DNA of 64,000 nt from Elusimicrobiota bacterium (GTDB taxonomy: Bacteria > Elusimicrobiota > Elusimicrobia > UBA1565 > UBA9628): NCBI GenBank assembly GCA_026388095.1, contig JAPLKL010000028.1:1-64000 (forward strand). The letters are read 5' to 3'. The notes under the pieces were generated by a model. That model did no database searches. It saw only the letters and a program-made list of their open reading frames with translations, and was not told the DNA's origin. Both the position numbers and the translations under genes were made by a program. Position 1 is the stretch's first letter, and each line of letters begins with the position of its first letter. Positions 1 to 64,000 of this stretch are shown in pieces.

Positions 1-356
1 GCCACCGGCGCCAGCTGCGCGGGGTCGCCGATGCGCACCAGCTCGTTGCGCAGGGAGTACATGGCGTAGTGTCCCAGCGCCTTGTGTCCGGCCGCGTAGA
101 GGAGCTGGTCCGCATCCATCCGCTCCGGGCGCGGGAAGTCATAGTCCAGGCCTTCATAAAGCAGGCCCGAGACGATGCGTCCTGAGGAGATGCTCCCTCC
201 CGGATGCCCGGACGTCGGCACGAAATTGAACAGGATGGCGCACAAGGTCCGGTAGCAGAGGTCCACATCTTCGAAGAAGGCCTTGTCGGCGACCGGCTGG
301 GCCGGGGCTTCGAGGAAGACGCCGCGTCGGGGACGCAGCCGGAAGGCCTTGCTCAT
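1..356 (-). CDS. Transketolase-like TPP enzyme, N-terminal part (runs off the left edge)
   Basis: Reading the minus strand from an ATG at 356 gives an uninterrupted frame of about 118 residues to the window edge. It contains SGHPGGSISSGRI followed about 35 residues later by LLYAAGHKALGHYAMY. These resemble the GHxG and sKGHa motifs of the thiamine-diphosphate-binding N-terminal domain of transketolases and related TPP enzymes. The C-terminal two-thirds lie outside the window, so transketolase cannot be separated from transketolase-like or DXS-like enzymes. No upstream regulatory element was recognised. Confidence 0.7.
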   Translation of the reverse strand, partial: MSKAFRLRPRRGVFLEAPAQPVADKAFFEDVDLCYRTLCAILFNFVPTSGHPGGSISSGRIVSGLLYEGLDYDFPRPERMDADQLLYAAGHKALGHYAMYSLRNELVRIGDPAQLAPV

Positions 357-453
357 GGCGCCATTCTGGGGAATGCGCGACAGCAGGTGCGTATACCCGC
401 CCGGGCAGCTAGCGCTGTCCGGGCGGGCGTCGCAAAGGATGTCTGGAGGGTGC

Positions 454-813
454 CTACTCTACGTCGCAGACACGCTCGGTCTTGGCCCACTTGCCGTTGA
501 CGCGGGCGCGGACCGAGATCGTGTGGGTGCCGGTCGTTTCCGGGAACCAATCGAACCAGCAGAAGCCGGCGTCGCCGCGGCAGCTCTGCCAATCCGAGCC
601 GTCCACGGCGGCCTGGCACTCCGCCTCTCCTGCGGAGATCCGGACGGCGTAGTGTCCGCGCTGGACCCGCTCGCCTTGCTGCGGATAGTCGATGCTGACC
701 TTGGCTCGGGCGGCCGGCTTCTCTTCCACGGTCCTGCTCAGACCGGGAATCCTGACGGATAACAACCCTTTCTTTCTCACTCTTTGACCCCCATGCGGCT
801 TGACAACGAGCAT
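454..813 (-). CDS. Small Ig-like/beta-sandwich protein of unknown function
   Basis: Up to 119 residues. The C-terminal 80 look like one Ig-like beta-sandwich: a strand around VSIDYPQQGERV, a central VDGSDWQSCR, then WFDWFPETTGTHTISVRA and a C-terminal ERVCDVE. The cysteines near residues 65, 78, 84 and 116 could form disulfides, but no clear signal peptide is visible. The start is uncertain: the first ATG (813) lacks a good ribosome site, and a TTG near residue 17 follows AAAGGG. Such domains often bind carbohydrate, but no function can be assigned. It is the same strand as the transketolase-like gene, about 100 bases upstream of it. Confidence 0.6.
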   Translation of the reverse strand: MLVVKPHGGQRVRKKGLLSVRIPGLSRTVEEKPAARAKVSIDYPQQGERVQRGHYAVRISAGEAECQAAVDGSDWQSCRGDAGFCWFDWFPETTGTHTISVRARVNGKWAKTERVCDVE

Positions 814-849
814 ACTAGTAAACCAAATTCCGGATTGCGCTGTCTAGGC

Positions 850-1986
850 TTAGACTCGAGCCTCGGCCAGGGGATTGCGGCTCCGGCATCGGTGGCAGAG
901 GCCGCTCGTGAGATTCGGGCAGTCCGGCCGGCACACAGGCAGCCGGAAGTGGAAACGGGAACCCTTTCCGGGCCGGCTTTCCACATCCAAAGAACTGCCA
1001 TGGCTGGCCATGATCTGACGGCAGACCATCAGGCCCAGGCCGTAGCCTTTGGCCGCCTTCCTTCCCTCTCCGGTCCGGTAAAAACCCTGGAAGATCGCTT
1101 CTTGGTCCTCGGCCGCTATGCCGATGCCCGTGTCCTCGACCGAGACCTCCACTTCTTGCGGCGGGTCGCCGCCGGCGGGCCTGAGGCGCACGCTCACCCG
1201 GCCGTGGGCTGGGGTGTATTTGACCGCGTTGCCGATGAGGTTGCTCAGGACCAGGATCATCGCGTCCGGGTCCGCTGTGACCGGGAAGGTCGTTTCCGGG
1301 AACTCCAAGCGCAGATCGATGCCTTTCTGCTCGGCCAGGGGACGCATGAGCTCCAGGACTTCCCCGACCAGCCGGCGCAGCTCGATCTGCCTTATGTCGA
1401 GCTGGAAGCGGCCGGATTGCATGCGGGCCTGGTTGAGGAAGTTGCTGACCGTGGTCTTGAGGATCTGGTGGATGCGCTCCAAGGTCAGATAGGTCTTGTG
1501 GCGCTGATCCGGGACCTCGTCGTTCTCCCGCAGGAGGAACAAGGCCATGCCCATGGTGGTCAGGGAGTTGTTGAACTCGTGGCTGACCACCGAGAGCAGG
1601 TCGCTTTTCAGGCGCAGCATCTCCCGCTCGTGCTCCAAGGCGCGCTTGAGCTTGGCCAAGGCCACCGTGAAGGCGGTGAAGATGCCCAGGGCGATGGCCG
1701 CGTTCCAGATGGTGACATGGAACTGCGCCGGGCCCAGCCCCTGCAGCAGGCGCGGCAAGTAATCGGCCAAGGCCCAGCACAGAGAGGCCAGGCAGGAGAT
1801 GAGCAGGCCGGGCCTCTGCCCGACATGCCAAGTCACCAGGACGACGGGGAAGAGATAGAAGAGGCCGAAACCGTATTCGATGCCCGTGGCGTAGTCAAAA
1901 GACCCGATGGCCGCCAGCAGGAGGAGGCTCACGAGCCAGGCGTTGCGTCTGTCACGGGCCAAGAAGCCGTTGAGTTTTTTCCACAT
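850..1986 (-). CDS. Membrane-anchored sensor histidine kinase with C-terminal Cys cluster
   Basis: About 378 residues from ATG 1986; an upstream extension to 2064 would overlap the promoter region. About four hydrophobic segments in the first 100 residues form a membrane sensor module with little periplasmic loop. A HisKA domain follows with phospho-acceptor H136 in SHEFNNSL (the usual HELRTPL replaced by HEFNNSL). The HATPase_c domain shows NLIGNAVKYTP (N box), DTGIGI (G1) and GYGLGLMVCR (G2). The tail has four cysteines, C352-x3-C356-x7-C364-x2-C367, which look like a metal or redox site and are not part of the kinase family. No response regulator is adjacent. It is divergent from the tolC-like gene. 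Confidence 0.9.
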   Translation of the reverse strand: MWKKLNGFLARDRRNAWLVSLLLLAAIGSFDYATGIEYGFGLFYLFPVVLVTWHVGQRPGLLISCLASLCWALADYLPRLLQGLGPAQFHVTIWNAAIALGIFTAFTVALAKLKRALEHEREMLRLKSDLLSVVSHEFNNSLTTMGMALFLLRENDEVPDQRHKTYLTLERIHQILKTTVSNFLNQARMQSGRFQLDIRQIELRRLVGEVLELMRPLAEQKGIDLRLEFPETTFPVTADPDAMILVLSNLIGNAVKYTPAHGRVSVRLRPAGGDPPQEVEVSVEDTGIGIAAEDQEAIFQGFYRTGEGRKAAKGYGLGLMVCRQIMASHGSSLDVESRPGKGSRFHFRLPVCRPDCPNLTSGLCHRCRSRNPLAEARV

Positions 1987-1999
1987 AGCCTGACAATCT

Positions 2000-2021
2000 A
2001 TTATCGCAAATTTGAGATAAT
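2000..2021. promoter_or_regulatory. Divergent extended -10 promoters
   Basis: On the minus strand TGCGATAAT (2008 to 2000) lies 13 bases before the histidine kinase ATG at 1986. On the plus strand TGAGATAAT (2013-2021) lies 62 bases before the tolC-like ATG at 2084. Both match the extended -10 pattern TGnTATAAT with one change. No convincing -35 hexamers were seen. Predicted by eye. Confidence 0.45.
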
Positions 2022-2083
2022 GGATTCCTGAAGCATGAATCCTTTCCGGTGCTTGCGCATCCAAAGGCTGAAGGAGCGATCAC

Positions 2084-3444
2084 ATGACTCGCGCGGCGAT
2101 ATCCATCATGATGGGGCTGGCATTCTCTGCAGTGGTCCCGGCGCGGGCCCAGACCTACACTTTGGGCGCCGCGGTGGATGCGGTGCTGCAGCGGAACCCC
2201 GGCGTGGCGAGCGCGGGCTATCGGTTCCAGGAGGCGGACGCGGCCCTGCGCGAGACTCGGATGAGGCGCCTGCCCAGCCTGGGGGTCAACAGCTCTTTCA
2301 CCCGGGGCGACAACCCGGTCTATGTCTTCGGGACCTTGATGAACCAGAGGTCCTTCACGCAAGCCGATTTCGCCATAGACCAGCTCAACAACCCCGGCCT
2401 GACCAGCAATTTTAGGAATTCCATCGAGGTGGGGGTGCCGCTCTTCACAGGCTTCGAGCTGCAGAGCTCCGAGCGGCTCGGCGGCCTGGGCCGGGATGCG
2501 GCGGCCAGCTCGCGGGACTCCGCGGCGCAGAACGCCCGCTACGCGGTCGTGGAGTCCTTCTTGGGGGTGCTCCTCGAGCAGGAACTGGCCAAGGCCTTGA
2601 GCGAGCGGATCGAGGCTTCGTCCGCCGAGATCGAGAACGCGCGCAAGCTCAAGGAGAAGGGGCTGGTCCTCGGCTCGGATTACTTCGCGGCGCAGGCCAC
2701 CTTGGGAGGCCTGCGGGCCTGGCACAGCCGCGTCGGCGCGGGCCTGGACTCGGCCCGGTCCAAGCTCTCGACTTTGATGGGAGTCGCTCCTCAGGGCTTG
2801 GGCGTCGCGGGCTCCTTGGCCTACGGGGGCTGCTCCCTGCAGCCCGAGGGCGAACTGGTGGACCGGGCCCTGCGCCAGAGGCCCGAGCTGAGGCAGGCGG
2901 CGCTCCAGGAGGAGGCGGCGGGGGTGCTGCGGCGCCAGTCCGGCTTGAGCCTCCTGCCCAAGGTCGAGGCTTTCGGAGCCCTGGAGACCGACACCCGGGA
3001 CTTCAACGGCAACCCCTGGAACAAGATCTTCGGAGTCCGCGCCAACCTCCCGCTGGGCGATCCGGCCTATCCATCCCGCAGGTCCAAGGCGCAGGCCGCC
3101 CTGGAAGTCAGCCGGGCCGAGGCCCGGCGCATGCAGGAGGGGGTGCGCATCGAGGTCGCACAGCTCTATGGGGGATACCGCGGCGCCTGCGAAAGCCTGC
3201 CCATCGCCCGGGATACCGTGGACAAAGCCAAGCAGTCTCTTGAGCTGTTCCGTCCCCTCTACCGGGAGGGCCGCCAGAGCATCCTGGAGGTCCTGCGTGC
3301 CGAGGAGGCGATGGCCAGGGCCCAGGCCGCGTATCTGGATAACCTCTACGGCCTGCACGCGGGGCGGGCGCGGCTCCTCCTGGCGGCGGGAGAGCTGGAC
3401 GGCCCGGCCGTGGGCGAGCTCGAGCGGGGCTTGGGGGCGGGACG

Positions 3445-3448
<4 letters not shown>
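2084..3448 (+). CDS. TolC-family outer membrane efflux protein
   Basis: 454 residues with a short signal peptide (cleavage near ARAQ-T, about residue 23). It has the two-fold alpha-helical hairpin organisation of OEP/TolC proteins: repeated heptad-like helices (about residues 30-70, 140-215, 250-290, 345-420) separated by barrel-strand segments such as [15 protein letters not shown] and [10 protein letters not shown]. It would form the trimeric outer-membrane duct of a tripartite efflux system. The ATG follows GAAGGAG at 8-base spacing. The stop overlaps the start of the RND pump gene by 4 bases, so the two should be co-translated. Confidence 0.9.
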
Positions 3449-6612
<3,164 letters not shown>

Positions 6613-6623
<11 letters not shown>

Positions 6624-7002
6624 CTGGGTGGATGGCGCGGCCTTGGCCGCGGCCGCGGTGATCCTGGGGGCGCTGGCCTGCTCGCGCCTGGGGGGTGTCA
6701 AGCCGGCCCAGGCCGCGGAGATCGCCAAGCAGCCGGGGACTTTCGTCCTGGACGTGCGTACTCAAGCGGAATACGAGCAAGGGCATCTGGAGCGGGCCGT
6801 GCTGATCCCGGTCCAACTGCTGGCGGGAAGGCTCTCGCAGCTGCCGGCGGACAAGAAGAGTCCCATCCTGGTGTATTGCGCGGTGGGCGGCAGGTCCGCC
6901 GTGGCCGCGACCCTGCTCAGGGCCAAGGGCTACGGGCAGGTCCATGACCTGGCCGGGGGCATCTCGGCCTGGCAAGGCGCGGGATTTCCAGTCGTGAAAT
7001 AG
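6613..7002 (+). CDS. Membrane-anchored rhodanese-domain protein
   Basis: 129 residues. An N-terminal hydrophobic helix (residues 7-25, AALAAAAVILGALACSRL) anchors or exports a single rhodanese domain. The active-site loop CAVGGRS at about residues 95-101 holds the catalytic Cys, and the domain ends with the typical DLAGGISAWQGAGFPV. It likely handles sulfane sulfur or acts as a thiol carrier. It overlaps the pump gene by 11 bases and precedes a DUF2892 protein; rhodanese plus DUF2892 is a common pairing (the two halves of YgaP-type proteins). Confidence 0.88.
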
Positions 7003-7011
7003 GAGGCGTCC

Positions 7012-7236
7012 ATGACCATCGAGCAAAAGATCCGTCTCATCGCGGGGACCTTCATCCTCGTCAGCCTGGCCCTGGCGGTCTGGGTGAACCGGAACTTCCT
7101 GTGGTTCACCGCTTTCGTGGGCGCCAACCTCTTCCAGTCGGCGCTGACCAAGTGGTGCCTGATGGAGGACATACTCAGGAAGTTCGACAAGAAGGAGGCC
7201 GGGAGCTGCTGCTGCGGGGGGGAGCCGAAAGCCTGA
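7012..7236 (+). CDS. DUF2892 (YgaP transmembrane-like) small membrane protein
   Basis: 74 residues. It opens with MTIEQKIRLIAGTFIL and has two membrane helices, about residues 8-25 and 30-48, with the KWCLMEDILRKF ending typical of the YgaP transmembrane/DUF2892 family. The last residues carry a Cys cluster (GSCCCGGEPKA), giving four cysteines with that of KWC, which could bind metal or sulfur. AGGAGG precedes the ATG. As the last gene of the TolC-RND-rhodanese unit it probably works with the rhodanese. A double-hairpin element follows. Confidence 0.8.
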   Translation: MTIEQKIRLIAGTFILVSLALAVWVNRNFLWFTAFVGANLFQSALTKWCLMEDILRKFDKKEAGSCCCGGEPKA

Positions 7237-7245
7237 ACGGCAGGC

Positions 7246-7313
7246 CACCCCAACGGAACCAGCGCCCCCTCATAGGGGGCGCTGGTGGCGCGGCACCCTT
7301 CGGGTGCCGCGCC
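7246..7313 (+). repeat. Double-hairpin repeat element, copy A (likely bidirectional terminator)
   Basis: The arm ACCCCAACGGAAC (7247-7259) leads into a 12-bp stem (7258-7269 with 7275-7286, loop TCATA), directly followed by a second 12-bp stem (7287-7298 with 7302-7313, loop TTC). It lies between the convergent DUF2892 and CpxP/Spy-like genes, so it probably terminates both. There is no strong T-run. The same arm and two-hairpin order recurs in inverted orientation at 57834-57899. Confidence 0.75.
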
Positions 7314-7326
7314 ATTCTACGGCTCG

Positions 7327-7908
7327 TCACCAGTCCCAAGTCTCCACTTCTCCGGTCAGCTCGCCCAGCCGTTTCTTGACGATCTGGTCCTTGACCGAGC
7401 GCCGCTTGTCGATGCGGGTCTTGAGCTCGCCGATCTCCTCCTGCATGCGCTTGAGCTTGAACTCCATGCGCGCCAGGTTGGTGTCGAACTGCTCGGAGAG
7501 GGCCTTCTCCAGGTCCTTCTTGAGCTTCTCCTTATCGTCGCCTTTGGCTTGGCGCACGGCCTGGACCAGACGGCGCACCTCGAAGTCGGACTTGATGCCT
7601 TTGATGAATTCGTCCCGCAGCTTCGGGTCGCGGTAGGCGAACATGTACTGGCGGAACCTCTGGTGGAAGACCTCGGGCTTGTCCCTTTGCATCCGCTCGA
7701 GCTCCTCGTCGATCTCGGGGATCTGCTTCTTGAGGTATTCCATGGCCTCTTTCTCCACGGCCGGGTTGCGCTCCTCCAGCCCCGGCTTGCCGTGCTCCTC
7801 CCCGGCTCCGGGCTCCGGTCCCGGTCTTTGCGGCGGCTTCTGCGCGAAGGCTTGGCCGGCCAAGACCAGGCTTGCGAGCAACGACGCCAGCAGCATCCTC
7901 TTCTTCAT
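7327..7908 (-). CDS. Exported helical protein, CpxP/Spy-like
   Basis: 193 residues from ATG 7908, preceded by a strong AGGGAGG. Signal peptide 1-22 (MKKRMLLASLLASLVLAGQAFA), a Pro-rich linker, then an almost entirely charged alpha-helical region (residues 45-180) rich in Glu, Lys and Arg. Helical periplasmic proteins of this kind behind an ECF sigma/anti-sigma pair resemble the Spy/CpxP/zinc-resistance-associated group, but the LTxxQ motif is not obvious. It is the last gene of the sigma factor operon, so it may be a target or modulator of that envelope response. The function is inferred from context. Confidence 0.65.
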   Translation of the reverse strand: MKKRMLLASLLASLVLAGQAFAQKPPQRPGPEPGAGEEHGKPGLEERNPAVEKEAMEYLKKQIPEIDEELERMQRDKPEVFHQRFRQYMFAYRDPKLRDEFIKGIKSDFEVRRLVQAVRQAKGDDKEKLKKDLEKALSEQFDTNLARMEFKLKRMQEEIGELKTRIDKRRSVKDQIVKKRLGELTGEVETWDW

Positions 7909-7925
7909 GTTGTCCTCCCTGCGCC

Positions 7926-8366
7926 TTAGAGCGCCTGCCTCTTGAGTCCCTTCGCCATGTCCTCGATGCGGCCAATATCCGCGTCGAGTTCGATGGCGTC
8001 CGATGTCGAAGCGATGTCCTGAGAGATGTCCGCCAGCTCGGAGTCGAGGCGCGTGATATCCCGTTCGATCCCGTTGGTCCAATGCAGGTTGTTGGAACTT
8101 CTGCCGACCGGGAGGAACAAAAGGGCCAAGCCCGCTGCGATCGCGGCCAAGCCCAGGCTGATCCTGCGCCAGCGAGGGCGCACAACCAGCGGCGGGGCGG
8201 CTCGGCTGATGACTTCGGCGTCGAGCCAGGCTGGAGGGGTCAAGGCGGCGCGCTGAGCCGAGTCCGAGGCCGCATTCATCGCGGCCAAGAAGGCGCGGCA
8301 CTCGGAGCACCCCTCGGCGCCGGAGTCCTCGAGCAGGCAGCGCTCTTCATGAGCGGCGTCATGCAT
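7926..8366 (-). CDS. Anti-sigma factor, single-pass membrane, zinc-finger type
   Basis: 146 residues. The N-terminal cytoplasmic part has HDAAHEERCLL then CSECRAFL, resembling the HxxxCxxC zinc-binding anti-sigma (ZAS) motif. A single TM helix follows (about residues 71-87, LGLAAIAAGLALLFLPV), then a helical periplasmic tail. The gene overlaps the ECF sigma gene by 8 bases, the standard arrangement for a sigma factor and its inhibitor. It would hold the sigma factor at the membrane until an envelope signal arrives. Confidence 0.82.
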   Translation of the reverse strand: MHDAAHEERCLLEDSGAEGCSECRAFLAAMNAASDSAQRAALTPPAWLDAEVISRAAPPLVVRPRWRRISLGLAAIAAGLALLFLPVGRSSNNLHWTNGIERDITRLDSELADISQDIASTSDAIELDADIGRIEDMAKGLKRQAL

Positions 8367-8895
8367 GGAACTCCTCCAATCCCTTGCGGAGCTTCAAGAC
8401 GGCGTAGCGCATGCGGGCCAGCGCCGTGCCCAAAGGGCAGCCCAAAGCCTTGGCTATCTCCGTGAAAGAAAGGCCCGAGTATTCCCGCATGAGGAAGACC
8501 TCGCGCTGCTCCTCGGGCAGTCCGGCCAGGGCCTTCTCGAAGCTCTCGCCGACCTCCCGGCTCTCCGCCTGCCGGTCCGGGCCGGCCTCGGGCGAGACGG
8601 CCCGGCTCTCCAACTCCTCGGTCAGGCCGACGGGCGCTTTCTTGCGCAGGCGGTCCAGGGCGGTCCGGTGCGCGATGGTGAAGAGCCAGGCCTTGAAGCG
8701 GCCGCTCTCTTCGTACCTTCCTGCGTTCTGCCAGATCTTGATCATGACTTCCGCGTAGGCGTCGTCGGCTTCGGTCCGGTCCCCCAGCCGGTACACGAGG
8801 AAGCTGTATAGGCCCGGGCCGTGGGCCGCCACCAGTTCCCGGAACGCCTCGCCGTCCTTGGCTCGGATGCCGGCCGCTATCTGCTGGTCGTCCAC
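8359..8895 (-). CDS. ECF-family RNA polymerase sigma factor
   Basis: 178 residues from a GTG at 8895 (GAGGG about 8 bases upstream). Sigma region 2 is seen at about residues 15-85 (DAYAEVMIKIWQNAGRY, then FKAWLFTIAHRTALDRLRK), and region 4 at about 120-172 (LPEEQREVFLMREYSGL, then FTEIAKALGCPLGTALARM, the helix-turn-helix). Region 1.1 and most of region 3 are absent, as usual for ECF factors. It heads an operon with the anti-sigma factor and the exported helical protein. Confidence 0.93.
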   Translation of the reverse strand: MDDQQIAAGIRAKDGEAFRELVAAHGPGLYSFLVYRLGDRTEADDAYAEVMIKIWQNAGRYEESGRFKAWLFTIAHRTALDRLRKKAPVGLTEELESRAVSPEAGPDRQAESREVGESFEKALAGLPEEQREVFLMREYSGLSFTEIAKALGCPLGTALARMRYAVLKLRKGLEEFHA

Positions 8896-8949
8896 CGATG
8901 CGCCCTCAAGGGATATAACGGCCGGGGCCGGATCTTATTGTATGGGAGG

Positions 8950-10230
8950 CTAGTCGTATCGGGGCTCAAGGCGGGCCAGCTCGGTCTCGAAGCGCGTCTG
9001 GAACTTCTGGCTCAGGACATCCGCGCATACGGCGTAGCGGACCAGCGGTTCGGGACCGTCGTCCGCGCCGAACCCGGCGAAGTGCACGCCCACGATGCCG
9101 GTCTCCGATATGGCCAGCCGGTTGTAAGCCTCGTGCACGCTCAGGCCCTGCCGGCGCGCCAGAGCGGCCAAGTCCTGTCCGAGAGCCTTGCGGGGGACCT
9201 TCCAAAGGGTGAAGAAGCCCGCGTTGGTGGGGCAGGCTTGGCGCAGTCCCGCCTTCTTCAGCGCCGGGATGACATAGTCGAGGCGGCTGCGATAGAGACG
9301 ATACAGGGATTCCAGGGATCTCCTCGCGGTCTCGCGGTCCTGGAAGAAGCGGCCGTAGGCCGCCATGAGCGCGGGGACGGGGCCGGAATCGGTGTTGCCC
9401 TTGATGGTGATGTAGTCCTCCACGAAGTCCTTGGAGCCGACCACGGCTCCGAGGCGGGCGCCGGGGTCCGAGAAGGACTTGCTGACGGAGTAGAGCTCGA
9501 GCCATTCGAGGTCGGGGTAGTCCTTGGCCACCGCGGCGAGGGGGACGTGGGTCTCGTCCGAGAGGCCGGAGTAGGCGGCGTCGTTGACGAGCCTGGTCTC
9601 GTGCGCGAGGCAGAACTGGATGAGGGCCTGCCATTCGCTCGCCGAGGCCCCGACCGACGCCGGGTTGCCGGGCCGGATGACGAAGATGAGGTCGGGCCGC
9701 TTGACCTTGGCTCTGCGCAGCGCGGTCTCCAGATGCGCCATGCACAGGTGCATGTCCTCGGCCGAGTAGAGGGGCCAGACCACGCGCTTGGCCCCGAGGT
9801 ATGAGCCGCACCAAGTGCCGGACACGTCGTAGGCCGGGAGGTTGGAGGCCATGGCGAAGCCGGCCCGGCGGCGCCGGTCGGGCAGGTGGAGGCCGCAGGC
9901 CAGGGGGATGAGCGCGGTCGCGGTCTTGATGCCGGCGATGGGCGTGGCTCTGAGATGGGCATGCTCCTTGAACCTGATGCGGCCATGGAGCTCGACCATA
10001 CCGTCGCAGAAATCCAAGAGGTCTTTGTCCTCGGCGTAGGTGTGGAAATCGTAGCCGGGGTCCGTGCAGAACCGGGCTTGGAGGTCGCGGATCTCCTGGG
10101 GGGGGATCCCGTCGGGGTTCCCCAGGGACAGGTTGAGGGCCGGCAGGCCGGAGCGGCGCTCGTACTCGGCGAGGAGGACGTAGATGAACTGGAAGAGGTT
10201 GATTCCGGCCGATGGGATCGCTCTGGCCAT
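8950..10230 (-). CDS. Class I/II PLP-dependent aminotransferase
   Basis: 426 residues from ATG 10230. Fold-type I features are visible: NLSLGNPDGIPP near the N-terminus, IRPGNPASVG (the NP motif), LVNDAAYSGLS (the PLP-pyridine Asp) and SVSKSFSDPGARLGAV with the PLP-binding lysine. The C-terminal half has GFFTLWKVP and the substrate-carboxylate Arg region RYAV. It resembles alanine/LL-diaminopimelate aminotransferases in layout, but the substrate cannot be read from sequence. The start codon is only 6 bases from a predicted -10 site, so the mRNA may be leaderless. Confidence 0.88.
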   Translation of the reverse strand: MARAIPSAGINLFQFIYVLLAEYERRSGLPALNLSLGNPDGIPPQEIRDLQARFCTDPGYDFHTYAEDKDLLDFCDGMVELHGRIRFKEHAHLRATPIAGIKTATALIPLACGLHLPDRRRRAGFAMASNLPAYDVSGTWCGSYLGAKRVVWPLYSAEDMHLCMAHLETALRRAKVKRPDLIFVIRPGNPASVGASASEWQALIQFCLAHETRLVNDAAYSGLSDETHVPLAAVAKDYPDLEWLELYSVSKSFSDPGARLGAVVGSKDFVEDYITIKGNTDSGPVPALMAAYGRFFQDRETARRSLESLYRLYRSRLDYVIPALKKAGLRQACPTNAGFFTLWKVPRKALGQDLAALARRQGLSVHEAYNRLAISETGIVGVHFAGFGADDGPEPLVRYAVCADVLSQKFQTRFETELARLEPRYD

Positions 10231-10236
10231 GGGGGT

Positions 10237-10254
10237 ATCGTAGCATGGTATGAT
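10237..10254. promoter_or_regulatory. Back-to-back extended -10 promoters in a 29-bp divergent gap
   Basis: Minus strand TGCTACGAT (10245 to 10237) is 6 bases from the aminotransferase ATG. Plus strand TGGTATGAT (10246-10254) is 5 bases from the GTG of the membrane protein. The two 9-mers abut and form an imperfect 18-bp palindrome. With transcription starting 6-8 bases past the -10, both mRNAs would begin at or beside the start codon. Confidence 0.5.
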
Positions 10255-10259
10255 AGCGC

Positions 10260-11870
10260 GTGGCCACGGCACGCCCCGGCGAGGATCGCATCTGGTGGGC
10301 GGTGGCGCTCGTCAGCGCCGCGCCCGCCTTCTTCTTCCCGCTCTTCAACCCCGACCTCTTCTGGCATCTCAGCGCCGGGCGCTGGATCCTGGAGCATCGC
10401 TCCCTGCCGCGCGCGGATTTCCTCTCCTTCACCAAGGCCGGCCAGCCCTGGGTGGATTTCGAATGGCTCGCGCAGCTCATCTATCAGGCCGTCTACGCCT
10501 GCGGCGGGATGCTGGGGCTCTGGTACCTCAAGCTCTCCTTGCTGGCGGTCTCCTGGCTGTCGCTGCTGCGCCTGCTCCGGGCCCGCGGGATCGCGGCAGG
10601 ACTGCTGCCCGCGGCTCTGGCCTTGTGGGCCGCCAACCTGCTGGCCTATTCCGACATCAGGTCGGACCTTTTCTCTTTGGCCCTGTTCTCTTGGCTCGTG
10701 TTCAAGTTGGAGACCGAGGTCCTGAGGCCCCCGGCCCCGCTGCCCCGGCGCCTGCTGGGCAGCTTCGCCTTGTTCGCCCTGTGGGCCGACCTGCACGCGG
10801 GTTTCGCGCTGGGCCTGGCTCTGCTGCTGACCTATGCCGCCGGCGCGGCCTTGCGGGGGGCCTGGCCCGAAGCCCGCAGGCATGCCGCGGCGTCGGCGGC
10901 CGGAGCCCTGGGGAGCCTCTGCAACCCCTACGGCTGGGGACCGCACCGCGTGCTCTGGGAGCACTGGAGCATGATCGAGCATCTGGAACGCAGCATCGTC
11001 GAATGGCAGCCCATGAACGTGCTGCAGACGGCATACTGGCCCTTCTGGCCGACGGCCGCGGCCCTGGCCGTCGCGACCGCGGCCGCGCTGTGGCGCAAGC
11101 GCGGCGGGGGCCGCGGCTGGCCTTTGGCCTTGCCGGTCTTCGCGTGCCTCTTGGGCCTGGCCGCGCTGAGGCATCAGCGCTGCTCGCTGCTGTTCTGCCC
11201 GGCCGCCGTGGCCGCCATATTCCTGACCGCGCGCGAGGCGGGCTGGGACGGCAGCGTGTGGCTGCGCCGGGCCGCGGCCTGCGGCCTGGTCCTGGGAGCG
11301 GTCTTCGCGGTCTGGCTGCTGCCGAGGATATTCTGGGGACGCGGGGTCTTCAACTACCTCTACGTGCCGTATTCGGCGGCGGAGTTCATGGCGCCGCAGA
11401 GGCAGGTCTTCGAGGGACTGCGGCTCTACAATGTCTGGGCCTGGGGGGGCTACCTGGATTGGCGGCTGCGGCCCTGGTACCGCTGCTTCTGCGACGGCCG
11501 CTACATCTTCCACGACCAACTGCCTCGGGTCCAGGAGGCCTTCGCCAGCCCCGAGCTCTGGAGCGGGTTCTTGGACCGGGAGCGTTTCGACGGGGCCCTC
11601 ATGCTCAACTACAACATGATGCTCGCGACGGGCCGACCCTGGTACGCCTCCTACATGCCGCGGGAGCGCTGGGCCGTGGTGTATTGGGACGACACGACGA
11701 TCCTGTTCGTCGCCCGGCGGGCCGTGCCGGCAGCCTGGCTGGCGGCGCATGAGTATCGTTTCCTGCTGCCCTGGGACGACGCCCGTCTGGGAGAGGCGCT
11801 CCGCCGCAAGCGGGTCCCGGTCGCGGCCGCGGCCGAGGAGCTGCGGCGCCATCAGGCGGAGATGCGCTGA
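10260..11870 (+). CDS. Polytopic membrane protein, possibly GT-C-like glycosyltransferase
   Basis: 536 residues from a GTG start. About 10-12 membrane helices cover residues 10-355, followed by a soluble C-terminal domain of about 170 residues. The first loop carries FNPDLFWHLSAGRWILEH, DFLSF and VDFEWLAQ. Acidic and His residues in the first extracytoplasmic loop are typical of GT-C lipid-linked-sugar transferases, and LYNVWAWGGYLDWRL opens the C-terminal domain. The exact family was not recognised, so the glycosyltransferase idea is tentative. It is divergent from the aminotransferase and upstream of an alpha/beta hydrolase. Confidence 0.6.
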   Translation: MATARPGEDRIWWAVALVSAAPAFFFPLFNPDLFWHLSAGRWILEHRSLPRADFLSFTKAGQPWVDFEWLAQLIYQAVYACGGMLGLWYLKLSLLAVSWLSLLRLLRARGIAAGLLPAALALWAANLLAYSDIRSDLFSLALFSWLVFKLETEVLRPPAPLPRRLLGSFALFALWADLHAGFALGLALLLTYAAGAALRGAWPEARRHAAASAAGALGSLCNPYGWGPHRVLWEHWSMIEHLERSIVEWQPMNVLQTAYWPFWPTAAALAVATAAALWRKRGGGRGWPLALPVFACLLGLAALRHQRCSLLFCPAAVAAIFLTAREAGWDGSVWLRRAAACGLVLGAVFAVWLLPRIFWGRGVFNYLYVPYSAAEFMAPQRQVFEGLRLYNVWAWGGYLDWRLRPWYRCFCDGRYIFHDQLPRVQEAFASPELWSGFLDRERFDGALMLNYNMMLATGRPWYASYMPRERWAVVYWDDTTILFVARRAVPAAWLAAHEYRFLLPWDDARLGEALRRKRVPVAAAAEELRRHQAEMR

Positions 11871-11938
11871 CAGGCGGGGATGGGTTTCGGTGGGCGCGGC
11901 GCTTGATATACAATTTGGCATGCTGAGCTTAGGGTGAT

Positions 11939-12718
11939 ATGGACCTCTTCTTCCGCGACGAAGGCCCGCGCAGCGGCCTTTCCATCGTCCTCATCCACGG
12001 CTTCCCCTTCGACCACACCATGTGGCGGCCTCAAGTCCAAGCCCTGAAGAACCATTTCCGGGTCGTCACCTACGACGTCCGCGGCCTCGGCCGCAGCCCC
12101 CTCGCCGGCGCCTCCGCCACCATGGAGAGTTACGTAGACGACCTCTTCGGACTCCTCGACCTCCTGGGCCTGCCCGCCGTCGCCCTCTGCGGCCTCTCCA
12201 TGGGCGGCTACATAGCCCTGCGCGCCGCAGAGCGCGCGCCCCAACGGCTCCAGGCCCTGATCCTCGCCGATACCCGCAGCGGAGCCGACACCGAACAAGC
12301 CAGGGATAACCGCATCGCCTCCATCCGAGGCATAGAGAAGGACGGCCTTAAGCCCTTCGCCGATGAATTCATAAAGAAAGCCTTCGCTCCCCGGACCCTT
12401 GCCGAGAACAGACCCTGCGTGACCTTCATCCGCGACACCATCCTGCGCAGCGACCCCCAAGGCGTCTGCGCCTCGGCCGCCGCCATCATGAGCCGCACCG
12501 ACACCACCCCGGCCCTGGCCAGGATCAGGGTCCCGACCCTCGTCGTGGGCGGCGAAGATGACGCCCTCACTCCCCCGGCATCCTGCCAAGCCCTGGCCTC
12601 AGCCATCCCCGGAGCCAGGTTCGCCCGGATACCCGATGCCGGCCACTTGAGCAGCATCGAGAACCCCCGAGCCTTCAACCGGCAGATGCTGGAATTCCTG
12701 CGCAGCCTCCCGGACTGA
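11939..12718 (+). CDS. Alpha/beta hydrolase
   Basis: 259 residues. Canonical fold markers: LIHGFPFDHTMW (oxyanion HG), the nucleophile elbow GLSMGG with Ser87, acid candidates Asp207/Asp208 in VVGGEDDALTP, and His236 in IPDAGHLSSIE. The nearest groups are 3-oxoadipate enol-lactonase-like or carboxylesterase-like hydrolases, and the substrate is unknown. The start follows TTAGGGTGAT. The stop is separated by one base from the TTG start of trmL, so the two are probably co-transcribed. Confidence 0.9.
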   Translation: MDLFFRDEGPRSGLSIVLIHGFPFDHTMWRPQVQALKNHFRVVTYDVRGLGRSPLAGASATMESYVDDLFGLLDLLGLPAVALCGLSMGGYIALRAAERAPQRLQALILADTRSGADTEQARDNRIASIRGIEKDGLKPFADEFIKKAFAPRTLAENRPCVTFIRDTILRSDPQGVCASAAAIMSRTDTTPALARIRVPTLVVGGEDDALTPPASCQALASAIPGARFARIPDAGHLSSIENPRAFNRQMLEFLRSLPD

Positions 12719-12719
12719 A

Positions 12720-13175
12720 TTGCACATCGTCCTCTACCAGCCCGAGATCCCCTGGAACACCGGCAACATCGGCCGCACCTGCGTGGCCGCGGGCGCGGCC
12801 CTGCATCTCATCAAGCCCCTGGGCTTCCGGATCAGCGGCCGCGAGATCAGGCGCGCCGGCCTCGACTACTGGCCCAAGCTCGAACTCACGGTCCACGAGG
12901 ATCTCGCGGCGTTCTTGGCTTCCCTGCCGGCCCGGGCCTCGGTGCTGGTCTTCACCACCAAGGCTCGCGCCAGTTTCAGGGATGCCCCGTTCCGCAAGGA
13001 CAGCTATCTCCTCTTCGGCCGGGAGTCGAGCGGCCTGCCCGAGGAGGTCATGAGGCGCTTCTCCGGCAGCCTCTACCGCATCCCGGTCAGCCGGGACGCG
13101 CGCTCGCTCAACCTCTCCACCGCGGCGGCCTTGGCCCTCTATGAAGGCCTGCGCGCGACCGGCCGGGACCCGTAA
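12720..13175 (+). CDS. trmL: tRNA (cytidine/uridine-34-2'-O)-methyltransferase TrmL
   Basis: 151 residues, starting at TTG. A compact SPOUT methyltransferase: VLYQPEIPWNTGNIGRTC at the N-terminus, HLIKPLGF, the SAM-binding knot LLFGRESSGLPEEV, and IPVSRDARSLNLSTAAALALYE at the C-terminus. These are diagnostic of the TrmL/YibK family, which methylates the wobble ribose of tRNA-Leu. Length matches the family (about 155). It is packed directly behind the hydrolase gene. Confidence 0.94.
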   Translation: MHIVLYQPEIPWNTGNIGRTCVAAGAALHLIKPLGFRISGREIRRAGLDYWPKLELTVHEDLAAFLASLPARASVLVFTTKARASFRDAPFRKDSYLLFGRESSGLPEEVMRRFSGSLYRIPVSRDARSLNLSTAAALALYEGLRATGRDP

Positions 13176-13212
13176 TAAATCCGACCCAGCGACCTGTTAC
13201 AGTCCAAGCAGG

Positions 13213-13770
13213 ATGAAGAGGCTTCTTCTGGCGGCGATGCTGATGCTCCCCGGCTTGGCGCGGGCGCATGAGTACAGTGTGCGCGACGCCGGTGAGTTCC
13301 AGCCCTTGGGCCAGCTCGTGGAGTTCTACGACCGCTTCGGCTGGAGGGCGTACGAGGTTGATTTCGAGTTCGACCTGGAAGGCGGCGGTCTCGGCAAGAG
13401 TTCCCGCCTATCCGTTAAGATCGTGAAGAAGGACGGCAGCAGATGGGACTACTCCTGCAAGGCGTCCCGCACCCTCTCAGCCAACGTCAACACGCTTTTT
13501 GACGGCCGCGTCTCCGTCGTGGCCGAATGCCGCATCGACGCCAAGAGCTTCGCCGAGGCCGTGGACCTCCACCCGGACGACGTGGGCGCTCCAAACCTGG
13601 TCTTCCAGGCCATCGTCCAGGGCGGCCAGGCCGCCCCAGGGGCCCAATGCGGCATCGTCCTGCCTCGGGCCCAGCAAAGCGCCGGCACGGAGCTGAGCCC
13701 CTATCTCGCCGCGGGCGACGATCCCGGCGGGCTGGCCGTGGTGTTCCAACGCGGCTCCTCCCTCCAGTAG
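13213..13770 (+). CDS. Exported protein of unknown function
   Basis: 185 residues from ATG 13213, with a clear signal peptide (residues 1-18, MKRLLLAAMLMLPGLARA, cleaved before HEYSV). The mature part is predicted to be mostly beta strands, with three cysteines in all, which could allow a disulfide. No family was recognised. An extended -10 site TGTTACAGT (13195-13203) lies 9 bases before the ATG, suggesting its own promoter and a very short leader. Confidence 0.65.
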   Translation: MKRLLLAAMLMLPGLARAHEYSVRDAGEFQPLGQLVEFYDRFGWRAYEVDFEFDLEGGGLGKSSRLSVKIVKKDGSRWDYSCKASRTLSANVNTLFDGRVSVVAECRIDAKSFAEAVDLHPDDVGAPNLVFQAIVQGGQAAPGAQCGIVLPRAQQSAGTELSPYLAAGDDPGGLAVVFQRGSSLQ

Positions 13771-13875
13771 GACCAACCTTCCCAGCCTCCTTAGGTCCAT
13801 CGTTCTAGGCCTCCGTGGGCCATTTAACATCCCGCAAAAGCCCAATCGGCCCATCAAAACCTGGGAGCATTCCCC

Positions 13876-13881
13876 TATAAT
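13876..13881 (+). promoter_or_regulatory. -10 box (TATAAT) for the Lon-like gene
   Basis: A perfect TATAAT lies about 50 bases upstream of the ATG at 13933 of the exported Lon-like protease. The -35 region is weak. This would give a 5' leader of about 45 bases containing AAGGAG. An in-frame ATG at 13891 lacks a ribosome site and would spoil the signal peptide. Confidence 0.45.
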
Positions 13882-13932
13882 TATCAGAGCATGGGATTCC
13901 AACCGAGCCGTGCCATGACCAAGGAGCCTATT

Positions 13933-16900
13933 ATGAAATCCTCGACCACCGTCGCCACCCGAGCCCTCGCGGTCGTCCTCGCCCTGGCCCTCTGGCTGCC
14001 CGGTACCGCCTCCGCGGCCGGCACAGTGGTGCGTGCTCAGACCGGCGGCTCGGCCATCACCGGCAACCTCGCCGGAGCCGCAGGCGTGGTCTCCGTCCCT
14101 CTCAACATGAACCTCGGCTCCATGAGCCTGACTCCCCAGCTCGGCTCGGCCGTCCTCAAGGACATGTCCGCCCCGTCCGTGACGGTCGCGCCGGCCGCCT
14201 CCATCGGCGGCTCGCCCATGGTCATGCCCCAGGCCGTGGCCGCGCACCCCGTGGTGGACCTCATCAACAAGATCCAGGCCGCGGGCGTCGCCCTCCCCGA
14301 GACCGCCAACACCCCGGCTGACGCGGCCAAGATCATGGCCGCGGCCCAGGCCATGCCCGCCGGCGCGGTGCGCGACAACCTCACCGCCCTGGCCGCCGCC
14401 ATCACCGCCCCCAAGGGAGCCTCGACTGAAGGCATCGCCAAGGTCTACGAGAACGGCGCCAAGGCGACGGACGGCGCTGACGCGGTCGAGGCCAAGGCCA
14501 CCATCTGGCAGAAGCTCGCCGGCATGCCGGTGCTGCGCAAGTCCAAGTACATCCAGGCCCGCGCCGAGGCGGACCGGCCCAAGGCCCAGGCCGCGGACCC
14601 CAAGGGCTATGAGGTCGCCATACAGAACCTGCGCTGGGTGCCCGCCCCTGAGCAGCTGCCGGCCAGCACCAAGGAAGTGGCCCTGGGCGAGCAGAAGATC
14701 GTGGGCCAGGACGCCGCGGTCAAGGCCATCCGCTTCGGCCTCAAGATGCCCGGCGCCAACTACAACCTTTACGTCTCCGGCCCCACAGGCGTCGGCCGCG
14801 AGACCGCGCTCAAGTCCGTGCTCGCCGAGGTCGCCCCGGCCATGCCCACCCCCGGCGACATGGTCGCGGTGACGAATTTCGCCAACCCCGAGCTGCCCAT
14901 CATCATGCAGCTGCCCGCGGGCAAGGGCCGCGCCTTCACCGGCGCCGTCTCCGAGTTCGTGGCCGGCCTCTCCGAGAACCTGCCCAAGGTCCTCCAAGGC
15001 GCCGAGGTCTCCAAGGCCAAGAACCAGATGCTCGGCGAGTTCAAGAAAGGCATGGCCGAGCGGCAGAAGGAGTTCGACGCCGAGATTGCCAAGATCAAGG
15101 TCGGCAAGTTCGGCGTGGCCGTCCAGGTCGAGGAGACCGAGGGCGGCGTGCGCATCCTGGTCGCCCCCACCTTCGACGGCCAGCCCCTCACCGAGGAGAC
15201 CGTCGCCGCCGCTATCAAGGACGGCAAGTTCACGGCCGAGGAGTTCGCGGCCGCCAAGGCCGGCATCTCCGAGAACACCGGGCAGATCATGGAGATGTTC
15301 AAGGCCATGTTGGAGAAGAACCAGGAGGAGATGGCCGCCGTCCAGGAGGCCGTGGGCTCCTTGGCCCAGCAGGCCGTGGTCTCCGTCATCAACCAGCTCG
15401 GCCAAGGCCTCGTGGCCGCGGTCAAGGGCGACTCCGAGGATTCCGCCGCCGTCCAGGCCGTGATGGCCAAGGTCCAGGCGCGCCAGGCCGCGTTCCAAGA
15501 GGAAGTGGCCAAGGTCTCCATCGCCAAGTTCGGCGTGTTCTTCAAGCCCGTGCAGCAGGGCAACGGCATCCAGCTCATGGTGGCCCTGACCTTCGAAGGC
15601 CAGCCCTTGTCCGCCGAGGCCGTCGAGACGCTGGTCAAGGCCGGCGCCTTCACCCAGGCCGAGTTCGACGAGGCCCAGGGCAAGCTCGAGTCGGCCGTGG
15701 CGCCTCTGGCCGAGAAGTTCAAGGCCATGATGAAGGCCAACCAGGCCGACATCGCCATCCTGAAGAAGGCCGAGGCGGCCAAGCCCGTCTCCCCGGAGCA
15801 GAAGAGGCTCCTGGCCTACGTCAAGATGCTCATGACCAACGCGGCCAAGAACTTCCAGGTCTTCATGCCGCACGAGTACGACGCCAACTCCCCGCACCCC
15901 CTCAACGGCATCGACCCGGCCAAGCTCTACCAGGCCAACCTGCTGGTGGACAACTCCGAGACCCAGGGCGCGCCCGTCATCTGGGAGTCCCACCCCAGCT
16001 ACGAGCGGCTCTTCGGAGAGGCCGACGACAACGCCCAGCCGATCATCGTCCCCGGCGCCGGCATGATGAAGTCCAAGAACCCCGGCGGCCCGACGCTGAA
16101 GTCCGGCTCCTTCCTGCGCGCCAACGGCGGCTTCCTGGTGCTCGACGCCATGTCGGTCCTGCGCGAGCCCGGAGCCTGGCAGGCGCTCATGGCCGCGGTG
16201 CGCTCCGGCAAGGCCGAGATCACCACGGACGGGCTCAAGGGCCTGGCCACGCTGGAGGGCAACAAGTACTACGCCCCGGCCAAGGTCAAGGTCGTGCTGC
16301 TGGGCTCGCCCATGATCAAGATGATGCTGCGCGAGCATGACGACTCCTTCGCATCCGCCTTCAACGCCTCCTCCGAGTTCGAGTCCCGGCTGCCTATCAA
16401 CGCCGAGACCGTGGCCGGCTTCGTCGAGGTCCTCAAGGTCATGGTGGCCAAGAGCGCGGGCGCGGTCATGGACCTGACCCGCGAAGCCATCTCCGGCGTG
16501 CTGGAGTACAGCGCCCGGCTGGTGGACAGCAACCAGAGGGTCACGGCCCAGTTCGGGGCCCTCAACGGCCTGCTGCGCGAGGCCACCTTCTGGGCCAAGG
16601 AATCGGGCCGCAAAGAGGTCACCGGGGCCGACATCGCCCAGGCGCTGGCCGCCCGCAAGGACCGGGATGAGGGCTACGTCAAGCGCGTGATGGAGACCTA
16701 CCTCAACGACATCTTCCACGTGGCCACCTCCGGAGCCGAGGTCGGGCAGATCAACGGCCTGGCGGTCATGGGGACCTTCGGGGTCCCGGCCCGCATCACG
16801 GTCACGGCCAGCGCCGGCGCCCCCGGCGTGGTCTCCATAGACCGGGAAGCGGGGACCACGGGCTCGAGCTTCAACAAGGCCCTGGGCGTGGTGGAAGGCT

Positions 16901-17373
16901 TCCTGCGCAACACCTTCGCGCAGAAGAAGGCCATCTCCGCGCAGATCCGCATCTCCTTCGAGCAGAACTACGGCGGCATCGACGGCGACTCCGCCACCTC
17001 GACCGAGATCTACGCCACGCTCTCGCGCCTCTCGGGAGTGCCCATCAAGCAGAACTTCGCGGTGACGGGCTCGGCCGACCAGTTCGGAAACGTGCAGGCC
17101 ATCGGCGGCGTCAACGAGAAGATCGAGGGCTACTTCGCCCTGGCCAAGGCCCGGGGCCTCACCGGCGAGCACGGCATCATCATCCCGGCCACGAACGTGG
17201 CCGACCTGCAGATCTCGCCCGAGGTGGTGCAGGCGGTCAAGGACGGGAAGTTCCATATCTACGCGGTCAGCCAAGTCAGCCAGGGCATCGAGATCCTGAC
17301 CGGCACGGCCTATTCGGAGATCCTCCAGAAGGCCGCGTTGCGGCTCGACCAGCTGCGCGGCGCGGCGAAATAG
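13933..17373 (+). CDS. Exported Lon-like (AAA_32/S16) protease with duplicated insert and degenerate Walker A
   Basis: 1,146 residues from ATG 13933, chosen because AAGGAG sits 7 bases upstream. Residues 1-28 are a Sec signal peptide (VVLALALWLPGTASA). An Ala/Val-rich segment of about 200 residues follows. An AAA-like module begins near VALGEQKIVGQDAAVKAIRF; its Walker A reads G283-P-T-G-V-G-R289-E290, with Arg and Glu where Lys and Ser/Thr are usual. ANGGFLVLDAM (about 731-741) matches the Walker B region. A Lon S16 domain ends the protein with GDSATST (Ser1020) and NEKIEGY (Lys1063); the 43-residue spacing equals that of E. coli Lon Ser679-Lys722. Two related copies of an insert lie between Walker A and B. 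A strong terminator follows. Lon proteases are normally cytoplasmic. Confidence 0.88.
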   Translation: MKSSTTVATRALAVVLALALWLPGTASAAGTVVRAQTGGSAITGNLAGAAGVVSVPLNMNLGSMSLTPQLGSAVLKDMSAPSVTVAPAASIGGSPMVMPQAVAAHPVVDLINKIQAAGVALPETANTPADAAKIMAAAQAMPAGAVRDNLTALAAAITAPKGASTEGIAKVYENGAKATDGADAVEAKATIWQKLAGMPVLRKSKYIQARAEADRPKAQAADPKGYEVAIQNLRWVPAPEQLPASTKEVALGEQKIVGQDAAVKAIRFGLKMPGANYNLYVSGPTGVGRETALKSVLAEVAPAMPTPGDMVAVTNFANPELPIIMQLPAGKGRAFTGAVSEFVAGLSENLPKVLQGAEVSKAKNQMLGEFKKGMAERQKEFDAEIAKIKVGKFGVAVQVEETEGGVRILVAPTFDGQPLTEETVAAAIKDGKFTAEEFAAAKAGISENTGQIMEMFKAMLEKNQEEMAAVQEAVGSLAQQAVVSVINQLGQGLVAAVKGDSEDSAAVQAVMAKVQARQAAFQEEVAKVSIAKFGVFFKPVQQGNGIQLMVALTFEGQPLSAEAVETLVKAGAFTQAEFDEAQGKLESAVAPLAEKFKAMMKANQADIAILKKAEAAKPVSPEQKRLLAYVKMLMTNAAKNFQVFMPHEYDANSPHPLNGIDPAKLYQANLLVDNSETQGAPVIWESHPSYERLFGEADDNAQPIIVPGAGMMKSKNPGGPTLKSGSFLRANGGFLVLDAMSVLREPGAWQALMAAVRSGKAEITTDGLKGLATLEGNKYYAPAKVKVVLLGSPMIKMMLREHDDSFASAFNASSEFESRLPINAETVAGFVEVLKVMVAKSAGAVMDLTREAISGVLEYSARLVDSNQRVTAQFGALNGLLREATFWAKESGRKEVTGADIAQALAARKDRDEGYVKRVMETYLNDIFHVATSGAEVGQINGLAVMGTFGVPARITVTASAGAPGVVSIDREAGTTGSSFNKALGVVEGFLRNTFAQKKAISAQIRISFEQNYGGIDGDSATSTEIYATLSRLSGVPIKQNFAVTGSADQFGNVQAIGGVNEKIEGYFALAKARGLTGEHGIIIPATNVADLQISPEVVQAVKDGKFHIYAVSQVSQGIEILTGTAYSEILQKAALRLDQLRGAAK

Positions 17374-17390
17374 CCGGCCTGGTGGGGACA

Positions 17391-17428
17391 GCCCCCGCGC
17401 CGAGACATCGGCGCGGGGGCTTTTTTTT
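17391..17428 (+). terminator. Rho-independent terminator after the Lon-like gene
   Basis: A 13-bp GC-rich stem (17391-17403 with 17408-17420, loop GACA) is followed by eight T residues (17421-17428). This textbook intrinsic terminator isolates the Lon-like gene from the respiratory operon. Confidence 0.93.
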
Positions 17429-17430
17429 AG

Positions 17431-17436
17431 TAGACT
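17431..17436 (+). promoter_or_regulatory. Possible -10 box (TAGACT) of the respiratory operon
   Basis: TAGACT lies directly after the terminator T-run and 24 bases before the TTG start of actA. GGAGG at about 17446 serves as ribosome site. The -35 would fall within the terminator stem, so the promoter is plausible but not certain. It would drive the whole 14-kb respiratory gene set. Confidence 0.35.
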
Positions 17437-17460
17437 TAGCGCGCTGGAGGAACGCCGAGT

Positions 17461-18069
17461 TTGCTCGATTTCCCAGACCTCGATCGCCTAGCCGGGACCC
17501 TATGGGATGGCCTGCGCGATCCTTTAGGGCGCGTCGTGCTGGTCGCCACGGCGACCGGCGCTTCCCTCATCATATGCTGCGTCGGCTGGGTGGCCCAGCC
17601 TGATCGCTTCGCACGGGGCTTCGCCCCGGCTCAACCCATCCCTTTTTCGCACCGGCTGCATGCCGGCTCCTTGGCCATACCCTGCCTGCATTGCCACCCG
17701 GGCGCGGAGAAATCCCGGGCCGCGGGCATACCGTCGGTCGAAGCCTGCATGGGCTGCCATAAGGTGACCAAGACCGACAGCCCGGCGATCAGGCGGCTGG
17801 CCGCGGCCTTCGCTTCGGGTCAGCTCCTGGCCTGGAAGCGCGTCTACTCTTTGCCCAGCCACGTCTTCTTCGACCATCGTCCGCATGTCCTGGCGGGCGT
17901 GGCCTGCCAGACCTGCCACGGCCCGGTGCAGGAGATGGCGGTGATGACCCAGCACATGTCCATGCGCATGGCCAACTGCCTGGCCTGCCACCGCGACCCC
18001 CGACCGGCCCTGCCGGCGGGCTCGACCATCACGCGCGCCCCGGAGAACTGCAATGCCTGCCATCGTTGA
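17461..18069 (+). CDS. actA: Alternative complex III subunit ActA, pentaheme cytochrome c
   Basis: 202 residues from a TTG start with GGAGG about 10 bases upstream. One N-terminal membrane helix (about residues 24-42) anchors a periplasmic domain with five CxxCH heme c sites: CLHCH, CMGCH, CQTCH, CLACH and CNACH. Additional His residues (FSHRLH, HVFFDHRPH, MTQHMSM) can act as distal ligands. Five hemes plus the following genes identify ActA of the quinol:cytochrome c/HiPIP oxidoreductase known as alternative complex III. Confidence 0.93.
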   Translation: MLDFPDLDRLAGTLWDGLRDPLGRVVLVATATGASLIICCVGWVAQPDRFARGFAPAQPIPFSHRLHAGSLAIPCLHCHPGAEKSRAAGIPSVEACMGCHKVTKTDSPAIRRLAAAFASGQLLAWKRVYSLPSHVFFDHRPHVLAGVACQTCHGPVQEMAVMTQHMSMRMANCLACHRDPRPALPAGSTITRAPENCNACHR

Positions 18070-18206
18070 CCGCAAGGATTTCTTGAAGGGCTGTCTGTGG
18101 GCTCTGGGCGGCCTGCTGGCGGGGCTAGGGCGTCTGGCCGGCAGCGCGCCGGTGAGCGCGAAGACGCCATTGCAGCCGGAGCCGCCGAAGCATTCGGTGA
18201 AAAGGC

Positions 18207-18214
<8 letters not shown>
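18053..18214 (+). CDS. 53-residue membrane-anchored peptide between actA and actB
   Basis: A short frame from ATG 18053 to TGA 18212-18214 overlaps the end of actA by 17 bases and the start of actB by 8 bases. The product begins MPAIVDRKDFLKGCLWAL, has one hydrophobic helix (residues 12-30) and a Pro-rich tail. RKDFLKG resembles a Tat-like or Rieske-type N-terminus but has a single Arg. Without it the actA-actB gap would be an unusual 137 bases in an operon that otherwise overlaps. It may be a small accessory subunit or a remnant. Confidence 0.5.
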
Positions 18215-21051
<2,837 letters not shown>

Positions 21052-21062
<11 letters not shown>

Positions 21063-22419
21063 AGCCTTCAGGACGGAGCCCTTGGTCGCGGGTCCGCTGA
21101 CCGCGGCCGCCCTGGACGAGCAGGTGCTTCAGTACCCGGAGCGCAAGCCGCCCAGAGCCTGGTTCATCGCTTTCGCGCTCGCGGCCTCGGTGATGTCTTT
21201 GGGTTTCGCCCTGATCGGCTACACGGTCTACATGGGCATCGGCGTGTGGGGCAACAACCGGCCCGTGGGCTGGGCCTTCGACATCATCAATTTCGTGTTC
21301 TGGATCGGCATCGGGCATGCGGGCACGCTGATCTCCGCCATCCTGCTCATGTTCCGCGCGCGCTGGCGCAACGCCATCGCGCGCTTCGCCGAGGCCATGA
21401 CCATCTTCGCGGTCATGACCGCGGGCATCTTCCCGGCCATCCACGTGGGCCGGCCCTGGCTGGCGTTCTGGCTCTTCCCGTACCCCAACCAGCGCGGCAT
21501 CTGGCCCAATTTCCGCTCGCCGCTGATGTGGGACGTGTTCGCGGTCTCGACTTACTTCTCCGTCTCCTTGCTGTTCTGGTACATCGGCTTGCTTCCGGAC
21601 CTGGCCTCTCTGCGCGGCCGCGCCACGGGCAAGGTGCGCAAGATCGCCTACACTGTGCTGAGCCTGGGCTGGCGCGGGACTCCCCAGCAGTGGCGCCATT
21701 ACGAGAAGGCTTATATCATCCTCGCCGGTCTGGCCACGGGACTGGTGCTCTCCGTGCACAGCGTGGTGTCGTTCGATTTCGCCACTTCGGTGGTCCCGGG
21801 CTGGCACATGACCATATTCCCGCCCTACTTCGTGGTGGGCGCGATCTTCGCGGGCTTTGCCATGGTGGTGCTGGTGCTCTCAGTGGTGCGCCGGCTCATG
21901 GCCATCGAGAACCTCATCACGATGCGCCACCTGGAGCTGTGCAACAAGGTCATCCTTGGCTGCTCGTGCCTGATGGGCTACTCCTACATCTGCGAGGCTT
22001 TCACGGCCTGGTACAGCATGAACCCTTACATCCACCATACCTTCATGCAGTACATCTCCGGGACCTATGGCTGGGCCGGCTGGCTGGCCATCGCCTGCAA
22101 CACCGTAATCCCTCAGATATTCTGGTGGCCGCGCATGCGGCGCAGCGGCCTAGCCATGACGATCGTGGCTCTGGCCGTGACCGCGGGCATGTGGTTCGAG
22201 CGCTTCGTCATCATCGTGATCTCGCTCTACAACGATTTCCTGCCGTCGGCCTGGCATATCTACAAACCCACGCTCGTGGACTACGGCATACTGCTGGGCT
22301 CCTTCGGCTTCTTCTTCACCATGGTCCTGCTCTTCGCGCGCGTCCTTCCCGTGGTGGCCACCACCGAGGTGAAGGCGACCTTGCCCGGCGGCCAGCCCGA
22401 GGAGGCCTCCCATGCTTGA
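21052..22419 (+). CDS. actC: Alternative complex III subunit ActC (NrfD-like quinol-binding)
   Basis: 455 residues from a GTG that overlaps actB by 11 bases. About 10 membrane helices of the NrfD/PsrC type: FWIGIGHAGTLISAILLM, IFPAIHVGRPWLAFWLFPYP, VHSVVSFDFATS and PGWHMTIFPPYFVVGAIFAG. The conserved His and Asp residues of the PsrC-type quinol site are present. It would oxidise menaquinol or ubiquinol at the periplasmic side and deliver electrons to ActB. Confidence 0.94.
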
Positions 22420-23539
22420 GCGGGCCTTCGGCGTGCTGGGAATATTCGAGAGCCCGACGGTCCTGCTTGCGGCGGTGCCCAAGCTCAAGGCCAAAGCCTT
22501 GGGCCGGCTGGAAGCTTACACCCCTTATCCTGTCCACGGGCTGGAAGAAGCGCTGGGCTTGCGGCGCTCGCCTTTGGGCGGCATGGTGCTGGTCATGGGA
22601 GTTTTGGGGACCATCACCGCCTTCCTGTTCCAGTGGTGGATGAGCTCCGTGGATTATCCCTTGGTCACGGGCGGCAAGGACCCGTCTTCCTGGCAGGCTT
22701 TCATCCCCATCATGTTCGAGGTTACGGTGCTCTTCGCGACCTTCACGGCCGGGCTGGGCATGCTGCTCTTGCTCAACAAGCTTCCCAAGTTCTGGCACCC
22801 CTTCCTGAGCTCGGAGGCGTCCGGGGCCGTGACCCGCGACCGCTTCGCTTTGTCCATCGAGGCTGAGGCTGGAATGCTGGATGTCGCCGCGGCACAGGCC
22901 GCGCTCAAGGAAGCGGGCGCGGTCTCTGTCGAGGTCCTCGCCGAGCTTGCGCCGCCCAAGAGGATCTCGATCAACGCTTTGCTGGGCCTGGCCGGAGGCG
23001 GGGCATTGGTCTGCGTCATCGCGGGTGCGGCCATGTATTGGGGCATCAAGCTCTTCCCGGTCCTGCCGCCCATGTCGCATATGCTCGTACAGCCTCGGCT
23101 CGACGCGCAGCTGCCGAGCCGGTTCTTCAAGGACGGCCGCGGCATGCAGGCGCCGCCCGCGGGCACGGTGGCGCGGGGCGGGCTGCCTTATCCTTTCGAG
23201 AAGCTGGAGCAGGCCAAGGGCCTGGCTGATCCGCTGCCGCGGACAGCCGAGGTGCTGCAGCTGGGCAGGAAGGTGTTCTCCAATAACTGCCTCATCTGCC
23301 ACGGTCCCTTGGCTGACGGTAACCCGATCTTGACCGCGGCTTACGGGGGCAAGCCCGCGAACCTGCAAGCCAAGAAGTTCCTGGCGTACACGGACGGCGA
23401 GATCTACCACACCATCATGAAGGGCAAGGACGCGATGCCGTCGTTGGGCAACGGCTTCACCGAGGATGAGCGCTGGGCCGTGGTTCATTATGTCCGGGCT
23501 TTGCAGAGGGCTCAGCACGCCAAGGACACCGACCTATGA
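22412..23539 (+). CDS. actDE: ActD-ActE fusion: DUF3341 subunit joined to monoheme cytochrome c
   Basis: 375 residues in one open frame, overlapping actC by 8 bases. Residues 1-180 match ActD (DUF3341): GIFESPTVLLAAV at the start and two helices around PLGGMVLVMGVLGTITAFLF and FEVTVLFATFTAGLGMLLLL. A further helix (about 194-210) leads to residues 215-375, which match ActE: GTVARGGLPYPFE and heme site CLICHG, with a distal Met in MPSLGNG. The two subunits are usually separate genes. The fused form would keep the cytochrome tethered by ActD. Confidence 0.88.
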   Translation: MLERAFGVLGIFESPTVLLAAVPKLKAKALGRLEAYTPYPVHGLEEALGLRRSPLGGMVLVMGVLGTITAFLFQWWMSSVDYPLVTGGKDPSSWQAFIPIMFEVTVLFATFTAGLGMLLLLNKLPKFWHPFLSSEASGAVTRDRFALSIEAEAGMLDVAAAQAALKEAGAVSVEVLAELAPPKRISINALLGLAGGGALVCVIAGAAMYWGIKLFPVLPPMSHMLVQPRLDAQLPSRFFKDGRGMQAPPAGTVARGGLPYPFEKLEQAKGLADPLPRTAEVLQLGRKVFSNNCLICHGPLADGNPILTAAYGGKPANLQAKKFLAYTDGEIYHTIMKGKDAMPSLGNGFTEDERWAVVHYVRALQRAQHAKDTDL

Positions 23540-24657
23540 TAGGCATGATGACGGTCCTGGGAGCCTTGGCCGCTTTGGGCACTTTCTTCGGCATCGGGCC
23601 GGAGCGTTTCTGGGCGAACTGGCTGGTGTGGATGCTGATGCTCTTGAGCGCGGGCTTGGGCGCGCTCTTCCTGGTCGCTCTGGAGCATCTGACGGACGCG
23701 CGCTGGAGCGTGCCTCTGCGGCGGACGGCCGAGCGGGTCGCGGGCCTGGTCGTGCCGGCTTCCGCCGCGGCGGTGCTGGCGCTGTTCTCTCTGCGAGTCC
23801 TCTACCCTTGGGCTCAGCCTGAGGCGGCTCACATCCCGGCCGTGGCCGCCAAGGCGGTCTGGCTCAATATCCCGTTCTTCGGATTGCGGGTCATGGGCTG
23901 CGCGGTCCTATGGCTGCTGTCTTGGAGGGTTCTGGCCGGGGGGTCTTTGGCGCAGGACCTGACCAAGGATGCGTCTCTGAGCGTCCGGGCGCGGCGCTTC
24001 GCTCCGTTCTTCATGGTGGTGATGGGGTTGACCACGCTGTTGGTGGCCTTCGATTGGATCTCCAGCCTGTCGCCGGAGTGGTACAGCGATGTGCTCGGGG
24101 TCTATCTCTTCGCCGGGATGTTCTTGGCGGGCTTGGCCGCGGTGACCGTGGCGGTCTGCTATCTAAAGGAACGGGGACGGTTGGCCGAGGTCCGCTTCGA
24201 CCATGTCTACAATCTCGGCGGCTGGCTCTTCGCCTTCACGGTGTTCTGGTCCTACATCGCTTTCGCGCAGTACCTTCTGATGTGGTACGCGGACCTGCCT
24301 GAGGAGGTGTTCTGGTACGCTCAGCGCGGGCACGGGCCCTGGAAAGGGGTGACTTTGGCTCTGGCTGTGCTGCATTTCGTGATCCCGTTCTTCGCCTTGA
24401 TCCCCCGGGATGCGAAGGGGGACCTGAAGCGTCTGCGCTGGGTGGCGGTGCTGGTGCTGGGAGCTCACTACCTCGACCTTTACTGGCTGATCTTCCCAGT
24501 GCTGGGAGAGCGGCCCTTGTTCTCCTGGCCTGAGCTGGGGTTCGTGTTCCTTTTTGTGGGCGTGGCCTTGCTTTGGATCAGGCGGGCGATGAAGCAGGGC
24601 GCTGACATGCCGGTGGGTGATCCGTTCCTGGCGGAGGGGTTGGCATTCAAATTGTGA
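23536..24657 (+). CDS. actF: Alternative complex III subunit ActF (NrfD-like)
   Basis: 373 residues, about 10 membrane helices, starting in a 4-base overlap with the preceding gene. It has the ActC/ActF type helices with FWANWLVWMLMLLSAGLGALF, WLNIPFFGLR, VAFDWISSLSPEWYS and FAFTVFWSYIAFAQYLLMWYADLPEE. ActF is the second NrfD-like subunit and is proposed to carry a proton path. A 109-base gap with two palindromes separates it from the next cytochrome gene. Confidence 0.92.
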   Translation: MIGMMTVLGALAALGTFFGIGPERFWANWLVWMLMLLSAGLGALFLVALEHLTDARWSVPLRRTAERVAGLVVPASAAAVLALFSLRVLYPWAQPEAAHIPAVAAKAVWLNIPFFGLRVMGCAVLWLLSWRVLAGGSLAQDLTKDASLSVRARRFAPFFMVVMGLTTLLVAFDWISSLSPEWYSDVLGVYLFAGMFLAGLAAVTVAVCYLKERGRLAEVRFDHVYNLGGWLFAFTVFWSYIAFAQYLLMWYADLPEEVFWYAQRGHGPWKGVTLALAVLHFVIPFFALIPRDAKGDLKRLRWVAVLVLGAHYLDLYWLIFPVLGERPLFSWPELGFVFLFVGVALLWIRRAMKQGADMPVGDPFLAEGLAFKL

Positions 24658-24680
24658 TGGTGTCAGGCTTTCACGAAGTT

Positions 24681-24758
24681 CACGGAGTTATCCACCGACT
24701 TGCCCCGGGGCAAGTTGGAGCCGCACGGAGTTGTCCACAGACTCGGTGCGCACCGAGT
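24681..24758 (+). repeat. Two tandem units, each a direct repeat plus an 18-bp perfect palindrome
   Basis: Unit 1: CACGGAGTTATCCACCG (24681-24697) then the perfect palindrome ACTTGCCCCGGGGCAAGT (24698-24715). Unit 2: CACGGAGTTGTCCACAG (24724-24740) then ACTCGGTGCGCACCGAGT (24741-24758). The lead sequences agree in 15 of 17 bases, the units are spaced 43 bases apart, and the palindromes share only the ends ACT...AGT. They sit in the only sizeable gap of the respiratory operon, just before the ATG at 24767. They could act as protein-binding sites, RNA hairpins or REP-like repeats. Confidence 0.7.
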
Positions 24759-24766
24759 TCCGAATC

Positions 24767-25648
24767 ATGAAGATCGAAGACTACGCGAGCCCTGAAGAGC
24801 TCAAGCGCCTGGGCACGGTTTTTTTGACCGTGCTGTTGGGGCTTGCGGTCGTGGCTCTCTTCGAGTTCATCGTGGTGCCGAGCCTGCGCATCGCGAACCG
24901 TCCGCCGATGGGCGCTGATATCCCTCCTCAGGGGGCGACGGGTTGGCTGGACCCGACGGAGTATCCGGCGACGAAGAGCTACGTGATTCCGCCGGTGGAC
25001 CCGAAGACGGTGATGAGTCCGACGCCCGAGCTGCTGGCGAGGGGCCAGTCGCTTTTCACGAAGAACTGCGTGCAGTGCCATGGGGAAGCGGGACGGGGGG
25101 ACGGGCCAGCGGCCAAGACCACGATACCGGCGCCGCGGGATTTCGCGCAGGCTAAGGGCTGGAAGAACGGCTATGGGCTGGCCGGGATATTCAAGACGGT
25201 CTCGAACGGGGTGGCGGGCAGCGCCATGGCGGCGTTCGATTACGTGCAGGCGAAGGACCGGATGGCTTTGGCGCACTATGTGCAGTCGCTGGGGGCTTTC
25301 CCGCATGCTGAGGCGCCGGCGGCGCTGGCGGCTTTGGCGAAGTCGTTCGCGACGGCGGGCGAGGTCGTGCCGAACAGAATCCCGGTGAGCTTGGCCATGA
25401 AGAAGCTGGTGGATGAATACTCGGAGCCGAGAGCTCTGGTCTTGTCGGGCCTGGCGGCGAAGGTCGTGAGCGACCCGCAGCGCGCGGCTGTGTGGCTCAA
25501 GAACTCGACCGCGTGGCGGGGGGGACCTAAGGCTTTGGCTGAGGCGGTCGCGGCGCAGGCGCCGGGCAACGGCTTCGCGGTGGGGGCGGCGGGATTGAGC
25601 GCCGCCGAGTGGGGCTCACTCAATAGGGATCTCCAGAGGGCGCGATGA
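24767..25648 (+). CDS. Membrane-anchored monoheme cytochrome c
   Basis: 293 residues from ATG 24767; longer upstream readings would run through the palindromes. One N-terminal helix (about residues 16-38, VFLTVLLGLAVVALFEFIVV) anchors a c-type domain with heme site CVQCHGEAGRGDG at about residue 102 and a likely Met ligand in AGSAMAAFDY. The C-terminal 100 residues are a second, heme-less segment. Positioned between alternative complex III and the oxidase, it is a good candidate for the electron carrier linking the two. Confidence 0.85.
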   Translation: MKIEDYASPEELKRLGTVFLTVLLGLAVVALFEFIVVPSLRIANRPPMGADIPPQGATGWLDPTEYPATKSYVIPPVDPKTVMSPTPELLARGQSLFTKNCVQCHGEAGRGDGPAAKTTIPAPRDFAQAKGWKNGYGLAGIFKTVSNGVAGSAMAAFDYVQAKDRMALAHYVQSLGAFPHAEAPAALAALAKSFATAGEVVPNRIPVSLAMKKLVDEYSEPRALVLSGLAAKVVSDPQRAAVWLKNSTAWRGGPKALAEAVAAQAPGNGFAVGAAGLSAAEWGSLNRDLQRAR

Positions 25649-26493
25649 CGCGCAGAGCGATCGTCTGCGGGATTATGGCTGTGTCTGCCTGTGCCGCCGC
25701 GGCGCCGGCCGGGAAGCCGGTTCCTTGTCCCGCGCTCACGCTGCGCTTCATCATCGACAAGGATTACGACACGAAGACATTGTTCAGCATGCTCCATCAT
25801 GATGATCCTGCGGGGTTGGCCTCGCGATCGGCGGCGATGGGGTTGGACAAGGACTTCGCTCGGCGGATCCACGATGCCCCCGACCATGCCAGCGTGTCGG
25901 CAGAGCTGACCCGGACCGTGGACGCGCGCTACGCGCAGGTCGGTGAGGCGCTGGAGACAGCCCGGGAGGAGTACGAGAAACTGTGGGGTCCGCTCGTGGG
26001 CCTATTCTCCAACGTCATCACGTCCACGACCCAGCATTGCTGGTTCCACTCCGCTCCCGCCACGCTGTATACCGACGTGGTCTCGGCCTTCCATCCCGGT
26101 CTGAGCGACTGGTACGGCAACACCGTCGCCACCAAATACGACCTCCCGGAGGCATCGAAGCGGCGGATCCTGGCGCACGAGATCGTGCTGTCGCAAGTGT
26201 TCCATATCGTGCGCAAGTATCATCCCAGGAGCGAGATATCCGACTGGAAGGTCTGGGTGCTCTCAGAACTCACGGCCGTGTGGATCTTGAGCGATCCTCG
26301 CCTGATGACCTATTGGCCCGGCTTCCCCACGCGGGATTATTTCGCCCGCTCCAATTATCCGCAGTTGGCCGGAGTGGAGGAAGAACTGCGGCCGGTCTTC
26401 GAACGCAGGGCCGGCTTCCGGGCCTATGTGGACGAGGCGGTCGCCAGGCTCCAAAAGATCGACGAGGGCAAGCTCACCAAGAGGCCATCTTGA
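25645..26493 (+). CDS. Exported or lipoprotein-like protein of unknown function in the respiratory operon
   Basis: 282 residues, overlapping the cytochrome gene by 4 bases. The N-terminus MTRRAIVCGIMAVSAC looks like a signal with a lipobox-like VSAC, though ordinary Sec cleavage is also possible. The mature part has several His residues (LHHDD near residue 52; TQHCWFHSAP near 130) and RRILAHEIVLSQVFHIV near 175, where HE recalls half of a zinc-protease motif, but the second His is not at the HExxH spacing. No family was recognised. Its location before Sco hints at a role in oxidase assembly or metal delivery (inference only). Confidence 0.6.
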   Translation: MTRRAIVCGIMAVSACAAAAPAGKPVPCPALTLRFIIDKDYDTKTLFSMLHHDDPAGLASRSAAMGLDKDFARRIHDAPDHASVSAELTRTVDARYAQVGEALETAREEYEKLWGPLVGLFSNVITSTTQHCWFHSAPATLYTDVVSAFHPGLSDWYGNTVATKYDLPEASKRRILAHEIVLSQVFHIVRKYHPRSEISDWKVWVLSELTAVWILSDPRLMTYWPGFPTRDYFARSNYPQLAGVEEELRPVFERRAGFRAYVDEAVARLQKIDEGKLTKRPS

Positions 26494-26501
26494 GGCATAC
26501 C

Positions 26502-27266
26502 ATGACACCGACAGTCCTTTTTCTGGCCATGGCCCTTCTGCCCGCGGCGCACGCGCAGCAGTCGGCCGCGCCCCAGCCCGAAGTCGGCGTGGAGGAGCAT
26601 CTCGGCGCCACGCTCCCTTTGGACGCCCGCTTCTCCGACGAGGACGGCAAGCCCATCACCTTGGGCAAGCTCATCGACAAGCCCACCATCCTCACCCTCA
26701 ACTACTTCCGCTGCGCCGGCATCTGCACGCCCCTGCTCAACGGCCTGCTCGACAGCCTCAACGAACTCAAGCTGGAGCCGGCCAAGGACTTCCAGGTCGT
26801 CACGGTCAGTTTCGACGAACGCGACCTCCCCGAGATGGCCAAGATGAAGCGCGCCAACTACCTCAAACAGTTCCGCCGCCCCTTCCCGCCCGCGGCCTGG
26901 CGCTTCCTGACCGGCAAAAGCCCTTCCATACACCTCCTCACCGACGCCGTCGGCTTCAAGTTCAAAGCCTACGGCAGCGAATTCATCCATGCCGGCGTCA
27001 TCTTTATCCTCTCGCCCCAAGGCCAGGTCACCCGCTACATGTACGGCACGGATTTCCCGCCTATCGACCTCCAGACCGCCTTGGGCGAGGCCCTGCGCGG
27101 CCAGACCCGCCCATCCGTCATCAAGTCCCTCGCGTTCTGCTACACTTATGACCCGGCCGGCCGCCGCTACATCGTCAGCGTCACGAGGCTGGTCGGCGCG
27201 TTCAGCGTGCTGATGGTCCTGCTCACGGTCTTCTTGGCCGTGTTCTGGGAACGCAAGAAATCATGA
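26502..27266 (+). CDS. Sco/SenC-type copper chaperone for cytochrome oxidase
   Basis: 254 residues from ATG 26502. Signal peptide 1-18, a thioredoxin-like domain with the Cu-binding CAGIC (about residues 72-76, in FRCAGICTPL) and downstream His in FIHAGVIFILSP, then a C-terminal membrane helix (about residues 232-250). The C-x3-C plus distal His arrangement is that of Sco1/SenC/PrrC proteins that load CuA in subunit II. The C-terminal helix is an extension not found in most family members. It overlaps ctaD by 4 bases. Confidence 0.9.
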   Translation: MTPTVLFLAMALLPAAHAQQSAAPQPEVGVEEHLGATLPLDARFSDEDGKPITLGKLIDKPTILTLNYFRCAGICTPLLNGLLDSLNELKLEPAKDFQVVTVSFDERDLPEMAKMKRANYLKQFRRPFPPAAWRFLTGKSPSIHLLTDAVGFKFKAYGSEFIHAGVIFILSPQGQVTRYMYGTDFPPIDLQTALGEALRGQTRPSVIKSLAFCYTYDPAGRRYIVSVTRLVGAFSVLMVLLTVFLAVFWERKKS

Positions 27267-28852
27267 GCTATCTCGATCCCCAAGGCGGCGGCCTAGGCTC
27301 CTGGCTCACCGCCACCGACCACAAGCGCATCGGCCTGCTCTACCTGACCTTGATGACCGTCTTCTTCTTCGTGGCGGTCGGCATCGGCGTGACCATGCGC
27401 CTCAAGCACTTGAGCGGCGGCGACTACCTCATCTCCGCCCAGACCTACAACGCCCTCTTCACCGTGCACGGCGTCATCATGATCTTCTTGTTCGTCATCC
27501 CCGGCCTGCCCGCCGTGTTCGGCAACTTCTTCATGCCCATCCTCATCGGCGCGCGCGACGTCGCCTTCCCCAGGCTCAACCTCCTCTCCTGGTACTTCTT
27601 CGCCACCGGCGCCACCCTCGCTGTCCTCTCTTTGTTCACCGGCAACGGACCGCCGGACACAGGCTGGACCTTCTACGTCCCCTTCAGCATAAAGACCGGG
27701 ACCAATGTCTCCCTGGCCGTGTTCGCCGCCTTCGTTCTGGGGCTCTCCTCCATCCTGACCGGCCTCAACTTCATCACCACCATCCACCGCATGCGCGCAC
27801 CCGGCATGACCTGGCACCGCATGCCGCTCTTCGTCTGGTCCCTCTACGCCACCGGCTGGATCCAGGTCTTGGTCACGCCCATCATCGGCATCACCTTGGT
27901 CTTGGTCATCCTGGAGCGCTTCTTCAACATCGGAGTCTTCGACCCGGCCAAGGGCGGAGACCCGGTGCTCTACCAGCACATGTTTTGGACCTACTCGCAC
28001 CCCGCGGTCTACATCATGATCGTCCCGGCCATGGGCGTCATCACCGAGATCATCCCCACCTTCTCGCGCAAGAGCATCTTCGGCTACAAGGCCATCGCCT
28101 ACTCATCCATAGCCATCGCGGGCTTCGGTTCCATGGTCTGGGCGCACCACATGTTCACCAGCGGCATGGCCGACACCGCGGACTTCGTCTTCTCTTTGCT
28201 GACCTTCATCGTGGCCGTGCCCAGCGCCATCAAGGTTTTCAACTGGACCGCCACCCTCTACAAAGGCTCCATCGAGATGGCTCCGGCCATGCTCTACGCT
28301 TTGAGCTTCGTCTTCCTCTTCGCCATCGGCGGCCTGACCGGCGTGATGCAGGGCGCCTTGGGCGTCAACGTGCATTTGCACGACACCTACTTCATCGTGG
28401 GACACTTTCACTACGTGATGTTCGGCGGCACGGGCTTCGCCTTCTTCGCGGCTTTGCTCTATTGGTTCCCAAAGATGTTCGGCAAAATGTACGACACCAA
28501 GCCCGCCTACGCCGCCTGGGGCCTGATGTTCGTCGGCTTCAACATGCTCTACTTCACCATGCTGGTCCTGGGGACCATGGGCATGCCGCGGCGCTACTAC
28601 GCGCATTTGCCCCAGTTCCACAACGCGCATCTGGTGGCCACGGCCGGCTCCTGGCTCTTGGCCGCGGGTCTGCTGGTCCTTTTCGGCAACTTCTTGTACG
28701 CGCTCTTCAGGGGCCGCAAGGCCGAGGCCAACCCCTGGGGCGGCATCACCTTGGAGTGGACCATCCCCTCGCCGCCGCCGCAGGAGAATTTCGCCGAGAT
28801 CCCGACCATCACCGCCGGTCCCTACGCCTACAATCCCGGGAGGCCTGGATGA
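27263..28852 (+). CDS. ctaD: Cytochrome c oxidase subunit I (caa3, A2-type)
   Basis: 529 residues, 12 helices plus short tails. The low-spin heme His is in LFTVHGVIMIF, CuB ligands in FWTYSHPAVY and AHHMFTSGM, and the high-spin heme His in GHFHYVMFGG. The D-channel Glu of A1 oxidases (GHPEVY) is replaced by the YS pair in TYSHPAVY, the hallmark of A2-type enzymes such as Thermus and Rhodothermus caa3. The His-Pro-x-Val-Tyr crosslink motif is intact. It reduces O2 and pumps protons. Confidence 0.96.
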   Translation: MSYLDPQGGGLGSWLTATDHKRIGLLYLTLMTVFFFVAVGIGVTMRLKHLSGGDYLISAQTYNALFTVHGVIMIFLFVIPGLPAVFGNFFMPILIGARDVAFPRLNLLSWYFFATGATLAVLSLFTGNGPPDTGWTFYVPFSIKTGTNVSLAVFAAFVLGLSSILTGLNFITTIHRMRAPGMTWHRMPLFVWSLYATGWIQVLVTPIIGITLVLVILERFFNIGVFDPAKGGDPVLYQHMFWTYSHPAVYIMIVPAMGVITEIIPTFSRKSIFGYKAIAYSSIAIAGFGSMVWAHHMFTSGMADTADFVFSLLTFIVAVPSAIKVFNWTATLYKGSIEMAPAMLYALSFVFLFAIGGLTGVMQGALGVNVHLHDTYFIVGHFHYVMFGGTGFAFFAALLYWFPKMFGKMYDTKPAYAAWGLMFVGFNMLYFTMLVLGTMGMPRRYYAHLPQFHNAHLVATAGSWLLAAGLLVLFGNFLYALFRGRKAEANPWGGITLEWTIPSPPPQENFAEIPTITAGPYAYNPGRPG

Positions 28853-29451
28853 GTGAAGCCGCCCACCAGGATTACCAGGGCTCCAAGATCGGCATGTGGC
28901 TCTTCCTCTTCACCGAGTTCATGCTCTTCGGCGGACTCTTCATCCTCTACGCAGGCTCCCGGGCTTTGAACCCAGAGGCCTTCCATGAAGCGAGCCGCGA
29001 ACTGAGCGTCCCCTTGGGCGTGGCCAACACCGTCATCCTGCTGACCAGCAGCCTCTTCGTGGCCGCCGCCATCACCGCGATACAGAAGGGGAACAAGAAG
29101 CTCTCCGTACTGTTGACCGGCCTGACCGCCTCCTGCGGCGCGCTCTTCCTGGTCAACAAGGGTGTGGAATGGGGTCTTAAGTTCCACCACGGCATCTATC
29201 CCAACGGCCCGGCCTTGGCGGCGCGGCCGCAGGGAGAGGCGCTCTTCTTCGGGCTCTACTTCATCATGACCGGCCTGCACGGCCTGCACGTCCTGGCCGG
29301 CACCGTGCTCCTGACCATCATGGCGGTGCTGCTCGCGCGCGAGCGCGTGCGCCAGGATGACTATGTGCTTCTGGAGAACTCCGGGCTGTATTGGCATCTG
29401 GTCGACGTGATCTGGATATTCCTGCTGCCTCTCTTCTATCTCGCGGCATGA
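28849..29451 (+). CDS. ctaE: Cytochrome c oxidase subunit III
   Basis: 200 residues from ATG 28849 (ATGA overlap with ctaD). Five membrane helices, with GMWLFLFTEFMLFGGLF at the start, FFGLYFIMTGLHGLHVLAGT and GLYWHLVDVIWIFLLPLFYL at the end, which are characteristic of CoxC. The five-helix form, lacking the first two helices of the mitochondrial type, is normal in bacterial caa3 operons. Confidence 0.95.
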   Translation: MSEAAHQDYQGSKIGMWLFLFTEFMLFGGLFILYAGSRALNPEAFHEASRELSVPLGVANTVILLTSSLFVAAAITAIQKGNKKLSVLLTGLTASCGALFLVNKGVEWGLKFHHGIYPNGPALAARPQGEALFFGLYFIMTGLHGLHVLAGTVLLTIMAVLLARERVRQDDYVLLENSGLYWHLVDVIWIFLLPLFYLAA

Positions 29452-29732
29452 GCGAACAAGAACAGGGCCACACCATCGAGTACCCGACCTTGCTCAAGGT
29501 CTGGGCGGCTTTGGTGGTCTTGACCGCGGCCTTGGTCGCGGCCAGCCGCGTGTCCTCGACCGCGGCGGTCTGGGCCATGCTCGTCATCACCCCGCTCAAG
29601 GCCGCCTTGGTCCTCTACTTCTTCATGCATCTCAAGTACGAGAAGGTCCTGCTCAAGGGCATGGTCTTCACGGCCTTGGCCACACTCATCACCTTTATAG
29701 GGCTGCTCTTCTTGGACATCTCCTTCCGCTAG
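29448..29732 (+). CDS. ctaF: Cytochrome c oxidase subunit IV
   Basis: 94 residues starting in the ATGA overlap at 29448. Three hydrophobic helices with the family signature around VITPLKAALVLYFFMHLKYEK, where the Lys and His face the membrane boundary. Small helical subunit IV of prokaryotic caa3/cbb-like oxidases stabilises subunit III. It is followed 7 bases later by ctaC. Confidence 0.88.
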   Translation: MSEQEQGHTIEYPTLLKVWAALVVLTAALVAASRVSSTAAVWAMLVITPLKAALVLYFFMHLKYEKVLLKGMVFTALATLITFIGLLFLDISFR

Positions 29733-29739
29733 AGACACC

Positions 29740-30681
29740 ATGCCATTCCTAGCCCAAGCCTCCAGCTTCAGCGGTTCGGTGGACCGGGTGTTCCTGGGCT
29801 CCATGGCCGTCTGCGCGGCCTTCCTCCTGCTGGTGACCTTCTTCATCGTCTACTTCTCCATCCGCTACAGCCGCATGCGCAATCCGGAGCCGGTGGACAT
29901 CCACGAGAACACGCCCCTGGAGATCGTATGGACCGTCGTGCCCTTGGTCCTCTTCCTCGTGATGTTCTACTACGGCTGGACGGATTTCCGCACCATGCGC
30001 CACCCGCCGCCGGACGCCATGGTCGTCGAGGTCACGGCGCGGCAATGGGCCTGGAGTTTCAAGTACCCCAACGGCAAGCAGACCGACCAGCTCTACATCC
30101 CTTTGGCCAGGCCCGTGAAGCTCATCACCCATACCTTGGACGTCATCCACGGCTTCTTCGTGCCCGCCTTCCGCGTCAAGGTGGACGTGGTGCCGGGCAA
30201 GAGCAACTTCGTGTGGTTCACGCCCTGGCTGCTGGGGGATTTCGACATCCAATGCACGGTCATCTGCGGGGTCAACCACTCGGCCATGCTCTCCAAGGTC
30301 CGCGTCATGCCCGAGGCGGAGTTCAAGAGCTGGTACTTCTCGGCTGAGGCCGCGCCCAAGCTGGCGGCCTCGGCCGCGGCTCCGGGAGAGGCCCCGGCCG
30401 TGGCCTTGCTGCGCTCCAAGGCCTGCCTGGCCTGCCACTCCTTGGACGGCACGCCCATGGTGGGTCCGACCTTCAAGGGGCTCTTCGGCGCCAAACAGAG
30501 CGTGCTCTTCAAGGCCGAGCCGCGCGAGGTCATCGTCGACGAAGACTTCCTAAGACGGGTGATCCACGAGCCCGATTCCGCGGTGGTGGCGGGATATCCG
30601 CCGGTCATGCCGCCAGCATATCTCTCCGCGGCCGAGCTCAATGCGATCGTCTCTTACCTCAAGTCGCTGAGGGCCGAGTGA
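29740..30681 (+). CDS. ctaC: Cytochrome c oxidase subunit II with C-terminal heme c domain
   Basis: 313 residues. Two N-terminal helices (about 20-40 and 65-82) are followed by the cupredoxin domain with CuA ligands: His in DVIHGFFVPAF, and CTVICGVNHSAM. A cytochrome c domain covers about residues 215-310 with CLACHS and a Met ligand in PPVMPPAYLS, so this is a caa3-type enzyme that carries its own cytochrome. Placing subunit II after subunits I, III and IV, rather than first, is a less common gene order. Confidence 0.95.
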   Translation: MPFLAQASSFSGSVDRVFLGSMAVCAAFLLLVTFFIVYFSIRYSRMRNPEPVDIHENTPLEIVWTVVPLVLFLVMFYYGWTDFRTMRHPPPDAMVVEVTARQWAWSFKYPNGKQTDQLYIPLARPVKLITHTLDVIHGFFVPAFRVKVDVVPGKSNFVWFTPWLLGDFDIQCTVICGVNHSAMLSKVRVMPEAEFKSWYFSAEAAPKLAASAAAPGEAPAVALLRSKACLACHSLDGTPMVGPTFKGLFGAKQSVLFKAEPREVIVDEDFLRRVIHEPDSAVVAGYPPVMPPAYLSAAELNAIVSYLKSLRAE

Positions 30682-31523
30682 AGGCCGGGCTGGACTTGGT
30701 CAAGCCGCGCATCGCCCTCGCCGCTGCCGCTTCGGCCGTCGCCGTTTTCATTCTGGCTTCCCACGGCCTGGGCTGGCGCGTCCTGCCTTTGGGCTTGGGC
30801 GTTTTCCTGCTCGCCTGCGGCTCGGCCGCGCTCAACCAGCTGCTGGAGCGGCGTCTCGACAGCCTCATGGAGCGTACCCGGAGCCGGCCGGTGCCGTCCG
30901 GGCGCCTGAGCCCGGGCCGGGCGCTGGCGGCGGCCTTGCTGCTGCTGGCCGCGGGCCTGCCGCTCATTGGTCTGGCCGCGGGGCCCGCCGGCTTCTTCCT
31001 GTCCGCCTTCGCGGTGGCCTGGTATGACGGCGTATACACGCCTCTGAAGAGAGTCACGGCTTTCGCCGTGGTGCCGGGCGCGCTGGTGGGCGCCGTGCCG
31101 CCGGTCCTGGGCTGGCTCGCGGCCGGCCGCCCCTGGCAGGACCCCAGGCTCCTGGCCTTGTGCTTCTTCTTCTATCTCTGGCAGGTGCCCCATTTCTGGC
31201 TGCTGGTCCCCAGGCAGGCCGCGGACTTGAAGCGCGCTGGCCTGCCGAACCTCGGTGAAATCTTAGGCGAGGCCCGACTGGCGCGGCTGGCCGCGGTCTG
31301 GATGTGCACGGCCGCGGCTTCGGCCCTGCTCCTGCCCCTCTTCGGCGCGGTCGGCTCGGCCGCGGCCTCGGCGCTCCTGTCCCTCGCGGCCGGGTGGCTC
31401 ACCTGGAAGGCCGCAGCCCTGCTCCGGTCCGAGGGGGATGTCCGTTGGCGCGCGGCCTTCGGCCAGCTCAACGCCTTCGTCCTCATCGTCATGGCGCTCA
31501 TCGCCGCGGACTCCTACCTATGA
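30678..31523 (+). CDS. ctaB: Protoheme IX farnesyltransferase (heme O synthase)
   Basis: 281 residues from a GTG in a 4-base overlap with ctaC. A UbiA-fold prenyltransferase with about nine helices. The first polyprenyl-diphosphate motif reads NQLLERRLDSLMERTRSRP (the second Asp-rich element replaced by Glu/Asp), and the second region has WYDGVYTPLKRVT. WQVPHFW is also typical of CtaB. It makes heme O, the precursor of the heme A needed by the oxidase. No ctaA is in view. Confidence 0.92.
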   Translation: MKAGLDLVKPRIALAAAASAVAVFILASHGLGWRVLPLGLGVFLLACGSAALNQLLERRLDSLMERTRSRPVPSGRLSPGRALAAALLLLAAGLPLIGLAAGPAGFFLSAFAVAWYDGVYTPLKRVTAFAVVPGALVGAVPPVLGWLAAGRPWQDPRLLALCFFFYLWQVPHFWLLVPRQAADLKRAGLPNLGEILGEARLARLAAVWMCTAAASALLLPLFGAVGSAAASALLSLAAGWLTWKAAALLRSEGDVRWRAAFGQLNAFVLIVMALIAADSYL

Positions 31524-33055
31524 GGACCTGGGCCTGCGCCGCGGTCTGCTTCTGCGCCTGCGTTGGCAGCGCCTTCGGCTGGGGGGACTACGGGCACGAG
31601 CAGGTCAACGGCGCCGCGGTGCAGCTCCTGCTGGGGCGCAACCGCGGCCTGGCGCAGTTCCTGGCCCCCAACTCCGCCTTGCTCCGGCGCCTGTCCATCA
31701 CGCCCGACGCGGACTGGAAGTCATCTCTCCAGCAGGAGCCGCCCCTGCATTTCTTCGAGGTGGACGCCTTCGTCGCGGCGGAGCAGGACCCGGGCGCCAT
31801 CATGCTCCTGCCGACCGGGGATTATCTCGACGTCTACCCGCAGTACCGCCAGCTCCTCTCCGCCAACGCCGATTACGTGAGCCGGATGTCTCCGGGCAAG
31901 CCCATGGACCCGGCTGCCCACGGCACCGCGCCCTGGCGGGTGCTGCAGCTCTATGACCTTGCGGTCTCGGCCATGCGCCGCCACGATCCGGCCCAGGCCT
32001 TGTTCTTCTTGGGAGTGATGGGGCACTACGTGGCAGACCTGTCCCAGCCGCTGCACACCACCGTGGATTTCGACGCCGCGCACAGCGCGCAGCCGGCCGC
32101 GGGCATCCACTCCGCGTTCGAGGCTCAGATGCTGGAGAGAGAGGCCCTGCGCAAGGCCGGGGTCCTGGACAAGGCGGTCTTGGCCGCGGCCGCCGCCGCG
32201 CTCGGCGGCAAGCGTCTCGCCGCTGTGCCGCGGGGCAAGGTGGTCTACGAGCTCTTCGCTTTGGTGCGCGGCGGCTATCCCCTGATCCCGCCCTTGCTGC
32301 AGGCCTTCGCGCGGCAATGCGCGGCAGCGGGCGAGTTGGCTCCCCCCGAAGAGTCCGCGGCCTATTGTGCGGCCCGGTCCGATGCGGCGGGACGGCCCCA
32401 GCCGCCTTTGGTCCCGGACCTGGTGGTCTCCGCTTTCTCGACCTCGGCCATGTCCGTGCGCACTGGGCGGACCGCCTATGAGACCACGGTGCTCAAGGCC
32501 GCGGAAGACAGGCTGGGCAAGGCCGCGGCCTTGCTGGCGAGGCTCTGGGTCTCGGCCTACGAGGCCGGCGGCAGCCCGAATTTCGGCCCTATCGTGGTGA
32601 GGTTCGAAGACCTGCGCGTCAACGACTCCTACCCGGTCCCCGATTATCTGCCGGCCTCGGCCCCGGAGGCGCGTTCGGCCCGGAGCGCGGGGGCCGTCGA
32701 GACCATCACCCCGGTGGCCGTCCTCCTGGGCGACAAGCGGCGCTACGACAACAAACTGCTTTGCGCCAAGGGCGTGACTTCGGTCCTGTTCCGCAAGACT
32801 TCCCGCAAGGGCAACGACTATTTCACCTTTTGGATCAGCGAGGGCGGCGCGAAGGTCAAGGTCCACTCCTTCGGACATCCGGACTTCAGCGAGGGCGAGG
32901 AGGTCGAGGCCTGCGGCCGGTTCACCATCGAGAAGCACCTCAGCGGCCGCGTCTTCTACGACGAGCTCTCCGCCCAGAGCATCCTCAAGGGCCCGGCCAT
33001 CCAGGCCGGCTACGTGGAGCTCACACCCGCCGGCGTGCTGCGCGTCAAGCACTAG
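31520..33055 (+). CDS. Exported S1/P1-nuclease-like zinc enzyme with C-terminal OB-fold
   Basis: 511 residues from ATG 31520, overlapping the ctaB stop. A signal peptide ends in SAFG, leaving Trp as the likely first mature residue (WGDYGHEQVN), as in S1/P1 nucleases and zinc phospholipase C, where the N-terminal Trp binds zinc. Further ligands fit HFFEVDAF, GVMGHYVADLSQPLHTTVDFD and HSAFE. Residues about 390-490 (LLCAKGVTSVLFRK, HSFGHPDF, GEEVEACGRF) look like an OB-fold nucleic-acid-binding domain, which is not usual in this family. It probably degrades nucleic acid outside the cytoplasm. Confidence 0.75.
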   Translation: MRTWACAAVCFCACVGSAFGWGDYGHEQVNGAAVQLLLGRNRGLAQFLAPNSALLRRLSITPDADWKSSLQQEPPLHFFEVDAFVAAEQDPGAIMLLPTGDYLDVYPQYRQLLSANADYVSRMSPGKPMDPAAHGTAPWRVLQLYDLAVSAMRRHDPAQALFFLGVMGHYVADLSQPLHTTVDFDAAHSAQPAAGIHSAFEAQMLEREALRKAGVLDKAVLAAAAAALGGKRLAAVPRGKVVYELFALVRGGYPLIPPLLQAFARQCAAAGELAPPEESAAYCAARSDAAGRPQPPLVPDLVVSAFSTSAMSVRTGRTAYETTVLKAAEDRLGKAAALLARLWVSAYEAGGSPNFGPIVVRFEDLRVNDSYPVPDYLPASAPEARSARSAGAVETITPVAVLLGDKRRYDNKLLCAKGVTSVLFRKTSRKGNDYFTFWISEGGAKVKVHSFGHPDFSEGEEVEACGRFTIEKHLSGRVFYDELSAQSILKGPAIQAGYVELTPAGVLRVKH

Positions 33056-33080
33056 GCCGGAGCAGCCTGGTGGGCCTATG

Positions 33081-33089
33081 TGCTAGAAT
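33081..33089 (+). promoter_or_regulatory. Extended -10 promoter (TGCTAGAAT) of the diguanylate cyclase
   Basis: TGnTAGAAT lies 12 bases before the ATG at 33102. No clear -35. The same TGnTAGAAT form occurs before the GYF-like gene (51516-51524). Confidence 0.45.
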
Positions 33090-33101
33090 CCGGACGTTCC
33101 C

Positions 33102-34337
33102 ATGGGACGCAGCCTGTCCGCCCAACTGAAGTCCGCCCGCGCCCAGCTCTACCGGGAGCGCCTGGAGAACCGGCGCCGCAACGAGCTCTTTTCCGCCGCC
33201 ATCAGGACCAACGACCTGCGCGAGGTCGGGGCGCAGCTCTACCGGTATTTCTTCGAGTACTTCGACGTCAACCGCGGGGACATCACGATCCTCACGGATT
33301 ACGACGAGCGCGAGTTCTACGACCGGGTAGGCTGGATGCCCAGACGCCGGCTGCCGTCCATCTCCTGGTACCGCGGCCAAGCGGAGAAGCATTCCGCCTA
33401 TCTCAGAGGCCTGGTCGAGGAGCAGGTCTTCGTCGGCTACACGGCCGAGAACGAGAGGATCATCCGCGAGTCGCTGTTCATCGAGGCCAGCATGCTGGAG
33501 TGCATGGTCACCAAGCGGCCCCGCATCGTCAATAACGTGGTGCGCGAGCTCTCCATGGAGGAGATCGCGCAGGCCCGCCATCAGGACACGAGCTCCTGGA
33601 TGAATTGGGTCATCCTGCATCCGGACAGCGGCAAGGTCCTGGCCAAGATGCATATGTCCTTCGTCAGGCCTCGCCAACCCGCCTTGAAGGAGCTCACCAG
33701 GCGCCTGCTGCCCTTCTCGGACCTGTTGCGCTACCGGATCCTGCATACTCGGGATTACCGGAGGGCCAAGTACCTCTCGGAGCGCGATGTGCTCACCGGC
33801 TTCTACCTGCGGCCCATACTGGCCGAGCGCTGGGAGCGTTTTCTGGAAGGCTCCGGACGGGGGAGGGGCAATGCCGTGATCAGCATCGCGATGCTCGACC
33901 TCGACCATTTCAAGCGCTTCAACGACCACTACGGCCACGACGTGGGCGACGCGGTCTTGAAGCGCTTCGCCCAGGCGGTTCAGGCCACTGTCCGCGGTTC
34001 GGATGTGGTCGGGCGCTACGGCGGCGAGGAGTTCGTGGCGCTGTTCCCGGGCGCGAACTCGGAGGCGGTGCGCTCGATCCTGCGTCGCGTCAACGGCCGC
34101 CTCAAGGACGAGGACTTCATCCCGGTCTCGGCGCGCTTGCGCGGCGCGGCGGCCGAGCGCTTGCGCTTCAGCGCCGGCATCTTCACCGTCAGGCCGGGAC
34201 GGAGCGGCCTGCCTCCCACCTTCGACGCGGCCATCAAGTCCGCCGATGACCTGCTCCTGGTTTGCAAGGCCTCGGGACGCAATTGCTGCGCCAACCGCGG
34301 CCGGTCCGGGGCCTTGCGCAAGTACCGTTTCGACTGA
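33102..34337 (+). CDS. Diguanylate cyclase with GAF-like N-terminal domain
   Basis: 411 residues, no membrane helices. A coiled-coil start (residues 5-30) leads to a GAF-like sensor region (about 35-215). The GGDEF domain (about 225-395) has LDLDHFKRFNDHYGH (metal Asp), the active loop GGEEF at 307-311 and an intact inhibitory site R298-x-x-D301 just before it. It should therefore synthesise cyclic di-GMP with product inhibition. It stands alone between the nuclease and TPR genes; no EAL or PilZ gene is nearby. Confidence 0.9.
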   Translation: MGRSLSAQLKSARAQLYRERLENRRRNELFSAAIRTNDLREVGAQLYRYFFEYFDVNRGDITILTDYDEREFYDRVGWMPRRRLPSISWYRGQAEKHSAYLRGLVEEQVFVGYTAENERIIRESLFIEASMLECMVTKRPRIVNNVVRELSMEEIAQARHQDTSSWMNWVILHPDSGKVLAKMHMSFVRPRQPALKELTRRLLPFSDLLRYRILHTRDYRRAKYLSERDVLTGFYLRPILAERWERFLEGSGRGRGNAVISIAMLDLDHFKRFNDHYGHDVGDAVLKRFAQAVQATVRGSDVVGRYGGEEFVALFPGANSEAVRSILRRVNGRLKDEDFIPVSARLRGAAAERLRFSAGIFTVRPGRSGLPPTFDAAIKSADDLLLVCKASGRNCCANRGRSGALRKYRFD

Positions 34338-34405
34338 GCTCCCTGAATCGGCACTTTGGATTCCGGATTATGGTTGAAATATCAGTAAATCTCGCTTAGT
34401 CTCCA

Positions 34406-34434
34406 TTGACAACAATATAGGGGGGGGCTACACT
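34406..34434 (+). promoter_or_regulatory. Consensus sigma-70 promoter of the TPR/kinase pair
   Basis: TTGACA (34406-34411), 17-base spacer, TACACT (34429-34434). The ATG at 34443 is 8 bases beyond the -10, so transcription should begin within a base or two of the start codon, giving an essentially leaderless mRNA. A G-run (34420-34427) sits in the spacer. Confidence 0.7.
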
Positions 34435-34442
34435 CTACGCGT

Positions 34443-35924
34443 ATGCGCGCTCGACTGGTCGTGCTGGCGGCTGTCGCCTTCCTTTCGGTCTGGGCGAGCG
34501 CCGCAGGCAAAGTCACCAAGGAGCAGGTGGACCAGGCGGTGCTGTCCGTGAACGCTGCCAAGCAGCAGCTCACCGATGCTCTCAAGACCGGGAACACGGA
34601 TGAGGTCAAGAAGGCTTGGAAGAATTTCCAGGATGTCCAAGACAGCATCCCTTCTCAGGGTCTCGATACGGAGATGTTGAGGCGCATCGGCGACTTGAAC
34701 CACGAGGTGGATGTGTTCCGCGGGGCTCAATACTATCGGGTCCAGGCGATATTGAACGGGACTAGCGCTGCGGGCCCCCACCCCGGCGGCGAGCCGAGCG
34801 GCGCCAAGGACACGGGCAGCGTCCCCCCTGACCACAACGGCAAAGTCCCGGCGACCCTACCGAGCCCCACGGGCACGCCCCAGGAGCGCGCCGCAGTCGA
34901 GACCGGCAATACGGCTTTCCAGTCCGGCCAGTGGCAAGGCGCGGAGAAGAGCTATCGCGAGGCTGCCGCTTCGGACCCGAACAACAAGGCGGCCCTGCAG
35001 GGGCTGGCGCAATCCCTCCACCAGCAGGGACGCACGGCCGAGGCTGCGCAGGTGGCAAAGAAGCTGCTCTCTTTGGACCCGGAGAACGAGGCCGCCCGCT
35101 TCATGATCCCGAGCGAAGGGCTCTCGGCTGGCGTCGCGGACCGGTTCAAGGGGCAGGCCGCCGGGCTGATGGCCGCTCCTTCCGAAGAGGACGGCATGGG
35201 CGGGCCGGTCGGGATGGGGCGAATGACGGGGATGACCGAGCGGCGGCCGTCCGGCCAGCAAGCCGGCGGGCAGGCCGACGCCCAGCAGCCGGCTTATACG
35301 GCCGCGGCCCTGGGCTCCGGCCAATCCCAGGCCGTGTCCGATGGCTGGACCCGGTTCCGCCTGGGGGATTTCCAGGCTGCCCGCGACGCGGCCTCCCTCG
35401 CCTTGGCCAAGAACCCGGCAGACGCGGCGGCCCTGACCTTGCGCGCCGCGGCCCATAACCGGGCCGGCCAGCCCGAGGCGGCCTTGGCCGACGCGGACGC
35501 CGCGCTCAAGCTCGCCCCGCGCAGCGTGGTCGCCCTGCTCGAGCGCGGCTATGCCAAGTATCAACTTCGGCGCTACCGCGAGGCGCTCGACGACGTGGAG
35601 GCCGCTTTGGGCATAGACCCGCTCAACGCCATGGGGCACCTCTACCGGGGCATGATCTTGGAGAAGCTGGACCGGGTCAAGGACGCCGTTGCCGCCTACT
35701 TCAAAGCGGGAGAGCTCGACCCGAGCCTCAAGCCCCTGACCGACGAGGCCGCGGCGCGCCTGGGCGGCAAGCCGGTCCCGGCCGCGTCGGGAGCCCGCCG
35801 CTGGAACGCCAAGCGGCTCGGCCTGTGGGGCGGCGGCGTGCTCATCGCCCTGGCTTTCCTCGCCCTGGGCCTGCGTCGCTTGCGCCATCCCGATTGGGCC
35901 ACGCCTATGGCCCCGACAAAATGA
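34443..35924 (+). CDS. Exported TPR protein with C-terminal membrane anchor
   Basis: 493 residues. Signal peptide about 1-21, a helical region (25-100), a low-complexity Gly/Pro linker (105-145), one TPR block (about 148-220), a Gly/Met/Gln-rich linker (230-295), a second TPR block (about 300-435) and one membrane helix close to the C-terminus (GLWGGGVLIALAFLALGL). Its layout parallels the extracytoplasmic half of the kinase gene that follows in a 4-base overlap, including the matching LDPSLKPLTDEAAAR / LDPALRPLVDEALAR segments, so the two are paralogous. This one lacks a kinase. Confidence 0.8.
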   Translation: MRARLVVLAAVAFLSVWASAAGKVTKEQVDQAVLSVNAAKQQLTDALKTGNTDEVKKAWKNFQDVQDSIPSQGLDTEMLRRIGDLNHEVDVFRGAQYYRVQAILNGTSAAGPHPGGEPSGAKDTGSVPPDHNGKVPATLPSPTGTPQERAAVETGNTAFQSGQWQGAEKSYREAAASDPNNKAALQGLAQSLHQQGRTAEAAQVAKKLLSLDPENEAARFMIPSEGLSAGVADRFKGQAAGLMAAPSEEDGMGGPVGMGRMTGMTERRPSGQQAGGQADAQQPAYTAAALGSGQSQAVSDGWTRFRLGDFQAARDAASLALAKNPADAAALTLRAAAHNRAGQPEAALADADAALKLAPRSVVALLERGYAKYQLRRYREALDDVEAALGIDPLNAMGHLYRGMILEKLDRVKDAVAAYFKAGELDPSLKPLTDEAAARLGGKPVPAASGARRWNAKRLGLWGGGVLIALAFLALGLRRLRHPDWATPMAPTK

Positions 35925-38266
35925 GCTGGGCAGATCGACGCTTCTTGCGGATCGCGGTCGCTAGCCTGGGGTTCCTGCTGCCGGCCAGCCCCTCGAGGGC
36001 GACTGTTTGCGCAGATTTTGAACATTGCCAAGCGGAAGTGGAGCGGATCAGCGCGATTCCCAATCCGACCCAAGCCGACATAGATAGAATGCTGCAGGTC
36101 CAGCAGGATCTTAGCGCCATTTGGAAGGCTGCAAAGAGTACCTTTGAGAATGATGAGCACACTAAGAATCAAGAAGTCCATGTCCAAAAGGTCAAGTCAG
36201 CCATGGACCAGGCCACTGATTACGCCATGAAGCAGGCTGCCCTTCAAAAGATTTCGGCGACCGGAATCGAGAGAAACAGAGATGTGGCGGTATCTGCGAA
36301 GGCGATCCAAGAGGTGGCGCTGCAAATCACAAGCCAGCAGCACGCAGCCGGGTCCGGAGCCCAGGATAGAGGCGATAAACCCCCTGTCCCAGTGTCGCCT
36401 GCAGCCCAGCAGTTCATCAAGCAGATGGACACCGATCCCCGCGCGGCCAGCCAAATCCTTTCTTCAGCGATCGAGAAGAATCCCAAGGACGCACGCCTGC
36501 GTTCGGTCCTGGCCGCGACGCAGCTCTTGCAGGGCGACCAGACCGCGGCCCAGGACACAGCGCGCCAGGCCCTGGCCCTGGATCCGAACGACACATTGGC
36601 CCGAATGATCCTCGGCCATCCCGACGAATTCGCCCGGGCGCAAAACAAGCTCTCCGGCATCAAGTGGCCCATGGACGGCAAGGCTCTGCCAGACCTCGCC
36701 GGCGGCGACGGAGCCGTGCGCGCCGGCCCCATCGATCCGGCCGCGCGCGCCGCGGCCGAGAAGGCGCTTGCCGCGCTGGCCGCGGGCGTGGGGCCGGGCG
36801 CGGACCTGCGGACTCAGGCCCAGCTCCTGCTCAAATCCGCCGTGGACAAGCTTTCCATGGGCGACCTCAACGGCGCCCTCTTCGACGTCTCCCGCGCTTT
36901 GCTCGACGACCCCGGCAGCGTCAACGCCCTCATCCTGCGCTCCCACATCTCGAACCTGCCCAAGAACCACAACTACGAGGCCGCCGTCCTGGACGCGGAC
37001 AAGGCCCTCAAGCTCGACCCCAAGTCCGCGGCCGCGCTCTTCGAGAAAGGCTACGCCTTGCTCCAGCTCGGCAAGGTATCCGAGTCCCTGCGCCTTATCG
37101 AGGACGGCCTGGCGCTGGCCCCCGACAACGCCATGGGCCGCTTCTACCACGCCCTGGCCCTGGAGAAAGCCGGCCTCATCGCCAAAGCCGTGGAGGAGTA
37201 CCGCCGGGCCGCGGCGCTGGACCCTGCGCTGCGGCCATTGGTCGATGAGGCTCTGGCCCGCATCGCCGACCTGCAGACCTCCATGCCTCGCAGCCGCCTG
37301 CCCCGCGCCATCCCGACCAAGTACATCCTGTGGATCATCCTCGGAGTCACGGCTCTGGCCCTTTTGTTGGAGGGCGGCAAGCGGGTCTTCTACAAGGATT
37401 GGAAGACCACGGTCCTGGCCAAACCCGAGGCCGAGCTGCCCAAGACCGCGACGGGGACGCTCGCTCCGGGCACGGTGCTGGGCGGCAACTTCCGCATCGA
37501 GCGCGAGATCGCGCGCGGCGGCATCGGCATCGTCTACCAGGCCACGGACCTCACGCTCAAGCGCACCGTGGCCATCAAACATCTCAATCGCGAGGCCTAC
37601 GAGTCGGGAGAGGTGCGCGAGCGCTTCCTCAAGGAGGCCCAGCTGGCAGCCAAGCTCAAGCATCCCAACCTGGCCCAGATCTATTCCGTGGTGGGAGACG
37701 GCGAGCTCTACCTGGTCTTCGAATACGTGGAAGGCGAGACTTTGCACGCGCGCCTGGCGCGCCAGCGGCGGCTGGCTATCGATGAGGTCCGGGCCGTGGT
37801 CAAGGACGTGGCCGCGGCCGTGGACTACGCCCACTCGCAGAAGATCATCCACCGCGACCTCAAGCCCGCCAACCTCATGGTGGGGCCTGATGGGCGCTGC
37901 AAAGTCCTGGACTTCGGCATCGCCCATGAGGCCCGCTCCGTGGAGGCCACCCGCACCCAGGCCTGGGGCACGCCGCCCTACATGGCCCCGGAGCAGGAAC
38001 TGGGCAGCGTGAGCAAGGAATCCGACCTCTACGCGCTGGGCGTCATCGTCTACGAGCTGCTGGCCGGAGAGCGGCCCTTTCAGGGCGGCTCCATGCTCGA
38101 GCTCAAGCTCAACATGCGTTTCCGCCCCATCATTCAGGCGAACCCGGATGTCCCCGAGGGCCTGCACGCCTTCTTCCAGAAAGCGCTCGACTCGGAACCG
38201 GCCAAACGCTTTCATTCCGCCCAGGAGCTCGTGCGAGCCCTGGACGCCGCGGCCCGCTCGGGTTAG
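35921..38266 (+). CDS. Transmembrane Ser/Thr protein kinase with extracytoplasmic TPR domain
   Basis: 781 residues from ATG 35921. A signal-like N-terminus ends near SPSRA-TVC. Helical and TPR repeats fill residues about 30-450, one membrane helix lies at 468-488 (YILWIILGVTALALLLEGG), and a Hanks-type kinase domain at about 518-775. Kinase motifs are complete: glycine loop ARGGIGIVYQA, VAIKHL with Lys near 552, HRDLKPANL with Asp near 645, DFGIA near 663 and MAPEQE near 688. Most bacterial kinases of this class have the kinase first and the sensor last; here the order is reversed, with TPRs outside. Its stop overlaps the convergent glgC stop. Confidence 0.9.
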   Translation: MSWADRRFLRIAVASLGFLLPASPSRATVCADFEHCQAEVERISAIPNPTQADIDRMLQVQQDLSAIWKAAKSTFENDEHTKNQEVHVQKVKSAMDQATDYAMKQAALQKISATGIERNRDVAVSAKAIQEVALQITSQQHAAGSGAQDRGDKPPVPVSPAAQQFIKQMDTDPRAASQILSSAIEKNPKDARLRSVLAATQLLQGDQTAAQDTARQALALDPNDTLARMILGHPDEFARAQNKLSGIKWPMDGKALPDLAGGDGAVRAGPIDPAARAAAEKALAALAAGVGPGADLRTQAQLLLKSAVDKLSMGDLNGALFDVSRALLDDPGSVNALILRSHISNLPKNHNYEAAVLDADKALKLDPKSAAALFEKGYALLQLGKVSESLRLIEDGLALAPDNAMGRFYHALALEKAGLIAKAVEEYRRAAALDPALRPLVDEALARIADLQTSMPRSRLPRAIPTKYILWIILGVTALALLLEGGKRVFYKDWKTTVLAKPEAELPKTATGTLAPGTVLGGNFRIEREIARGGIGIVYQATDLTLKRTVAIKHLNREAYESGEVRERFLKEAQLAAKLKHPNLAQIYSVVGDGELYLVFEYVEGETLHARLARQRRLAIDEVRAVVKDVAAAVDYAHSQKIIHRDLKPANLMVGPDGRCKVLDFGIAHEARSVEATRTQAWGTPPYMAPEQELGSVSKESDLYALGVIVYELLAGERPFQGGSMLELKLNMRFRPIIQANPDVPEGLHAFFQKALDSEPAKRFHSAQELVRALDAAARSG

Positions 38267-39564
38267 AGGACGGTCCCGGCCCGGATGACGGAGTTCTTGG
38301 GGATGACCACCACGCCGTCGCGGATGCAGTAGGCCTCGGAGTCGTACTCGGAGGGCTTGTTCTCGGGCGTGATGACCGAGCCTTCCCCGATGCGGGCGTT
38401 CTTGTCGATGATGGCGCGGCGGATGCGGCAGTTGCGGCCGATGCCCATGGGCGGGATGCCCTCGCGCGCGGCGCGTTCGATGCTCTCCCGGCTCTCGTAG
38501 AAGTCCGCGCCCAATAAGACGGTGTCGCGGATGTCGCAGCCCGGGGCGATGATGCTGCGCAGGCCCACCACGCAGCGCTCCAAATGGGAGTCGTCGACGA
38601 TGCAGCCGTCGGAGAGCACGGTCTGCTTGAACGAGCCGCCGTTGACCTTGGAGGCGGGCAGGGCGCGCGCATGGGTGTAGATGGGGGATTGGCCGTCGAA
38701 GAAGTTGAAGCGGGGCAGGACGTCGGCCAGGCCCAGGTTGGCTTCGAAAAAGCTGCCGATGGTCCCGATGTCCTCCCAGTAGCCCTGGTAGGGGAAGGCC
38801 AGCACCTTGCACCGGTCGATCGCGCGCGGGATGATGTGGTGGCCGAAGTCCGTGAAGTCATTGTCGAGGGCCTCGGCCAGCCGGTCCCGGTTGAACACGT
38901 AGATGCCCATGGAACCGAGGTAGGCGGGCTCGGAGCCCTGGAGGCCCAGCAAGGAGCGGACCGGCGCCTCGATGCGCAGGCCCTCCAGCTCGGCCTCGGT
39001 CTTCGGCTTCTCGGCGAACTTCACGATCCTCTTCTCGCGGTCCACCTGCAGGATGCCCAGGCGGCCGGTCTCCTGGCGGCCCACCGGCATGGCGGCGACG
39101 GTGATGTCCGCGCCGCTGTCCGCGTGCTGGCGCAGCATGGCGCTGAAGTCGATGCGGTAGAGCTGGTCGCCGGAGAGGATGAGGATGTGGGAGAAGTTCT
39201 CGTTCATGAGATACCGGAGGTTCTGGCGCACGGCGTCGGCGGTGCCCTGGTACCATTGCTCGTTGCCGGGGGTCTGCTGGGCGGCGAGAAGCTCGACGAA
39301 GCCGTTGGAGAAGCGGTCGAAGCGGTAGGTGAGCTGGATGTGCTTGTGCAAAGAGACGGAATTGAACTGGGTGAGGACGTAGATGTACTTGATGCCGGAG
39401 TTGATGCAGTTGGATATCGGGATGTCGACCAGGCGGTATTTGCCGCCGAAAGGGACGGCCGGCTTGGAGCGAAGCTTGGTCAACGGATAAAGGCGTTTGC
39501 CCGCCCCGCCGCCCATGATGACGGCCAAAGTGGATCTCTCAAGGTCCAGGGGTTTCTCAGCCAT
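38263..39564 (-). CDS. glgC: Glucose-1-phosphate adenylyltransferase
   Basis: 433 residues. The nucleotidyltransferase domain has VIMGGGAGKRLYPLTKLRSKPAVPFGGKYRLVDIPISN-type signatures (residues 14-52), the Asp of LSGDQLYRIDF, FAEKP with its sugar-phosphate Lys, and GYWEDIGTI. A left-handed beta-helix domain occupies the last 130 residues. These define ADP-glucose pyrophosphorylase, the committed step of glycogen synthesis. No other glycogen gene is in view. It converges with the kinase gene and diverges from htpX. Confidence 0.95.
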   Translation of the reverse strand: MAEKPLDLERSTLAVIMGGGAGKRLYPLTKLRSKPAVPFGGKYRLVDIPISNCINSGIKYIYVLTQFNSVSLHKHIQLTYRFDRFSNGFVELLAAQQTPGNEQWYQGTADAVRQNLRYLMNENFSHILILSGDQLYRIDFSAMLRQHADSGADITVAAMPVGRQETGRLGILQVDREKRIVKFAEKPKTEAELEGLRIEAPVRSLLGLQGSEPAYLGSMGIYVFNRDRLAEALDNDFTDFGHHIIPRAIDRCKVLAFPYQGYWEDIGTIGSFFEANLGLADVLPRFNFFDGQSPIYTHARALPASKVNGGSFKQTVLSDGCIVDDSHLERCVVGLRSIIAPGCDIRDTVLLGADFYESRESIERAAREGIPPMGIGRNCRIRRAIIDKNARIGEGSVITPENKPSEYDSEAYCIRDGVVVIPKNSVIRAGTVL

Positions 39565-39642
39565 GCCCTAAAGGTAGCAAAAAATGGCGGCATCGGATTT
39601 TGTAAAATCTCCTTGGACGACATCCTAGGAGGCCTACCGAAT

Positions 39643-40527
39643 ATGGCTTGGGTCAAACGCATCTTCCTGTTCATGGCCGTCAACCTGCTCATTTTGGTGA
39701 CGCTGTCCATCACCCTCAATCTCCTGGGCGTCCAGCCCTACCTCACTCATAACGGCATCGACTTCCACGCGCTGCTGATGTTCTGCCTGGTCTGGGGCAT
39801 GGGCGGAGCCTTCATCTCCTTGGCCCTGTCCCGTGTCATGGCCAAGTGGATGATGGGCGTCAAGGTCATCGATCCCGCCCAGGCGCGGGGCGACGCGGCC
39901 GAGCTCGTGGCGCTGGTGCACCGCCTGGCCGGCGCGGCCGGCCTGCCCGCCATGCCCGAGGTCGGCGTCTACGACAGCCCCGAAGTCAACGCCTTCGCCA
40001 CCGGCCCCACCAAGAGCCGGGCTTTGGTCGCGGTCTCCACCGGCATCCTGCATGCCATGAACCATGCGGAGCTCGAGGGCGTCCTGGCCCACGAGATATC
40101 CCATGTCGCCAACGGCGACATGGTGACCATGACCCTCATCCAGGGCATCGTCAACGCTTTCGTGATGTTCCTGGCCCGGGTCATCGGCTTCTTCGTCAGC
40201 CAGCAGGTCAAGGAGGAGAACCGCCGCTGGGTCAACATGATCGTGGTGATCGCTCTTGAGATCCTGCTCAGCATCCTCGGCATGATAGTCGTCGCCTTCT
40301 TCTCCCGGTCTCGCGAGTTCCGGGCCGACGCAGGCAGCGCCCGCCTGGCCGGCCGCGAGAAGATGATCGCGGCCCTGGAGAACCTGCAGCGGACCTACGA
40401 GCCTCGCGATTCCCAGGACCGGGCCCTGGCCACCCTCAAGATCTCGGGCCGGTCCGGAGGCTTCCTGGCCCTCGTGGCCACCCATCCGCCTCTGGCGGCC
40501 CGCATCGCGGCGCTCAAAGGGAGCTGA
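39643..40527 (+). CDS. htpX: Membrane zinc metalloprotease HtpX
   Basis: 294 residues from ATG 39643, with AGGAGG about 12 bases upstream. Two N-terminal helices (about 5-27 and 36-58), then the M48 domain with VLAHEISHVANGDM (HEISH zinc site), two more helices (about 165-190 and 200-222) and the third ligand Glu in SREFRADAGSARLAG, ending with FLALVATHPPLAARIAAL. Motifs and length match HtpX, which degrades damaged membrane proteins. Confidence 0.95.
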   Translation: MAWVKRIFLFMAVNLLILVTLSITLNLLGVQPYLTHNGIDFHALLMFCLVWGMGGAFISLALSRVMAKWMMGVKVIDPAQARGDAAELVALVHRLAGAAGLPAMPEVGVYDSPEVNAFATGPTKSRALVAVSTGILHAMNHAELEGVLAHEISHVANGDMVTMTLIQGIVNAFVMFLARVIGFFVSQQVKEENRRWVNMIVVIALEILLSILGMIVVAFFSRSREFRADAGSARLAGREKMIAALENLQRTYEPRDSQDRALATLKISGRSGGFLALVATHPPLAARIAALKGS

Positions 40528-40590
40528 GCCGGGCCTGGCCGGGCCGCCATAATTCCTTAACGGCTTACGGCTACAATCTCGCCGTACGCC

Positions 40591-41328
40591 ATGGCAACCG
40601 CGACCTCAGTCAGCTCTCGGATGCAGCAGGTCCAGCATCGGGTCGCGGAGTGCAAGCGGCGGCTTGATGGCCAGAACCGGTCCGTGGCCGACGCCTGCCG
40701 CGGAGCGCTGGAGCTCCAGGCGCGGGCCGCAGCCCTCAAGAAGAACCTCGAAGACATGGCGCAAAGGCTCCAGGCTTTGGAGGCCAGCGCCGCATCCGCC
40801 GCGCCGGATACCATCGCATCGGCACCCGAGACCGCCGCACCGAGCCGCGAGAGTCCGGGTCCGGGCGGGGCGGGGGGGATCTGGCGGTGCTTCCCGTATC
40901 TCCTCGTCGTGGCGGCGGGCATCGGCTATGGATTGACGGACCGTAACGTGGCGGCGGCCGCCCCGGCGGCAGCGCCGGTTTCCGAGGCCTGGCGGCCCGC
41001 GGCGGTCGCCTGGCCCGCCGCGGCGGCGCCCGCGCCGGGCGAGCCGGCGAACGAGGCCCTGAGGCTGGTCTATGAGTACCGGCTGCCCGGCATGGATGCG
41101 GCCATGCTCGATCTGGTGGGAGCCCGCGAGGACGCGCTGGGCCCGTCTCCTTGGGGGATCGAGTGCGATGAGAGCGATCGTTGCGAGGTGACCTTCATCT
41201 CCCGCGCCGGCGGGGATGAGGAGCCTCTCTACGAATTCGCGGTAGACCTGGGCGCCAAGGCCGTGACCCCCTCGCCGAGCACCGTCGAGAGACTGCTCTC
41301 CGAGGCCGTGGCTCAGCACGCCGCCTAG
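40591..41328 (+). CDS. Coiled-coil single-pass membrane protein of unknown function
   Basis: 245 residues. Residues 10-65 form a strong coiled coil, followed by an Ala/Pro/Gly linker, one membrane helix (about 100-118, CFPYLLVVAAGIGYGLTD), another Ala/Pro-rich linker and a small C-terminal domain of about 90 residues containing the pair IECDESDRCEV. No family was recognised. A possible -10 (TACAAT, 40572-40577) lies 13 bases before the ATG. Topology suggests a cytoplasmic coiled coil and an extracytoplasmic domain. Confidence 0.6.
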   Translation: MATATSVSSRMQQVQHRVAECKRRLDGQNRSVADACRGALELQARAAALKKNLEDMAQRLQALEASAASAAPDTIASAPETAAPSRESPGPGGAGGIWRCFPYLLVVAAGIGYGLTDRNVAAAAPAAAPVSEAWRPAAVAWPAAAAPAPGEPANEALRLVYEYRLPGMDAAMLDLVGAREDALGPSPWGIECDESDRCEVTFISRAGGDEEPLYEFAVDLGAKAVTPSPSTVERLLSEAVAQHAA

Positions 41329-41344
41329 AAAGTCTAGAAAGCCC

Positions 41345-41373
41345 TTGACAGGGAATGGGCCGGGAGCTATACT
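41345..41373 (+). promoter_or_regulatory. Consensus promoter with no downstream gene
   Basis: TTGACA (41345-41350), 17-base spacer, TATACT (41368-41373): the best sigma-70 match seen in the window. On the plus strand no coding frame follows before the opposed gene ending at 41476, so it probably drives the small RNA described next. Confidence 0.7.
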
Positions 41374-41379
41374 GCAAAT

Positions 41380-41470
41380 TAGGAAGCCCTGAGGGGCGAC
41401 CTGCAGAAGACTCCGGGCGGCGCCGCCGCCGGATTGAGCCAAATCCCCGAAAAGGGGATTTGGCTTTCTC
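41380..41470 (+). ncRNA. Candidate small RNA of about 90 nt
   Basis: Between the consensus promoter (41345-41373) and a 12-bp terminator hairpin (41437-41465, then TTTCTC) lies about 90 bases of non-coding sequence. It can fold into GCCC/GGGC with loop TGAG (41386-41397), a GC-rich stem (41413-41432, one bulge, loop GCC) and the terminator. No match to 6S, SRP, tmRNA, RNase P or a known riboswitch was recognised. The boundaries are predictions from promoter and terminator only. Confidence 0.5.
41437..41468. terminator. Terminator hairpin between convergent units
   Basis: AGCCAAATCCCC (41437-41448) pairs fully with GGGGATTTGGCT (41454-41465), loop GAAAA. TTTCTC follows on plus. It ends the candidate small RNA and may also serve the minus-strand gene ending at 41476. 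Confidence 0.8.
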
Positions 41471-41475
41471 ATGCG

Positions 41476-42609
41476 CTAAGCGCGCTCCGGGTCGTCCGGC
41501 TGGCGTAGGAACATCCACCAGATGGCGAGATTGAAGAGGTGGGTGCCGAAGGCCGCGGACCATAGGAACCAGTGGAGCTTCCTGACGACGGTCAGGACGA
41601 CGATGAGGTAGACGTAGTCGCGGCTGGCCACGCGCTCGAAGAAGATCTGGGTCGGTCCGAGCTTTCTCCGGGGCCGGCGCAGGATGAGCCACCAGATCGT
41701 GAACATGCTGGCGGCCATCCCCGAGACCATCAGGATCCCGGGCAGCAGGACTCGGGCCTGGGGGTCGGTACTGCGCACGGCGAAGGGGATGGCGAGGAAG
41801 ATGGCCAGATGCGCGATGTGGTCCGCGCCGAGGTCGTAGTCGGCGCCCGACTGGCTGCACAGCAGTTTGAGCCGCGCGATCTCCCCGTCGCAGCCGTCGA
41901 GGATGCAGCAGAACCAGAGCAGGAAAACCCCCAGGACCTGGAGAGGATAGGAGCCGAAGGCGAGCCAAGCCGCGCCCAGCAGGCCCAGCAGCAGGCTCGC
42001 GGTGGTGACGGCGTTGGGGGTGGCGGGGGTGCGCAGCAGCAGCCGGGAGAGGCCCACGGACATGCGGCGGTCGAAGCGGGCCACGAAGCCGTCCGTGTCC
42101 TTCACCAGGCCGTCGAACAGCGCCCGCTCCGCGCGCGGGATCGCATCCGCGTCCTGCAAAGAGATCCAGTCTCCCTCGCCGGCCTCGAAATCGCGGCCGC
42201 CGGCGCAGGAGCCCGCGGCGTAGGAGTCGGGAGATGGGTGATAGCTGGCCAAGACCTCGCCTCGCCGCACCCAGCGCGCGGGGCGGCCCTCGGCCCGGGC
42301 TTGGCTCAGGAAGCGCCCCAAAGAGCCGTCGAGCGGGAGCCCGTCGGCGGCGACCGCCAGCAGGGGGACTCCGGCGGCGAGCCGGGCCGCGACCTCGCCC
42401 GAGGGAGCGCACTCCACGCGCGCGGCGCCCAGCCCCGCTATCTGCCGGCCCCAGCGCCGCGCGAAGTCCGGGTCCGCGTCCAGCAGGATGATGTTCTCGG
42501 GGGAGAGGTACTCGGCGATGCGCTGGGCGGAGCGCAGCACGGCGGGGATGGATGCAATGCAGGGGAGGTCCCGGGCGGGGCCGAGCACGACTTGGATACG
42601 GTCTGGCAT
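41476..42609 (-). CDS. CDP-alcohol phosphatidyltransferase-type membrane enzyme with N-terminal nucleotidyltransferase-like domain
   Basis: 377 residues from ATG 42609. The C-terminal half has 5-6 helices and the complete CDP-OH-P signature DG-x2-DG-x2-AR-x8-G-x3-D-x3-D-like element, seen as DGCDGEIARL then GADYDLGADH. The N-terminal ~180 residues (PCIASIPAVLRSAQRIAEYL, IILLDADPDF, VPLLAVAADGLPLD, GDWISLQDADAIPRAERALF) look like a reduced sugar-nucleotidyltransferase domain, as in bifunctional enzymes that make and use CDP-inositol. Loss of the GxGxR loop suggests the domain may be inactive. The product is likely an unusual polar lipid or phosphodiester. Confidence 0.8.
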   Translation of the reverse strand: MPDRIQVVLGPARDLPCIASIPAVLRSAQRIAEYLSPENIILLDADPDFARRWGRQIAGLGAARVECAPSGEVAARLAAGVPLLAVAADGLPLDGSLGRFLSQARAEGRPARWVRRGEVLASYHPSPDSYAAGSCAGGRDFEAGEGDWISLQDADAIPRAERALFDGLVKDTDGFVARFDRRMSVGLSRLLLRTPATPNAVTTASLLLGLLGAAWLAFGSYPLQVLGVFLLWFCCILDGCDGEIARLKLLCSQSGADYDLGADHIAHLAIFLAIPFAVRSTDPQARVLLPGILMVSGMAASMFTIWWLILRRPRRKLGPTQIFFERVASRDYVYLIVVLTVVRKLHWFLWSAAFGTHLFNLAIWWMFLRQPDDPERA

Positions 42610-42622
42610 GGGCGGAGCAGGA

Positions 42623-42680
42623 ATTATATCAAGTTTCGACCGGCGGGCTGGGAATCCGTCCGGCCTTGAAGTGATATAAT
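42623..42680. promoter_or_regulatory. Divergent identical extended -10 promoters
   Basis: TGATATAAT occurs on the minus strand (42631 to 42623), 13 bases before the CDP-alcohol transferase ATG, and on the plus strand (42672-42680), 34 bases before the WD40 ATG. Both are perfect extended -10 sites with no clear -35. Confidence 0.6.
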
Positions 42681-42714
42681 CGGAATCAACGTATCCGGGA
42701 TGGATGGAGGCCCC

Positions 42715-43689
42715 ATGAGCATCTGGCCGGTCGTGGCCGTCCTCGTCAGCGCGCTGGCGGCCGCTCCCGTTCCTTCCCCTGCGGCTGTTCCTGCGGTCTG
42801 GCACGGGCACAGCGACGATGTGACCTTCGTGTCCTTCTCTCCCGACGGCAGCAAAGTCCTTTCCGGCAGCCGGGACCGGACCGTGCGCCTCTGGGATTCG
42901 CAGACGGGAGAGACGCTGGCCGTCTTCGCGGGCCAGGAGACCCCGATCGCGGCCGTCGCTTTCTCCACCGACGGCCGGACGGCGCTTTCCGCCAGCGACC
43001 AGGCGGCTATACGCACCTGGGACATCGCCACGGGCGAGCCGGGGTTGTCCTGGCCGGGGCGCGGGGGGTTCGTCTATGCCGCGGAGTTCTCTCCGGACGG
43101 CGCCAAGCTGATCACCGGCGGCAGCGACCGCAGGCTGCGGGTCTGGGAGGTGTCCACCGGCCAGGAGAAGGGGGACTGGCGGGGGAATTTCGACTATGTC
43201 CAGGCCGTCGCCTTCTCGCCGGACGGGACCAGCGCTCTGGTGGGCGGCTCCGACTGCGAGATCCTGGACCTGACCACGGGCAAGCGCCGTACCGTCCTGG
43301 CCGGCTCCGCCGGGATCGTCCTGGACGTGGACCTGTCCCACGACGGGACCATGGCCTTGAGCGGGGGGATGGACGGGAGCCTCCGGCTCTATGACGTCCG
43401 GACCGGGGCGCTGAAGGCCGTCTGGAAAGGCCATCGCAAGGCCGTGGCCTGGGCGGACTTCTCCCCGGACGGGTCTCTGGCGCTCTCGGGAAGCTACGAT
43501 CATACGGTGCGGCTTTGGGACGTGGCCACGGGCCGGGAGATCAAGGTCTGGACGGGGCACACGAACCGCGTCCGGGCCGTGGCCTTCTCGCCGGACGGCC
43601 GGCGGGCGCTCTCGGCCGGCGACGACGGCACCCTGCGCCTCTGGGACGTGGACGCGGCTTTGGCCGAGGACCGCGCCGGGAAGCGCTGA
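42715..43689 (+). CDS. Exported WD40 beta-propeller protein
   Basis: 324 residues from ATG 42715, chosen for GGAGG at 5-base spacing over the ATG at 42700. A signal peptide or anchor (residues 1-18) is followed by seven WD-type repeats, each about 42 residues, with endings RLWD, RTWD, RVWE, EILD, RLYD, RLWD and RLWD, enough for one closed seven-blade propeller. The fourth blade is degenerate. Such propellers serve as binding scaffolds; no enzyme domain is attached and the partner is unknown. Confidence 0.88.
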   Translation: MSIWPVVAVLVSALAAAPVPSPAAVPAVWHGHSDDVTFVSFSPDGSKVLSGSRDRTVRLWDSQTGETLAVFAGQETPIAAVAFSTDGRTALSASDQAAIRTWDIATGEPGLSWPGRGGFVYAAEFSPDGAKLITGGSDRRLRVWEVSTGQEKGDWRGNFDYVQAVAFSPDGTSALVGGSDCEILDLTTGKRRTVLAGSAGIVLDVDLSHDGTMALSGGMDGSLRLYDVRTGALKAVWKGHRKAVAWADFSPDGSLALSGSYDHTVRLWDVATGREIKVWTGHTNRVRAVAFSPDGRRALSAGDDGTLRLWDVDAALAEDRAGKR

Positions 43690-43707
43690 AGAGCGCCGCC
43701 AACACCG

Positions 43708-44400
43708 TCAGGGCTTCTTGACCGCCTGGGCGTAGTTGGCCGCGGCGAAATCCCAGTTGACGAGATCGTCGATCACGGCGTCGACGTATTTGGCCCGGGC
43801 GTTGCGGTAGTCGATGTAATAGGCATGCTCCCAGACGTCCAGGACCAGCAGGGCGGTCTGGCCGTGGCGCAGGGGGTTGTCCGCGTTGGAGGTCTGGACG
43901 ACCTTGAGCTGGCCGTGGTCCAGCACCAGCCAAGCCCAGCCGGAACCGAACAGGGACGTCGCGGCCTGGGCGAACTGCGTCCGGAACTCCGCGAAGGAGC
44001 CGAAGTCCCGCTTGATGGCCGCGGCCAAGTCGCCGGCAGGCTGGCCCCCGCCCTTGGGCTTGAGGCTGTTCCAATAGAAGGTGTGGTTCCAGACCTGGGC
44101 CGAGGCGTTGAAGAGCGGGCCGGTGGGGGCGGTCTTGACGAGCTCTTCGAGAGTGCGGCCGGCCTCGGGCTTGCCAGCTACCAGCTTGTTGAGGATGTCT
44201 ACATAGCCCTTCTGGTGCTTGCCGTAGTGGTACTGCATGGTCTCGGCGCTGATGAAGGGGGCCAGCGCGCCTTGGTCATAGGGGAGGGGCGGCTGAGTGA
44301 ATGCGCCGGCAACGGGCGGGGCGGTTTCCGTCGCCAGGCTGGGGCCGGCGATGAGGGCGGACAGCGCAGTGACGAGTAGGGCTAATTTAGGGTGGGACAT
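43708..44400 (-). CDS. sodB: Exported superoxide dismutase, Fe/Mn family
   Basis: 230 residues from ATG 44400 with GGAGGAAT upstream. Residues 1-23 are a signal peptide (LALLVTALSALIAGPSLA), so the enzyme is exported. The SOD fold follows: QYHYGKHQKGYVDILN (first His), NASAQVWNHTFYWNSL (second His), FGSGWAWLV and LDVWEHAYYIDYRN (Asp and His). The Fe-type spelling is favoured by AAQVWNHTFYWN-like sequence, but metal choice is uncertain. It lies 14 bases behind the CheX-like gene on the same strand. Confidence 0.92.
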   Translation of the reverse strand: MSHPKLALLVTALSALIAGPSLATETAPPVAGAFTQPPLPYDQGALAPFISAETMQYHYGKHQKGYVDILNKLVAGKPEAGRTLEELVKTAPTGPLFNASAQVWNHTFYWNSLKPKGGGQPAGDLAAAIKRDFGSFAEFRTQFAQAATSLFGSGWAWLVLDHGQLKVVQTSNADNPLRHGQTALLVLDVWEHAYYIDYRNARAKYVDAVIDDLVNWDFAAANYAQAVKKP

Positions 44401-44414
44401 GGATTCCTCCGGGA

Positions 44415-45005
44415 TCAGCCGTCGAGGGCTTCGGCCAGGTGGCCCGCCAGGGCCGAGTTGAGCAGCATGGTGATGACGCCAGAGGCGCCGAGTTCCGCGG
44501 ACGCGATCTGGATGTCCGCGCGCACCGCTTGGCCGTCCTCGCGCAGCAGCAGCTTGCCGAAGGCCGTCTCGTCGAGCATGCTCAGGTCTCCCTGCCAGAC
44601 CTCGGGAGAGGAAAGGAAGATGATCATGAGCGCGGCATCGCCCAGGGAATTGATCACCGGGTTGACCACCATGTTCGAGATCTCGGCGACGGCGTCGGGC
44701 TCCTTGCCCTTCCAGGAGTCGGGCTTCTTGCTGAAGCCCTTGAAGAAGGCCCGGGCCACGGCTTCGGCGCTGGCGTCCGGGAAGGCCACCAAGAACACCC
44801 CGCCGGGCAGAGTGAAGAGGGCCCCGCAATGCTGCGGCCCCGCGGCCTGAGGCCGGCGCAGCCCCTCGGCCGGCCCTTGCCGCAGGGAGGACTCGCTGAC
44901 CTGCCAGGGAGCCCCGGAGATCTGGGTCAGCCGGGCCAGGGCGGAGTCCATGCCCGTGCGCAGCAGGCGCCGCAGGTGCTGCTGGACCGTTTCGGAAAGG
45001 ATCAT
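44415..45005 (-). CDS. CheC/CheX-like protein
   Basis: 196 residues from ATG 45005, overlapping the response-regulator stop by 4 bases. The central part, DAVAEISNMVVNPVINSLGDAALMIIF, carries the ExxN signature of the CheC/CheX/FliY phosphatase fold. A second symmetric element is seen in LDETAFGKLLLRED. Partnering with a lone CheY-like receiver suggests that it dephosphorylates that regulator. No chemoreceptor or flagellar gene is in the window. Confidence 0.65.
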   Translation of the reverse strand: MILSETVQQHLRRLLRTGMDSALARLTQISGAPWQVSESSLRQGPAEGLRRPQAAGPQHCGALFTLPGGVFLVAFPDASAEAVARAFFKGFSKKPDSWKGKEPDAVAEISNMVVNPVINSLGDAALMIIFLSSPEVWQGDLSMLDETAFGKLLLREDGQAVRADIQIASAELGASGVITMLLNSALAGHLAEALDG

Positions 45006-45367
45006 GCTGGGGAGAAGCGGCTCAAAGCCCGGCCCAGGTCTTCGAGAGTGAAGGGCTTGCTCAGGAAACCCGCGGCCCCGGCCTGGCGGACTTCGTCGTG
45101 CACCACCTGCTGGACGTTGCCGGAGACCACCAGGACCCGCGCCTTGGGGTCCAGCTCGCGCAGGGCCTTGAGCACGGCGAGCCCGTCGCCGTCGGCCAAC
45201 GAAAGGTCGAGGGTCACGAGGTCGGGCTTGTGGGACTGGTAGGCGGCGACCGCCTCCGGGAGCGCGGCGGCTTCGGCTACGATCTGATGCCCGAAGCACT
45301 CCGCGAACTCCTGGATGAGGCTCCGGGTCACGACGCTGTCGTCCACGACCAGGATGCGCAGCGGCAT
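45002..45367 (-). CDS. Single-domain response regulator (CheY-like)
   Basis: 121 residues, receiver domain only. ILVVDDSVVTRSLI (acidic pair), phospho-acceptor Asp in LVTLDLSLADGDG, VVSGN (Ser/Thr switch position) and FLSKPF (invariant Lys) are all present. An extended -10 site lies 9 bases upstream on the minus strand. It heads a three-gene unit with the CheX-like protein and the exported SOD. The cognate kinase is not in the window. Confidence 0.92.
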   Translation of the reverse strand: MPLRILVVDDSVVTRSLIQEFAECFGHQIVAEAAALPEAVAAYQSHKPDLVTLDLSLADGDGLAVLKALRELDPKARVLVVSGNVQQVVHDEVRQAGAAGFLSKPFTLEDLGRALSRFSPA

Positions 45368-45376
45368 AACGGCTCA

Positions 45377-45385
45377 ATCATATCA
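45377..45385 (-). promoter_or_regulatory. Extended -10 promoter of the response-regulator operon
   Basis: TGATATGAT on the minus strand (45385 to 45377) ends 9 bases before the ATG at 45367, giving a leader of at most a few bases. The surrounding AT-rich stretch (45376-45395) may also hold the promoter for the divergent gene at 45430. Confidence 0.5.
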
Positions 45386-45429
45386 TAAAATATGACTTCA
45401 AACGCCTGGCCGGGACGAGGAGAGATTCT

Positions 45430-46518
45430 ATGCGCTGGACCGCGATATTCGGTGCCGCTCTGCTCTGGGGCGGGGGCCTCCAGGCCGCCGACCCCGGGCG
45501 GGCGACCTTGCGCCGCTTGACCGGCGAGGCGACCCGGTGGCGGGGCATCTACGGCGCGGTGCTCGCCGCAGGCCTCAAGGAGGACGCGTCCGCCATCACT
45601 CCCCCGGAGCGCGAGATCATGGGCCGCGTGGCGCGTTCGCCCGGGGTCGCAGCCGTGGTCTACCTCAACCGCTACGGGCAGGTGCGCTGGTCCGAGGACC
45701 CGGAGCTCATCTCGCTGCCCCTGGAGGAGTACCAGAAGAGGACGGGGGCGGTACTCCAGGCGGCCGCCGAGGTCATGACCTCCACCGCCGCCCGCGTCAG
45801 GCAGGCCCCGGACGCGCCGGTCTACGAGGCCGCCATACCCATCGTCGCGGAGGGAGCCACGCAAGGCGTGCTCGACCTCTGGGTCAGGCGCGACGGACTC
45901 TTCGGGCTGCTTTCCGAGCGCCCGCAGCCTGCCGCGGACGCACCGCCGAGACCCGCTGCCGCCCCGTCTCCCGAGGCCGGCAGGCGCCAGGCCCAGCAAT
46001 CCTACCTATCGGGCATGGTCTACTTCGAGAAAGGTGACTACGAAAAGGCCCTCAAGGAATGGGAGACAGCCCGCAAGTTCGACCCCGAGGACCAGGATGT
46101 GGCGGCGGGCCTGGCGCGGGTCCGCCGGCTCTTGGGCCGGACCTCGGCGTCGGGAGGACCGATCCCGCTGCAGGCAGCCCCGACCTTCGATAGGAGCGAG
46201 ACTCGTTCGGATGACCAGCGCCGCTCGCAGCAGCACTATCTTGCCGGCATCATCTACTACGACAAGGCCGACTACGCCAAGGCCCGCGAAGAGTGGATGC
46301 TGGCTTCGCGCATCGATCCGGACAACGCAGACGCCGCGGCCGGCTTGCGGCGGGTCGACCGTTTGTTGACGCCGGACGACTCCAAGAATTGCGTGAACCT
46401 GTACCAGGAGCGCCGCTACGATGACGCGGCCGCGGCTTGCGCGGCTTGCCTGGAGCGCGACCCCGACAGCGCGGCCTGCGGCGCGACCAGAAGGCTCATG
46501 GAAGGGCGGGTCCCCTAG
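45430..46518 (+). CDS. Exported TPR protein
   Basis: 362 residues, ATG preceded by GAGGAGAG. Signal peptide 1-19. Residues about 25-150 are an alpha/beta region with VVYLNRYGQVRWSEDPELI and AAIPIVAEGATQGVLDLWV, resembling an extracytoplasmic PAS/Cache-type sensor fold. Two TPR pairs follow (about 188-235 and 258-350), with the near-repeat YLSGMVYFEKGDYEKALKEW / YLAGIIYYDKADYAKAREEW. The C-terminus has five cysteines. No enzymatic domain. Next gene is mtgA, 5 bases on. Confidence 0.75.
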   Translation: MRWTAIFGAALLWGGGLQAADPGRATLRRLTGEATRWRGIYGAVLAAGLKEDASAITPPEREIMGRVARSPGVAAVVYLNRYGQVRWSEDPELISLPLEEYQKRTGAVLQAAAEVMTSTAARVRQAPDAPVYEAAIPIVAEGATQGVLDLWVRRDGLFGLLSERPQPAADAPPRPAAAPSPEAGRRQAQQSYLSGMVYFEKGDYEKALKEWETARKFDPEDQDVAAGLARVRRLLGRTSASGGPIPLQAAPTFDRSETRSDDQRRSQQHYLAGIIYYDKADYAKAREEWMLASRIDPDNADAAAGLRRVDRLLTPDDSKNCVNLYQERRYDDAAAACAACLERDPDSAACGATRRLMEGRVP

Positions 46519-46523
46519 GACCT

Positions 46524-47351
46524 ATGCCCGGCAGAAGGCGCGGCCGCAAGGGTTCCGGCATCCTTTTCAAGCTGCTGGGCGCCGCCGTCCTCATGAGCGC
46601 CCTCTACGTCCTGTGGCTCCCCGACGTGGCCCCCCTCAAGCGCAGCAACCCCAGGACGACCTCTTACATCGAACTGCGCCGGGAGGCCGCGCGGCGGGCG
46701 GGAAAGAAGTTCACGCCCCGCCTGACCTGGCTCCCCTGGGACCGCATCTCCGAGCACTTGAAGCACGCGGTCTTCATCGCCGAGGACGACACCTTCTACA
46801 GGCACAAAGGGGTGGACTGGGACAGCGTCCAACTGGCCCTGAAGAAGGACTGGGAGATGAAGCGCTTGGCCTACGGCGGCAGCACCATCACCCAGCAGGT
46901 GGCGCGCAACCTCTACCTGTCTCCCTCCAAGAACCCTCTGCGCAAGCTCAAGGAACTGCTCATCGCCAGACGGCTGGAGGCCGAACTGAGCAAGCGGCGC
47001 ATCTTCGAGCTCTACCTCAACATCGCGGAATGGGGCAAGGGCATCTATGGGGCCGAAGCCGCGGCCCAGGCTTATTTCGGCAAGTCCGCCGCGGACCTGA
47101 CTCCGGACGAGGCTGTGGCCATGGCCGTGGTCCTGCCCAACCCCCGGCGCTGGAATCCGGCGGAGAAGGGCCGCTATGTCCAGCGCAATATGCACCGGAT
47201 CATGGGCCGCATGCGGGCCTCGGGATTCCTGTCGGAGGAGGCTGCCGACATCTCCGCCGATGACATCCGGATCGACACCGCCACTGTGATGCCGGTCCCG
47301 GCCGTGGTCCCGGCCGCGGTGCCCGGAGAGCCGGAGGTCGCCAAGCCGTGA
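46524..47351 (+). CDS. mtgA: Monofunctional peptidoglycan transglycosylase
   Basis: 275 residues from ATG 46524. A membrane anchor (about residues 14-32) is followed by a GT51 glycosyltransferase domain: AVFIAEDDTFYRHKGVDW (catalytic Glu), GGSTITQQVARNLYLSP, RRLEAELSKRRIFELYLN and WGKGIYGAEAAAQAYFGK. There is no transpeptidase domain, so this is the MtgA type that polymerises lipid II. A Pro/Val/Ala-rich tail ends the protein. It overlaps the NRAMP gene by 4 bases. Confidence 0.95.
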   Translation: MPGRRRGRKGSGILFKLLGAAVLMSALYVLWLPDVAPLKRSNPRTTSYIELRREAARRAGKKFTPRLTWLPWDRISEHLKHAVFIAEDDTFYRHKGVDWDSVQLALKKDWEMKRLAYGGSTITQQVARNLYLSPSKNPLRKLKELLIARRLEAELSKRRIFELYLNIAEWGKGIYGAEAAAQAYFGKSAADLTPDEAVAMAVVLPNPRRWNPAEKGRYVQRNMHRIMGRMRASGFLSEEAADISADDIRIDTATVMPVPAVVPAAVPGEPEVAKP

Positions 47352-48607
47352 TCCCTTGGCTGCGCGGCCTCATCGTCCGGCACCGGCCCCAGTTTGGCGC
47401 CCTGGACATCCTCAAGTACATCGGACCGGGATTCCTCGTGACCGTGGGGTTCATAGACCCGGGCAATTGGGCGACCGGCCTGGCCGCAGGCGCGGGCCAT
47501 GGCTATCAACTGCTCTGGGTCGTCACCGCCGGGACGCTTCTGCTCATCCTGCTGCAGCACAACGCCGCGCATCTGGGCATCGTGACCGGCCTTTGCCTCT
47601 CCGAGAGCATGAGCCAGCACATGTCGCGGCGCTGGGCCCCCATCCTGCTGGCCACCGGGGTCCTGGCCGCCGCGGCCACGGCCCTGGCCGAACTCGTCGG
47701 CGCGGCCATCGGGCTTAACATGCTGGTGGGGCTTCCCTTGAGGCCGGGGGCGGCCCTGACCGCGGCCGGCGTGGTCGTCCTGCTCTATACCAACTCTTAC
47801 CGCCGAGTGGAGCGCTGGATCATCGGCTGCGTGGGCTTGGTGGGCCTCGCTTTCATCTACGAGCTGGCCTTGGTGCGGGTGGATTGGGGTGCGGCGGCGC
47901 GCGGCGCCTTCCTGCCCGCGGCACCGCTGGGGTCGGGCGTCTTGATCCTCGCCTTGCTCGGGGCCGTGGTCATGCCGCACAACCTGTATCTGCATTCGGA
48001 GATCATTCAGAGCCGGCAGTGCAATCTTGAGGATGACGCCGCGGTGCGCCAACGCTTGAGCCTCGAATTCGTGGACACCTTGGCCGCCATGGGGCTGGGC
48101 TGGGCCATCAACTGCGCCATGATCATCCTTGCGGCCACGGTATTCTTCGCGCACGGAGTCGCGGTCACGGAACTCCCCCAGGCCCAAGCCACGCTCGCCC
48201 CCTTGCTCGGGCGCGCCGCGGGCTTGGTTTTCGCGCTGGGTCTGCTCTTCTCCGGGGTCGCCTCCACTTTGACCGCGGCCATGGCCGGGGGCAGCATATT
48301 CGCGGGAATCTTCGGCGAGCCTTACCATGTCTCGGACCATCATTCGCGCGTCGGCATCGCCCTGACCTTGGGCGGAGGCCTGGCCGCGGCTTGCCTGCCG
48401 AGCGATCCCTTCAAAGCGCTCATCTGGAGCCAAGTGGCGCTGAGCCTCCAGCTCCCTTTCACCGTCATCCCGCTCGTGGTGCTGACCTCCTCGCGCCGGG
48501 TCATGGGGAATCACTCCAACCCGGGCGTGGAGAAAGCCCTGCTCTGGACTGCCGCCCTGGTGGTCTCGCTCATCAATCTGCTCCTCGTCCGGGACGCCCT
48601 GCGTTGA
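47348..48607 (+). CDS. NRAMP-family divalent metal transporter
   Basis: 419 residues from a GTG, about 11 helices. The metal-binding TM1 motif is FIDPGNWAT (DPGN) and the TM6 motif is VVMPHNLYLHS with Met-Pro-His, both conserved in MntH/NRAMP proteins. HSEIIQSRQ follows as usual. It would import Mn2+ or Fe2+ with protons. Pairing with mtgA looks like simple operon packing; the metal may supply the nearby exported SOD (inference). Confidence 0.92.
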   Translation: MIPWLRGLIVRHRPQFGALDILKYIGPGFLVTVGFIDPGNWATGLAAGAGHGYQLLWVVTAGTLLLILLQHNAAHLGIVTGLCLSESMSQHMSRRWAPILLATGVLAAAATALAELVGAAIGLNMLVGLPLRPGAALTAAGVVVLLYTNSYRRVERWIIGCVGLVGLAFIYELALVRVDWGAAARGAFLPAAPLGSGVLILALLGAVVMPHNLYLHSEIIQSRQCNLEDDAAVRQRLSLEFVDTLAAMGLGWAINCAMIILAATVFFAHGVAVTELPQAQATLAPLLGRAAGLVFALGLLFSGVASTLTAAMAGGSIFAGIFGEPYHVSDHHSRVGIALTLGGGLAAACLPSDPFKALIWSQVALSLQLPFTVIPLVVLTSSRRVMGNHSNPGVEKALLWTAALVVSLINLLLVRDALR

Positions 48608-48671
48608 GCTGCGGCGGGCCCAAACCCTCTAGGTCCGCTGCCCAGGCCGTCTTAGGACTTTCGGCTGTACC

Positions 48672-48697
48672 GTCTGCAGGCAGACTCGTGATAGACT
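48672..48697 (+). promoter_or_regulatory. Inverted repeat and extended -10 before the phospholipase D-like gene
   Basis: GTCTGC-AG-GCAGAC (48672-48685) sits where a -35 would lie, and TGATAGACT (48689-48697) is an extended -10. The ATG at 48704 is 6 bases beyond, so the mRNA should be leaderless. The inverted repeat could be an operator for an activator or repressor. Confidence 0.45.
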
Positions 48698-48703
48698 GTG
48701 CTC

Positions 48704-50201
48704 ATGCTGGCGCAACTGTGGGCCCTGTCGTTAGTCCTGTCTCCCGCTTGGGCCGGGATGGTGCGCGTGGCGCCGGTGAGTCTGCAGCCGGCCGGCCTGT
48801 CGGTCCTGGCCGCTCCAGCTCTCTCCCTGACGCCGGGACTCTCGTCTCCTCTTTCCGGCTTGGCCCTGCAGGCGCCTTCTCTGACCCCTGCCGCGTTGGC
48901 CGTTCCAGTCCCCGTCATCCAAGCCGCCCCGGAGGTCGCACCCGTCCCGGAGACCGCCTTGGGAAGGCTCTCCGCTCCAGTGCCTTTCGCGGCTCCTCAG
49001 GCCGCGGACCTCAACGGGCAGAAGGACTTCGCGGACCGGGCTTTCGAGTTCAAGCTGGGAGCGGAGGCCGCCCCGGCCTCGGTCCCGACCGACGCGCCGC
49101 AGGCCGCATTCTCGGATGACGGCGGCGGCCCGGCTTATCCGCGGCGGGCCATCCCCTTCAACGGGGAGACCCTGCCGTCCGTGGCTTTGCGGCCCAACAT
49201 CCCGGTCGAGGCCGAGCTCATCAAGGCCATCGACGCCACGAAAGACAACATCATCATCGCGGTCTATGAGTTCAAGTCCGCGGGACTTCTCGACGCCGTG
49301 CGCCGCGCCCGCGCCCGGGGCGTGGACATCAAGATCGTGCTGGATTTCCGCAACGTCTTCCCTTCTCCCGCCAAGCCCGGGCAGTACCAAGCCAAGCGCA
49401 GCCCCGAGATCACCGCTTTGCTGCGCGAGAAGTTCGACCTGACCGTGCTGCGGGGCCTGGGCGAGTACGGCATCAACCATAACAAGTTCGCGGTGTTCGA
49501 CGGGAAGCTCGCCGAGTTCGGCTCCTACAACTGGTCGCGCTTCTCGGAGAACAACCACTATGAGAACCTGGTGTTCACGGACGAGGCGGACCGCATCGCG
49601 GACCTCACCGCCTACTGGAAGTATCTGCGCGGCCTGAGCCAGCCGGTCAGCCTCGCCTCCAAGGCCGAGGACTTCTCCTGGCCCGGCTCCGTTCGTGGCC
49701 GGCATCGGCGCCGCGCGCGCGAGCGTGGATATGGCGGCATTCGCGGTGCGCTCCACGCGTATCGCCGAAGCCCTGGCCGAGGCGGGGCGCCGGGGCCTGC
49801 GCGTGCGGGTCATCTTCGATGAGAGCCAGTCCAAGTCCGAGGCCTTCAAGCCCTACGCCGATTGGCTGGCGCTGCAGCCGGGCGTGGAGCTGCGCATCCT
49901 CTCCGGGCCCAACCACCCCAGCGACTTCCCGCCGGCCGAGAAGGCGCATAACAAGTTCTTCATCCTGGACGGCAAGCTGGTGATGACCGGCTCGTCCAAC
50001 CAGACCAAGTACGCCTCGGAAGGGAACTTCGAGAATTTCAACCTCCTCGACGACCCCGTGGATGTCTCGGCTTACGTGCTCTTCTACGACCACATGTTCG
50101 GCGTGGCCAAGACCAAGACTCCAGGCGCGATCCCCGTCCTGCCCACGGACGCGGAGCTCAAGGCCGAGGTCACGGGCAAGGGCGCGGCGGCCCAGCCCTA
50201 A
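48704..50201 (+). CDS. Exported phospholipase D-like protein, interrupted by a frameshift near 49690
   Basis: Signal peptide (LWALSLVLSPAWA) followed by about 120 residues rich in Ala, Pro, Leu and Val, then a PLD-type domain with HNKFAVFDGKLAEFGSYNWS (first HxKxxxxD). After DFSWPGS the frame is lost at about 49690. The adjacent frame continues with FVAGIGAARASVDMAAFAVRS and the second motif HNKFFILDGKLVMTGSSN. Adding one C in the GGCTCCG stretch would restore a single two-motif PLD protein of about 500 residues. The defect is sequencing error or a recent inactivation; the two halves remain otherwise intact. Confidence 0.8.
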
Positions 50202-50205
50202 GAGA

Positions 50206-51459
50206 CTAGCGCTCCCGCTGCGGGACCTTCTTGACCAGGATGTAGAGCTTGCCCTCGTTCCACTGGTTGCGCGCCGTGGTCGTGGCCTGCTTGCCGTGCC
50301 CCGCGTAGATGTCCACGCGGCCCGGCCCCTTGATGGCGCCCCCCGTGTCCATGCATAGGGCGAAGCGGCTGTTGGGGAACTGGCCCAGCAGCCGCCCGTC
50401 CTGGTCCGCCTGGGGGGAGACCGTGGAGAACCAGGCCAAAGCCCCCAGCGGGATGACGGCGGGGTCTACGGCGATGGAGCGCGCCGGCGCCAAGGACTCC
50501 ATGACCGTGCCCAGGGGCTCGCCGTCCGGCGGCATGGCCACCAGCTCGAAGAAGGTGTAGCGCGGGTTCTGGGAGATGACCCAGTCTTCGGCTTCGGGGT
50601 GCGCCTTGAAGTAGTCGCGGATCTTGTCGTAGCTCAGCCCTTCCCGTGGCAAGGCTCCGGCTTTGACGAGGGTCAGGCCCACGGAGTTGTATTGCTGCGC
50701 GTTGGTGGCGGCGTAGCGGGCCAGCATCTCCTTGCCCGATGGGTACTTGAGGATGCCCGAGCCCTGGATGTGCAGGTCGAGGACGTCCCACTTGTTCTGC
50801 AGCCAGGCCAACTCCAGCTTCTTGCCGCGCAGGGCCTTGCGCACGTCGATCTCTTCCCGAGTGAAATAGGGGACCACGCGCCGGTCCTTGCCCACCCGCC
50901 CGACCAAGGAGTCGCCGCCGTTCTTGACGCCGAAGGCGGAGAGATCAACCTCCACCATATCCGAAGGCCGGCGGTAGATGGGGATCGGATACTTGGCCGA
51001 CTTCTTGACCGCGGCCGGCAGCAGCGGCTGGTAATAGGAGGAGAACACGACCTTGCCCTGGCCGTCCGAGCCCGCGGATTGGAAAACGTCGAAGCGCTCG
51101 CGGACCAGGGAGTCGAGCTCCTCCGGGGTCTTGGCCTCGTCGAGGATGCTGAGCAGCTCCTGGATGGAATCGGCGAGTATGGCGGGGCCGTAGTCGCGGC
51201 CGCCGATGCGCACGTACTTGGGTCCCGTGCTCTTGCCGAGGTAGCTCAGGGTCTTCTTGGCCGCCTTGATGAGTCCGGCCTTGGATTTGAACGTGTCCGC
51301 GAAGGCCGGCAGCTCGTCCGGGGTGAGCAGCCTCAGCGGTGGCAGCGCCGGCGCGGGAGCCGCCGCCGGGGCGGCGGCCGTGCCGGTCGACGCGGCGGGG
51401 GCGGGCGCCGCGGCCAGGGCTCCGGCCAAGGACAGGGAGAGCAGGGGGAGGATGGTCAT
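50206..51459 (-). CDS. mltA: Lytic murein transglycosylase A
   Basis: 417 residues from ATG 51459. Signal peptide (ILPLLSLSLAGALAA), an Ala/Pro-rich linker and the MltA domain: VVFSSYYQPLLPAA, IPIYRRPSDMVEVDL, LHIQGSGILKYPSG, NPRYTFFEL, AIAVDPAVIPLGALAWF-like and the catalytic Asp in MDTGGAIKGPGRVDIYAGHG of the 3D domain. No lipobox is visible, unlike E. coli MltA. It cleaves peptidoglycan glycan strands, opposing MtgA. Confidence 0.94.
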   Translation of the reverse strand: MTILPLLSLSLAGALAAAPAPAASTGTAAAPAAAPAPALPPLRLLTPDELPAFADTFKSKAGLIKAAKKTLSYLGKSTGPKYVRIGGRDYGPAILADSIQELLSILDEAKTPEELDSLVRERFDVFQSAGSDGQGKVVFSSYYQPLLPAAVKKSAKYPIPIYRRPSDMVEVDLSAFGVKNGGDSLVGRVGKDRRVVPYFTREEIDVRKALRGKKLELAWLQNKWDVLDLHIQGSGILKYPSGKEMLARYAATNAQQYNSVGLTLVKAGALPREGLSYDKIRDYFKAHPEAEDWVISQNPRYTFFELVAMPPDGEPLGTVMESLAPARSIAVDPAVIPLGALAWFSTVSPQADQDGRLLGQFPNSRFALCMDTGGAIKGPGRVDIYAGHGKQATTTARNQWNEGKLYILVKKVPQRER

Positions 51460-51515
51460 ATGCGCAGTATAGGATTTCCAGCCGGGACGAGCAAACCGGC
51501 GGCGTGGAGGACATA

Positions 51516-51524
51516 TGTTAGAAT
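51516..51524 (+). promoter_or_regulatory. Extended -10 promoter (TGTTAGAAT) of the pilin-like operon
   Basis: TGTTAGAAT lies 23 bases before the ATG at 51548. It overlaps an in-frame ATG at 51515, which argues for the later start. The site would drive the GYF-like gene and the three minor pilins. Confidence 0.45.
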
Positions 51525-51547
51525 ACCGCGGCTCATCCGTAGGCGCC

Positions 51548-52225
51548 ATGCGCTTCTATTTCCTTGTCGGGTCGGCCGTGCGCGGCCCATTGACCGTCGA
51601 GCTCATACGGTCTTGGCCGGGGATCTCTCCGGAGACCCCGGTCTGTCCGGAGGACCGCGACCACCGGAAAGCCGACAACTGGAGGGCGGCCGCCTCCTAT
51701 CCGCAACTGCTCGCACGGCCTGCGGCCGCGCCCGCGGAGCCGGACGGCGGGGCTTCCCCCTTCTGGCGCTCCGCCGCCGCCAAGGGGCTCGCGGCCCGGG
51801 CCCTCGCCGCGGCCCAAGCGCAGGAAACCGGCCGAGGCGAAGGGGGCGTAGGCTGGGCCAGACCGTCGGCGCTGCTCCTCCCAGCGCTGGCCCTCGCTCT
51901 GCTGGCCTTCGCTCTGCGGCACCGCGGGCGGCCGGAGTCCCGGCCCGCGCCGCCGCGCTCCAGCGGTCCCTCCACGCTCATGGACCAGGCCGCGCCCCTT
52001 TTCCTGCCGGCCGGACTGCTGCCCCGGGATGAGGCGCAGAGCCTGCGCCGTTGCGCCTGGTCCATCGTGATCGACGGCCGGCCGCAGATCATCGTGCCCG
52101 CTGACGGGAGGAACCTGAAGGTGGATGCGCGGTTCTCATACGATCCGAAGCGCCGGGAACTGCGGCCGGCCAACGAGGCGGCCCGCGGCTTGTTGGACAT
52201 CCGCCGCGGTCACCTTAACCCATGA
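51548..52225 (+). CDS. GYF_2-like domain membrane protein
   Basis: 225 residues from ATG 51548. Residues 1-55 resemble the bacterial GYF_2 (DUF4339) domain: FYFLVGSAVRGPLTVELI, then PETPVCPE and NWRAA. An Ala-rich segment, one membrane helix (about residues 109-125, LLLPALALALLAFAL) and a small C-terminal domain follow. Function unknown; it is the first gene of a unit with three pilin-like proteins (4-base overlap), suggesting a role in pilus or secretion assembly. Confidence 0.6.
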   Translation: MRFYFLVGSAVRGPLTVELIRSWPGISPETPVCPEDRDHRKADNWRAAASYPQLLARPAAAPAEPDGGASPFWRSAAAKGLAARALAAAQAQETGRGEGGVGWARPSALLLPALALALLAFALRHRGRPESRPAPPRSSGPSTLMDQAAPLFLPAGLLPRDEAQSLRRCAWSIVIDGRPQIIVPADGRNLKVDARFSYDPKRRELRPANEAARGLLDIRRGHLNP

Positions 52226-52671
52226 GGAGCGCGGCCGCCGGCGGCATCCGACGGCGGCCAGGGGCGGCCTTGGTGGAGATCGTCATCAGCCTGCTGTTGG
52301 CGGGCATCGCGGTTTCCGCCATCATGAGCGCCATGCTTTCGACGTCCCTCCAGTCCGGCCGGAGCCAGGGCCGGGAGCAGGCCGCTCTGTGCCTCACCCA
52401 GCTTCTCCAGGAGCTCAAGAACTACGTGACCGCGGACACCGCCGACAGTCCGGATGCGCCGGGCGGCGCGGGCCCCGCCGGATGGGCGCTCCCGGGAGAC
52501 GCCTGCGGCTGTTGGGCTCTTGACGAGACCCGGACGCACGACGTGACCGCGCGGCTGCCCGCGCAGCTTGCGCAATACGGGGCCAAGATGACCTACGCCG
52601 TGAAGGTGGTGACCGTCAACGGCCTCGACACCCGGCAGGTGACCGCCACGCTCACCTGGACTCCCCGATGA
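52222..52671 (+). CDS. Type IV pilin-like minor pseudopilin
   Basis: 149 residues. The N-terminus has a short basic leader, a processing-like site at GA-ALVEIVISLLLAGIAVSAIM with Glu at mature position about 4-5, and a 20-residue hydrophobic helix, all as in class III-signal pilins. Cysteines in CLTQ and GDACGCW may form a loop in the globular part. It starts in a 4-base overlap with the GYF-like gene and ends in one with the next pilin gene. Confidence 0.75.
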   Translation: MRSAAAGGIRRRPGAALVEIVISLLLAGIAVSAIMSAMLSTSLQSGRSQGREQAALCLTQLLQELKNYVTADTADSPDAPGGAGPAGWALPGDACGCWALDETRTHDVTARLPAQLAQYGAKMTYAVKVVTVNGLDTRQVTATLTWTPR

Positions 52672-53255
52672 GGTCCCGCTTCAGCCGGTCCGGCTTCACA
52701 CTCACGGAGCTCCTCGTGGCCGTCGCCCTCTTCACCGTGATGGTGGGCGGGTTGGCCGCCTTCTACGGCATGGTCTTCAGCAATCAATACCGCAGATTCG
52801 CGGACTTGACGGTGGCCAACGGCGCGACCATGGTGCGGCGGGCCTTCGACTCGGCCATGGGCTCCGCCACGTTCATCCAGGACCCGTCCGCCGGAGCCGC
52901 GACCGACTACCTGACGGTCTGGTCCAACCTGGACGGCGATGGCCGCACGCCTCTGGTGGCCGGGGCGCCGGTCCAGTTCAGCCATCTCTGCTTGGACGAC
53001 GCCGCCCAGCGGATCTATATCTATAAAGGGTCGTTCCCGAAACCCGCTTTCTCTTGCGGGGATTCTCCCGCCGCCGTGGCGCGCATGCCGCTGGCGGGCG
53101 GGCCGGGGTTCCGGAGCGCCGGCCTCGCGTTCTACCGGCCGGAACCCGACTTGGTCCAGATGACGTGCGGCATCAATTTGACCGATCGGCAGGGCCTGGA
53201 GCATCCGGCCGAAGTGCAGATGCAGGCCGTAGCGACCGCCAATGACCAGAACTGA
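52668..53255 (+). CDS. Type IV prepilin-like protein
   Basis: 195 residues with the classic leader RSG-FTLTELLVAVALFTVMVGG: cleavage after Gly, Phe+1 and Glu+5. The globular domain has three cysteines around SHLCLDD, FSCGD and MTCGIN. The size and single helix fit a PilW/GspJ-like minor pilin. It overlaps both neighbours, so the three pilins are co-translated. No pilus ATPase, platform protein or prepilin peptidase is in the window. Confidence 0.85.
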   Translation: MRSRFSRSGFTLTELLVAVALFTVMVGGLAAFYGMVFSNQYRRFADLTVANGATMVRRAFDSAMGSATFIQDPSAGAATDYLTVWSNLDGDGRTPLVAGAPVQFSHLCLDDAAQRIYIYKGSFPKPAFSCGDSPAAVARMPLAGGPGFRSAGLAFYRPEPDLVQMTCGINLTDRQGLEHPAEVQMQAVATANDQN

Positions 53256-53586
53256 ATCCCGGCGCCGCGGCATCTTCCTCCTGCAGACCATGGTCCTGGT
53301 CATGATCATGGGCATCGTCGCCAGCGGCATGCTGTGGCTGAGTTTCGGCCGGCATGTCCTGCTCAGCCGGGCCAATGAGTCGGAGTCCTCCCAGCATCTG
53401 GCGTCGGGCGTCCAAAGCCTGGTCCAGGCCTGCTTGGAGGGGACGACGTACGGCATAACGGACTGCCGCGTGCCGCATGCCGCGGCCGCTTGCTTCCCTT
53501 CGTCCATCGCGGGCAAGAGCGTGCAGGTCTCGTCCTTGGGAGCCCCGCCGAACTGCCAGTTGAGCGTGACCGTCAACGATAAATAA
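53242..53586 (+). CDS. PilX/GspK-like minor pilin
   Basis: 114 residues. RRRGIFLLQTMVLVMIMGIVASGML resembles the N-terminus of PilX/GspK-type minor pilins, where the Glu+5 is often missing, as here (Gln). The short globular part carries three or four cysteines and ends in LSVTVNDK. Overlaps the upstream pilin by 14 bases. Probably a tip or priming subunit. Confidence 0.65.
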   Translation: MTRTESRRRGIFLLQTMVLVMIMGIVASGMLWLSFGRHVLLSRANESESSQHLASGVQSLVQACLEGTTYGITDCRVPHAAAACFPSSIAGKSVQVSSLGAPPNCQLSVTVNDK

Positions 53587-53604
53587 TAACGAGGAGGACC
53601 AATC

Positions 53605-54072
53605 ATGAACAACCGCGATATCCATATCCACGTGAGGATCTCACGGCGGGCCCTGATCTGGGCCGCGGCGGTCGTCCTTCTGTGCTGCAGCGCCAACGAG
53701 GTGGTCTCCGAGAGCATGACCATGACGACCTACTACCCCGCGCCGGCGGGCACCTACCAACGCCTTTCTGTCACTCGCAGCGTGCGGTTCAGTCCCGTGA
53801 ACAAGAACGACCTGCCCGCGCCTCCTCCCAAGGATGGCGAACTGATCTATGACGGCTCGGCCGGACAGTTCTATTACTACAAGCAGTCGGCTTGGGCGGA
53901 CCTGGGGGGATCGGGCGGGCTCTACGGCTATTGCGGCCTCCTCATCGAAGGCGTTTCTTTGGTGTGCCATACCGCCACGGCGCCGGCCACCTGCGAGCAC
54001 AAGGCCTGCGGCTGCGTGACCGGGTACGACAGCGTCAATTTCGGCGGCGCCTATGCCTGCTTGAAGCAATAG
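53605..54072 (+). CDS. Exported protein with MTTYYPAPxGxYxxL motif
   Basis: 155 residues, ATG preceded by GAGGAGGA. A membrane or signal helix (about residues 15-31) is followed by SMTMTTYYPAPAGTYQRL, then a strand-rich region (GELIYDGSAGQFYYYKQSAW) and a Cys-rich C-terminal part (seven Cys, including CEHKACGCV). I have seen the YYPAP segment in pilin-associated exported proteins of Elusimicrobiota and Omnitrophota-type genomes, though this is recall, not a search. Its place after the minor pilins suggests a surface or pilus-related role. Confidence 0.6.
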   Translation: MNNRDIHIHVRISRRALIWAAAVVLLCCSANEVVSESMTMTTYYPAPAGTYQRLSVTRSVRFSPVNKNDLPAPPPKDGELIYDGSAGQFYYYKQSAWADLGGSGGLYGYCGLLIEGVSLVCHTATAPATCEHKACGCVTGYDSVNFGGAYACLKQ

Positions 54073-54099
54073 GGCGCCTGCGGCCGACCGGACTTTTCC

Positions 54100-54128
54100 T
54101 TGCTTTCCTCGATGGAATCTGGTATACT
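54100..54128 (+). promoter_or_regulatory. Sigma-70 promoter of smc
   Basis: TTGCTT (54100-54105), 17-base spacer, TATACT (54123-54128) with an upstream TG at 54120-54121 (extended -10). Transcription would start near 54135, leaving about 70 bases of AT-rich leader before the ATG at 54206. Confidence 0.65.
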
Positions 54129-54205
54129 GTCTAGCCTTATTTAGCTAATTAACAACAAAAGATGATAGAAGATGGATTAAGCCGCCATTTTTTATCTGAG
54201 GTGCT

Positions 54206-57200
54206 ATGTATCTCAAATCCATAGACGTCGTCGGCTACAAATCTTTCGCGATCAAGACCCATCTCGATTTCGCCCCCGGCATCACCGGCATCGTGGGGCC
54301 CAACGGCTGCGGGAAATCCAACATCATGGAATCCGTGCGCTGGTGCCTCGGGGAGATGTCCTACAAGTCGCTGCGCGCCGACGCCATGATCGAGGTCATC
54401 TTCAGCGGCACCGAGCGGCGGCCGCCGCTGTCCATGACCGAGGTGACCCTGACCTTCGACAACACCTCCAGCCAGCTGGCCACGCAGTACTCCGAGGTCA
54501 CGGTCACCCGCCGCATCTACCGCTCCGGCGAGTCCGCCTATTTCCTCAACCGCACCCAGTGCCGCCTGCGCGACATCCGCGAGATGTTCCTCGACACCGG
54601 CGTGGGCGGGGAAGGCTACGCCATCATCGACCAGGGCGGCGTGGAATTCATCCTGCGGGCCAAGCCCGAGGAGCGCCGCGCCCTCTTCGAGGAGGCCGCC
54701 GGCGTCTCCAAGTACAAAGCCAAGCGCGAGGAGGCTCTGCGCAAGCTCGAGCGCGTCGAGGTGGACATGTCGCGCCTGCAGGACTCGCTCTCGCTGATCG
54801 ACGAGCAGGTCAAGAACCTCGACGCCGCGGCCCGCAAGGCCAAGCTCTACAAGAAGTACGAGGAGGAACTCGTCGGCCTCGAGGCCGCCAAGACCCTCGC
54901 CGACCTCGCGGGCATCGAGGCGGGGCTTTCGGACTGCGCGGCCAAGGCCGGCCCGGCCCAGGAGAAGCTCGACGGCAGGAAGGCCGCGGTGTCTGGCGAA
55001 GAGGCCGAGGTGGCGCGCTTGGAGCTCGAGAAGGCCGCGCACCAGGGCCAGCTTTCCGATATCGGGGCCAAGATCGCCGCCGTGCGCGCCGAAATGGGCA
55101 GGCTCGAGGAGCGCTGCCGGGCCTCGGACGAGACCATCGCAGGCGTGGAATCCCGCCGCGTGGATTGCGCGCGCGAGATGGAGTCGGCCCGGCAGCGCCT
55201 CTCCGGCATGGACCCGCAGATTGCTAAGGCCGGCGCAGAGGTGGACCGCGTGCGCGCAGCTCTCGAGACGGCGCAGAAGGAGCTCGACGGCTGGCAGACG
55301 CAGGTGGACGCCTGCGCCGTGGCCCTGGCCGAGGCCGAGGCCGCCGCGGGCGAGCGCCGCCGGCAGGCCATGGCCGGGGCCGACGCGGCCGTTGATGCCG
55401 CGCGCGCAGTCTCCGTCCGTGAGGCGGATGGGGGCCGGCAGGTCTCCGATTTTTCGAGCTTCATGCGCTCCTTGCAGCGCGACCTTGAGATCGAATCCCG
55501 GGCCGCGGGCGAGTTCGAGGCCCTGCGGGTCGAGGCGCAGGAGCAGGCCGGCCGGGCGGCCGCAGCCCGCGGAGCGGCGACCGCCGCCCAGGCGGCCCTC
55601 GCCGCTTTGCGTCAGCGCCAGGCCGAGCTCTCGACCGACGTCCTGCGCCTGCATTCCGACCTCTCCGGGACCAGGGCCCGGGCCGAGGCCCTGGAGGCCC
55701 AGGGCGGGCAGAACCCCTACTGGATGGGCGCCCAGACTGTCCTCAACGCGGGCATCGACGGCGTGGTGGGCTCCGTGCGCAGCCTCATCAAGGTGGACGA
55801 GGCCTGGCGGCCCTACGTCGAGGATCTGCTCGGAGAACGGCTCTTCGCGGTGGTCTGTGAGAATTCCCAAGCGGCCCGCGCCGGCATCGGGCTCCTGCAG
55901 GCCTCCGGTTCGGGCCGGGCGCGTTTCCTGGTGTTGAGCACTTTGAGCGGGGGTCCCGGTGAGCGGGCCTATCCGGAACAAGCCCAGCCGCTTTTGCGCC
56001 ACATCCAATACGACCCGCGCCACGAGGCCGCGGTGCGGTTCCTCTTCGCGGAGAGTTACGCCTTGGACAAGGCCCTCTTCGGCGATCATTGGGTCTGCGG
56101 CGGCGCGGCGCCGGGTCCGGGCGCGCAGTTGAGCCTGTCCGACATCGAGGATTTACGGGCGGGCGTGGCCGCGCTGGAGGCGCAGTCCTCCGAACGTCGC
56201 TCTGAATCCGCGCGCTGCGGGGAAGAGGCCGCCGAGGCTGAGACCCGCCTGCACGTGGCCCTCTCCGCCGTGAGCGTGGAGACGGAGCGCGAGGCTTCGC
56301 TGGGCCGGCGCCTCAAGGAGAAGGAGGAGTCCCTGGGCTTGGACCAACAGAACGTCTTGTTGGGCATGGACCAGGCGACCGGCTGCCTGCGCGGCATCTC
56401 CCTCATCAAAGAGGAACTCATCGGGCTGCGCATCCGGCAGACCGATGCCGAGGCCCTGGCGAAGTCCTGCCGGGAGGCCGAGGCCGAGGCCGCGGCCAAG
56501 GCCCAGTCCGCCAAGGACGCCCTGGTGCAGAAGGCCACGGGCGCCGATGTCCTTAAGACCCGCATCGAGGGCTTCAATACGGAGATGTCCATCCACGCCA
56601 ACACCTTCGAGCACTTGGCCGAGAGCAAGAAGCACCTCGAGGCCAACGTGGCCGAGCGCAACCAGGAGCTCGAAACCCTGGCGCGCAAGCGCGCGGAGGC
56701 GGTCGCGGCCAAGGACCAGGCGCGCCAGCAGATCCAGCTCCACCAGGCGGAGCTCGGCGGCCAGGAGAACGCGGCCGCCGCGGTCAACGAGCGGCTGCAG
56801 TCCGCGGACAAGGCCCTCCATTCCCGGGCCCAGGCCCTGCACGGGCTCAAGGCCGAGCTGGATACGGCGCAGAAGGAGATGCACGAGCTCGAAATCCAGC
56901 GCAGCGGCCTGCAGACCCGCCAGGAGATGCTGCGCACCCAACTCTGGGACCAGCGCCAGCTCACCGTCGAGGAAGCCAAGGCCAAGTTCGGCGCGGTGGT
57001 CGTGGACCTGGAGAAGATCGAGACTCTGCGCAAGCGCATCTCCGGCATGGGACCCATCAACCTGGCCGCGCCCGAGGAGTACGAGGCCTTGGCCCAGCGC
57101 CAGTCCTTCCTCAACGCGCAGCTCGGCGACCTGACCCAGGCCAAGGACGACCTCAAGGCCGCCATCCAGAAGATCAACGCCACGACGCGGGAGAACTTCC

Positions 57201-57817
57201 GCCAGACCTTCTCGGACGCGCGGGAGCACTTCCGCAGGCTCTACGGCGTGCTCTTCGAGGGGGGCGAGGCCGACCTGGTCCTGACCAACCCGGAGGACAT
57301 CCTGGAGACCGGCGTGGAGATCGTGGCCCAGCCGCCGGGCAAGCGCCTGCAGAGCATCTCCCTGCTCTCGGGCGGCGAGAAGACCATGACCGCCATCGCG
57401 CTGCTCTTCGCCTTCTTCATGGTGCGGCCGTCGCCCTTCTGCATGCTCGACGAGGCCGACGCGGCCCTCGACGACGCCAACATCGAGCGCTTCACCAACA
57501 TGATCAAGGAGTTCGGCGCGCGCACCCAGTTCCTGATCATCAGCCACAACAAGCGCACCATGGAGGCCGCCGACACGATCTACGGCGTGACCATGGAGGA
57601 GAAGGGCGTCAGCCAGATCGTCTCCATCGAGTTCCAGAAGCGCGCCGGCACGCATGCCCCGGCCCAGCCTCCGGCACAGAAGCCCGAGCCGGCCCCGGCC
57701 GCACCGCCGGCCGCGGTCGCCGCGGTGCAAGAGAACCTGCCCATGGGAGAACCCGCGCAGAGCCAGCCGCAGACCGAACCCCCTGGGACGACCGACGAGC
57801 AGCCTCCGCAGGGCTGA
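54206..57817 (+). CDS. smc: Chromosome segregation protein SMC
   Basis: 1,203 residues. The N-terminal ATPase half has GYKSFA and the Walker A GPNGCGKSN (32-40). Long coiled coils (about 165-500 and 670-1000) flank a hinge (about 510-665, GGQNPYWMGAQTVLNAGIDG, VDEAWRPYVEDLLG). The C-terminal half has signature LLSGGEKTMTAIALLFAFF and Walker B FCMLDEADAALDDANIERF. A Pro/Ala/Gln-rich tail of about 50 residues (1148-1203) is an extra. No scpA or scpB is adjacent. Confidence 0.96.
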   Translation: MYLKSIDVVGYKSFAIKTHLDFAPGITGIVGPNGCGKSNIMESVRWCLGEMSYKSLRADAMIEVIFSGTERRPPLSMTEVTLTFDNTSSQLATQYSEVTVTRRIYRSGESAYFLNRTQCRLRDIREMFLDTGVGGEGYAIIDQGGVEFILRAKPEERRALFEEAAGVSKYKAKREEALRKLERVEVDMSRLQDSLSLIDEQVKNLDAAARKAKLYKKYEEELVGLEAAKTLADLAGIEAGLSDCAAKAGPAQEKLDGRKAAVSGEEAEVARLELEKAAHQGQLSDIGAKIAAVRAEMGRLEERCRASDETIAGVESRRVDCAREMESARQRLSGMDPQIAKAGAEVDRVRAALETAQKELDGWQTQVDACAVALAEAEAAAGERRRQAMAGADAAVDAARAVSVREADGGRQVSDFSSFMRSLQRDLEIESRAAGEFEALRVEAQEQAGRAAAARGAATAAQAALAALRQRQAELSTDVLRLHSDLSGTRARAEALEAQGGQNPYWMGAQTVLNAGIDGVVGSVRSLIKVDEAWRPYVEDLLGERLFAVVCENSQAARAGIGLLQASGSGRARFLVLSTLSGGPGERAYPEQAQPLLRHIQYDPRHEAAVRFLFAESYALDKALFGDHWVCGGAAPGPGAQLSLSDIEDLRAGVAALEAQSSERRSESARCGEEAAEAETRLHVALSAVSVETEREASLGRRLKEKEESLGLDQQNVLLGMDQATGCLRGISLIKEELIGLRIRQTDAEALAKSCREAEAEAAAKAQSAKDALVQKATGADVLKTRIEGFNTEMSIHANTFEHLAESKKHLEANVAERNQELETLARKRAEAVAAKDQARQQIQLHQAELGGQENAAAAVNERLQSADKALHSRAQALHGLKAELDTAQKEMHELEIQRSGLQTRQEMLRTQLWDQRQLTVEEAKAKFGAVVVDLEKIETLRKRISGMGPINLAAPEEYEALAQRQSFLNAQLGDLTQAKDDLKAAIQKINATTRENFRQTFSDAREHFRRLYGVLFEGGEADLVLTNPEDILETGVEIVAQPPGKRLQSISLLSGGEKTMTAIALLFAFFMVRPSPFCMLDEADAALDDANIERFTNMIKEFGARTQFLIISHNKRTMEAADTIYGVTMEEKGVSQIVSIEFQKRAGTHAPAQPPAQKPEPAPAAPPAAVAAVQENLPMGEPAQSQPQTEPPGTTDEQPPQG

Positions 57818-57833
57818 CCGCCGTCCCCTCGAA

Positions 57834-57899
57834 CTCCGCGCCGAAGGCGCGGAGTCCAGCGGCCCCCCTTGAGGGGGGCCGCTGTTCCGTTGGGGGGTG
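57834..57899 (-). repeat. Double-hairpin repeat element, copy B (likely terminator)
   Basis: Read on the minus strand: arm CACCCCCCAACGGAAC (57899 to 57884), a 12-bp stem (57857-57868 with 57873-57884, loop TTGA on plus), then a 9-bp stem (57834-57842 with 57846-57854). Arm, stem core and order match copy A at 7246-7313. It follows smc and probably terminates it. Confidence 0.75.
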
Positions 57900-57922
57900 T
57901 CAGCGGCGTGCCCAATATGCAT

Positions 57923-57951
57923 TTGGACCCCGCGCCCACTATTAGTATCAT
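57923..57951 (+). promoter_or_regulatory. Sigma-70-like promoter of the phosphoesterase gene
   Basis: TTGGAC (57923-57928), 17-base spacer, TATCAT (57946-57951). The ATG at 57964 is 12 bases past the -10, so the leader would be about 5 bases with no ribosome site. Confidence 0.55.
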
Positions 57952-57963
57952 GTTAACCGTAAT

Positions 57964-58713
57964 ATGCGGTACGGCGTCTTCTCGGACGTGCATGGGAACC
58001 TGGAAGCCTTGAACGTGGTTTTGGACTTCTTCCACGCCTCGAGGGTCGAAGGCTACATCTGCTGCGGAGACGTCGTGGGGTACGGCCCGGACCCGGAGGA
58101 GTGCCTGGGTCTCATCCGTGCGCTGAAGAACCTGCACATCGTCTGCGGCAACCACGACTTGGCCGTCATCGGCCGCATCGACATGGAATGGTTCAACCCC
58201 TACGCGCGCGCGGCCACCCTCTGGACGCGGGCCGCCTTGTCGGCGCAGTCGCACCGGTACCTGGAGACTCTGACGGCGCGCTTGGACCATAAGGACTTCA
58301 CCGTCGTGCACGGCTCGCCGCAGCGGCCCGCCGACGAGTACCTGCTCAGCGTGGCCCAGTTCAAGAACAATATGTCCCGGGTCAAGGCCTGGCCGCTGTT
58401 CTGCGGGCACAGCCATATGCCGGTCAGCTTCCACTGCTCGGCCGAGGGCAAGGTCGAGGCGCTCTTCATCGAAGACCACCAGGCCGTCACCGGCGAGGTG
58501 GCGCCCTACGGGATCGTGCCCGTGGCCTATAACCCGGGCGCCGTGGGCCAGCCGCGCGACCACGACAAACGCGCCGCCTGCGCGATCTGGGACAGCGAGG
58601 CGCGGACCTTCCAGGTGTACCGCTTCGCCTACGATGTGGCCGCGACCCAGGCCAAGATCCGCGGCCACGGCCTGCCTGAGTACCTTGCGCTGCGCCTGGC
58701 CTACGGACAATGA
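57964..58713 (+). CDS. Calcineurin-like metallophosphoesterase (YfcE/MPP family)
   Basis: 249 residues. All metal-ligand blocks are present: SDVHGN (D8, H10), GDVVGYGPDP (D36), GNHD (N63, H64), VVHGS (H116) and GHSH (H149, H151). PGAVGQPRD is also typical of the phosphodiesterase subgroup that resembles YfcE and predicted diadenosine or cyclic-nucleotide phosphodiesterases. Substrate unknown. The stop overlaps an ATG at 58710, but the next gene probably starts at 58725. Confidence 0.9.
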   Translation: MRYGVFSDVHGNLEALNVVLDFFHASRVEGYICCGDVVGYGPDPEECLGLIRALKNLHIVCGNHDLAVIGRIDMEWFNPYARAATLWTRAALSAQSHRYLETLTARLDHKDFTVVHGSPQRPADEYLLSVAQFKNNMSRVKAWPLFCGHSHMPVSFHCSAEGKVEALFIEDHQAVTGEVAPYGIVPVAYNPGAVGQPRDHDKRAACAIWDSEARTFQVYRFAYDVAATQAKIRGHGLPEYLALRLAYGQ

Positions 58714-58724
58714 GGGAGGGAGAT

Positions 58725-59660
58725 ATGCCTGCAGACAGAGTCCGGACCCGGTCCATCCTGGCCGGGATGATCGCGGCGGCCGCGGCTCTGGCTTGGCCCG
58801 CGGGCGCGTCCGCGGTGAACCAGACCGGAGTGGAGTTCGCCACAGGCTATCGCATCGACAGCTTCGCCTTCGACATCGCGGGCGTCTCCGGGCCCAACGT
58901 GATCTCGGAACTCACCTGGAAGAGCCTCCAAATCTACCAGATCGAGGCCCGGGCCCATGCCGAGAACGACTACGGGATCTACGCCAAGGCGATGGCCGAT
59001 TACGGCTGGATCCTGCACGGCAAGAACCAGGACTCGGACTACGACGGGGACAACCGGACTTTGGAATGGTCCAGGTCCAACAACACTTCCAACGGAGCCT
59101 ATGTCTGGGACAGCTCGTTCGGGCTGGGCTATGACTTCCACCCCAGCCAAGCCTGGTCGCTCATCCCGCTCATGGGCGCCTCCATCAGCACCCAGAAACT
59201 CGTCAACAAGAACGGCTATCAGACCATCGCCGGCTGCTCGATCATCTCCGGGGCCTGCACCCCTGCGGTCGGTGCCTTCCCCGGTCTGAACAGCTCCTAC
59301 ACCGCCGAGTGGTGGGGTCCCTGGAACGGGCTGGACGTGCAGTATGCCGCCGGACCCATGCTCTTCGCCGCTGGGGCGGAGTATCACTGGGGCACGGCCT
59401 ACACCGCCTCGGGCGATTGGAACCTCATGTCTGAGCATTTCTCGGATCACTCTCATGGCAGCGGGGTCGTGGCGGGCGGGAGCGTGGGCTACGCTTTGGA
59501 CCAGCGCTGGACCCTCCGTGCGGAGGGGAAGTGGCAGGATTTTACGGCCAACAAGGGCACGGCCACCACATCCGTAGGCGGCGCCAGCGGCAGCCAGCCG
59601 TTCAACCACGCGCATTGGACCTCGGCGTCGGGTTCATTGGGCGTCGAATACCGCTTCTAA
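58725..59660 (+). CDS. Outer-membrane beta-barrel, omptin-like
   Basis: 311 residues from ATG 58725, chosen for GGGAGG upstream. Signal peptide (about 1-30) and alternating beta strands ending in LGVEYRF, the C-terminal Phe of outer-membrane barrels. VISELTWKSLQIYQIEAR and YGWILHGKNQDSDYDGDN resemble strands and acidic loops of omptin and Protochlamydia-type barrels, and HFSDHSHGSG is His-rich. Omptin catalytic residues (two Asp, Asp-His) cannot be assigned with confidence, so it may be a structural porin-like barrel. Confidence 0.7.
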   Translation: MPADRVRTRSILAGMIAAAAALAWPAGASAVNQTGVEFATGYRIDSFAFDIAGVSGPNVISELTWKSLQIYQIEARAHAENDYGIYAKAMADYGWILHGKNQDSDYDGDNRTLEWSRSNNTSNGAYVWDSSFGLGYDFHPSQAWSLIPLMGASISTQKLVNKNGYQTIAGCSIISGACTPAVGAFPGLNSSYTAEWWGPWNGLDVQYAAGPMLFAAGAEYHWGTAYTASGDWNLMSEHFSDHSHGSGVVAGGSVGYALDQRWTLRAEGKWQDFTANKGTATTSVGGASGSQPFNHAHWTSASGSLGVEYRF

Positions 59661-59666
59661 GAGAGC

Positions 59667-60335
59667 ATGACGCAGAGCGGAGATTGGAAAGACGCGGGCT
59701 TCGTCGCGCATTACAACGCGCTCTACGGTCTTTCCGAGGCTGAGGCCAGGCCCTATCTCGACCGCCTGGCTCTGAACCGGGCGGATTCCTTGGTGGATTT
59801 CGGCTGCGGGGACGGCTCGTTCCTGGCCTGGGCCGCGCCTTTGGCCGGGCGGGCTCTGGGCGTGGACGGCTCGGCGCGGCAGGCCGGCTTGGCCCGCGAG
59901 AAGCTCCGGCGCCTGCCCCACGTGGAGGTCGTCGAGTCCGGCTTCCTCGACTGCGGCCTGGCCGGCCGGACTTTCAGCAAGGGCTTCTCGCGCAAGGCTC
60001 TCCACCATCTGACCGACCCCCAGAAGCTGGAGTTCCTGCGCCGCGTCGGCCCGTTCTTCTCCCCTGGAGCGCTGTTCCTTTTGGAAGACGGCATATTCCC
60101 GTTCGAGCGCGCGCAACTGGAAGCCCATATGCCGCAGGTCATGGAAGAGGGCGCCGCCTATTTTGCCGACGCCTGGCCGGCCAAGCGGGACGACTTCCTG
60201 CATATGATGCGCGAGGAATTTCCGACCGGGGCCGGCTTCTGGTCCGCCGCTTTCGAGGCGGCCGGGTTCCGGGTGGCCGAGCGCTGGCAGAAGAACTGTT
60301 TCTTGGGCGGCCTATTGGCCCGCAAGGAGGCCTGA
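59667..60335 (+). CDS. Class I SAM-dependent methyltransferase
   Basis: 222 residues. LVDFGCGDGSFLAWAAPLA is motif I, GVDGSARQAGLARE motif II, and SRKALHHLTD the substrate-side motif. GALFLLEDGIF follows. The substrate is unknown. It begins 6 bases after the barrel gene and is one base from the radical SAM gene, so it likely belongs to the same cassette. Confidence 0.85.
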   Translation: MTQSGDWKDAGFVAHYNALYGLSEAEARPYLDRLALNRADSLVDFGCGDGSFLAWAAPLAGRALGVDGSARQAGLAREKLRRLPHVEVVESGFLDCGLAGRTFSKGFSRKALHHLTDPQKLEFLRRVGPFFSPGALFLLEDGIFPFERAQLEAHMPQVMEEGAAYFADAWPAKRDDFLHMMREEFPTGAGFWSAAFEAAGFRVAERWQKNCFLGGLLARKEA

Positions 60336-60336
60336 T

Positions 60337-61284
60337 ATGGCCGCCGAACCGCTGCGCCTCGTCGAGAAAGGCTCGCTGGGAACCTGCTGGTACGGCAAGT
60401 ACCATTATGTGGAGCCGTGGGCCGGCTGCAGCCACGGCTGCGCATACTGCTACGCGCGCTTGCGCACCCCGGTGACCGGCAAGCTCCGGGAGCTTGGCAC
60501 GGTCTTTGAGGACCCCAGGCCTTTGTGGCCCGCCGATGAACTGCCCCGCCGCATCGCGGCGGAGGTCCTCAGCCAGGACGTGCGCGTCGTCAAGCTCTGC
60601 CGCTACACCGACATCATGAATCCGGCCTTCGTCCGCAGCGGCCTGACCTGGGAGATTCTCGACGCCTTGGCCAGGTCTCCCGTCGAGCGCATCATCGTGA
60701 CCACCAAGGGGCTGCCGGACGAACGGCTGCTGGCCTTGATGCGCGAGCACAAGGCCAAGTTCTCCTACAACGCCGCGGCTCGGCCGGCCGCCGACTCCGC
60801 CCTGGAGCCGCACCTGCCGCCGCTGGCCGACCGGCTGGCCGCGGCCGCCGCCCTGCGCAGCGCCGGGGTCCAGACCACCATCCACCTCGACCCCCTGGTG
60901 GCCGGCATCGATGACGAGGCCGCCAAGCTGCGGCCTTTCCTCGACGACCTGCGCCGCCGGGGCCTGCTGCGCGTGATGTTCTCCTATCTTCTGCTCTCCG
61001 ACCCCATCCTGGCCAGGCTGCGGGACCAATTGCCGCCCCGGCTGCTCGACCGCATCGTCGCGGCCTACGACCTCACGCGCCTGGACCGGTACCTCCCCCG
61101 GGACGAGGAGACCGCCTACTATTCGACCCGCCCGGAGCTCAAACACGCCTCGGTCGATAAAGTGGCCGGTGCCCTGCGCGAGCTGGGCTTCGAGTTCGTG
61201 CTCTGCTCGCTCAAGAGCACTCCGGGCCCGGAGCGCGGCGAGTACCGGGACGCCAAGCCCTGCGACGGCACTTTTTATGCCTAG
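60337..61284 (+). CDS. Radical SAM enzyme, SPL-like
   Basis: 315 residues. The Fe-S binding motif is GCSHGCAYCYAR (C31-x3-C35-x2-C38), followed by VTTKGL and IHLDPLVAGIDDEA. The layout (short N-terminus, LCRYTDIMNPAF, then TTKG) resembles spore photoproduct lyase-like radical SAM proteins rather than SPASM peptide-modifying enzymes. It overlaps the ATP-grasp gene by 8 bases, implying a shared pathway. The substrate is unknown. Confidence 0.85.
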   Translation: MAAEPLRLVEKGSLGTCWYGKYHYVEPWAGCSHGCAYCYARLRTPVTGKLRELGTVFEDPRPLWPADELPRRIAAEVLSQDVRVVKLCRYTDIMNPAFVRSGLTWEILDALARSPVERIIVTTKGLPDERLLALMREHKAKFSYNAAARPAADSALEPHLPPLADRLAAAAALRSAGVQTTIHLDPLVAGIDDEAAKLRPFLDDLRRRGLLRVMFSYLLLSDPILARLRDQLPPRLLDRIVAAYDLTRLDRYLPRDEETAYYSTRPELKHASVDKVAGALRELGFEFVLCSLKSTPGPERGEYRDAKPCDGTFYA

Positions 61285-62545
61285 AGTCTGGCTCATCAAC
61301 GTGGAGGAGGTCGCCTCCGCGGATGACGCCCAGTACGATGCCCACTTCGCCCCTGAGGCGGCGGACTACGGCGCCCGCTTCCTGTTCTCCTTGGGTGACG
61401 AGGACCTGCTGGTCTCGCCCGTCCCCATCCCGGACGAGTTCGTCCTGTACGTGGGCAGGGTCAGGGACTGGCGCGTCGGCCGCCAGCCGGTCCTGCCCCT
61501 GCGCAAGCGCTCGCGGCCCTATGCGCTGGCCGATTCCATCATGGAGGACGAACGTCTGCTGGGCACCCTGGCGGAGCTGGGCGCGCGGGGGGGCTGGACT
61601 CTGGAGGCCTATCTCGACTCGCGCCGGGTCGTCGAGCTCTCGCAGGAGACCGGCATCCCCACGGACAAGACCCACCCGGATTTCGTCCTCAACGGCACCA
61701 TCCTGAAGCTCAACGACAAGGGCTATTTCCGCTCTTTGATCGGGAAACTGGGCATACCCACGGTCCCGGGCTACCTGGCCGCGGACCGCGACGGCATACT
61801 GGCGGCCATGGACAAGGTGGCCCGGGAGAACGGCGACCGCATCTATCTTAAGAAGACTCTCTATGGAGGCGGCCTGGGCAACCTCACGGGCAGCCGCGCG
61901 GAGCTCAGGCCTCAGCTCGGCTCCTGGTACAACAAGGGCGAGGTCGTCGTCGAGCATGCCTTGGATTTCGCCAGCGTGGCCGGGACCTTGATGACTCTGG
62001 GCCACGACAGCGTCCGGTTCTGGGGCGTGGACGAGCAGCGCTTCGACGGCCGCCACTGGGGCGGGTTCGATTTCCCGCATCCGGACCGGGAAGCCTCGGC
62101 CGAGCTCTGCGAGCTGAGCCTGCGCATCGCCAACACGGTGCACCGGCAGAGGGCCCGCGGCGACCTCAACCTGGACTGGGGCCTGCTGCGGGAGGGGAGC
62201 AAGCTCCGGCCCCTGCTCCTGGAGTGCAACTTCCGGCACAACGGGTTCGGCCAGCTCCTGCGCTTCGCCGAGGACTACTTCGGCGCCCAGGCGCCGCGCA
62301 CTTTGGTCCGCTACTTCACGCACCTGCGCCTGCGCGGCCGGGCCTGGGACACGGGCGCGGTCCTGCGGGTCCTGGCCGGGGTCTCCTGCGCGGGCGAGCC
62401 GCTCCTCATCCGAGCCCCGGGGCGCCGGCGCGGAGTGCTGGTCATGACGCCGCCCAAGGACGGCGCCTGCGCCCTGGCCGCCTTCGGCGACACGAGGGAG
62501 TACCTGGACCGGGCCGTGGAGAGCCTGCGGGAGGCGCTGGTTTGA
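61277..62545 (+). CDS. ATP-grasp-like ligase
   Basis: 422 residues from ATG 61277. The N-terminal part is a pre-ATP-grasp domain. THPDFVLNGTILKLNDKGYF leads to the ATP-binding part: YLKKTLYGGGLGNLTGSR (Lys and glycine loop), VVVEHALDF, GDLNLDWGLL, and LLLECNFRHNGFG with metal-binding Glu and Asn. ATP-grasp enzymes join a carboxylate, often of an amino acid or peptide, to an amine or thiol. Lies between the radical SAM and MFS genes with overlaps on both sides. Confidence 0.78.
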   Translation: MPRVWLINVEEVASADDAQYDAHFAPEAADYGARFLFSLGDEDLLVSPVPIPDEFVLYVGRVRDWRVGRQPVLPLRKRSRPYALADSIMEDERLLGTLAELGARGGWTLEAYLDSRRVVELSQETGIPTDKTHPDFVLNGTILKLNDKGYFRSLIGKLGIPTVPGYLAADRDGILAAMDKVARENGDRIYLKKTLYGGGLGNLTGSRAELRPQLGSWYNKGEVVVEHALDFASVAGTLMTLGHDSVRFWGVDEQRFDGRHWGGFDFPHPDREASAELCELSLRIANTVHRQRARGDLNLDWGLLREGSKLRPLLLECNFRHNGFGQLLRFAEDYFGAQAPRTLVRYFTHLRLRGRAWDTGAVLRVLAGVSCAGEPLLIRAPGRRRGVLVMTPPKDGACALAAFGDTREYLDRAVESLREALV

Positions 62546-63735
62546 GGGACCGGCTCACGGTCGCGTTCTCCTTCGCCCTGATCTTCTCCTTCTCATCCAT
62601 CGACAGCGCCATCTCGCCGTTGGTGGGGCCGATCCACTCCTATTTCCGCGTGCCCCTGGACCAGGCCCTGTGGCTGATCTCGTCGGCCACCGCCGGGATC
62701 GTGCTGGGCGTTCTGGCCGGCCCGGCGCTGACCTCCAGTCTGCGGGTGGCTCGCGTGCTGGCCGCGGGGACGGCGGGCCTGGTCGCCGCGCACGCCCTGT
62801 TCCTGCTCACGGGAAGCTTCTCCGCCGCCCTGGTGCTGCGCTTCCTCTTCGGCCTCTCCTGCGGGATGGTGGCTTCGGTGCTGTGGTGGCTGACCTTCCA
62901 CGGCGTGGACAAGGCGTACTACCCGGCCATGATCGTGGTGCTGATGTCGGCGCGGCCTCTGGCCACGGCTATCGGCGTGCCCGCCGTGGGCCTGGCCGCG
63001 TCCCGGCTGGACTGGCGCGCGCCGCTGTGGGCGCTGGGCGGGCTCATCGCGCTCAGCGGGGCTGGCCTGTGCCGGGTCATGCACGAGCCTCCGGGCGCCA
63101 AGAGGCCCCTGCGCCTGGGCCGCCTGGTCGGCGAATACGCCGAAGCCCTCCGCGTCCCTTTCGCCGGAGCTTACTACGCGGGGCTGACCATCAATCGCAT
63201 GTGCTACTTCGGGTTCTACGCGCTCTCCGGCATCTGGTTCATCCGGCACTATGGGCTGGGGTTGGAGGCCATCAGCCTGGCGCTGCTGGTCATCGGGCTG
63301 GCCGAGGCCATGGTGAACTTCCTCGTGCCCCGGATGATAAAGGCCTGGGGCCACGACCGGCTCTTCACCGGGAGCCTGGTCCTCTCCGGACTGCTGCTGC
63401 CCCTGTTCCTGAGCGGCCGCCTGCCCTTGGCCTGGGCCGTGGCCGCGGTGACGCTGTTCATGCTGCTCGACCGGGTCTACAGCATGGCCGCGGTCATCAC
63501 CATCCCGCGCATGTTCCCGGTGACCGGCAACAAGACCACCTTCGGGAGCCTCAACACGCTGACGGCGTGGCTGGGGCTGACGCTGATCTCCGGATTCGAA
63601 GGCCGGTTCACCGAGTCTTTGGGCATCGCCGCGGTGCAGTGGGTCCTGGGGGCCTGCTTCGTCGCGGGCTCGGCCCTGCTCTACTGGGTGCAGAAGCAGA
63701 CCGTGCGGGGCCGGCCGGCCGCAAAATCGGTATAA
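62542..63735 (+). CDS. Major facilitator superfamily transporter
   Basis: 397 residues from TTG at 62542, which overlaps the ATP-grasp stop (TTGA) and has GGGAGG upstream. Twelve helices, with the helix-4 region RFLFGLSCGMVASV and the signature-poor loops of drug/metabolite exporters. The first helix is FSFALIFSFSSIDSAISPL. Given its neighbours it may export the product of the methyltransferase / radical SAM / ATP-grasp enzymes. Confidence 0.85.
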   Translation: MRDRLTVAFSFALIFSFSSIDSAISPLVGPIHSYFRVPLDQALWLISSATAGIVLGVLAGPALTSSLRVARVLAAGTAGLVAAHALFLLTGSFSAALVLRFLFGLSCGMVASVLWWLTFHGVDKAYYPAMIVVLMSARPLATAIGVPAVGLAASRLDWRAPLWALGGLIALSGAGLCRVMHEPPGAKRPLRLGRLVGEYAEALRVPFAGAYYAGLTINRMCYFGFYALSGIWFIRHYGLGLEAISLALLVIGLAEAMVNFLVPRMIKAWGHDRLFTGSLVLSGLLLPLFLSGRLPLAWAVAAVTLFMLLDRVYSMAAVITIPRMFPVTGNKTTFGSLNTLTAWLGLTLISGFEGRFTESLGIAAVQWVLGACFVAGSALLYWVQKQTVRGRPAAKSV

Positions 63736-63736
63736 T
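63731..63736 (+). promoter_or_regulatory. -10 box (TATAAT) of the S1-like gene
   Basis: A perfect TATAAT overlaps the end of the MFS gene, 31 bases before the ATG at 63768. CGGAG at about 63754 serves as ribosome site. No -35 was recognised. Confidence 0.45.
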
Positions 63737-63767
63737 AGGTCCTCCCGGCCCAACGGAGACCTGTCCA

Positions 63768-64000
63768 ATGAACGAGAACCAGCCGACCGGCGCACCCGAA
63801 GACCAAGAAGACTTCGAGACCCTTTTAGAGCAGAGCGTCCAGGATTCCGGCAGGCTGGAGCCCGGCCAGATGGTCCAGGCGGCGATCGTCAAGATCGCGT
63901 CCGACTGGATCTTCATCGACGTGGGCCGCAAAGGCGAGGGGTATCTGGACCGCAAGGAGATGCTCGACGAGGCCGGCAACCTCACCGTCAAGGAAGGCGA
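63768..64000 (+). CDS. rpsA: Ribosomal protein S1-like protein, N-terminal part (runs off the right edge)
   Basis: The frame from ATG 63768 stays open for 77 residues to the window edge. An acidic start (EDQEDFETLLEQSVQD) leads into an S1 RNA-binding repeat: LEPGQMVQAAIVKIASDWIFIDVGRKGEGYLDRKEM. This is the layout of bacterial ribosomal protein S1, which has 4-6 such repeats. A single-S1-domain protein is possible but less likely given FETLLEQS. Confidence 0.8.
   Translation, partial: MNENQPTGAPEDQEDFETLLEQSVQDSGRLEPGQMVQAAIVKIASDWIFIDVGRKGEGYLDRKEMLDEAGNLTVKEG

Follow-up and report, generated by a model that had tools for sequence, protein, structure and literature searches.

A predicted structured small RNA gene conserved within one order of Elusimicrobiota

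In the stretch of Elusimicrobiota DNA analysed here (64,000 nucleotides; the window), a near-consensus promoter faces no gene, which raises the question of what is transcribed from it. The initial annotation proposed a small RNA lying between this orphan promoter and a terminator, and the proposal is supported by conservation of the whole unit and by covariation. On the strength of these comparisons, we consider it very probable that a structured small RNA is encoded here as a free-standing gene (Table 1). Our preferred explanation couples this gene to an action in trans that would be independent of Hfq and would depend on recognition of the RNA fold. As a single explanation, we assign it a probability of about 0.6.

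Promoter, fold and terminator

The sequence TTGACA-17-TATACT (41345-41373, plus strand) matches the sigma-70 consensus at 11 of 12 positions and is the sole site of this quality in the window, which bears out its description as the best promoter there. Only one further site scoring at least 10/12 is present in the 64 kb, at 34406, where it precedes an ORF. When the window was dinucleotide-shuffled 20 times, sites scoring at least 10/12 numbered 0.55 on average, and no site reached 11/12. Across the 4.6 Mb of the home genome, the pattern CTTGACR-N17-TATANT occurs at 10 sites, which include both copies of the RNA identified in this genome and otherwise mostly lie ahead of protein-coding frames; a reversed control of the pattern gave 0 sites. 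The promoter begins 17 nt past the stop codon (41328) of a 245-amino acid ORF without a Pfam match. The next gene in the window, encoding a CDP-alcohol phosphatidyltransferase, is convergent, with its stop codon ending at 41476, and no same-strand gene follows downstream, so that the promoter is indeed without a target gene.

The predicted RNA has a length of about 88-92 nt and comprises three hairpins, with a minimum free energy of -51.2 kcal/mol compared to a mean of -33.8 kcal/mol for shuffled sequences (z = -5.2; 0 of 200 shuffles). Two of these, P1 and P2, correspond to the additional hairpins noted earlier between promoter and terminator. They are joined by a linker with the consensus A-A-n-n-A-A-G-A-C-U-C-C, of which the final nucleotides extend into P2. 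The terminator hairpin starts approximately 63 nt 3' of the -10 box. Its stem, formed by 41436-41448 with 41454-41466, contains 12 Watson-Crick pairs and one G-U pair and is followed by TTTCTC, in agreement with the 12-bp stem described initially. This T-tract is short and imperfect, and a simple terminator scan did not list the window terminator because T makes up fewer than 5 of 8 positions; the tract is better in most orthologues. Inspection of the aligned copies revealed no conserved start codon or reading frame, so that a coding function is unsupported.

Table 1. Positions of the predicted RNA gene, its parts and related features. Positions without a prefix refer to the window.
Feature	Position	Strand	Basis or remark
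Whole small RNA gene	41345..41470	+	One of two copies in the home genome
-35 box, TTGACA	41345..41350	+	TTGAC matched at the corresponding place in 17/17 copies
-10 box, TATACT	41368..41373	+	Spacer 17 nt; G-rich stretch immediately 5'
Inferred transcription start, A at 41378 or A at 41381	41378..41381	+	Inferred from distance to -10 box
Hairpin P1, AGG-AA-GCCC-UGAG-GGGC-GA-CCU, symmetric internal loop	41380..41403	+	Folding, covariation
Linker, A/G-rich, predicted single-stranded (GCAGAAGA region), followed by conserved CUCC of P2	41404..41411	+	Alignment
Hairpin P2, UCC-(bulged purine)-GGCGGC, 3-nt loop, GCCGCC-GGA	41412..41433	+	Folding, covariation
Intrinsic terminator, GAGCCAAAUCCCC-GAAAA-GGGGAUUUGGCUU + UCUC	41436..41470	+	Folding, covariation
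Second RNA copy (L002, L026, L047)	G000:C49:20207-20330		2 nt short of the end of a convergent rubrerythrin-like gene
Coiled-coil-like protein	L059:5091-5825
Coiled-coil-like protein	L054:5161-5889	Reverse complement
Coiled-coil-like protein	L055:1354-2046	Reverse complement
Coiled-coil-like protein	L058:2282-2962

Distribution and covariation

Searching the home genome at the DNA level identified a second copy, located on a different contig, which has the same three hairpins and a promoter of its own. In P1, linker and promoter, this copy is nearer to the single copy of species G003 than to the window copy. A BLAST match on contig C17 of the same genome (E = 3.6e-4) lies inside a probable coding sequence, has neither promoter nor terminator, and was rejected as a chance match. 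Among relatives, the DNA search detected one copy each in five of the genus's six other species and one copy in a different family; this first search missed most of the divergent members. A covariance model constructed from the seven genus copies (R1) recovered members in two families of the order other than that of the window. A second model (R2), run on 341 Elusimicrobiota genomes, placed the RNA in 16 of them, all from the order of the window and belonging to three families. The total is 17 copies from 16 species, one per genome and two in the home genome.

Model scores below approximately 35 bits were not counted as evidence, given a misleading match of 32 bits (E = 3.5e-5) at window positions 57811-57886. 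This region holds two GC-rich hairpins at the 3' end of an smc-like gene, the second of them terminator-like. Only the additional presence of promoter and P1 led us to accept the members from G035 (39 bits) and G045 (42 bits). The models also match the minus strand at each copy; these matches represent the palindromic terminator in reverse reading and were excluded from copy counts. There was no credible member in other genera of the window's family, where those weak matches that were inspected had no promoter, and no copy was detected in the genus species G004. These absences may reflect loss, divergence beyond recognition or an assembly gap.

Promoter, P1, linker, P2 and terminator are kept in all 17 copies. 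The -35 hexamer is TTGACA in nine copies, TTGACG in six and another sequence in two, and it is followed, after a spacer of 17 nt in 16 copies and 16 nt in one, by a -10-like hexamer, with overall consensus scores of 8-11 of 12. Usually, GG[T/C]C lies just 5' of TTGAC, and a G-rich stretch lies ahead of the -10 box. The distance from TTGAC to P1 matches across copies, except that TTGAC is further upstream in G036, its P1 being longer.

Covariation was quantified in a 15-sequence alignment with 28 base pairs (A6) which, as also A5, was fitted to the model and is biased towards its structure. In this alignment, 95.0% of cells are paired compared to 81.4% in shuffles, compensatory double changes are found in 15 of the 28 pairs compared to 7.6 in shuffles, and the covariation score is 0.383, as opposed to 0.128 after shuffling and 0.04-0.08 for slid structures. 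Slid versions of the structure all drop to 39-58% paired; this control accounts for relatedness of the sequences, which the shuffle ignores. Double compensatory changes affect five pairs of P1 (90-92% of cells paired), of which the closing pair is A-U, U-A, G-C or G-U, and four pairs of P2, in which C-G is exchanged for G-C and U-A. In the lower terminator stem, six pairs show double changes and 99% of cells are paired, with GCC/GGC replaced by AGA/TCT, AGG/CCT or GGG/CCC and pairing kept. A MAFFT alignment that was not fitted to the model recovered P2 and the terminator independently, and single-sequence folding gave the P1 hairpin in nearly all copies.

Conservation thus extends beyond the terminator to the whole unit, which covaries in three families. 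Selection on promoter, fold and terminator of a transcription unit is well supported by these sequence comparisons, and the conserved promoter and terminator suggest that the RNA is expressed.

The upper terminator stem is conserved at the level of its sequence. The motif AAATCCCC...GGGGATTT is found in the 4.6-Mb home genome exclusively at the two copies, and AAAUCCCC/GGGGAUUU (window 41441-41461) is invariant in 14 of 15 aligned members, whereas the lower stem covaries freely. Substitutions in the upper stem are present solely in genera g13 and g14 (AAAGGCCC, AAAGCCCC, AAAAGCCC).

Possible modes of action and genomic context

Promoter, fold and terminator are conserved amid unrelated surroundings, which argues for a free-standing RNA gene. 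RNA polymerase would start at the near-consensus housekeeping promoter and stop at the intrinsic terminator. The transcript would fold into P1 (two short helices about an internal loop), the A/G-rich linker, P2 and the terminator hairpin. The resulting stable RNA would most likely act in trans without Hfq, with its fold recognised, probably by a hypothetical protein partner, for which the putative contact would be the exposed linker together with the CUCC/GGA element. Recognition through the fold, probably by a protein, is the mechanism that we favour, with some reservation. It is favoured over a fixed antisense seed because the fold persists although much of the sequence differs between copies, conservation of the linker is only partial and no Hfq was detected. 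The home genome gave no match to PF17209 (Hfq), whereas controls were detected; this result was obtained in a 97.6%-complete assembly and does not exclude another chaperone.

A trans-acting antisense RNA, of which the linker AGAAGACUCC pairs with mRNAs by complementarity to GGAG-type ribosome-binding sites, is a possible but distinctly less probable explanation. An own promoter, a single-stranded stretch and a terminator make up the architecture of many bacterial small RNAs, and the 3' half of the linker, AGACUCC, is fairly conserved and among the better kept unpaired or weakly paired parts, so that it would equally fit a base-pairing seed. However, CUCC, the most conserved candidate seed, is sequestered in nearly all copies by pairing at the base of P2, the linker varies in its first half even inside the genus, and the absence of a detectable Hfq in the home genome also speaks against this explanation.

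Alternatively, the unit could be an attenuator or riboswitch, a cis-acting leader with a terminator that controls a downstream gene. Riboswitches likewise combine a structured domain with a terminator, and in G002, as in several of the copies from other genera, a same-strand ORF begins approximately 12-107 nt past the terminator. Yet a convergent gene comes next, at a distance of 0-50 nt, in at least five copies (window, second copy, G005, G006 and G045), and the downstream genes elsewhere, namely for a secreted coiled-coil protein, a GGDEF protein, a WD40 protein and a DNA polymerase IV-like ORF, have unrelated functions. An unsystematic look at the sequences also gave no alternative antiterminator helix. 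A riboswitch or leader is very unlikely because the downstream genes vary in kind and orientation, and we exclude it for the genus of the window, where neighbours converge.

We regard it as highly improbable that the unit is a small mobile repeat carrying promoter and terminator by chance. Inside the genus, it does reside in differing neighbourhoods, with archease/rubrerythrin-like, tRNA-Met, cold-shock protein, aldehyde dehydrogenase-like/amino acid permease and ThiF-like genes nearby (neighbours without a Pfam run were named by eye); the upstream flank of the window is shared with G006 only (73.6% over 261 nt), and the home genome has two copies. Against mobility, all other genomes carry a single copy, three genomes of family f3 hold the RNA divergent from the same ribonucleotide reductase gene, no conserved terminal repeats were seen apart from the terminator palindrome, and viral contigs had no match to the one pattern tried. 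A mere bidirectional terminator of converging genes with a chance promoter, suggested by the hairpin lying 9 nt from the convergent gene's stop codon, is refuted by conservation of the whole unit, the identical arrangement of promoter, hairpins and terminator at unrelated loci, the lack of a T-tract after the stem on the minus strand, and the restriction of the terminator motif to the two RNA copies in the home genome.

The preferred reading, a free-standing RNA recognised through its fold, can be compared with known families. The Rfam search that had been proposed identified no family reaching its gathering score in Rfam 15, and nothing above chance beneath it. The top sub-threshold matches, RF01772 rnk_pseudo (18.7 bits, gathering score 55) and RF01757 sbcD (15.6 bits, gathering score 40), both with E about 0.5, arise through the combination of a GC-rich hairpin and a terminator and were rejected as chance. 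The RNA family is new in that it is absent from Rfam 15, and its architecture is of a familiar type. Spot 42, OxyS and similar regulatory RNAs are about 90-110 nt long, intergenic, and have their own sigma-70 promoter and an intrinsic terminator. The RNA described here is alike in size, intergenic site, own promoter, several hairpins and 3' terminator, but differs in that it has no sequence or Rfam relation to these RNAs and belongs to a genome in which Hfq was undetected.

Similar to 6S RNA and CsrB/RsmZ, it is a structured RNA that would be recognised by its fold and not by an antisense seed. By contrast, 6S RNA forms a long hairpin with a central bubble where there are three separate hairpins here, and the home genome has no Rfam match to 6S RNA (RF00013). 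The GGA-in-loop pattern of CsrB/RsmZ is absent, as judged by inspection of the hairpin loops, and CsrA was detected in none of nine scanned genomes that carry the RNA. Among all 12 genomes scanned for CsrA (home genome and 11 relatives), it was present in G007 only, which is itself without a detected RNA copy. A more far-reaching possibility, which we consider improbable, is a lineage-specific global regulator of the order that acts in an undescribed manner, for example by binding RNA polymerase or the ribosome in organisms that showed no sign of 6S RNA, Hfq or CsrA.

We found no report of small RNAs or RNA motifs for this phylum in the open-licence literature, and two papers on non-coding RNA discovery make no mention of it. 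Our results add a well-supported structured RNA family, absent from Rfam 15, to a phylum of which most members are uncultured. From the alignment and the covariance model follow predictions of transcript ends and base pairs that are testable in existing metatranscriptomes. The case also suggests that reading raw sequence for a promoter plus a terminator is able to reveal a genuine RNA gene.

Elsewhere in the window, ARAGORN called a 96-nt tRNA-His with anticodon ATG at 19701-19796, which is likely a false positive by its odd length and anticodon. A link between the RNA and the coiled-coil protein encoded downstream of it in two families was considered and dropped, because elsewhere the two lie 1 to 27 kb apart or on different contigs. 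The proteins concerned (Table 1) are secreted, charged and coiled-coil-like and form a family that has no Pfam match. Of 56 genomes of the order, 16 encode a member, and in two families the gene often lies near the RNA.
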